From: Roseobacter sp.
GTDB lineage: Bacteria; Pseudomonadota; Alphaproteobacteria; Rhodobacterales; Rhodobacteraceae
Length of the DNA stretch: 32,814 nt
Reading direction: 5' to 3'
Assembly: GCA_011050655.1 (NCBI GenBank)
Contig: DRFG01000012.1
Span: 1 to 32,814 of the forward strand
Positions 1 to 32,814 of this stretch are shown in pieces. Position numbers and translations under genes: made by a program. Every line of letters begins with the position of its first letter. Position 1 is the stretch's first letter. The notes under the pieces are model-generated. The model saw only the letters and a program-made list of their open reading frames with translations, was not told the DNA's origin and searched no databases.

Positions 1-102
1 CGTCTCATAGGAGCCTTGATGCTCAAAAACCATCCGCACTGCACGTGCGCGGACCTCGGGCGAGTAGCGGTTTGCCATTTTGCTTTTCGTCATAACCATC
101 AT
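1..102 (-). CDS. IS3-family transposase OrfA, N-terminus only (runs off the window edge)
   Basis: The reverse strand from 102 reads MMVMTKSKMANRYSPEVRARAVRMVFEHQGSYET, a typical IS3-family OrfA N-terminus, open to the window edge. Confidence 0.8.
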   Translation of the reverse strand, partial: MMVMTKSKMANRYSPEVRARAVRMVFEHQGSYET

Positions 103-129
103 CCTTACTTAAGTTGACGGTCTCCGACA
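1..129 (-). mobile_element. IS3-family insertion sequence, one end (partial)
   Basis: OrfA start preceded by an IS-end-like sequence TGTCGGAGACCGTCAACTTAAGTAAGGA (reverse strand). The boundary near 129 is inferred. Confidence 0.65.
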
Positions 130-142
130 AACCCGGGGTGAT

Positions 143-346
143 TTAGACCTGTTGGAGCACGAAGCCCCAATGCGTGTTCTTCATCCAACGGGTGCCGTCG
201 GTGTCCAAACCAATGATTGGGGCAGTTCCTTTTGGAAAGGTCGCGGGCTGCGGCGCCGCGTTGCCAAGATGGTCGTTTTCCAGTTCGACTGCGAAAAGCT
301 GGCGCATCGCGTCGACCGGCATGGTGTCTGAATAAAGGCTACACAT
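143..346 (-). pseudogene. SOS-response-associated peptidase (SRAP/YedK/HMCES-like), truncated next to the IS end
   Basis: MCSLYSDTMPVDAMRQLFAVELENDHLGNAAPQPATFPKGTAPIIGLDTDGTRWMKNTHWGFVLQQV*: Met-Cys start plus the N-terminal SRAP pattern (P-x-PKGTAPII, WGFV). It is only 67 aa and stops about 14 bp from the IS end. Confidence 0.65.
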
Positions 347-489
347 AGCTGATCCTACGCAGTTTGGAGTTCGTCTATACAAGCATTGTATGTCCAGCTG
401 ATTTAGCAACGGCAATGGTATGCTCAGAACAGAAAAGGGCAGCACACAAACGCATGCTGGCCCTGGTGATTAATGAAACTCAAAGATGG

Positions 490-786
490 TCAGTGTTTAT
501 GCTCGGGCAGATCCTTCAGCTGATCCTTGGTCATGGTGGTCGTTGCATGAACTTTGCCGCTCTCGTCCCGCATGAAATTCAGGTTCGAGACGGGCAGAGA
601 TACCGGCTTTGCTCCGAGACCGAGGAACCCGCCGACGTCCACTACAGCTTGTGCGGACGAACCAGCTCCGTGAAAATGGGAGACGTCACCAATGTGGCTA
701 TCGTCCGGTCCATAGACATTGGCACCGTCAACGGTCGCAGAGGTCAGTTCTTCAGGGCGGATGGGGGTGTGCTTAGAATGGTCCAT
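490..786 (-). CDS. PRC-barrel / DUF2171-like domain protein
   Basis: 98 aa; ANVYGPDDSHIGDVSHFHGAGSSAQAVVDVGGFLGLGAKPVSLPVSNLNFMRDE resembles PRC-barrel proteins. Confidence 0.7.
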   Translation of the reverse strand: MDHSKHTPIRPEELTSATVDGANVYGPDDSHIGDVSHFHGAGSSAQAVVDVGGFLGLGAKPVSLPVSNLNFMRDESGKVHATTTMTKDQLKDLPEHKH

Positions 787-977
787 TATATCCTCGCTTT
801 GGTCAATGTTTCTACTGAACGTTCAACCTTTTTGAGAACGATGCGGTTCCGATCCCCAAAAAATGCGCGCGAAAAACCGCGCACCTCCGCGCCGCTTCTC
901 TCTGGCACCTCCATAAACGGTAGATATCGATAGTTTTTGAGAGGTAGCACAGTTCAGAAAGCACCGTGCTACTTTGG

Positions 978-1943
978 TCATTCAGGGATCTGCTTCAACG
1001 TCAACTCTTCTGCGCTGGCAGGTACGAACCCGTAGGATGCATAGATGTCCTGTGCCGCTTCGCTTGACAGAAAATCTAGAAACAAGGCGGCGTTTTCAAG
1101 GTTGCGGCCTTCGACGAGCGTTCCTATGGCATAACTAACTTCGTCCTGCTTATTATAGGGCGCAGCAATGGCCACACCTTCTACATCGCGCCCCTCATCC
1201 ACTGCCTCCTTCACTTCAGTCGTCCAGACAATGCCGACGTCAGCAAGCCCGTCTTCAATCCGCTGCGGCGTTTCTCGATGATGACGGTCTGTAAACCAGA
1301 CTTTGCCTTCCACCGCCCAACACCCTTTACAGTCTTGCCCTCCAGTAACTTGGTCATAGAGACCGAGTTCCCGAAGCATCGGCACACCGTAAAATTTCAT
1401 AATGCCTTCGGTTTTAGGGTTGGGATGAGATTGAACGAGATCATCCCGGCCCAAATCCTCGGCACCAGAAATGTTCTTAGGATTGCCCTTGGCGACCATA
1501 AGTTCGAGTTTGTTGTGCGTATAGACTTTATATTCGGTCATTTTGCCTTTGGCAGCCAAGGCTTGGAGATGGCCAAGATTGACCGACGCGTAGAGATCAG
1601 GATTTTGCGCTGTGTCCTGGCCATTGATTTGTCCCTGTTTAAGAAGCTGACCGTTTACGATCTGCCCGGGCGGAATGGTTTCAACGTAGATCGATTTAAT
1701 ATCTAGGTTCTTACTTTGAAAGTCTTTGATAAGGTCTTCTATTACCATGAACTGGTTGCCGGCGAGATACATGACGAGATCCGCGGTATAACTGTCCCCA
1801 ATCTGTCCATAGCTAATATTGTCTGAGGTAAAAGTCCGGTAATCCTTGTTGCCGCCATCTTCGCTGTGTTCAGCCCCATACGCACTATTACTTAGGGCTA
1901 TAGTAAGACCCCCAATAGCTAACAATTCCTTGAAATAATTCAT
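978..1943 (-). CDS. Periplasmic substrate-binding protein (ModA/sulfate-binding-like), orphan
   Basis: MNYFKELLAIGGLTIALSNSAYGAE signal peptide with a GGAG Shine-Dalgarno before ATG at 1943. The body has PBP type II features (DLYASVNLGHLQALAAKGK, VGIVWTTEVKEAV, FLSSEAAQDIYASYGFVPA). Confidence 0.7.
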   Translation of the reverse strand: MNYFKELLAIGGLTIALSNSAYGAEHSEDGGNKDYRTFTSDNISYGQIGDSYTADLVMYLAGNQFMVIEDLIKDFQSKNLDIKSIYVETIPPGQIVNGQLLKQGQINGQDTAQNPDLYASVNLGHLQALAAKGKMTEYKVYTHNKLELMVAKGNPKNISGAEDLGRDDLVQSHPNPKTEGIMKFYGVPMLRELGLYDQVTGGQDCKGCWAVEGKVWFTDRHHRETPQRIEDGLADVGIVWTTEVKEAVDEGRDVEGVAIAAPYNKQDEVSYAIGTLVEGRNLENAALFLDFLSSEAAQDIYASYGFVPASAEELTLKQIPE

Positions 1944-2539
1944 TGTGCTCCTCCATTTCCCAATAAATTTGGATGGTTTCACAGTTTCCGACCAATGCAA
2001 GACATATGTTCATATCTTTGCCTATGAAGCAGGTCTCAGCTTGGTACAAACCCCGATGGAGCGCCTTGAATACTGCGCAAAGTTGCCAGGCGCATGAGTC
2101 GAGCCGTCGATCTGGAACTCAACCCCGGTCGATCAGTGATCAGCTGTATCCGGCGGTCTGGCTCGGACTTGGTAAGGTATAGCCAAGAAAAGCCATTTGC
2201 GAGGCTCTACCCGAGGTTCGAGGAAGCGACTCAGCATCGACCAGACCGGCATGGTCCTTGTTGGACAACCCGTCGAGCTGAGAGACCGCCTCCAGTCTGC
2301 ACAGCAAGCAGAATGCGTCCTGCCGCCCATGCTGCGCTGCGTGCGTCATTAGTCATTTTCTTGTCGAAGAAAACGCCCGCTCGGGCGTGACGAGGGCAGT
2401 CGCGACAGTGTTAAAGGCGGCTTTTAGAGCATGGTCTCGATCCATCACAAATACAAACTTCGCCTGGGCCTCGCCAATCATTTTCCGGACACGCGGGGCA
2501 TGCGCAAAGTGCATGCAATCTTGCTGGATCAATCTCTGG

Positions 2540-3655
2540 TCAAGTTTCGAGTTCGCCATTTGGCAAGCGGAACGTAAATACTGTCCGCTCGACATTGGAT
2601 GAGACATCCAAGCTGCCGCCATGTGTTTTGGCAATTTCGGAGGCAATATGTAGCCCCAGGCCCAACCCCCTCGGGTCGTCATGATTTGTGCTGCGGACAA
2701 ACGGATCAAACAACCGCTCCATCGCTGACGGCGGGATTGGTTTGCCACCATTCCAAACGCTGAGTTCGAGGCCGCCGTCCTTCAGAGCGCTACAGACCAC
2801 TCGGATGGGTTGCGCAGGGTCTCCATAGGTCAGCGCATTCCCCAATAGGTTCGACAAAAGTTGCCCAACGCGCCACACATCGCAACGAACGCTCTCTTGT
2901 TTCGAAATTTCCAATCGAATTTCACGCCCGGAATGTGCAGATCGAAGTTCCTCCACGACTTGCCTGATCTCGCGCTCCAATTCCTTGCCATCGGATAGGT
3001 TTAATTCGATGCCGCCCCCAAGACGGTTGCGCGTGAAATCAAGGACGTTGGCAATCAATAGCGACATGCGCTGAATGCTGCCTTGGGTCAGCTTGATGAT
3101 TTCTTTGCCACGATCACTAAGGGGTTCAGCCGACAACATGCGTGCGGCTGATGAGATCGACGTCAACGGATTGCGCAGATCATGCCCCAGAATTGCGATG
3201 AATTGCTCGCGTAACTCTCCTTCGCGCTGCTTCATTAACAACTGCGCTTGGGCTTCGGAACGCGCCATAGCAAGTTCGCGTTCAAAATTGCGACGTGCAT
3301 CCGCTAACAAGAAAACGAGAGTGGTAAGGCGCTGTGATCCTGTTCCGGTGGCTTCGGCGCTCAACAGTACGGGAATTTTTGCGCCGTTCTTCGCGCGAAG
3401 ATCAAGGCTGGCACCTTCCACTTGCCCTTTGAGGGTCAGCAGCGGTGCAATGCTTGTTTCAAATACAATCCTGCTGGCCATGCTGAAAAGATGTGTGACA
3501 TGCGACCCCTCAAGATCAGCGGTCGAGATCCCCAGCCATTCTCGCAACCTGTTGTTCGTTTCGAGAATGTTCCCTTCTTCGTCGAAGGTGAGATATCCGC
3601 AGGGAGCATTGTCAAAATTTCGCACGGTGGCTGAAATTTTTGCCGGGTTTGACAT
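2540..3655 (-). CDS. PAS-domain sensor histidine kinase
   Basis: Start MSNPAKISATVR at 3655, overlapping the upstream hydrolase stop. PAS-like N-terminus, H-box ILGHDLRNPLTSI, N-box LLSNLLGNALTYGD, G-box GLGLGLH. Confidence 0.88.
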   Translation of the reverse strand: MSNPAKISATVRNFDNAPCGYLTFDEEGNILETNNRLREWLGISTADLEGSHVTHLFSMASRIVFETSIAPLLTLKGQVEGASLDLRAKNGAKIPVLLSAEATGTGSQRLTTLVFLLADARRNFERELAMARSEAQAQLLMKQREGELREQFIAILGHDLRNPLTSISSAARMLSAEPLSDRGKEIIKLTQGSIQRMSLLIANVLDFTRNRLGGGIELNLSDGKELEREIRQVVEELRSAHSGREIRLEISKQESVRCDVWRVGQLLSNLLGNALTYGDPAQPIRVVCSALKDGGLELSVWNGGKPIPPSAMERLFDPFVRSTNHDDPRGLGLGLHIASEIAKTHGGSLDVSSNVERTVFTFRLPNGELET

Positions 3656-4443
3656 CAGACAAAGTCGCGTATTGCGGCGCTGACCTGATCGGGCGCTGTA
3701 AGATTGGGGCAATGACCAGAGGCATTCAGCATTACAAGCTTACTTTTGGGGATGTGATCACGGACGTATTCGCCCACCTGCTTTGAGGCGATGATGTCAT
3801 CGCGGCACTGCAATATGAGGGTGCTTGCAGTGATATTTGGAAGGTCGGCCCGATTGTCGGAGGTAAATGTCGCGCGAGCAAAGCCGTAGGCAATTTCCGG
3901 ATCAAGCTTGCAGAAGCTTTCTGCCAGTTCGTGCCCGAACTCCGGACGGTCTGGGTTGCCGATGATCGCAGGGCCCATCGAGGCAGACCAAGCAAGCGGA
4001 TTGTCCTTTAACGATGTTAGAAGATCATCGATGTCTTCGCCACTGAACCCGCCCACATAATCCGTGTCGTCAATATAGCGCGGGGAAGGACCAACCATGA
4101 CAAGCGTGCTGAACATCGCGGGTCTTTGCAAAGCGGCCAACGCGCCGATCATTGCGCTGACGGAGTGACCCACAAATATACCGTTCTCAATATTGAGCTC
4201 TTCGCCGATTTCGACGACATCCGCGGCGTAACCATCAAGCTTTGCATATTTGTCTGGATCATAGGCACTGGAATCAGATTCTCCCGCGCCGACGTAGTCG
4301 AAGGTTGTGACCTTAAATGTATCTTCGAATTGCGGTGCCACGTGGCGCCACATTGTCTGATCACATCCAAATCCATGTGCAAAGAGCATCACGCGTTCAC
4401 CTGAACCCGAGGTCTGAACGTTGTGCCGTGCAATCGCGCTCAT
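3655..4443 (-). CDS. Alpha/beta hydrolase, RsbQ/KAI2/D14-like
   Basis: FAHGFGCDQTMWRHVAP, nucleophile elbow VGHSVSAMIG, acid CRDD, catalytic His SGHCPNLTAP. Confidence 0.85.
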   Translation of the reverse strand: MSAIARHNVQTSGSGERVMLFAHGFGCDQTMWRHVAPQFEDTFKVTTFDYVGAGESDSSAYDPDKYAKLDGYAADVVEIGEELNIENGIFVGHSVSAMIGALAALQRPAMFSTLVMVGPSPRYIDDTDYVGGFSGEDIDDLLTSLKDNPLAWSASMGPAIIGNPDRPEFGHELAESFCKLDPEIAYGFARATFTSDNRADLPNITASTLILQCRDDIIASKQVGEYVRDHIPKSKLVMLNASGHCPNLTAPDQVSAAIRDFV

Positions 4444-4648
4444 TGGCTATCCAATCTGCTTCGGAAAATTCGATGAATTGTAGCCACAAAACGTGACGAT
4501 TCCCATATCCTTAGATGGTTCATAGTGCTTGCACAGCTTAAGTTTGCACAAGGTCATTTACCAAATTTTTCAATATAGAAAGGCGTATTGCCGCTGCCAG
4601 TCAACCCAGCGGCGCAAGTCGGCGTTGGTGCCGGCTTAGGGGCACGCT

Positions 4649-4951
4649 TCATTCCGCCAGTTTCGCTGCTGGTTGGTTCGCGCTGAAAGCATTGACCAAA
4701 ATGCTGTGCGCGCGGGTTTTGAGGTTGTTGACCACGCGGAGCAACGAATGCACAAACAAAAGCGACAGCCCAGTTGACAAGAGTAGCCCGCCGGTCACAG
4801 CGATTGCAGTTGGAGCGCAAAACTCCGCGTCTATTCCGACAGCGAGCACCGAAGGTACCATCCCCGCTGTGCTGATCCTGTTTGTCACGCATTTCGCCGG
4901 AATTGCTATCTTTACAGGCACGCCCGACACCTGCATCCCGAACGCGCCCAT
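4649..4951 (-). CDS. Hypothetical small membrane protein
   Basis: 100-aa ORF 13 bp downstream of the APC permease stop; hydrophobic stretch TAIAVTGGLLLSTGLSLLFVHSLL. Overlapping ORFs in other frames, no family recognised. Confidence 0.3.
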   Translation of the reverse strand: MGAFGMQVSGVPVKIAIPAKCVTNRISTAGMVPSVLAVGIDAEFCAPTAIAVTGGLLLSTGLSLLFVHSLLRVVNNLKTRAHSILVNAFSANQPAAKLAE

Positions 4952-4964
4952 TGTTTAGGGAAGG

Positions 4965-6311
4965 TTAATGTTTTTCGCTTGGTCGTGGCGCAGTCCAGCG
5001 CGACAGATAAAGCCGCTGAAATACAAAGACTGCTGTGATCGCGATCACAGCGTAGACAACAATGAGCGGATCGGATTGCAGTTTCATCGACGTAAAGGCA
5101 ACCAGCACAACCGCGTCAAACACCAACGCCAAGACAATAATCAGCCCGTTTGCTTTCACCTCTTGCCGCATGAAGCGCAAAACGCCCCAATGCACGATCA
5201 TATCCATGACCAGATAAAAAAATGCTCCCAATGATGCAATCCGTGTTAGGTCAAAAAAGACTGCAAGGATCGATGCGATCACGACCGTATAAACCAGCGT
5301 GTGGCTACGGATTGGCCCCGACATGCCGAAATGCCGGTGCGGAATCATTTTCATCTCTGTGAGCATAGCCAGCATTCGGGAAACTGCGAAGACACTGGCC
5401 AGAACACCAGAGGCTGTTGCCACAGCCGCCAGCACGACGGTAAAATAGAACCCTGCGTTCCCAAGTGCAGGTGCTGCGGCCTCAGCCAATGAATAATCTT
5501 TGGCCGCTATAATCTGGTCTATCGTCAGGCTTGATCCGACCGCAAAGGCCACAATCAGATAGACAACAACACAGATCGCGATCGAGATGATGATTGTTCG
5601 GCCGACATTGCGGTGCGGATCAATGATCTCTCCACCGCTGTTAGTGATCGTGGTGAACCCCTTAAACGCAAGGATGGCCAGGGCCACAGATGCTATAAAT
5701 CCGGTGATATCAAACCCCGGAGACGAAGCGCTCGCCGCCGCGAATTGAAACCCGCTTGTCCAAAGTGCTGCTATGCCAAACAACGCGATGCCGCCAATCT
5801 TGAGCACTGCCATAATTAGTGAGAGTAGTCCGACCGATCGGCTACCGGCGATATTGACGAGAAAGGCAAAAAGGATCACGCCGACGGCAAGGATCGGCAC
5901 CAGCGGGCCGCCAGTAATGTCGAAGGGTCGCAGTACATAGGTCGCGAAGGTTCGCGCAACGAGGCTTTCGGAGATCACCATCGACAGCGCCATCAACAAG
6001 GCCGCCGCCGCGGCAACTGCTCCCGGCCCATACGCCTTTTGCAGGATCATAGCGATACCCCCCGAAGACGGAAAGGCGTTCGACATCTTTACGTAGCTGT
6101 ATGCACTGAAACTTGTGATGACCCCGCCCGCGACAAACGCTAATGGAAAGAGTGGTCCGGCCAGTTGCGCGATCTGGCCTGTCAGCGCGAAAATACCGGC
6201 ACCGACCATCACGCCGGTGCCCATCGCCACCCCGCCGCTCAGGCTTATGGAGCCTTTGTTCTCGTTGCGACTATCGTGGTTCTCGGTGTCGTCACCGTGT
6301 TGATGTTCCAC
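4965..6311 (-). CDS. APC-family amino acid/amine permease
   Basis: GVAMGTGVMVGAGIFALTGQIAQLAGPLFPLAFVAGG is a typical APC TM1 motif, followed by multiple hydrophobic helices. GTG start at 6311 (VEHQHGDD) with GAAGG upstream preferred over the long ATG ORF. Confidence 0.85.
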   Translation of the reverse strand: MEHQHGDDTENHDSRNENKGSISLSGGVAMGTGVMVGAGIFALTGQIAQLAGPLFPLAFVAGGVITSFSAYSYVKMSNAFPSSGGIAMILQKAYGPGAVAAAAALLMALSMVISESLVARTFATYVLRPFDITGGPLVPILAVGVILFAFLVNIAGSRSVGLLSLIMAVLKIGGIALFGIAALWTSGFQFAAASASSPGFDITGFIASVALAILAFKGFTTITNSGGEIIDPHRNVGRTIIISIAICVVVYLIVAFAVGSSLTIDQIIAAKDYSLAEAAAPALGNAGFYFTVVLAAVATASGVLASVFAVSRMLAMLTEMKMIPHRHFGMSGPIRSHTLVYTVVIASILAVFFDLTRIASLGAFFYLVMDMIVHWGVLRFMRQEVKANGLIIVLALVFDAVVLVAFTSMKLQSDPLIVVYAVIAITAVFVFQRLYLSRWTAPRPSEKH

Positions 6312-6506
6312 TAGGGTGCCTTCGTTTTTCAATATGTTGCAGGTTTTGTCAGGGTATAGACGATCCAGCAGGCAATCCAGTGCTAGAGCTATCCAGAAAC
6401 ATATGCCCGGTTTCGCACAACAGATATGCATAATGATGTGCAACTGTCGGGCGAGACCGGCCCTATCTGTGCGGACATCGCGGCCTGTAGCAGGTTCCGC
6501 GTTGGA

Positions 6507-6671
6507 TCAACTACAGCAACATCTACCCGATCTTGCCGCAGGCGCTTTGACGGATGCCCGTGGTGCAGCAGGGGCATCTATGCCTTGGCTGGCCTTGTTT
6601 CCACCGCAGCATCCGCCGCCTTTGGCAGTTTCAACTGAAGATTGGTCGATTTTGGTCGTTGTGTGGTTCAT
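6507..6671 (-). CDS. Small Cys-rich protein (54 aa), putative metal binding
   Basis: MNHTTTKIDQSSVETAKGGGCCGGNKASQGIDAPAAPRASVKAPAARSGRCCCS*. AGGAGG lies 6 nt upstream of ATG at 6671. Not in the supplied ORF track (under 60 aa). Confidence 0.5.
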   Translation of the reverse strand: MNHTTTKIDQSSVETAKGGGCCGGNKASQGIDAPAAPRASVKAPAARSGRCCCS

Positions 6672-7195
6672 GTGAGCCTCCTGATATTAAGGGTACATAT
6701 ATCTGACGGCATAAGCGCCACTTCGTTACAGCGAAATAACCGGTCCCCTTTGTTTTTCGCATCAATTTTAGGCAACGATCTGTATCGACGTTCAAAATCG
6801 GGTCAAGTGTTACAAATCTGCGAGTTCCCTGCTTTTGGCGGGCCGGTTTTTGCCCCTACAGATAGACTTGAAAATCGTTGAGCGAGGAAAAATAATGCGA
6901 TCTATTATTGGGATTTCTACCTTCGTCACCGGGCTAAGTTTGCCAAGAGTGACAACAACATTTGAATGGCCATTTACTTGGCATGATGCGGTCCTTTGTC
7001 AATATTCAGCGCAAAAGCTCCACAGTTAATGCACCAGTCCCATATTTCGATTGAGGGCAGCGGTTTTGCCGTCAGGGAGCATATCCTCAAGCTCGCCGGG
7101 GAGTCCGGGACGAGCTCATTCTGAGGTGATGCAGTCGGGACGTAGGCCCGTGGCATTAAGGTGCCGATGTCGCGACTTCCCAGCGGCGTTCAAGT

Positions 7196-7498
7196 TCAGT
7201 GGCACCGAGACGGTTGTCTGGGTCGACTGGCTGCCCAGACGGAGTGGCGGATACGAGCGGTTTTATACGCGTCGTAGATCGCGATTGCATAGACGAACAG
7301 GCCGCCCGACAGCTTGCCAACAAGTGACACGCCAGGTGCCGCAGTCTGAAGCGTAAAGCCGCCCAGCAGTAATATAAAGAACACGAAGACTAGACCACGT
7401 ACAGGCTGTCGATTCAGCACCTGGCCTGAGGCTGGCAGGATAATCGCCGAAGCCAGCACTAGGTGCGGGTTTACTGTGGCGCGAGACACAATACTCAT
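7196..7498 (-). CDS. Conserved hypothetical membrane protein
   Basis: Two hydrophobic segments (LVLASAIILPASGQVL, GLVFVFFILLLGGFTL) and ATGA overlap with the upstream 232-aa gene. Confidence 0.65.
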   Translation of the reverse strand: MSIVSRATVNPHLVLASAIILPASGQVLNRQPVRGLVFVFFILLLGGFTLQTAAPGVSLVGKLSGGLFVYAIAIYDAYKTARIRHSVWAASRPRQPSRCH

Positions 7499-8193
7499 GC
7501 GCGTAAGCCTTGCACTTCGGCTGTTTCGACATTCAGTACATCCGCGCGCAGGGCGATCAGTTGATCCAGCTTGGGCTTCAGAAGGTCGGGTGCCAGAGGC
7601 GTGACGCCCATCTCTGCGTCTCGGTAGATCAGATAGCGGCTGCGCTGCGCCTCTTCGGCCAGAAACACGATGCGCACGCCCTTGGGGGAGATCACCAGTT
7701 CCTTAACTTTCTGATCGTCGAAAATATGCAGGTGAGCTCTCACCAGCTCCTCGGGTGGCATATGAGCGCGGCTGTCAGTTCGAATCGCGCAATCGTCGGG
7801 AAAATCATCGGGCCGTTCCAACTGATGTGTCAGCGACTGAAACCGCGAGAAGGGTTCTATCCCGGTCGGACGGATCATCAGGTTTATCGTGGCGCTCACC
7901 GGCAGAGTGCCGGGCAGCGTCACCAGCACCCAAAGCGCGGGTAGCTTGCGGAAGGTCAGCGTGTCGGGCAGCACTTGGATATCCGCCTCGACCCCCTGAT
8001 GATGCCCACCCAGTCGGGCGAATCCGCTGTTTCCGCGCCCCATACGTGGCGCATCCAGCAGGGCGCGGCAGGCATCAAGGTAGCGCGTGCGCTGCGTAAT
8101 TCTCTGGACCGATGCGCGGCGCAAGTGCTGCACCAGCAGAACAAACAGTATAGCGGCCCCTACCAAAATTGCACCAGTGACAAATCGGTCCAT
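7495..8193 (-). CDS. Hypothetical membrane-anchored protein
   Basis: 232 aa, N-terminal TM GAILVGAAILFVLLVQHL then a soluble domain; ATGA-coupled to the 100-aa downstream ORF. Confidence 0.7.
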   Translation of the reverse strand: MDRFVTGAILVGAAILFVLLVQHLRRASVQRITQRTRYLDACRALLDAPRMGRGNSGFARLGGHHQGVEADIQVLPDTLTFRKLPALWVLVTLPGTLPVSATINLMIRPTGIEPFSRFQSLTHQLERPDDFPDDCAIRTDSRAHMPPEELVRAHLHIFDDQKVKELVISPKGVRIVFLAEEAQRSRYLIYRDAEMGVTPLAPDLLKPKLDQLIALRADVLNVETAEVQGLRA

Positions 8194-8208
8194 TGCTTCT
8201 CCGGGAAA

Positions 8209-8240
8209 AAAGAGGTCGGCCCGCGGAAGGAGCGGGCCGG
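8209..8240 (-). terminator. Intrinsic terminator after the ethanolamine-permease-like gene
   Basis: Reverse strand: CGGCCCGC-TCCTTCC-GCGGGCCG (8-bp perfect stem, 8217-8239) followed by ACCTCTTTTTTCCC. Confidence 0.8.
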
Positions 8241-8253
8241 TTATCCGTTTGTA

Positions 8254-9669
8254 TCAGTAGCCGCGCGGCCTAGGCCACGGCATCGTGAACTGCGCAGCCC
8301 GCCGCACAAAGCGGTAGCGCCAGAAGTGGAACCAAAGCGACACGATGATGTAGAAAGATAGCATCGCCACCAGTTGTGAGCCGTAGCCGAGGAATACAGC
8401 AAAGAACGTCACCCCGCACAGGCACAACAGAATGATCGCCGGGATCGGGTGGAACGGATGCTCATACCCCCGCTTGATCGTGTCCAGCGGCCATTTACGG
8501 CGGAATAAGATCACGTTCATCGGCATGAAAGTATAACCCAAAAGGCCCGACAGGATCGAGAATGTGATCACCTGATCCAAAGGCGCACCCAAGGCAAAAA
8601 CCAACGCGATTGGCACAAGAAAGATAATCGACCTATAAGGTGTGCGAAATTTGGGATGCACCGCGCCGAACCAGTCGGGTAAATAGTGATCACGTCCCAT
8701 GGCGAACCACGCCCGACTGGCATCATTGATGCAACCGTTGGCCGAAGCTAGCGTGGCGAACATCGTGCCGACACCCAAAAGCACCATCAGCGTCATCGAA
8801 CCCGACAGACGTGCCGCGTCAAACAGAGGAACACCCGCTTGGCCCAAATACTCCCAAGGCATAAGCCCAACGCTAACATACCATGTCAGCGTCGCCGCAA
8901 TCAGCAGTGTCATGATACCGGCAAGCGTACCAAAGGGCAGCGCGCGCGCGGGCGACCGGACCTCTTCTGCCGCTTGGCAGGTACCTTCGATCCCGAGGTA
9001 ATACCACAGGCCGAAATGCATCGCCGCCAGGACACCCAGCCAGCCATAGGGCAGATCTGTCATTAACTCGACATGGCGCAACGGGCTGTCAGACATAAAG
9101 ACCGCCGTCGACAGAAAGAGCGCAATGATCGCGCAAAAGGCGAACGCCGTGATAACTAAACTAAAGGTCAGTGTTGCCAGAACACCGCGATAGTTTAGCC
9201 ATGCCAGAAACATGATCGACAAAATGATAAAAGGCCTCTGATCGAGGCCCTCATGTCCGGTCATGCCGGCCACTGTATCTATCAAGAAGCCGAACGTGAT
9301 CGCATTTGCCGCCTCCAGCATCGTATAGGCAAAGACCAAATAGAGGCCGACGTTGAAGGCCATCAACGGGCCGACAATATGTTTGGCCTGCGTGTACTGG
9401 CCGCCTGCTGCGGCGACAGTCGACGTCACCTCGCTGTCAATCATAGCGACGCAGGAATAAAGTATGCCGGCGAACCAGCAAGCAAGCAATGCAGCATACG
9501 CGCCGCCTTTGCCGACCGCAAAATTCCAGCCCATGTATTCGCCCACAAGGACGATCCCCACGCCAAGTCCCCAAATATGCGCCGGCCCCAATACCCGCGC
9601 TAGACCTAGCTTGGTTCCTTTGGGGCCCATTCCATCCATTTCGGCAGATGTGATATCGGTATTAGACAT
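8254..9669 (-). CDS. APC-superfamily permease, ethanolamine-permease-like
   Basis: 471 aa; GLARVLGPAHIWGLGVGIVLVGEYMGWNFAVGKGGAYAALLACWFAGILYSC matches the ethanolamine permease type N-terminus. Confidence 0.8.
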   Translation of the reverse strand: MSNTDITSAEMDGMGPKGTKLGLARVLGPAHIWGLGVGIVLVGEYMGWNFAVGKGGAYAALLACWFAGILYSCVAMIDSEVTSTVAAAGGQYTQAKHIVGPLMAFNVGLYLVFAYTMLEAANAITFGFLIDTVAGMTGHEGLDQRPFIILSIMFLAWLNYRGVLATLTFSLVITAFAFCAIIALFLSTAVFMSDSPLRHVELMTDLPYGWLGVLAAMHFGLWYYLGIEGTCQAAEEVRSPARALPFGTLAGIMTLLIAATLTWYVSVGLMPWEYLGQAGVPLFDAARLSGSMTLMVLLGVGTMFATLASANGCINDASRAWFAMGRDHYLPDWFGAVHPKFRTPYRSIIFLVPIALVFALGAPLDQVITFSILSGLLGYTFMPMNVILFRRKWPLDTIKRGYEHPFHPIPAIILLCLCGVTFFAVFLGYGSQLVAMLSFYIIVSLWFHFWRYRFVRRAAQFTMPWPRPRGY

Positions 9670-9683
9670 CTTATTTTCCCCGT

Positions 9684-9851
9684 TCAGAGTTGTTGTTCTT
9701 CGGTCATCGCCTCAAGCTCACCCTCGCGCGAGGACATAAGTTCCTCTTCGCTGTAGGTGCTGTCGGTTTTGATCCAGTCGATGACAATATATAGCCCAAA
9801 AACGATCGAAAGACCCCAAGCGGTGTATTCCATGACATTCCAGATATCCAT
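9684..9851 (-). CDS. Small single-TM protein (55 aa)
   Basis: MDIWNVMEYTAWGLSIVFGLYIVIDWIKTDSTYSEEELMSSREGELEAMTEEQQL; starts 13 nt after the previous stop, ends 14 nt before the permease start. Confidence 0.6.
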   Translation of the reverse strand: MDIWNVMEYTAWGLSIVFGLYIVIDWIKTDSTYSEEELMSSREGELEAMTEEQQL

Positions 9852-9864
9852 GTTCAGTCCCTGC

Positions 9865-10245
9865 TCACTTGTCGCCAAATTTTTCAGAAATCACTTCTCT
9901 ATACTCCTTGCCGGAGAACCGCAGCACGATGGCATAATAGCCGACGACGACGACGATCATCACGAGAAGGTTCAGGATTGAGAAGGAGTAATCAAAACGT
10001 GCTGTGATCAGTTCGGCCGCGTCCGCAGCAGTGGCGTAGCCGAGCTCGTTCCATTTCTCGACCATAGTGGGGTTTTGCCCCAAGCCTTCCCACGTGGGGT
10101 TGTCCGGAACATTTGAGGTTTGTGCGCTACCGACCAAGTTCAAGAATAGCGGCACATAAAGCGCGCCAACCGCCAAAACCAACAGCACGATCACGTCGAT
10201 GATCTGGCTGATCTTGCTTTGGACGGGGGGGATGTAGTTTGCCAT
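9865..10245 (-). CDS. Small membrane protein (126 aa, two predicted TM)
   Basis: TM-like IIDVIVLLVLAVGALYVPLFLNLV and FSILNLLVMIVVVVGYYAIVL flanking a polar loop; tight operon spacing. Confidence 0.7.
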   Translation of the reverse strand: MANYIPPVQSKISQIIDVIVLLVLAVGALYVPLFLNLVGSAQTSNVPDNPTWEGLGQNPTMVEKWNELGYATAADAAELITARFDYSFSILNLLVMIVVVVGYYAIVLRFSGKEYREVISEKFGDK

Positions 10246-10256
10246 ATCCGGCCCTT

Positions 10257-10547
10257 TCAGCGTTTTTTCTGGGCACGGGCGAGATCAAGAAACTTGATGT
10301 CCAGCCCGTACATGAAATCACGATCCTCGCGGTAATGGCGCAACATGGCGAAGATCGCTGCAGTATTGAGGACCAGAATGGTCGCCCCACCGATCAGCAG
10401 TACCAAACGCGCCGTGCTGCTAGGCGCCAAATTCCACGTCGCCAGCGCGACAAAGATGATGGCCAGCCAAAGACCGACTACAAAAGCCCAGGCGACGGCG
10501 ATATCGCGGCTGTGCATCTTTCTGATACGCTCGGTAAGATCTGGCAT
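10257..10547 (-). CDS. Small membrane protein (96 aa, two predicted TM)
   Basis: TM-like AVAWAFVVGLWLAIIFVALATW and LVLLIGGATILVLNTAAIFAML; first gene of a tight four-gene operon. Confidence 0.7.
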   Translation of the reverse strand: MPDLTERIRKMHSRDIAVAWAFVVGLWLAIIFVALATWNLAPSSTARLVLLIGGATILVLNTAAIFAMLRHYREDRDFMYGLDIKFLDLARAQKKR

Positions 10548-10640
10548 TTGACTCTCCCATTGGCTGTTTTGTGCTACGCTTCTTTACATGGCGTAATTTA
10601 TTATCAGTAAAACTATTGTCCTGTCAGGAGTGCATAGCCT

Positions 10641-10677
10641 GTGACATTATGTCAAGCTTGACAAATCTGAATGTCAC
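10641..10677. promoter_or_regulatory. Clustered palindromic operator candidate
   Basis: GTGACATTATGTCAAGCTTGACAAATCTGAATGTCAC contains perfect TGTCAAGCTTGACA (10650-10663), TGACAT-T-ATGTCA (10642-10654) and outer arms GTGACATT/AATGTCAC. Confidence 0.6.
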
Positions 10678-10870
10678 CAGTGCACGGGAGGGAAAAGGCC
10701 CCGCTTCCGATTTGGCTCTTGCAAAAAGGCCGTTTAGAGACCCGCTATAAAAGTTAAGGGGTTTCAGCGACGCACGTACGGGGCGGTCTTTGAATTTATC
10801 TGATTTCAAATAGTTATTTGAAAAAATGCTCTGACTTGGAGGCTCTCGATGTCTGATAGTTTGCTCGAAA

Positions 10871-11098
10871 ATCATCGGTTTTCCCCACAAAGTTATTCTG
10901 AGCGCGATGCGGGGGTATTGTCGTTACGCACGCATCGCGCACGATGCAAAAAATCGGCTGGCAGAGCACGGCATCGAGGTTGATGCATCTATGATCAACA
11001 GTGGGGCGCATAGATTCGGCCATGAGAAAGCGAAATGCTCCTTCATGCGCAAAGCCACGCGGCGCAGGATTGGGACAGGCGAAATCCGTTTTGTTTAA
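10871..11098 (+). pseudogene. IS6-family transposase remnant
   Basis: Frame reads IIGFPHKVILSAMRGYCRYARIAHDAKNRLAEHGIEVDASMINSGAHRFGHEKAKCSFMRKATRR, close to the IS6 N-terminal pattern (...WYCRYxLSxRDVxxxLAERGIEVDxSTIxRWVxRFGPEIAK); the DDE domain is missing. Confidence 0.65.
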
Positions 11099-11108
11099 AA
11101 GGTCTTCG

Positions 11109-11138
11109 GACTGGCCGCCTGACTGGCCGCCTGACTGG
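11109..11138. repeat. 12-bp tandem direct repeat, 2.5 copies
   Basis: gactggccgcct gactggccgcct gactgg read directly. Confidence 0.8.
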
Positions 11139-11308
11139 AGGCCAGCTCTGCCCCCGACACTGGTGCAATAGAACCCCGCAGCATCATCCCGTCACTCCTG
11201 GCTAAAGGCGTTCAGCCTCTGGTCTTGCTACATTCGCTGAAATGGCGGCGTGGTCGTGTTCGTCCAACATTCGCAACCTGCCGCCAACAACTTTGCAGTA
11301 CCCAGCGT

Positions 11309-13684
11309 TCAGCTATAGTTGCCCTTCACGCGTTCCTTCGTGGGATCGAAATGCGGGTATGGCACAATTATTGCTTTCAGTCGTTTTTGCTCACCATCAA
11401 GCTGACCAATCTCAATAGCAGTACCGATCTCGGCATGGGCCACGTCAACCCTCGCGAGTGCAATTACCTTGCCCAGTACGGGCGATTTCATAGCCGATGT
11501 AATTTCACCGATCTGCGGCTTGCCGACGCGCACACAATCGCCGGGCACAGGGACAACCCCCCCCTCGAGCTCAAGCCCGACCAGCTTTCTGCTTGGCGTG
11601 GCCTTGCGCCGCTCCAGCGCGGCGCGACCGATAAAGTCATCGGTTTTGCTTTTCAGGGGCACGGTAAAGCCGATACCAGCCTCCATCGGGTCTGTCTGTT
11701 CATCGAATTCTGATCCGGCAAAAATCAAGCCTGCTTCGATCCGCAGCATGTCCAGTGCGGCAAGGCCCAACGGGATCATTCCCATGGGTTCGCCGACCGC
11801 CCAGATGGCATCAAACACCTGAACCGCGTCCTTGGGATGACAGAATACTTCATATCCCAATTCACCAGAATATCCGGTGCGGCTGACCACAACAGACGGC
11901 CCGTGGAAATCACCTATCCGTGCGATCGACAAGCGGAACCACGGCAATTCCTCGATCGTCGCCTGCTGCGGTGGGGTCCAGATCACCTGTTTGAGGATAT
12001 CTCGCGAGAGAGGGCCCTGAACGGCAATGTTGCAATGATGATCAGTAGACGCCCGCACCCAGCAGTTCAGATCGCGCTCAACTGCCTGCTTTCGCAGCGA
12101 CAGGCCAGATTGATCATTGCCGCCGATCCAGCGGAAATTGGTTTCGCCCAAACGGTACACGGTCCCGTCGTCAATCATCCCGCCGTGTTCATAACACATC
12201 GCAGTGTAAACGATGCCGCCCACGGCCAGTTTTTTGATATCGCGGGTGACGCAAAGCTGCATCAGTTTTTCCGCATCCGGGCCTGTCACCTCATATTTAC
12301 GCAGCGGTGACAGATCCATCACCACCGCTTTTTCACGGGCCGCCCAATATTCGGCGATCGCCCCGTGGTTGGTCATCTGGTTGGGCAGCCAATAGCCCGC
12401 ATACTCCACAAAATCACGGGTATGGCGGGCAAAGCAATCGTGAAATCCTGTCTTTTTGGTATCTTCCATATCCGCCTCCGGTGTTTTTCGCCAACCGATA
12501 GAGCGGCTGAAATCATTGCTTTTATCATAAGTGCGGACCTGAATATCCGTGGGGTTCCAGCCATTTGCCGGATCAATATCGCAAGGGCAGGCTGTGGATA
12601 TGCAGACCAGATCGGTCAAAGCGCGCAGCAGCACGTAGTCACCGGGGCGAGAATAAGGGTCGTCCATGGTGATCGCGTTGGAGTCGTCCAGCATGGTGTT
12701 GAAGAAGAAATTGATTGCAGGCCAACCACCACGCGGGCGCACGCCGTACTGCGCAAGTTCAATGTTCATGTTATCCGAGCAGTTGATATGGCCAGGATAG
12801 CCGAGGTCTTCGTAATAGCGCGCCGTACATGACAGGCCGAATGTATCGTGCCGTCCGACCGTATCGCGTACGATCTCGACCAGTTGTTCCTGATCAAAAT
12901 TTGAATATTTAGCGAACAGGCCCGGTGTCGGATAAAGTGCACCCATCAAAGAGCGCGTGGTTGTCGGGTCGATCTCACGCTCGAGCCCTTTATCAAGAGC
13001 GCGGTGTGAAAATGCCTGAAAATCTGAACATTCGCGACCTTGCACGTCTAGCACCTGAATATACTGGCCCGCACGCACTTCATATGCCTTAGCTTCACCG
13101 GGCAAAATATTGAAATCGGCCAGCGGATCCGCCAACGGTTCGGGTGCCAAAAGCTTGGCATCAGCATCACCCGGATTCAGCCGCTTCACATAGAGAGCAA
13201 CTTCTGTCGGCGCCCACTGTTCATGCGGCTCCATCGCGGCACCGGGAGCGCAGACGATCAGCAGGCCGTCGGACGCGGCGATAAAGGTCTGATAATCCCC
13301 CGCGCTTGATCCTTCTGCGAAAACCGTTGTGCCATCGGCGCGACCAATGTCGAAACCTGCCTTTTCTAGCGCTTGCACCACCTTGGCACCAGAAGGGTCG
13401 CCCAAAAGCGCTGCCTTCAGCCCGACAGGGTCACGTCCGCCTTTGGCCCCAATCATCCCCGCATCGGAGCTTCCATCTGGGGCAAAAAACACCAGCTCTA
13501 CCGGTTGCAACCCTTCGCGGTCCTGGACGGTAATTTCGTCACCTTTCATGATGCCGACCGCGCGGCTGCCCCCACCAGGTACCGGGTGCCGCTCAATCCC
13601 GAACGGGAGGATCGGTAGACCGGGCGTTACCACTCCTGCACGCTCGTATGGGGTCTGAAAAAGTGGTTTGTTGGACATATTCAT
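11309..13684 (-). CDS. tdm: Trimethylamine N-oxide demethylase-like protein (DUF1989 + GcvT/THF-binding domain)
   Basis: About 790 aa. N-terminal DUF1989-type region (YEVRAGQYIQVLDVQGRECSDFQAF...; CSDNMNIEL) and C-terminal GcvT-like region (RTGYSGELGYEVFC, GLAALDMLRIEAGLIFAGSEFDEQTDPMEAGIGF). Same architecture and size as described Tdm. Start assigned at MNMSNKPLF. Confidence 0.85.
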   Translation of the reverse strand: MNMSNKPLFQTPYERAGVVTPGLPILPFGIERHPVPGGGSRAVGIMKGDEITVQDREGLQPVELVFFAPDGSSDAGMIGAKGGRDPVGLKAALLGDPSGAKVVQALEKAGFDIGRADGTTVFAEGSSAGDYQTFIAASDGLLIVCAPGAAMEPHEQWAPTEVALYVKRLNPGDADAKLLAPEPLADPLADFNILPGEAKAYEVRAGQYIQVLDVQGRECSDFQAFSHRALDKGLEREIDPTTTRSLMGALYPTPGLFAKYSNFDQEQLVEIVRDTVGRHDTFGLSCTARYYEDLGYPGHINCSDNMNIELAQYGVRPRGGWPAINFFFNTMLDDSNAITMDDPYSRPGDYVLLRALTDLVCISTACPCDIDPANGWNPTDIQVRTYDKSNDFSRSIGWRKTPEADMEDTKKTGFHDCFARHTRDFVEYAGYWLPNQMTNHGAIAEYWAAREKAVVMDLSPLRKYEVTGPDAEKLMQLCVTRDIKKLAVGGIVYTAMCYEHGGMIDDGTVYRLGETNFRWIGGNDQSGLSLRKQAVERDLNCWVRASTDHHCNIAVQGPLSRDILKQVIWTPPQQATIEELPWFRLSIARIGDFHGPSVVVSRTGYSGELGYEVFCHPKDAVQVFDAIWAVGEPMGMIPLGLAALDMLRIEAGLIFAGSEFDEQTDPMEAGIGFTVPLKSKTDDFIGRAALERRKATPSRKLVGLELEGGVVPVPGDCVRVGKPQIGEITSAMKSPVLGKVIALARVDVAHAEIGTAIEIGQLDGEQKRLKAIIVPYPHFDPTKERVKGNYS

Positions 13685-13931
13685 GACAGGTATCCCAGTC
13701 AAAGTTTGCGGAAGTTAATTATTAAAGCTGACAGAAGCATCTGCCAGCACCGGTTATTCCTCTATCCGAATCGCGCTAGAACTCCATGCATATTGCGCAT
13801 CAATGGCCTTTTCTTTGAGTGCTATTTTGATATTCTATGGCTGCGCTAATTAGCGCCATGCTGCCATTGGAACCCGCTCCGATTGGCGGTACGCGCCTTG
13901 CACAAAAGGATAGATTGGCCGTGATCAAGAA

Positions 13932-14858
13932 ATGAAAAAAGGCAACCCAGCGCTGCCACCGCTTGATTACCTTCTGGCGTTTGAAGCGGCAGCAGAGCAA
14001 AATAGTTTTGTCGGTGCATCAACCAAACTGAACATCAGCGAAACTGCGATCAGCCGCAAAGTCAGGCTTCTTGAACATCACTACAACATGCCGCTTTTTA
14101 TACGAGGGCATCGTTCGATCCATCTTACGCCGCAGGGTCAGCGCTTTCTTAGTCTGATAAAGCCTGCCTTACAGAGCCTGCGCGAGACATCGCGGCACAT
14201 CGTCTCGGAACATCAGGTCAGGTCTGTCACGCTCGCGGCGACCAACTCCGTCGCAGCACTTTGGCTGATGCCGCGCCTTCAGGTGTTTCGGAGCGCCAAC
14301 AAAAATATCAAAATCATGCTGGTTGCGTCTGACGACGATGCCGAATGCCTTGGCGATACGGTCGATTTGGCCATTCTGCGCGGCAACGCGGGGTGGCCCG
14401 CCCATGACGCAAAACTACTGTTTGGGGAAACAGTATTTCCGGTCTGTTCCCCAGACTACCTTGCCGCCAATCCCACAGCGACAACGCCCGTCGCAATAAA
14501 AAACCAAGATTTGATCGAGGTAAACGCCGGGCACAAGGAATGGATGAACTGGACATCATGGCTTTCCCGCGTTGGTGAGATCGGAACCGAGCCCGATCAA
14601 GTGATGTTGTTCAATACATATCCCCTCGCGATCCAGGCAGCGCTGGACGGTATCGGTCTTGCCTTGGGATGGGGGCATCTGGTCGACAGGCACCTTGCCG
14701 CAGGCACACTTGTTCGTCCATTGGGTGACATCCAAGTCCGCACAGATGACGGTTACTATCTGCTGCGCCCAAAAAACAGAGAGACTTTCGATGAATGCCA
14801 GATTGTCGAAAAGTGGTTGACCGAGGTCGCCGCCGCGTTACCCAGCTACGCGACGTGA
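13932..14858 (+). CDS. LysR-family transcriptional regulator (GcvA-like)
   Basis: N-terminal wHTH LLAFEAAAEQNSFVGASTKLNISETAISRKVRLLEHHYNMPLFIRGHRSIHLTPQG. Confidence 0.9.
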   Translation: MKKGNPALPPLDYLLAFEAAAEQNSFVGASTKLNISETAISRKVRLLEHHYNMPLFIRGHRSIHLTPQGQRFLSLIKPALQSLRETSRHIVSEHQVRSVTLAATNSVAALWLMPRLQVFRSANKNIKIMLVASDDDAECLGDTVDLAILRGNAGWPAHDAKLLFGETVFPVCSPDYLAANPTATTPVAIKNQDLIEVNAGHKEWMNWTSWLSRVGEIGTEPDQVMLFNTYPLAIQAALDGIGLALGWGHLVDRHLAAGTLVRPLGDIQVRTDDGYYLLRPKNRETFDECQIVEKWLTEVAAALPSYAT

Positions 14859-14967
14859 GGCGCTAAATTTCGCATTTGTCGGAAATGAACACGTGAACGT
14901 CCGATCAGACCCTTAATTTTTGTGGCGTTCCGGCGAATATAGTGTCGCAGATGAATGAGGTCATTTC

Positions 14968-16218
14968 ATGCGATATTCGGGTCTTCGGGTTATCAAGGAA
15001 GCGTTGACGGGACACAAAGGGTGGAAGCCCGTGTGGCGTGATCCCGAACCGCAGGCCTCATATGACTACATTATCATCGGGGGTGGCGGTCACGGGCTGG
15101 CCACTGCCTACTATCTTGCCAAAACATTTGGCAAAAAGCGCATCGCAGTGCTGGAGAAAGGCTGGATCGGTGGCGGCAACGTGGGCCGAAATACCACCAT
15201 TATCCGCTCCAACTATCTGCTCGACGGCAACGAGCCGTTTTATGAATATTCGCTGAAGCTCTGGGAGGGGCTTGAGCAGGAATTGAATTATAACGCGATG
15301 GTGAGCCAGCGCGGCATCCTCAATCTGATCCATACCGACGCGCAGCGCGATGCCTTTACCCGGCGCGGCAACGGGATGATTCTGAATGGTGCCGATGCCG
15401 AAATGCTCAGCGTTGAGCAGATCCGAAAACGCTACCCTTTCCTGAATTTCAACGATGCTCGGTTCCCGATCAAGGGCGGTTTGGCACAACATCGCGGCGG
15501 CACCGTGCGACATGATGCTGTCGCATGGGGCTATGCGCGCGGTGCCGACAGTCTGGGTGTCGACATCATTCAAAACTGTGAAGTCACCGGCTTTCGCATA
15601 GAAAATGGTGCCTGCCTTGGCGTCGAAACATCGCGCGGCTTCATCGGTGGTGGCAAGGTAGCGGCCTGTGTGGCGGGGTCATCGTCGCGGTTGATGTCAA
15701 ATGCGAATATGCGGCTGCCCATCGAAAGCACAGTCTTGCAGGCATTCGTATCCGAGGGTCTGAAACCGATACTGCCGGGTGTCATTACCTTTGGCGCGGG
15801 GCATTTTTATTGCAGTCAGTCCGACAAGGGCGGGCTGGTCTTCGGCGGCGATCCGGACAGCTACAACAGCTATGCGCAGCGCGGCAACCTGCCGGTGGTC
15901 GAAGACGTCTGCGAAAGCGGCATGGCTCTGATCCCGGCATTGGGGCGCGCACGGCTATTGCGGATGTGGGGCGGGATCATGGACATGTCGATGGACGGCT
16001 CGCCCATCATTGATCGCACGGACATTGCCGGGCTCTATTTCAATGGGGGCTGGTGCTATGGCGGGTTCAAAGCGACACCAGCATCGGGCATGTGCTATGC
16101 CCACCTGCTTGCGACGGACACGCCGCACAAGGTTGCGACCGCCTACCGATTTGACCGGTTTCGCCGTGGCTTCATGATCGACGAAAAAGGTATGGGCGCG
16201 CAGCCCAACCTGCATTGA
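14968..16218 (+). CDS. mgdA: N-methylglutamate dehydrogenase subunit A (sarcosine oxidase beta-like)
   Basis: FAD motif YIIIGGGGHGLATAYYLAK, SoxB-like throughout (NVGRNTTIIRSNYL; GGWCYGGFKATPASG). Assignment to Mgd rather than Sox relies on mgs/gmaS context. Confidence 0.82.
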   Translation: MRYSGLRVIKEALTGHKGWKPVWRDPEPQASYDYIIIGGGGHGLATAYYLAKTFGKKRIAVLEKGWIGGGNVGRNTTIIRSNYLLDGNEPFYEYSLKLWEGLEQELNYNAMVSQRGILNLIHTDAQRDAFTRRGNGMILNGADAEMLSVEQIRKRYPFLNFNDARFPIKGGLAQHRGGTVRHDAVAWGYARGADSLGVDIIQNCEVTGFRIENGACLGVETSRGFIGGGKVAACVAGSSSRLMSNANMRLPIESTVLQAFVSEGLKPILPGVITFGAGHFYCSQSDKGGLVFGGDPDSYNSYAQRGNLPVVEDVCESGMALIPALGRARLLRMWGGIMDMSMDGSPIIDRTDIAGLYFNGGWCYGGFKATPASGMCYAHLLATDTPHKVATAYRFDRFRRGFMIDEKGMGAQPNLH

Positions 16219-16230
16219 GGAGCCTCTGAC

Positions 16231-16518
16231 ATGATTATCAATCACCCGCTTCTTGGTCCTCGCGATGCGCAGGAGTTCACGTATCTTGGCGATGCCTCGT
16301 TGATCAATCGCCCTGATTGGCAAGTCCAAAACGCAGCGGATGCGTTTTACGAATACGCATATCTGCGTGACAATCCAGCGGGTCTACACCGCGAATTATG
16401 GTTCCACGAGATTGGCGACCGCAGTTGGCTCGTCGTGACACGCAACACCGTGACCCATGAAATTATCAACGTCGAAATGGCCGCTGACGTGGCACGCAGC
16501 CAGGGGCGCAGCAAATGA
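16231..16518 (+). CDS. mgdB: N-methylglutamate dehydrogenase subunit B (sarcosine oxidase delta-like)
   Basis: FTYLGDASLINRPD...YLRDNPAGLHRELWFHEIGDRSWLVVTRNTVTHEI is SoxD-like; overlaps the mgdC start. Confidence 0.82.
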   Translation: MIINHPLLGPRDAQEFTYLGDASLINRPDWQVQNAADAFYEYAYLRDNPAGLHRELWFHEIGDRSWLVVTRNTVTHEIINVEMAADVARSQGRSK

Positions 16519-19481
16519 CAAACGCTAAACAGCCTAACCGTCTTGCCGGTGGTCAGATTGACACGTCGCGAACCGTAGCATTCAGCTTTGATGGCGCGGG
16601 CTATTTCGGCCATCCGGGCGACACTCTGGCCTCTGCCTTGTTGGCCAATAACGTGCGGCTGATGGGGAGGTCGTTTAAATATCACCGCCCCCGCGGGGTT
16701 TTAAGTGCAGGTAGCGAAGAGCCCAACGCGCTGGTTGAACTGCGCAGTGGTGCGCGACAAGAACCCAACACCCGTGCGACCACGGCGGAGCTGTTCGACG
16801 GCCTGCAAGCCAAGAGCCAGAACCGTTTTCCCTCGCTCAAGTTTGACGCGATGGCGATCAATGACAGATTTTCTAATTTTCTGACCGCCGGGTTTTACTA
16901 CAAGACATTCATGTGGCCCGCCGTGTTCTGGGAGAAAATATACGAACCGATCATCCGCAAGGCCGCAGGGCTTGGATCATTGTCGCTCGAGGACGACCCG
17001 GATGAATATGACAAGGGTTTTCTGCACTGCGATTTGCTGATTATCGGTGGCGGTCCCGCCGGGCTTGCGGCGGCTCTGCGGGCGGGCCGCGCTGGCGCGC
17101 AAGTGATCCTCGCAGACGAAGATTATGTCTTTGGCGGACGTCTGAATGCCGAAAACTTCGCAGTCGGAAACCAGTCGGGCTACGATTGGACTGCAAGCAC
17201 CTTGGCGGAACTGGACGCGTTGCCAAACGTGCGGTGCATGATACGCACTACAGTGGTCGGTGCCTTTGATCACGGCATCTATAGTGCGGTAGAGCGGGTC
17301 AGTGACCATCTTGCGCTCCCTGCAACAGGTAAACCGCGTCAAATTCTGTGGCGGATCTATTCCAAACGTGCCCTGCTTTGCGCAGGCGCGATCGAGCGGC
17401 CAATTGCCTTTGAAAACAATGACCGCCCCGGGATCATGCTGGCCGGTGCGATGCGCGCTTACGCCAACCGCTGGGCCGTGACGGTTGCGCCACGTGTTGC
17501 GATTTTTACCAACAATGACAATGGCCACCTCACTGCAGTCGACCTTATGGCAAAGGGTGTGAAGGTCGCAGCTGTGATCGACATCCGCGCCGATGCACGG
17601 CGCATTGCGGATTGCGAATTGCTGGCCGGTGCACAGGTGATCGACACATCCGGGCGCTTGGGGCTTAAATCTATCAAGGTGCAGCTTGCTGATGGCAGCG
17701 AGCGCGTGATCGAATGCGGGGCACTTGGTGTTTCGGGGGGCTGGAATCCCAACGTTCACATGACCTGCCATCAGCGCGGCCGACCGGTGTGGAATGACAC
17801 CATCGCCGCCTTCGTTCCCGGCCCCGATGGCACCCCCGGTCTGAGCGTGGCCGGTGCGGCCAACGGTGATTTCGCGACCGCCGCTGCGCTGCGGACGGGC
17901 AGTGAAGGAGCGGCTGCCGCGCTACTTGATCTGGGTATTGAAGCGAAAGTGATGGACCTGCCGCAGGCAGAGGACGCGCCCGTCAATCTGAAACCGTTCT
18001 GGCACGTTAAGATTGGCAAAGGGCGCGCTTGGCTGGATCAACAAAACGATGTGACCGTCAAGGATGTGAAGCTGGCCCATCAGGAAAACTTTCGCTCTGT
18101 AGAGCATCTCAAGCGCTACACAACACTCGGGATGGCCACAGATCAGGGCAAAACCTCCAATATGGGCGGCCTTGCGATCATGGCGGAACTTGCGGGCAAG
18201 TCGATCCCCGAAGTCGGCACGACGATCTTTCGCCCGCCATATACGCCGGTACCAATGGCAACATTGGGAGGGCGGGCGCGCGGGAAGAACTTCCACCCTG
18301 TTCGTGAAACCCCCAGCCATAAATTTTCCGTCGAAAACAACGCCACTTTTGTTGAGGTCGGCAACTGGCTGCGGGCACAGTGGTTTACGCAACCCGGCGA
18401 AACACATTGGCGGGAAAGCGTTGACCGCGAGGTTCGCGCGGTCCGCAGGTCGGTCGGCGTCTGTGATGTTACCACGCTTGGAAAAATCGATGTTCAGGGG
18501 ACCGACGCTGCTGAATTTTTGAACAAGGTCTATGCCAATGCATTTGCCAAACTGGCCGTCGGCAAGACCCGGTATGGGTTGATGCTGCGCGAGGACGGTA
18601 TCGCAATGGACGACGGGACCACTGCCCGATTAGCCGAAGATCGGTTTGTGATGACGACCACCACCGCGAACGCCGTCAACGTATATCGACATCTTGAGTT
18701 TGTCCGCCAGTGCCTGTTTCCCGACATGGACGTCCAACTGATCTCAACCACGGAGGCCTGGGCGCAATACGCAGTGGCCGGCCCGAATTCTCGCAAGCTT
18801 TTGCAAAAGATCGTGAACAGCGACGTGGATCTTTCCAACGAAGGGTTCGAGTTCATGGCTTGCCGCGAAATCACTGTGTGCGGCGGCCTGCGTGCCCGGC
18901 TTTTCCGTATCTCTTTCTCTGGCGAACTGGCGTATGAGATCGCAGTCCCGACCCGCTATGGCGATGCGCTGATCCGGAAAATCATGGAAGCAGGCCGCGA
19001 ATTTGATGTCGTCCCCTACGGCACGGAGGCGCTTGGGGTGATGCGCATTGAAAAGGGCCATGCCGCAGGCAACGAACTGAACGGTACCACCACCGCGCTG
19101 AACCTCGGGATGGGCCGGATGGTGTCAAAGAAAAAGGACAGCATCGGATCAATCCTGTCAGAGCGCGAAGGTTTGAACCAACCCGACGCGTTGATCCTGA
19201 TCGGCTTGAAGCCCGTGAACAGTGCAGAAAAGATCACCGCTGGCGGTCATTTGATGGCCAAGGGAACCCCGGTGGATGCACAGCATGACCAAGGTTATGT
19301 TACCTCTGCCGCTTATTCCCCGATCCTCAACTCATCCATCGGACTTGCTCTGCTCAAGGACGGTAGCAACCGGCTTGGCGAGATTCTGACGCTCGTAACA
19401 CCTCTGACGGGTGCGGATGTTGACGTCGAAGTCGTCGCTGCCCATTTTGTCGATCCCGAAGGAGAACGGCTCCGTGCATGA
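16515..19481 (+). CDS. mgdC: N-methylglutamate dehydrogenase subunit C (sarcosine oxidase alpha-like)
   Basis: 988 aa: N-terminal 2Fe-2S-like fold region, FAD/NAD motif LLIIGGGPAGLAAALRAGRAGA, C-terminal GcvT-like THF domain (RISFSGELAYEIAVP). Confidence 0.87.
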   Translation: MTNAKQPNRLAGGQIDTSRTVAFSFDGAGYFGHPGDTLASALLANNVRLMGRSFKYHRPRGVLSAGSEEPNALVELRSGARQEPNTRATTAELFDGLQAKSQNRFPSLKFDAMAINDRFSNFLTAGFYYKTFMWPAVFWEKIYEPIIRKAAGLGSLSLEDDPDEYDKGFLHCDLLIIGGGPAGLAAALRAGRAGAQVILADEDYVFGGRLNAENFAVGNQSGYDWTASTLAELDALPNVRCMIRTTVVGAFDHGIYSAVERVSDHLALPATGKPRQILWRIYSKRALLCAGAIERPIAFENNDRPGIMLAGAMRAYANRWAVTVAPRVAIFTNNDNGHLTAVDLMAKGVKVAAVIDIRADARRIADCELLAGAQVIDTSGRLGLKSIKVQLADGSERVIECGALGVSGGWNPNVHMTCHQRGRPVWNDTIAAFVPGPDGTPGLSVAGAANGDFATAAALRTGSEGAAAALLDLGIEAKVMDLPQAEDAPVNLKPFWHVKIGKGRAWLDQQNDVTVKDVKLAHQENFRSVEHLKRYTTLGMATDQGKTSNMGGLAIMAELAGKSIPEVGTTIFRPPYTPVPMATLGGRARGKNFHPVRETPSHKFSVENNATFVEVGNWLRAQWFTQPGETHWRESVDREVRAVRRSVGVCDVTTLGKIDVQGTDAAEFLNKVYANAFAKLAVGKTRYGLMLREDGIAMDDGTTARLAEDRFVMTTTTANAVNVYRHLEFVRQCLFPDMDVQLISTTEAWAQYAVAGPNSRKLLQKIVNSDVDLSNEGFEFMACREITVCGGLRARLFRISFSGELAYEIAVPTRYGDALIRKIMEAGREFDVVPYGTEALGVMRIEKGHAAGNELNGTTTALNLGMGRMVSKKKDSIGSILSEREGLNQPDALILIGLKPVNSAEKITAGGHLMAKGTPVDAQHDQGYVTSAAYSPILNSSIGLALLKDGSNRLGEILTLVTPLTGADVDVEVVAAHFVDPEGERLRA

Positions 19482-20040
19482 ATTGAAACCCCTCACCCCT
19501 CTGGGCGGCGAGACCCCAAAAATCGACAGTTTTGACGGTTTGCGGATATCGGAATGCCCTGAATGGGCACTTGCGTCTGTTACGGCACGGCGTGGGCGCG
19601 CCATCGATGCAGCCGCCGCAGTCGAAAAACTGATCGGCACCGCACTGCCCGATATCGCCATGTCCGCCACGGCAGGTCCGTTCACCGCGTTCTGGAGCGG
19701 ACCGCAGCAATGGATGATCGAAGCGCCGCACGACAGTCACGAAGATCTCGCAGCCCAGCTTAAAGCCGCTGTTGGTGAAACTGCGTCCATTACCGAACAG
19801 ACCGATGGCTGGTGTCGTTTCGATTTGGAAGGGGCGCGGTGCCATGACGTGCTTGAACGGCTGTGCAATGCCAATACCCGTGCGATGGAACGGGGGCATG
19901 CCACGCGTACCCGATTGGAACACTTGGGATGTTTCCTGATTTGCCGCACGAAAGACATCCACTTCAGTGTCATGGGACCGCGCTCGTCAGCAGGGTCGAT
20001 CCATCATGCCCTTACTGTCGCCGCCACTAGTGCAATTTGA
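19474..20040 (+). CDS. mgdD: N-methylglutamate dehydrogenase subunit D (sarcosine oxidase gamma-like)
   Basis: GTG start at 19474 (VHELKPLTPLGG) after GGAG, overlapping the mgdC end; SoxG-like QQWMIEAP...ITEQTDGWCRFDLEG. Confidence 0.82.
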   Translation: MHELKPLTPLGGETPKIDSFDGLRISECPEWALASVTARRGRAIDAAAAVEKLIGTALPDIAMSATAGPFTAFWSGPQQWMIEAPHDSHEDLAAQLKAAVGETASITEQTDGWCRFDLEGARCHDVLERLCNANTRAMERGHATRTRLEHLGCFLICRTKDIHFSVMGPRSSAGSIHHALTVAATSAI

Positions 20041-20051
20041 ATCTAGCCCCC

Positions 20052-21059
20052 CTAAGTCGAGGGGATCGCACTATTATTCTCAACGCGGAAGATGTTGATG
20101 GTCTTGCGGTCTTCACTCGGGCTTAACCCGAACGATTGCTTGTAATGACGTATCATCGGTGCAGCGCTACAATAGCCAACGGCGTTGGCTATTTCGATCA
20201 TGGTATCCTTTGAATACAAAACCAGCTGTCGTGCCGCATTCATCCGAAGCGCGCGATAATAATGCGACGGGCTTTGGCCAGTGGCCTGCTTGAAGCTGCG
20301 CTCTATACGGCGCGATGATACGCCAACGGCTTTTGCGACGTCTTCAATCGCAATTGGATCTGCAATGCGGCTCGCAAAGATTTCAACGGCCTGTGCAACA
20401 ACCGGAGGCAGCATGTCTGAGGTGCTTTTCTTGCCAACGGTCGGGGTTTTCTGGCGCACCCCTGCCCCGCGCATGAGCGGATGCTGAAACCAGCACGCCA
20501 CTTCGGTTGTGACCTCTTGGCCCAGTTTTTCATCAATCAAATGCAGCATCAGATCAAACGCTGCGGCGGCGCCGGATGCCGTATACCGGTTCTTATCGAT
20601 GTTGATCACGTCTCCGGTCATAGCATGATCCGGAAATTCGGCGGCAAAGGCCGCCTCGTAGCACCAGTGCACACTACATTTATACCCCGACAACAAACCA
20701 GAGCGCGCCAGTGGAAACACGCCACCGCTAATGGCTCCCATTTTCACCCCGTGCCGGGCAAGACGACGTAAATGGCCTTCAGATGCTTTTGGTCGCTCGA
20801 ACTTTGACTGTGGACTGCTCAGCAGAAACAAATAATCGACGTTATCCGCCGCTTCCAAAGCATGATCAGGGTCAAATCCCACTTCGGCGCTGGAAGAAAC
20901 CCGGCCGCCAGTTTCGGAAATGAGTTGCCAGGCAAAAGCCTTCTGACCCACGATTTCATTCGCGGCGCGCAGCGGTTCGATCGCCGATGTCAGGCAAGCC
21001 ATCGGAAAACCCGGATAGATCAAAAATGCCAATGTAGTTGATTTATTAACTTCATTCAT
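20052..21059 (-). CDS. GlxA-type AraC-family transcriptional regulator (DJ-1/PfpI-like N-terminal domain)
   Basis: LAFLIYPGFPMACLTSAIEPLRAAN..., C-terminal AraC HTH SSRRIERSFKQATGQSPSHYYRALRMNAARQLV. Confidence 0.9.
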   Translation of the reverse strand: MNEVNKSTTLAFLIYPGFPMACLTSAIEPLRAANEIVGQKAFAWQLISETGGRVSSSAEVGFDPDHALEAADNVDYLFLLSSPQSKFERPKASEGHLRRLARHGVKMGAISGGVFPLARSGLLSGYKCSVHWCYEAAFAAEFPDHAMTGDVINIDKNRYTASGAAAAFDLMLHLIDEKLGQEVTTEVACWFQHPLMRGAGVRQKTPTVGKKSTSDMLPPVVAQAVEIFASRIADPIAIEDVAKAVGVSSRRIERSFKQATGQSPSHYYRALRMNAARQLVLYSKDTMIEIANAVGYCSAAPMIRHYKQSFGLSPSEDRKTINIFRVENNSAIPST

Positions 21060-21176
21060 CAATTATTACCCACACGGGTGCTGCCAAGTCACGTTATTGC
21101 TTCGCTAATCTGCGGTTGATGCGGAAAACCTTCAAGAGTATCGAGCTGCAGAAGTCCAAATTAGAGGCGTAATCGA

Positions 21177-21833
21177 ATGAAAAAAACAAAGCGCAACACC
21201 GATGCGTCAACGAAAGTTCTGTCTCAGGATCCCCACAAGGTCCGCGGCGACCGCGAGAAGGTGCTTGAAGTAGCCATCGGCAAGGAAGTCCGGAGCTTTC
21301 GCAAACAGCAGAACATGACGGTATTTGAGCTTGCCGAGGCAACCGGCCTCTCAATAGGTATGCTGTCAAAGATCGAAAACGGCAACACATCGCCATCTCT
21401 GACAACCCTTCAGGCATTGTCCCATGCATTGAGCGTGCCGCTGACTTCATTCTTTCGGGGCTTTGAAGAGAGCCGCAGCGCGGTCTTGACCAAAGCAGGA
21501 AAAGGCGCCGAAACCGAACGGCGCGGAACCCGCGCAGGTCATCAATACAATCTTCTCGGCCATATCGGCTCCAATGCCAGTGGTGTGGTGGTCGAACCCT
21601 ATCTGATCACATTGTCAGAGAAATCCGATGTTTTTCCGGTCTTTCAGCATGACGGAATCGAGACCATCTATATGCTGGAGGGAGAAGTTGATTACCGTCA
21701 TGGCAACGACATTTATACGCTCATGCCGGGCGACACGCTATTCTTTGATGCTGATGCACCGCACGGACCAGAAGTCCTTTCAAAGCTGCCAGCGCGCTAC
21801 CTTTCGATAATCTCCTATCCGCAAGCGACCTAA
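21177..21833 (+). CDS. XRE-family transcriptional regulator with C-terminal cupin domain
   Basis: HTH VRSFRKQQNMTVFELAEATGLSIGMLSKIENGNTSPSLTTLQ; cupin IYMLEGEVDYRHGNDIYTLMPGDTLFFDADAPHGP. Confidence 0.92.
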   Translation: MKKTKRNTDASTKVLSQDPHKVRGDREKVLEVAIGKEVRSFRKQQNMTVFELAEATGLSIGMLSKIENGNTSPSLTTLQALSHALSVPLTSFFRGFEESRSAVLTKAGKGAETERRGTRAGHQYNLLGHIGSNASGVVVEPYLITLSEKSDVFPVFQHDGIETIYMLEGEVDYRHGNDIYTLMPGDTLFFDADAPHGPEVLSKLPARYLSIISYPQAT

Positions 21834-21854
21834 GCTTCATCCGGCCCACCGGCT

Positions 21855-22922
21855 TTACATGTTCAACGGCGGTTCGGTTGCCTTTTCGGGCCAAATTCCG
21901 GGCGATGTCGGCAGGCCATCGTCAAACGTCGAAAGATAATCAACGATCATCGGGCGGTTGTCGATAAAGCCTTTGTAGGTGGCCAGTTCGACCGGAACGT
22001 CGCGGATCACCCGGTGCAGCCGCCGCCCCCATTTCGGCACGGTTACCAGATCTTCGAGCGCGATCAGATAACAGCGGATCGGGAACACGAGTCCGTTTGA
22101 GCGCGGCAGCCGGAAAAACGTCTGCAATTCGACCCGCAAATACTGTTTCTGGCCGACATTTTCAGGCGTCAGCGTGGTCTTTTGGACACCCCATTTGTGA
22201 TAGTTCTCCGGGCTGGTATCGAGCAGCGGATTGACCGTCATCGTCCAATTCAACCGGCGCGCCGGCATTCCCTGCTGAACGTTCAGCAGAAATTTCAGCG
22301 CCCGTTTGAAAATCCCCATCTCATGGGCCTTGGGTACCGGTGCGTGCCACTCAAAGAAGTTCATTCCAATGTCGAAATCCAGCGACCAGTCCGCCTGTGT
22401 CGTGATCATCCCAGCATCCATCCACAGGTTTTCATCCCTCTGATCCAGAAGAGCGAAATCGCCCTGCGTCTGTCGGGTGATGTATTCCATCGGCCCGTAG
22501 GGCAGCGTAGCCTCGTCCATAAATACAAACTTCTGGTCGATCCCCAGCGGCCTGTTGATCCAATGCCAATTGTTGCCGTCCCGGTGCAACTCGAACATGT
22601 CCGGATAATCTTCGGACTTCGATACCATGATCAACTCCAGCAGGTCCCAACCCGCGAGCGTCATATGCGGCAAAGACTGGCAGCGCAGCGGATCATCCGC
22701 CAAAACCAGCGCACGGTCCTTCATCTCTGCGATGTAGTGTTCATCCACATCGAACCGCTTTTCGTAGATGCTGCCTTCGGGTCCCCCTTGATGCTGCTCC
22801 ATGTTGACAGAATACATGTAGCTGTCTTCGTGAAACGGAAACGGAAACCGGTCAATCGCCCATTGGGAATTTTTGAAGGTATAGTCGTCGCGGAACGTCT
22901 CATCGTTGAACTGAATGGTCAT
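21855..22922 (-). CDS. dmmC: Heme-dependent oxidative N-demethylase subunit (DUF3445), dimethylamine monooxygenase DmmC-like
   Basis: DUF3445-like sequence (FRLPRSNGLVFPIRCYLIALEDLV...; YKGFIDNRPMIVDYLSTFDDG). Last gene of a dmmDABC-order operon. Confidence 0.8.
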   Translation of the reverse strand: MTIQFNDETFRDDYTFKNSQWAIDRFPFPFHEDSYMYSVNMEQHQGGPEGSIYEKRFDVDEHYIAEMKDRALVLADDPLRCQSLPHMTLAGWDLLELIMVSKSEDYPDMFELHRDGNNWHWINRPLGIDQKFVFMDEATLPYGPMEYITRQTQGDFALLDQRDENLWMDAGMITTQADWSLDFDIGMNFFEWHAPVPKAHEMGIFKRALKFLLNVQQGMPARRLNWTMTVNPLLDTSPENYHKWGVQKTTLTPENVGQKQYLRVELQTFFRLPRSNGLVFPIRCYLIALEDLVTVPKWGRRLHRVIRDVPVELATYKGFIDNRPMIVDYLSTFDDGLPTSPGIWPEKATEPPLNM

Positions 22923-22934
22923 CGCGTGCTCTCC

Positions 22935-23900
22935 CTATCTGTCCAGCACAATAATCCGGCCCTCAAGTCTGCTGACGCAGGGCATGATTTTCCTGCCAGA
23001 TCGTTTTTCATCATCCTCAAGCCAATGGTCCCGGTGCAAGATTTCACCATCTGCTTCGATCACGTCGGTCTCGCACTGGCCGCAGGCACCGCCACGGCAC
23101 AGATAAGGCGCATCGACACCCGCCGCTTCAATGGCTTCGAGCAGGCTCTGATGTTCGCCGACCTCAAATTCCAGATTGGACTTGGCCAACCTCACTTTGA
23201 AGGGCTTACCCGATTGAGGGGCGAGAAATTCTTCGTAGTGCACAGCTTCGTCCGGCCAGCCCAGATCTTCGGCAGTTTTGCGCACCCAATTGATCATGCC
23301 TTTTGGGCCGCAAACGTAAAGATGCGTGCCCAGCGGTTGACCATCCAGCAGGTTTTCAAGGTCGATGGCCTGCTTGTCATCGTCGAAATAGACATGCACC
23401 TTGGTGGTATGGGCGGCCGTCAGGTCGTCCGCATATGTGCCAAGTGCCTGATTGCGGCAGGCATAGTGGAGCTCAAACCTGCCATCTGTCGCCACAAGCT
23501 GTTTGATCTGCGCCATAAAGGGGGTGATGCCGATACCGCCAGCGATCATCAGATGTTTGTGTGCCCGTAGGTCCAAGGCGAACAGGTTCACCGGATAGCT
23601 GATCACCATCTCGTCGCCCACAGTGACGTTGCGGTGCATAAAAAGCGATCCGCCCCGCCCTGCATCATCACGACGTACCGAGATTGTATAGGCGGTTTGA
23701 TCCGACGGGTCCGACATCAGGGAATATGGATTGAGGCGCGTTTTCCCGCCGTCTTTCATTTCCACCACGGTGTGCGCCCCGCCCGAGAAGGTGGGAAGCA
23801 ACCCGCCGTCCGTCCGTTCGAACCTGAACCGTGTGACCAAGTCGTTGAGGGGCACGATATCGGTGACGGTAACCGCAATCTTGGTGGTTCCCGCGCTCAT
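22935..23900 (-). CDS. dmmB: Flavin/2Fe-2S oxidoreductase, dimethylamine monooxygenase DmmB-like
   Basis: Phthalate dioxygenase reductase-type: NPYSLMSDPSDQTAYTISVRRD, GGIGITPFMAQIK, C-terminal ferredoxin YLCRGGACGQCETDV...PCVSRL. Confidence 0.83.
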   Translation of the reverse strand: MSAGTTKIAVTVTDIVPLNDLVTRFRFERTDGGLLPTFSGGAHTVVEMKDGGKTRLNPYSLMSDPSDQTAYTISVRRDDAGRGGSLFMHRNVTVGDEMVISYPVNLFALDLRAHKHLMIAGGIGITPFMAQIKQLVATDGRFELHYACRNQALGTYADDLTAAHTTKVHVYFDDDKQAIDLENLLDGQPLGTHLYVCGPKGMINWVRKTAEDLGWPDEAVHYEEFLAPQSGKPFKVRLAKSNLEFEVGEHQSLLEAIEAAGVDAPYLCRGGACGQCETDVIEADGEILHRDHWLEDDEKRSGRKIMPCVSRLEGRIIVLDR

Positions 23901-24505
23901 GAATACAGCCTCACTGCCGGAGGGACATTGCCGGGGTCTTCGGCATCAACGCAAACCCCCTGATAGGCGGCAATGCGGCGCGAGTAATGGTCGCGCACAA
24001 ACAGATGCAGCCCACAATGCGAACAGGTAAACGGATCGGTTATGACATTTTCCGTAATGCCCTTGCAGTGAACGCACTGCATCCGGCGCGCGACCGATCC
24101 GCGGTGTTCGGTCTGGATCGCCGTATGGGGGATCCCTGCGCTGGTGGCCTCGAGCATTGCCTGCCCCATCAGCCCTTCTGTGCCGGCCAGATAGACTTGC
24201 AATCCCATGTGAGCATCCTGCAACATGCGACGCAAACGCGGCACAGCCGCATTATAGCTGGGACCAACATAAAGGTGCAAAGGCGCAATGTTCCGCAGTT
24301 TTTCTACAAATGGATTTTCCACATCCCCGGACACATAGATAATATGCGCGCGTGGCATCAGGGCCGCATCCTTGCCAGCAAGTTCAAGCAGTGCCTCGGC
24401 ACCTTCGGCGTCTGCTATCATCAGGTGATGTTTGCCGCGGCGCGGTGCAAGCGTCCCGTAGACTGGTCTGCTGATGATCGACGGCGGAAACTCGAACGTG
24501 CTCAT
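23897..24505 (-). CDS. dmmA: Dimethylamine monooxygenase subunit DmmA-like (zinc-ribbon)
   Basis: MSTFEFPPSIISRPVYGTL... with CVHCKG...CSHCG ribbon; start at 24505; overlaps the dmmB start. Confidence 0.77.
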   Translation of the reverse strand: MSTFEFPPSIISRPVYGTLAPRRGKHHLMIADAEGAEALLELAGKDAALMPRAHIIYVSGDVENPFVEKLRNIAPLHLYVGPSYNAAVPRLRRMLQDAHMGLQVYLAGTEGLMGQAMLEATSAGIPHTAIQTEHRGSVARRMQCVHCKGITENVITDPFTCSHCGLHLFVRDHYSRRIAAYQGVCVDAEDPGNVPPAVRLYS

Positions 24506-24540
24506 TCTTGGTATCGTTCCTCTGTTGATGCGATAAAAAC

Positions 24541-24572
24541 CAGGCGCGCGGCAATCATCCGCCGCGCGCCTG
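24541..24572 (-). terminator. Intrinsic terminator-like hairpin between dmmD and dmmA
   Basis: Reverse strand CAGGCGCGCGGC-GGATGATT-GCCGCGCGCCTG (12-bp perfect stem) followed by GTTTTTATCG, just downstream of the dmmD stop. Confidence 0.75.
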
Positions 24573-24578
24573 CTGATC

Positions 24579-25715
24579 TCAACCTTTGGCCGTACGGCGC
24601 TTTTTGTCAGGATCATAAAACGGCAGTGAATGTGCGGCGCATTTGATGTCGCCGCCCGCATTTTTCACGGTCATCTGGGTGCCGTCCACTGCGCAGTCCA
24701 CCGGCATCCGTGCGATCCCGACGTTCCATTCGTTTAGCGGTGAATACATCCCTATTGTTACGACACCGACCTGCTTGCCGTCCTTCATCAAAGGTGCACC
24801 TTCTTCCGCAGGCTCCTCGCCTTCCAGCTTAACACCGTAAATCTTGAAACGCTCTTTACCTTTCAAACGGTAATGCTCTTCGGCGCCGCGAAACCCTGTC
24901 TTGCCAGGCGACACAGTGAAGTCGAGCCCCAGTTCCCACAAGGTATCGCCGGCCTTTTCGTCGGCAAACGGATAGGTTTCGGAGTTATCAAAGGGATAGA
25001 ACAGCAAATAGCTTTCGGCGCGCAGCAGATCTAGCGTGGTGAAACGAGTGGGGATAATGCCCTTGGGCTTGCCCTTCTCGACCAGTGTATCCCAGATATG
25101 CAACGCATCCTGACCACGGCAGAATATCTCATAGCCGCGTTCACCCGTGTAGCCCGTGCGCGAAATTGTCACCGGCTTGTCAAATAGCGTCGTGTGCTGG
25201 TGACTGAAGTAAATCTGGTCGCGAATGCCGGGCACGCCCTGCTCTTCCAGAAAATCGACGGCTTTAGGACCCTGCAAAGAGATGTCATGAAGATTGTCGT
25301 CAAACCGCACATCCACATCGCGGCCCGTCGCCGCCATGGTCAATTGCTCGTGGCCCGCGCCGGTCCCATGAACCACCATCCATGAATTCGGTCCCATTCG
25401 ATAGATTACACAATCATCGACAAACTTGCCTTCGTCGTTAAGCATACAGGCATAGGACGACCGGCCCGGCTTGATCTTTTCGACATTACGGGTGGTGGCG
25501 CGGTCAATCACGTGCGCGGCATGTGGGCCGACCAGATGCACCTTGTGCAATCCCGACACATCCATGAAACCGGCATTGGTGCGGATCGCCATATATTCCT
25601 CGGTCTGGTCCTTATCATAGGACCAAGCCGTCCCCATGCCGCCCCAGTCTTCCAGATTAGACCCCATGGCGCGGTGACGATCGGCGATGGCCGAAAATCT
25701 CCAGGATGCTGTCAT
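24579..25715 (-). CDS. dmmD: GcvT-like THF-binding aminomethyltransferase, DmmD-like
   Basis: 378 aa; GFMDVSGLHKVHLVGPHAAHVIDRATTRNV, SRTGYTGERGYEIFCRGQDALHIWD; AAGGAG upstream of the start. Confidence 0.78.
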   Translation of the reverse strand: MTASWRFSAIADRHRAMGSNLEDWGGMGTAWSYDKDQTEEYMAIRTNAGFMDVSGLHKVHLVGPHAAHVIDRATTRNVEKIKPGRSSYACMLNDEGKFVDDCVIYRMGPNSWMVVHGTGAGHEQLTMAATGRDVDVRFDDNLHDISLQGPKAVDFLEEQGVPGIRDQIYFSHQHTTLFDKPVTISRTGYTGERGYEIFCRGQDALHIWDTLVEKGKPKGIIPTRFTTLDLLRAESYLLFYPFDNSETYPFADEKAGDTLWELGLDFTVSPGKTGFRGAEEHYRLKGKERFKIYGVKLEGEEPAEEGAPLMKDGKQVGVVTIGMYSPLNEWNVGIARMPVDCAVDGTQMTVKNAGGDIKCAAHSLPFYDPDKKRRTAKG

Positions 25716-25909
25716 GTCGAACTCCTTGATTTATCTCGCCGACTGCAATCCAGCGGCGCGTTCACGCAAATTTGGGCTCTGAATACGCAGCACCCTACCG
25801 ATCAAATCAAACCTAAGTCTGCACAATTTCCGGGCTTTTCAGCGAAGAATTAAAGCAGGCTAAGGCCATAGATTTCAACGGCAACTCCCCAAACAATTGA
25901 CAACTGCGA

Positions 25910-25925
25910 ACTTGAAAAATCAAGT
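25910..25925. promoter_or_regulatory. Inverted repeat, candidate operator in the dmmD / permease divergent region
   Basis: ACTTGA-AAAA-TCAAGT, perfect 6-bp arms, 98 bp upstream of the permease ATG. Confidence 0.4.
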
Positions 25926-26022
25926 CATAAAGAAAAAAAGTTTCCTTAAAGGCAATTTATGGGTCTAGTGTCGGGCAACAAGGTCGTCAAAAGACGCAGA
26001 ATATCCAACGGGGGACGAAATA

Positions 26023-27621
26023 ATGGTTACAACAAACGTAAATGCCGCGCCGAGAGGCGACACGGGGAGTTTGCATCGAACGATCGGCTGGAAAGATGCC
26101 TTTTGGATGGCCTCGGGCGTGCCTGCTCTGGTGCTGTTTTCCATCGGTGGCATCGCCGCGACCGTCGGCAATCCATCTTGGATAATCTGGATGCTTTCGG
26201 TTTCCTTCGGTTTCCTGCAAGCTTTCGTTTACGCTGAAATCGCGGGCCTTTTCCCCAGCAAATCGGGCGGGGCATCGGTCTATGGTGCCGCTGCTTGGGT
26301 GCGCTACTCCAAGGTAATCGCGCCCCTTTCGGTCTGGTGTAATTGGCTGGCATGGACGCCGGTTCTGGCCATTGGTGGCGGGCTTGCGGCGGGGTATGTT
26401 CTGACATCCCTTATGGGTGCCGATGCCGCCATTAATACATGGCAGATCACCCTCCTTAATCTTGATTTCCTAAACGCAGGTCTAACGCTACGAATAAACG
26501 CGACTTCGATCGTCGGGACGGTGATTCTGCTTTTGGTCTTTGTCGCGCAGCATCACGGAATTTCGCGCGCGGCCAAAATTCAGACGATCATGGGCATCGC
26601 CGTGATGATCCCTCTATTGATTGTCGGAATTGTGCCAATTCTTTCCGGTGACGTCGTCACAGCGAACCTGTTTCCAGTCGTTCCCAGCACCGGATCGTGG
26701 GACATCGAAGGCACGACCTTGTTTCTCGGCGGTCTCTTCATCGCTGCTTGGTCTGCCTATGCGTTTGAAACCGCGATCTGCTACACCAGTGAATTCCGCG
26801 ACCCGCAACGCGACACCGTGCGTGCGATCATCGCCGCTGGTGTGGTCTGTATCGTGATTTACACGCTGGTGCCTCTGAGCTTTCAGGGCGTTCTGGGTGT
26901 CGAAGGCATGCTGGAACCGGGCATTGTCGATGGCTCTGCCGTCGCTGGTGCCATGGCGGGAATGGTCGGCGGTGGCTCTATTGTCGCCAAGATCATGGTC
27001 GTAATGCTGTTTCTCGCATTGGTTCTGGCGATCATGACCTCGATGGCAGGGTCTTCCCGGACGCTCTATCAAGGGTCCGTCGATGGATGGTTGCCAAAAT
27101 ATCTGTCCCGCACCAACGAACATGGCGCGCCGGTCAACGGGATGTGGACAGATCTGGGGTTCAACCTGATCTTGTTGATGATGTCCGACTATTTGTTTGT
27201 TCTTGCTGTTTCAAACTGCTGCTATCTGGTATTTAACTTCCTGAACCTCCACTCTGGCTGGCTCCACCGCATTGATAACGCCAATGCGAAAAGACCTTGG
27301 AAAGCGCCGACCTTTCTGCTGTGGATCGGGGGCGGACTTGCTTTCGTGAACGCAGTCCTACTGGGGGCCGGTGCCAACGTTTGGGGCGAAGGCACGCTGC
27401 GTTCCGCGATTATCGCGATTGCTGTCATCCTACCGGTATTTGCCTATCGTCATTACGTTACTGACAAAGGCCAGTTCCCCACCAACATGCTTGAAGATCT
27501 TGCAGTAGGCGGCAATCCCGACATCACCGTTCGCAAAGCCGGAATGAAACCGTACATCACGCTTGCGGCCGGTCTGGCCGTGGTTGTCATCTCAAACCAG
27601 ATTTTCCAGCTGGGGGGTTAG
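26023..27621 (+). CDS. APC-family permease, divergent from the dmm operon
   Basis: 532 aa, many hydrophobic helices: VPALVLFSIGGIAATVGNPSWIIWMLSVSFGFLQAFVYAEIAGLFPSKSGGASVYGAAAW. Amine substrate inferred from context only. Confidence 0.82.
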   Translation: MVTTNVNAAPRGDTGSLHRTIGWKDAFWMASGVPALVLFSIGGIAATVGNPSWIIWMLSVSFGFLQAFVYAEIAGLFPSKSGGASVYGAAAWVRYSKVIAPLSVWCNWLAWTPVLAIGGGLAAGYVLTSLMGADAAINTWQITLLNLDFLNAGLTLRINATSIVGTVILLLVFVAQHHGISRAAKIQTIMGIAVMIPLLIVGIVPILSGDVVTANLFPVVPSTGSWDIEGTTLFLGGLFIAAWSAYAFETAICYTSEFRDPQRDTVRAIIAAGVVCIVIYTLVPLSFQGVLGVEGMLEPGIVDGSAVAGAMAGMVGGGSIVAKIMVVMLFLALVLAIMTSMAGSSRTLYQGSVDGWLPKYLSRTNEHGAPVNGMWTDLGFNLILLMMSDYLFVLAVSNCCYLVFNFLNLHSGWLHRIDNANAKRPWKAPTFLLWIGGGLAFVNAVLLGAGANVWGEGTLRSAIIAIAVILPVFAYRHYVTDKGQFPTNMLEDLAVGGNPDITVRKAGMKPYITLAAGLAVVVISNQIFQLGG

Positions 27622-27759
27622 ACGTAAAATATGGGGAACGGCGTGCGCATTTCCACATTCGCGCGCCGCTCCTATCGTGAAAATAATATTCTTGGTAGTT
27701 GAATTTGTTTTTCCCAACTGCTAGGTTCCAGATTAGAACTCTTAAAAAGGAATAAGGCG

Positions 27760-28689
27760 ATGTGTGGGATCGTAGGGCTCTTTCTGAAAGATAAATCTCT
27801 TGAACCGCAGTTGGGCAAAATGCTGACTGACATGCTGATCACGATGACGGACCGGGGACCCGACAGTGCGGGTATCGCGATCTATGGCAACGAGTCCGGC
27901 GGCATGGCCAAGCTCACCGTGCAATCCGACAATGCAGACGTAGATTTTGCCACAATCGGCGATGATCTGGGTAAATTGATCAACGCCAGTGTCTCGTCAC
28001 TCCGCAAAGACACCCACGCGGTATTGTTGCTGCCCAACGATAAGTTAGCCCACGCCCGCGAGGCGCTGCGCGACATTCGGCCCGATGTGCGGATCATGAG
28101 TTCGGGCGAATCGCTTGAGATCTACAAAGAAGTTGGCTTGCCTCGGGATGTGGCGCGCCGCTTTGAGGTCGAGAAGATGACAGGTACCCATGGCATCGGC
28201 CATACACGGATGGCCACCGAGTCGGCGGTGACCACCATGGGTGCGCATCCATTCAACACCGGCCCGGATCAGTGCTTGGTGCATAACGGGTCGCTGTCGA
28301 ACCACAATTCCCTGCGTCGCAAACTCCGCCGCAACGGGATCCATATCGAAACCGAGAATGACACCGAAGTCGGCGCGGCCTATCTGACATGGAAAATGCA
28401 GAATGGCGCGACTTTGGGCGAGGCGCTCAAGTCTTCGCTGGAGGATCTGGACGGGTTTTTTACATTCGTCGTAGGTACCAAGGACGGTTTTGGCGTCGTG
28501 CGTGACCCGATTGCCTGCAAACCGGCTGTGATGGCCGAAACTGATCAGTATGTGGCTTTTGGCAGCGAATATCGCGCGTTGGTCAACCTGCCCGGCATCG
28601 AAACCGCCCGCGTCTGGGAACCTGAGCCCGCCACCGTCTATTTTTGGTCGCATAATGATGGCCCAACCAAACTTGAGGAAGCCGCCTGA
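27760..28689 (+). CDS. mgsA: N-methylglutamate synthase subunit A (class II glutamine amidotransferase-like)
   Basis: MCGIVGLFLKDKS...TDRGPDSAGIAIYG with N-terminal Cys; GIGHTRMATESAVT; next to GXGXG and FMN glutamate-synthase-like genes. Confidence 0.87.
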   Translation: MCGIVGLFLKDKSLEPQLGKMLTDMLITMTDRGPDSAGIAIYGNESGGMAKLTVQSDNADVDFATIGDDLGKLINASVSSLRKDTHAVLLLPNDKLAHAREALRDIRPDVRIMSSGESLEIYKEVGLPRDVARRFEVEKMTGTHGIGHTRMATESAVTTMGAHPFNTGPDQCLVHNGSLSNHNSLRRKLRRNGIHIETENDTEVGAAYLTWKMQNGATLGEALKSSLEDLDGFFTFVVGTKDGFGVVRDPIACKPAVMAETDQYVAFGSEYRALVNLPGIETARVWEPEPATVYFWSHNDGPTKLEEAA

Positions 28690-28690
28690 A

Positions 28691-29374
28691 ATGCAAGTAT
28701 TTGACCTTGAGGCAGAGGGGCTACGCGCCCTCAATGAAACCTTACACGCCCAGAACGCCCAGACCAATCAGACGTCATGGGAGATCGTGAACGCAAAGGG
28801 CAGTCACGCCATTGCTGTCGGTCTAGACGCGCCCATCGAAGTAACGGTCAAGGGTTCAACCGGCTACTACTGCGGTGGCATGAACAAGCAGGCCACGATC
28901 AACGTGCATGGCTCTGCTGGCCCCGGCGTAGGCGAAAACATGATGTCCGGCACGATCATCATTGAGGGCGATGCCAGCCAATATGCTGGTGCCACCGGCC
29001 ACGGCGGATTGCTTGTCATCAAAGGCAATGCCTCCTCGCGTTGCGGCATTTCGATGAAGGGCATCGACATTGTCGTTCACGGCAACATCGGCCACATGTC
29101 TGCCTTCATGGCGCAATCAGGCAATCTCGTGGTGCTGGGTGATGCAGGCGATGCTCTTGGCGACAGCTGTTACGAAGCGCGGCTGTTCGTTCGCGGTACG
29201 GTCAAGAGCCTCGGGGCAGATTGCGAGAAAAAGGAAATGCGCCCCGAACACATCGAAATCCTGAAGGATTTGCTGGAACGTGCGGGTGCCGACGCCAAAC
29301 CTGAAGAATTCTCCCGCTATGGCTCGGCCCGCAATCTATATAATTTTGACGTCGATAACGCGTCGGCCTACTAA
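28691..29374 (+). CDS. mgsB: N-methylglutamate synthase subunit B (GXGXG domain, GltB C-terminal-like)
   Basis: GGMNKQATINVHGSAGPGVGENMMSGTIIIEGDASQYAGATGHGGLLVIKGNASSRCG beta-helix repeats; ATG at 28691. Confidence 0.87.
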   Translation: MQVFDLEAEGLRALNETLHAQNAQTNQTSWEIVNAKGSHAIAVGLDAPIEVTVKGSTGYYCGGMNKQATINVHGSAGPGVGENMMSGTIIIEGDASQYAGATGHGGLLVIKGNASSRCGISMKGIDIVVHGNIGHMSAFMAQSGNLVVLGDAGDALGDSCYEARLFVRGTVKSLGADCEKKEMRPEHIEILKDLLERAGADAKPEEFSRYGSARNLYNFDVDNASAY

Positions 29375-29379
29375 GGAAT

Positions 29380-30726
29380 ATGTCCATGAACGATCAGGAT
29401 CACAAAGGTATCCCACGGACCACGCCGCGCCAATCCGCAACATTCAGCCAGGACGTTAATAGTGACATCCGCCGCGCTGCGGCGACAGGCATCTACGACA
29501 TCCGCGGCGGCGGTGCGAAACGTCGCGTGCCAAACTTCGACGACCTACTCTTTATGGGCGCGTCTATTTCACGCTATCCCCTCGAGGGCTACCGCGAAAA
29601 ATGTGACACTAAAGTTACCCTTGGTACGCGCTTTGCCAAGAACCCCATCGAACTTGATATCCCGATCACCATCGCCGGAATGAGTTTTGGCGCGTTGTCC
29701 GGCCCTGCCAAGGAAGCACTGGGGCGCGGTGCCAGTGCGGCTGGGACATCAACGACCACAGGCGACGGTGGCATGACCCCCGAAGAACGCGGGCATTCCA
29801 CCAAGCTGGTCTATCAGTACCTGCCGTCACGCTATGGTATGAACCCTGATGATCTACGCAAAGCCGACGCAATTGAGATTGTAGTGGGTCAGGGTGCAAA
29901 ACCGGGCGGCGGCGGCATGTTGTTGGGTCAGAAGATTTCTGACCGTGTGGCCGAGATGCGCAATCTCCCCAAGGGCATCGACCAACGCTCCGCCTGTCGC
30001 CACCCCGATTGGACCGGACCTGACGATTTGGAAATCAAAATACTGGAATTGCGTGAAATCACCGGCTGGCGCGTGCCGATCTATGTAAAAATCGCAGGTG
30101 CGCGGCCCTATTTCGACACCACCCTGGCGGTAAAGGCTGGTGCGGACGTTGTGGTTCTGGATGGGATGCAGGGCGGCACCGCTGCGACGCAAGATGTGTT
30201 CATCGAACACGTCGGACAGCCCACTTTGGCCTGCATCCGCCCTGCCGTTCAGGCATTGCAGGACCTGGGAATGCACCGTGAAGTACAGCTCGTCATCTCT
30301 GGAGGTATCAGGTCGGGGGCAGATGTGGCGAAGGCATTGGCACTGGGTGCAGACGCCGTCGCCATCGGCACGGCCGCCCTGATCGCGTTGGGCGACAACG
30401 ACCCTAAATGGGAAGAAGAATACAACAAGCTGGGTACAACCGCCGGAGCCTATGACGACTGGCACGAAGGCCGCGACCCCGCTGGCATCACCACGCAGGA
30501 CCCAGAGCTCATGAAACGCTTTAATCCTATCGAGGGGGGGCGGCGTCTCAAGAATTACCTCAAGGTAATGACGCTGGAGGCACAAACCATCGCACGGGCC
30601 TGCGGCAAGAACCATATGCACAATCTGGAACCGGAAGATCTGGTTGCATTAACAATGGAAGCGGCGGCGATGGCGCAAGTGCCGTTGGCCGGGACCAATT
30701 GGTACCCAGGAAAGGGAAACTTCTGA
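29380..30726 (+). CDS. mgsC: N-methylglutamate synthase subunit C (FMN-binding glutamate synthase domain)
   Basis: PITIAGMSFGALSGPAKEALGRGASAAGTSTTTGDGGM..., VVLDGMQGGTAATQDVFIEHVG, ISGGIRSGADVAKALALGADAVAIGTAAL. Confidence 0.9.
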   Translation: MSMNDQDHKGIPRTTPRQSATFSQDVNSDIRRAAATGIYDIRGGGAKRRVPNFDDLLFMGASISRYPLEGYREKCDTKVTLGTRFAKNPIELDIPITIAGMSFGALSGPAKEALGRGASAAGTSTTTGDGGMTPEERGHSTKLVYQYLPSRYGMNPDDLRKADAIEIVVGQGAKPGGGGMLLGQKISDRVAEMRNLPKGIDQRSACRHPDWTGPDDLEIKILELREITGWRVPIYVKIAGARPYFDTTLAVKAGADVVVLDGMQGGTAATQDVFIEHVGQPTLACIRPAVQALQDLGMHREVQLVISGGIRSGADVAKALALGADAVAIGTAALIALGDNDPKWEEEYNKLGTTAGAYDDWHEGRDPAGITTQDPELMKRFNPIEGGRRLKNYLKVMTLEAQTIARACGKNHMHNLEPEDLVALTMEAAAMAQVPLAGTNWYPGKGNF

Positions 30727-30736
30727 GGACTGTGAT

Positions 30737-30766
30737 AAACGGCGCACCTGTCTGGGTGCGCCGTTT
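30737..30766. other. Strong stem-loop between mgsC and gmaS
   Basis: AAACGGCGCACC-tgtctg-GGTGCGCCGTTT, perfect 12-bp stem; no clear extended T-tract. Confidence 0.7.
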
Positions 30767-30832
30767 GGCATTTCCACGATATATGACGGTTAAAAAAACG
30801 ATAGTAACAAAACAGGGATAGGATTTCAGGTA

Positions 30833-32176
30833 ATGCCAATGGATCAAAATGTCTGCTTGGCAGACTACGCCGCAGAACGTGGCGTCAAATACTTTATGAT
30901 CTCGTTTACCGATCTTTTGGGATCGCAGAGAGCCAAGCTTGTACCGACGCGTGCCATTGCAGATATGCAAAACAACGGCGCAGGGTTTGCAGGGTTTGCC
31001 ACGTATCTAGACCTGACGCCGGCCCACCCCGATATGCTGGCTGTGCCCGACGCAAGCGCAGTGATTCAGCTTCCCTGGAAGCCCGAAATCGCCTGGGTAC
31101 CCGGAAACTGCATCATGGATGGTCAGGATTTGGCGCAAGCCCCCCGCAACGTCCTAAGGCGGCTGATCCGCGAAGCGGCTGATGAGGGTATGCATGTCAA
31201 AACGGGCATTGAAGCCGAATTCTTTCTGCTGACCCCGGAAGGCACTGCGCTTTCAGACACATTGGATACTGCAGCTAAGCCCTGTTACGATCAGCAGGCT
31301 ATGATGCGCAGCTACGAAGTGATCCGCGAGATTAGCGATTATATGCTCGAAATGGGCTGGGGGGCCTACCAGAGCGACCACGAAGATGCCAACGGCCAGT
31401 GGGAAATGAACTGGGATTTTGACGATGCGTTGACCATCGCGGATCAACACAGTTTTTTCAAGTTCATGACCAAAACCGTCGCCGAAAAGCACGGCTTACG
31501 CGCCACGTTCATGCCCAAACCCGTCCAAGGGCTGACCGGAAACGGATGCCACGCGCATATTTCGGTCTGGGATGCGCCGGGTGAGCAGGCGAAAACCAAT
31601 GTGTTCGCCGGCGAAGTCGGCGAAAGCGAAACTGCGCAGCTCGGTTTGTCAGAGAAAGGCTCGCACTTTCTTGGTGGCATCATGAAACACGCAAGCGCTC
31701 TTGCCGCAATTACCAATCCGACAGTGAACAGCTTCAAGCGCATCAATGCGCCGCGCACCTCTTCGGGTGCGACGTGGGCCCCCAACAGCGTGACATGGAC
31801 TGGCAACAACCGGACCCATATGGTTCGGGTGCCCGGTCCTGGACGGTTCGAACTGCGCCTGCCCGATGGCGCTGTGAACCCTTATCTTTTGCAGGCTGTC
31901 ATCATCGCCGCCGGTCTCGATGGCGTGCGCACCAAGGCCCACCCCGGAAAGCGGCATGATATCGACATGTATGCTGAAGGGCATACCATCACCGATGCGC
32001 CCAAGCTACCGCTGAACATGCTCGACGCGTTGCGCGAGTATGACAAGGACAGTGGCTTGAAAGAAGCGATGGGGACAGAGTTTTCAGCGGCCTATCTCAA
32101 GCTGAAACACAAAGAGTGGAACGATTTCGCAAGTCATTTCACAGAGTGGGAAAGACAACACACGCTGGATATCTGA
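30833..32176 (+). CDS. gmaS: Gamma-glutamylmethylamide synthetase (glutamine synthetase family)
   Basis: 447 aa GS fold: EAEFFLLTPEG, NGCHAHISVWD, NSFKRINAPRTSSGATWAPNSVTWTGNNRTHMVRVPGPGRFELRLPDGAVNPYL. Directly downstream of mgsABC. Confidence 0.87.
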   Translation: MPMDQNVCLADYAAERGVKYFMISFTDLLGSQRAKLVPTRAIADMQNNGAGFAGFATYLDLTPAHPDMLAVPDASAVIQLPWKPEIAWVPGNCIMDGQDLAQAPRNVLRRLIREAADEGMHVKTGIEAEFFLLTPEGTALSDTLDTAAKPCYDQQAMMRSYEVIREISDYMLEMGWGAYQSDHEDANGQWEMNWDFDDALTIADQHSFFKFMTKTVAEKHGLRATFMPKPVQGLTGNGCHAHISVWDAPGEQAKTNVFAGEVGESETAQLGLSEKGSHFLGGIMKHASALAAITNPTVNSFKRINAPRTSSGATWAPNSVTWTGNNRTHMVRVPGPGRFELRLPDGAVNPYLLQAVIIAAGLDGVRTKAHPGKRHDIDMYAEGHTITDAPKLPLNMLDALREYDKDSGLKEAMGTEFSAAYLKLKHKEWNDFASHFTEWERQHTLDI

Positions 32177-32203
32177 GTCAGCTCACTGAGACCAGATAGC
32201 CCT

Positions 32204-32228
32204 ATTGCCTTGGGGCAATGTCATTTTT
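32204..32228 (+). terminator. Putative intrinsic terminator of gmaS
   Basis: ATTGCC-TTGG-GGCAAT followed by gTCATTTTT, 28 nt after the stop. Confidence 0.55.
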
Positions 32229-32237
32229 AGGTGTTAT

Positions 32238-32265
32238 CCGGCGCGCATTGAAATCTGCGCGCCGG
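32238..32265. other. Stem-loop between convergent gmaS and glyA
   Basis: CCGGCGCGCA-ttgaaatc-TGCGCGCCGG, perfect 10-bp stem, 30 nt beyond the glyA stop. Confidence 0.6.
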
Positions 32266-32294
32266 GCGATGGCAAAGCCAATAACGACCATGCA

Positions 32295-32814
32295 CTACAG
32301 GTCTGGATAGATCGGGAAGCGGGCGCAGAGCGTTTCAACTTCGGCTTTAACCTTTGCTTCAATGGCAGCGTTACCTTCTGCGCCATTGGCGGCAAGCCCA
32401 TCGACCACTTCGATGATCCAATCGGCGATCTGACGGAATTCGGCCTCACCAAAGCCGCGTGTGGTGCCAGCAGGCGAGCCGAGGCGGATACCGGAGGTGA
32501 CGGTCGGCTTTTCAGGGTCAAACGGCACGCCGTTTTTGTTGCAGGTGATGTGGGCGCGGCCCAAAGCCTTGTCGACGATATTGCCGGTGACGCCTTTAGG
32601 GCGCAGATCGACCAGCACCACATGGGTGTCGGTGCCATGGGTGACCGTATCAAGCCCGCCTTTAATCAACTGGTCTGAGAGGGCTTGCGCGTTGGCAACG
32701 ACCTGTTTGATGTAGGTCTTGAACTCGGGGCGCAGGGCCTCACCGAAGGCCACGGCCTTGGCGGCAATGACATGCATCAAGGGGCCGCCCTGAATGCCGG
32801 GGAAGATGGCGGAG
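32295..32814 (-). CDS. glyA: Serine hydroxymethyltransferase, C-terminal part (partial at window edge)
   Basis: [49 protein letters not shown]...[16 protein letters not shown]...[32 protein letters not shown]. Confidence 0.96.

Follow-up and report, generated by a model that had tools for sequence, protein, structure and literature searches.

A conserved six-gene block around an APC-superfamily permease is tied to methylated-amine catabolism and is a candidate uptake system for methylated amines

What does a permease carry when its gene is packed together with genes for small membrane proteins of no recognized family, and do these proteins take part in the transport? The question is raised by a contig of Roseobacter sp. 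(DRFG01000012.1, assembly GCA_011050655.1), of which positions 1 to 32,814 of the forward strand were analyzed (32,814 nt, hereafter the window). On the minus strand of the window, genes for proteins of 96 aa (S96, gene 1, 10257-10547), 126 aa (S126, gene 2, 9865-10245), and 55 aa (S55, gene 3, 9684-9851, with an ATG start) precede the gene for PERM (gene 4, 8254-9669), a 471-aa permease of the APC superfamily and a candidate methylated-amine transporter. The minus-strand ORF map gives gaps of 11, 13, and 14 nt between them, and the first-pass annotation, made from the sequence alone, had described the series in just this way. That annotation took the four genes, which are real, as the full extent of the operon, but the conserved unit comprises six genes: D232 (gene 5, 7495-8193, minus strand), a 232-aa protein with an N-terminal TM helix and a soluble beta-rich domain, and D100 (gene 6, 7196-7498, minus strand), a 100-aa membrane protein whose gene shares 4 nt with the end of D232, had been overlooked past a terminator. 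The intrinsic terminator itself, placed at 8209-8240 in the first pass, is borne out as a minus-strand stem-loop between genes 4 and 5 (8217-8239; eight pairs, all GC, and a loop of 7) followed by the T-rich tail ACCTCTTTTT. Unannotated equivalents of D232 and D100 lie downstream of the permease in the Paracoccus aminophilus plasmid pAMI6, Pseudohalocynthiibacter, Aminobacter, and S. meliloti. Gene 5 of P. aminophilus begins one base past the permease stop, and thus the genes there look like one operon. In the window, the terminator may tune the expression of D232 and D100.

At the other end of the block, a palindrome cluster had been noted upstream of S96 (10641-10677), and it is present as TGACATTATGTCA at 10642 and TGTCAAGCTTGACA at 10650, neither of which is found elsewhere in the window. 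The hexamer TTGACA lies within TGTCAAGCTTGACA (10650-10663), and because this palindrome overlaps the -35 element, the region (10627-10663, minus strand) is probably a promoter with an overlying operator. Of the 103 regions that precede gene 1 in relatives, 75 contain CTTGACA, versus 2 in shuffled controls. Several relatives have, by eye, a TTTCCT hexamer 17 bases after TTGACA; at this position, 17 nt after TTGACA, the window has CACTCC, and a second -35/-10-like pair is located at 10627-10600.

Purifying selection acts on all six genes of the block. When the window is compared with four close relatives, dN of the block genes is 0.05-0.20 versus dS of 0.5-2.7 (dN/dS of S96 is about 0.1). Since dN is far below dS in these relatives, the small ORFs are coding and constrained, not chance ORFs. 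Co-occurrence of the small genes with the permease, on which the first-pass annotation had staked its proposal beforehand, is conserved. Among 397 genomes of the family, about one per genus, there are 15 close permeases (82-100% identity, the window's own included) and one further, distant permease (29% identity); in the wider class, more distant members of the clade have 64-67% identity, and beyond these identity drops to about 30%. The three small genes adjoin the permease in all 15 close genomes, in one of which the contig ends inside the 96-aa gene. A contig scan identified 495 relatives of the permease, and the best 80 of these, i.e., the closest ones, were examined; nearly all of these 80 come from Rhodobacterales. 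In these best 80 of 495 loci, the partner genes are always inherited with the permease: S96, S126, and S55 are found in 76 of the 76 loci with room upstream, and D232 and D100 in 77 of the 77 loci with room downstream. The family genomes and the 80 loci overlap partly (for example, genome G069 is also locus L082) and are not independent samples. Among 72,556 plasmids, PERM, S126, S96, and D232 each match 22 records from the same seven genera and in the same numbers, with nine records from Aminobacter and six from Sinorhizobium that are not independent of each other. With S126, S96, and D232 as queries, the plasmid collection gave no extra records, i.e., no small genes without the permease. In two loci, on plasmids of Pseudohalocynthiibacter (L046) and Aminobacter (L047), the block has none but unrelated genes around it, for homogentisate degradation among others, as if it were a self-contained mobile cassette.

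The tie of the block to methylated amines is firm. In most relatives, synteny places mgsABC and gmaS, the genes for monomethylamine assimilation, directly next to the block. Neighbors were counted in the 55 loci, from the best 80 of 495, that have flanks of 7 kb or more on either side: mgsC was found in 43 of them, gmaS in 42, an XRE-cupin regulator in 31, a TmoP-like permease in 20, dmm genes in 8, and tdm in 6. The mgs-gmaS neighborhood extends to distant relatives (class-level genomes and S. meliloti); the S. meliloti block is placed between a regulator and gmaS, and the Paraburkholderia block has dmmD and a TmoP-like gene after it. In the window, mgsABC and gmaS occupy 27760-32176 on the plus strand (Pfam/NCBIfam matches and synteny, with gmaS called as a type III glutamine synthetase in this context). 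The segment 11309-32176 is a nearly complete methylated-amine island, which contains tdm, a LysR gene, sarcosine-oxidase-type soxB, soxA, and soxG, two regulators, four dmm genes, tmoP, mgsABC, and gmaS.

Whole genomes give a similar picture: in the one-genome-per-genus sample, every genome that carries the permease has methylated-amine genes. Among the 15 carriers, mgsC is present in 14, versus 123 of 397 genomes overall (Fisher p 5e-7), and tdm in 12, versus 96 of 397 (p 5e-6); the permease is found in none of the family genomes that lack both mgsC and tdm. Elsewhere in the genome, mgsC was found in 13 of 14 named genomes, most of which were picked for the absence of mgs nearby, and two near-complete genomes that carry PERM (G341 and G443) have no Tdm above the cut-off. 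The comparisons show that the block consists of six real genes, that these are inherited together as one unit, and that they are linked to the catabolism of methylated amines. On the other hand, 109 of the 123 family genomes with mgsC do not have the block; the pathway thus does not require it, and other entry routes exist. Rhizobium sp. CCGE531 groups a TmoP-like gene, tdm, dmm, and gmaS-mgs without the block, and the block has unrelated neighbors at its closest relatives (L079-L081), in several Paracoccus, and on Aminobacter plasmids. The first-pass annotation had used the adjacent tdm as a clue to the substrate and proposed an amine, a quaternary amine, or an N-oxide. The amine class is supported. 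Proximity to tdm, however, is local and limited to few genomes (6 of 55 loci versus 43 for mgsC), and monomethylamine is a likelier substrate than a quaternary amine or N-oxide, with the TMAO permease being a separate gene of the window. Because tdm is enriched at the genome level too, the assignment of monomethylamine rests mainly on position.

PERM represents a separate clade of the APC superfamily. It passes the superfamily models PF13520 (107 bits versus 27, E-value 1.4e-30) and PF00324 (98 versus 24.6), and the Pfam scan found only these two and no PF00909 (AmtB/Amt/Rh). It had been described as ethanolamine-permease-like, and TIGR00908 is indeed its nearest named family, with which it shares the TM1 motif G[ED]xxGW and the TM6 motif EG...AxEE. 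Identity as an ethanolamine permease, however, is ruled out by the family cut-off of 381.75 bits, of which PERM reaches less than half (176.8 bits; 174.1 for the distant member L075). PERM is 26-28% identical to members of that family and has no ethanolamine genes nearby, and in the loci seen (L044) true members are without the small genes of the block. TmoP, the TMAO permease of Methylocella silvestris (Zhu et al. 2014, as cited in PMC4543880), is, like PERM, an APC-superfamily permease in methylated-amine gene clusters. Unlike TmoP, PERM has no match to NF053774 (curated cut-off 690) at E-values up to 1, and it has no tblastn match to TmoP-like loci at 1e-4. A different gene of the window, outside the block (26023-27621, plus strand), passes NF053774 with 838 bits, and PERM was ruled out as TmoP; in S. 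meliloti, the APC gene next to tdm passes this model as well (841 bits).

Two glutamates, E44 in TM1 (GE[YF]MGWN) and E228 in TM6 (GIEG), are conserved in the PERM family within motifs common to ethanolamine permeases. In an alignment to solved bacterial amino-acid transporters (5oqt and 6f34), the TM1 motif of PERM aligns with their GTGIF. In such transporters this segment holds the carboxylate of the substrate, and its replacement would fit a substrate that is a small amine and has no carboxylate. In a PDB sequence search, PERM matches chains of LAT1 and b0,+AT and, among the weaker matches, AdiC. The same genome has two AmtB-type genes (PF00909) on other contigs. A third APC permease is encoded in the window by a 492-aa ORF (4965-6443, minus strand); no curated equivalog scored above its cut-off, and no match was found in the neighborhoods of the best 80 of 495 related loci. 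Upstream of it lies a 54-aa cysteine-rich ORF (6507-6671, minus strand; GGGCCGG in the middle and CCCS at the end) that has no NCBIfam match. Further along, a SBP_bac_11/molybdate-like solute-binding protein (978-2000, minus strand) is encoded near a PAS histidine kinase (2540-3712).

The putative partners of PERM are equally hard to place. By hydropathy, S96 and S126 (the latter with a loop some 50 residues long) have two TM-like segments each, and S55 has a single one, in agreement with the one or two hydrophobic segments per protein reported in the first pass. No family had been recognized for these three proteins by eye, and profile (HMM) scans against Pfam and NCBIfam gave the same result, with none above the cut-off. 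Their conserved parts include the C-terminal motif HYREDRDFMYGLDIKFLD in the family alignment of S96, a C-terminal EYREVIxEKFG in S126, and the tail YSEExLTSSREGE in S55. AlphaFold models S126 as a membrane protein of two helices whose global arrangement is poorly determined (pTM 0.37), and a structure search with this weak model found no PDB match. The model of D232 (pLDDT 91.8) comprises an N-terminal helix, a beta-rich domain, and a long C-terminal helix. D232 belongs to no family in the Pfam scan and has no match in a PDB sequence search and no convincing relative in a structure search; its best structural matches, 7tm3 chain 4 (E-value 9.6e-5) and TtfA 6t84 (E-value 1.6e-3), have TM-scores of merely 0.26-0.35, and therefore no function was taken from them. 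In the D100 family, 10-11 of 16 members have weak Pfam similarity to DUF5683/DUF6677, which the Pfam scan did not find in the window copy. In S. meliloti Ak57 (L048, 7824-9398), S55 runs in frame into the permease; since the adjacent S126 frame is also disturbed and no other locus looks like this, we rejected a natural S55-PERM fusion and put the read-through down to sequence noise or to a peculiarity of this strain.

Carriers with a small membrane partner are known among SSS symporters (with DUF4212), in ActP (with DUF485/YjcH), and in the eukaryotic heteromeric SLC7-SLC3 transporters. The block resembles these systems only in the way it might work, as an APC/LeuT-fold carrier with a small TM partner: they have one partner, whereas the block would have up to five, and its small proteins match none of those families. 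In particular, PF04341 (DUF485) and PF13937 (DUF4212) are absent from the Pfam scans of S55, S126, and S96 and of the relatives of S126 and S96.

The joint travel of six genes, usually beside methylamine-digesting genes, suggests that the block is probably a dedicated machine for methylamine uptake. In full, the reading that we favor is of one dedicated methylated-amine uptake system, most likely for methylammonium, in which the small proteins are obligate partners, and from genome comparison we give it slightly under an even chance (roughly 0.48). PERM would be a secondary transporter of the APC fold, with a binding site for a small cationic amine that has no carboxylate. It would form a complex with the small membrane proteins as its obligate partners, in the role of stabilizing or regulatory subunits, and membrane-anchored D232 might act as an assembly or control factor. 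The imported methylamine would then be fixed by GmaS and MgsABC, which are encoded next door in most genomes. We infer the substrate, the direction (uptake, not export), and the physical complex. This reading is favored by the complete co-inheritance upstream and downstream of the permease, by mgs adjacency, and by the presence of TmoP as a separate TMAO permease in the window; it is disfavored by the enrichment of tdm as well, the many mgsC genomes without the block, the two AmtB-type genes, the unrelated neighbors at some loci, and the terminator between genes 4 and 5. Only tentatively do we propose a new architecture of secondary transport, in which an APC-fold transporter works solely when complexed with dedicated small membrane subunits, up to five in number, and serves as a non-AmtB importer of methylammonium.

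Several other readings have to be considered. The same module could have a different or broader methylated-amine substrate, such as dimethylamine, trimethylamine, gamma-glutamylmethylamide, or N-methylglutamate. The dmm genes near some of the blocks, the arrangement in Paraburkholderia, and the enrichment of the whole methylated-amine pathway, not of mgs alone, in permease carriers make this a possibility worth keeping, if a rather unlikely one, but mgs-gmaS is by far the commonest neighbor, in distant lineages included, and an amine-binding-type TM1 without the amino-acid motif would disfavor the last two compounds. It is less likely still that PERM acts alone and that the small genes are co-transcribed for a different task within methylamine metabolism, such as membrane stress, the handling of formaldehyde or pH, or the assembly of a different membrane enzyme. 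Most characterized bacterial APC transporters function without a partner, and D232 and D100 do lie beyond a terminator in the window; however, if the small genes had a separate job, some permease-less loci would be expected, and the plasmid searches revealed none.

Methylamine breakdown releases ammonium and the APC superfamily includes antiporters, one of which, AdiC, is among the weaker matches of PERM. An exchanger or exporter is thus conceivable, which would bring methylamine in against ammonium or remove excess ammonium or amine, but no sequence feature is specific to exchange, and we consider this quite improbable. That PERM is TmoP or an ethanolamine permease after all is hardly credible: superfamily membership, the tdm gene adjoining the window copy, and the nearest named family are outweighed by the profile scores and by the assignment of TmoP to another gene of the window and to the gene beside tdm in S. 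meliloti.

Dedicated uptake of methylamine by the block would matter beyond this organism, as methylated amines serve as a source of nitrogen in the sea and feed the aerosols that form clouds (PMC13390433, PMC5520151). In the gmaS-mgsABC-amt clusters of Pseudomonas sp. C5pp, methylamine enters by an inner-membrane amt-type transporter (PMC8292978). Such an AmtB-type transporter occupies the same place beside gmaS-mgsABC as the block and would do the same job, but it belongs to an unrelated family (PF00909, whereas PERM is PF13520). In the searchable literature, methylamine import other than by ammonium channels is not settled, and we found no description of the block in the literature on APC accessory subunits and methylamine permeases. 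A compact cassette whose permease has 495 relatives in one genome collection makes non-channel import of methylamine testable, and the block assigns a candidate job to several unannotated protein families. If the small proteins are indeed subunits, the view that bacterial APC permeases are machines made of a single protein would have to be revised.
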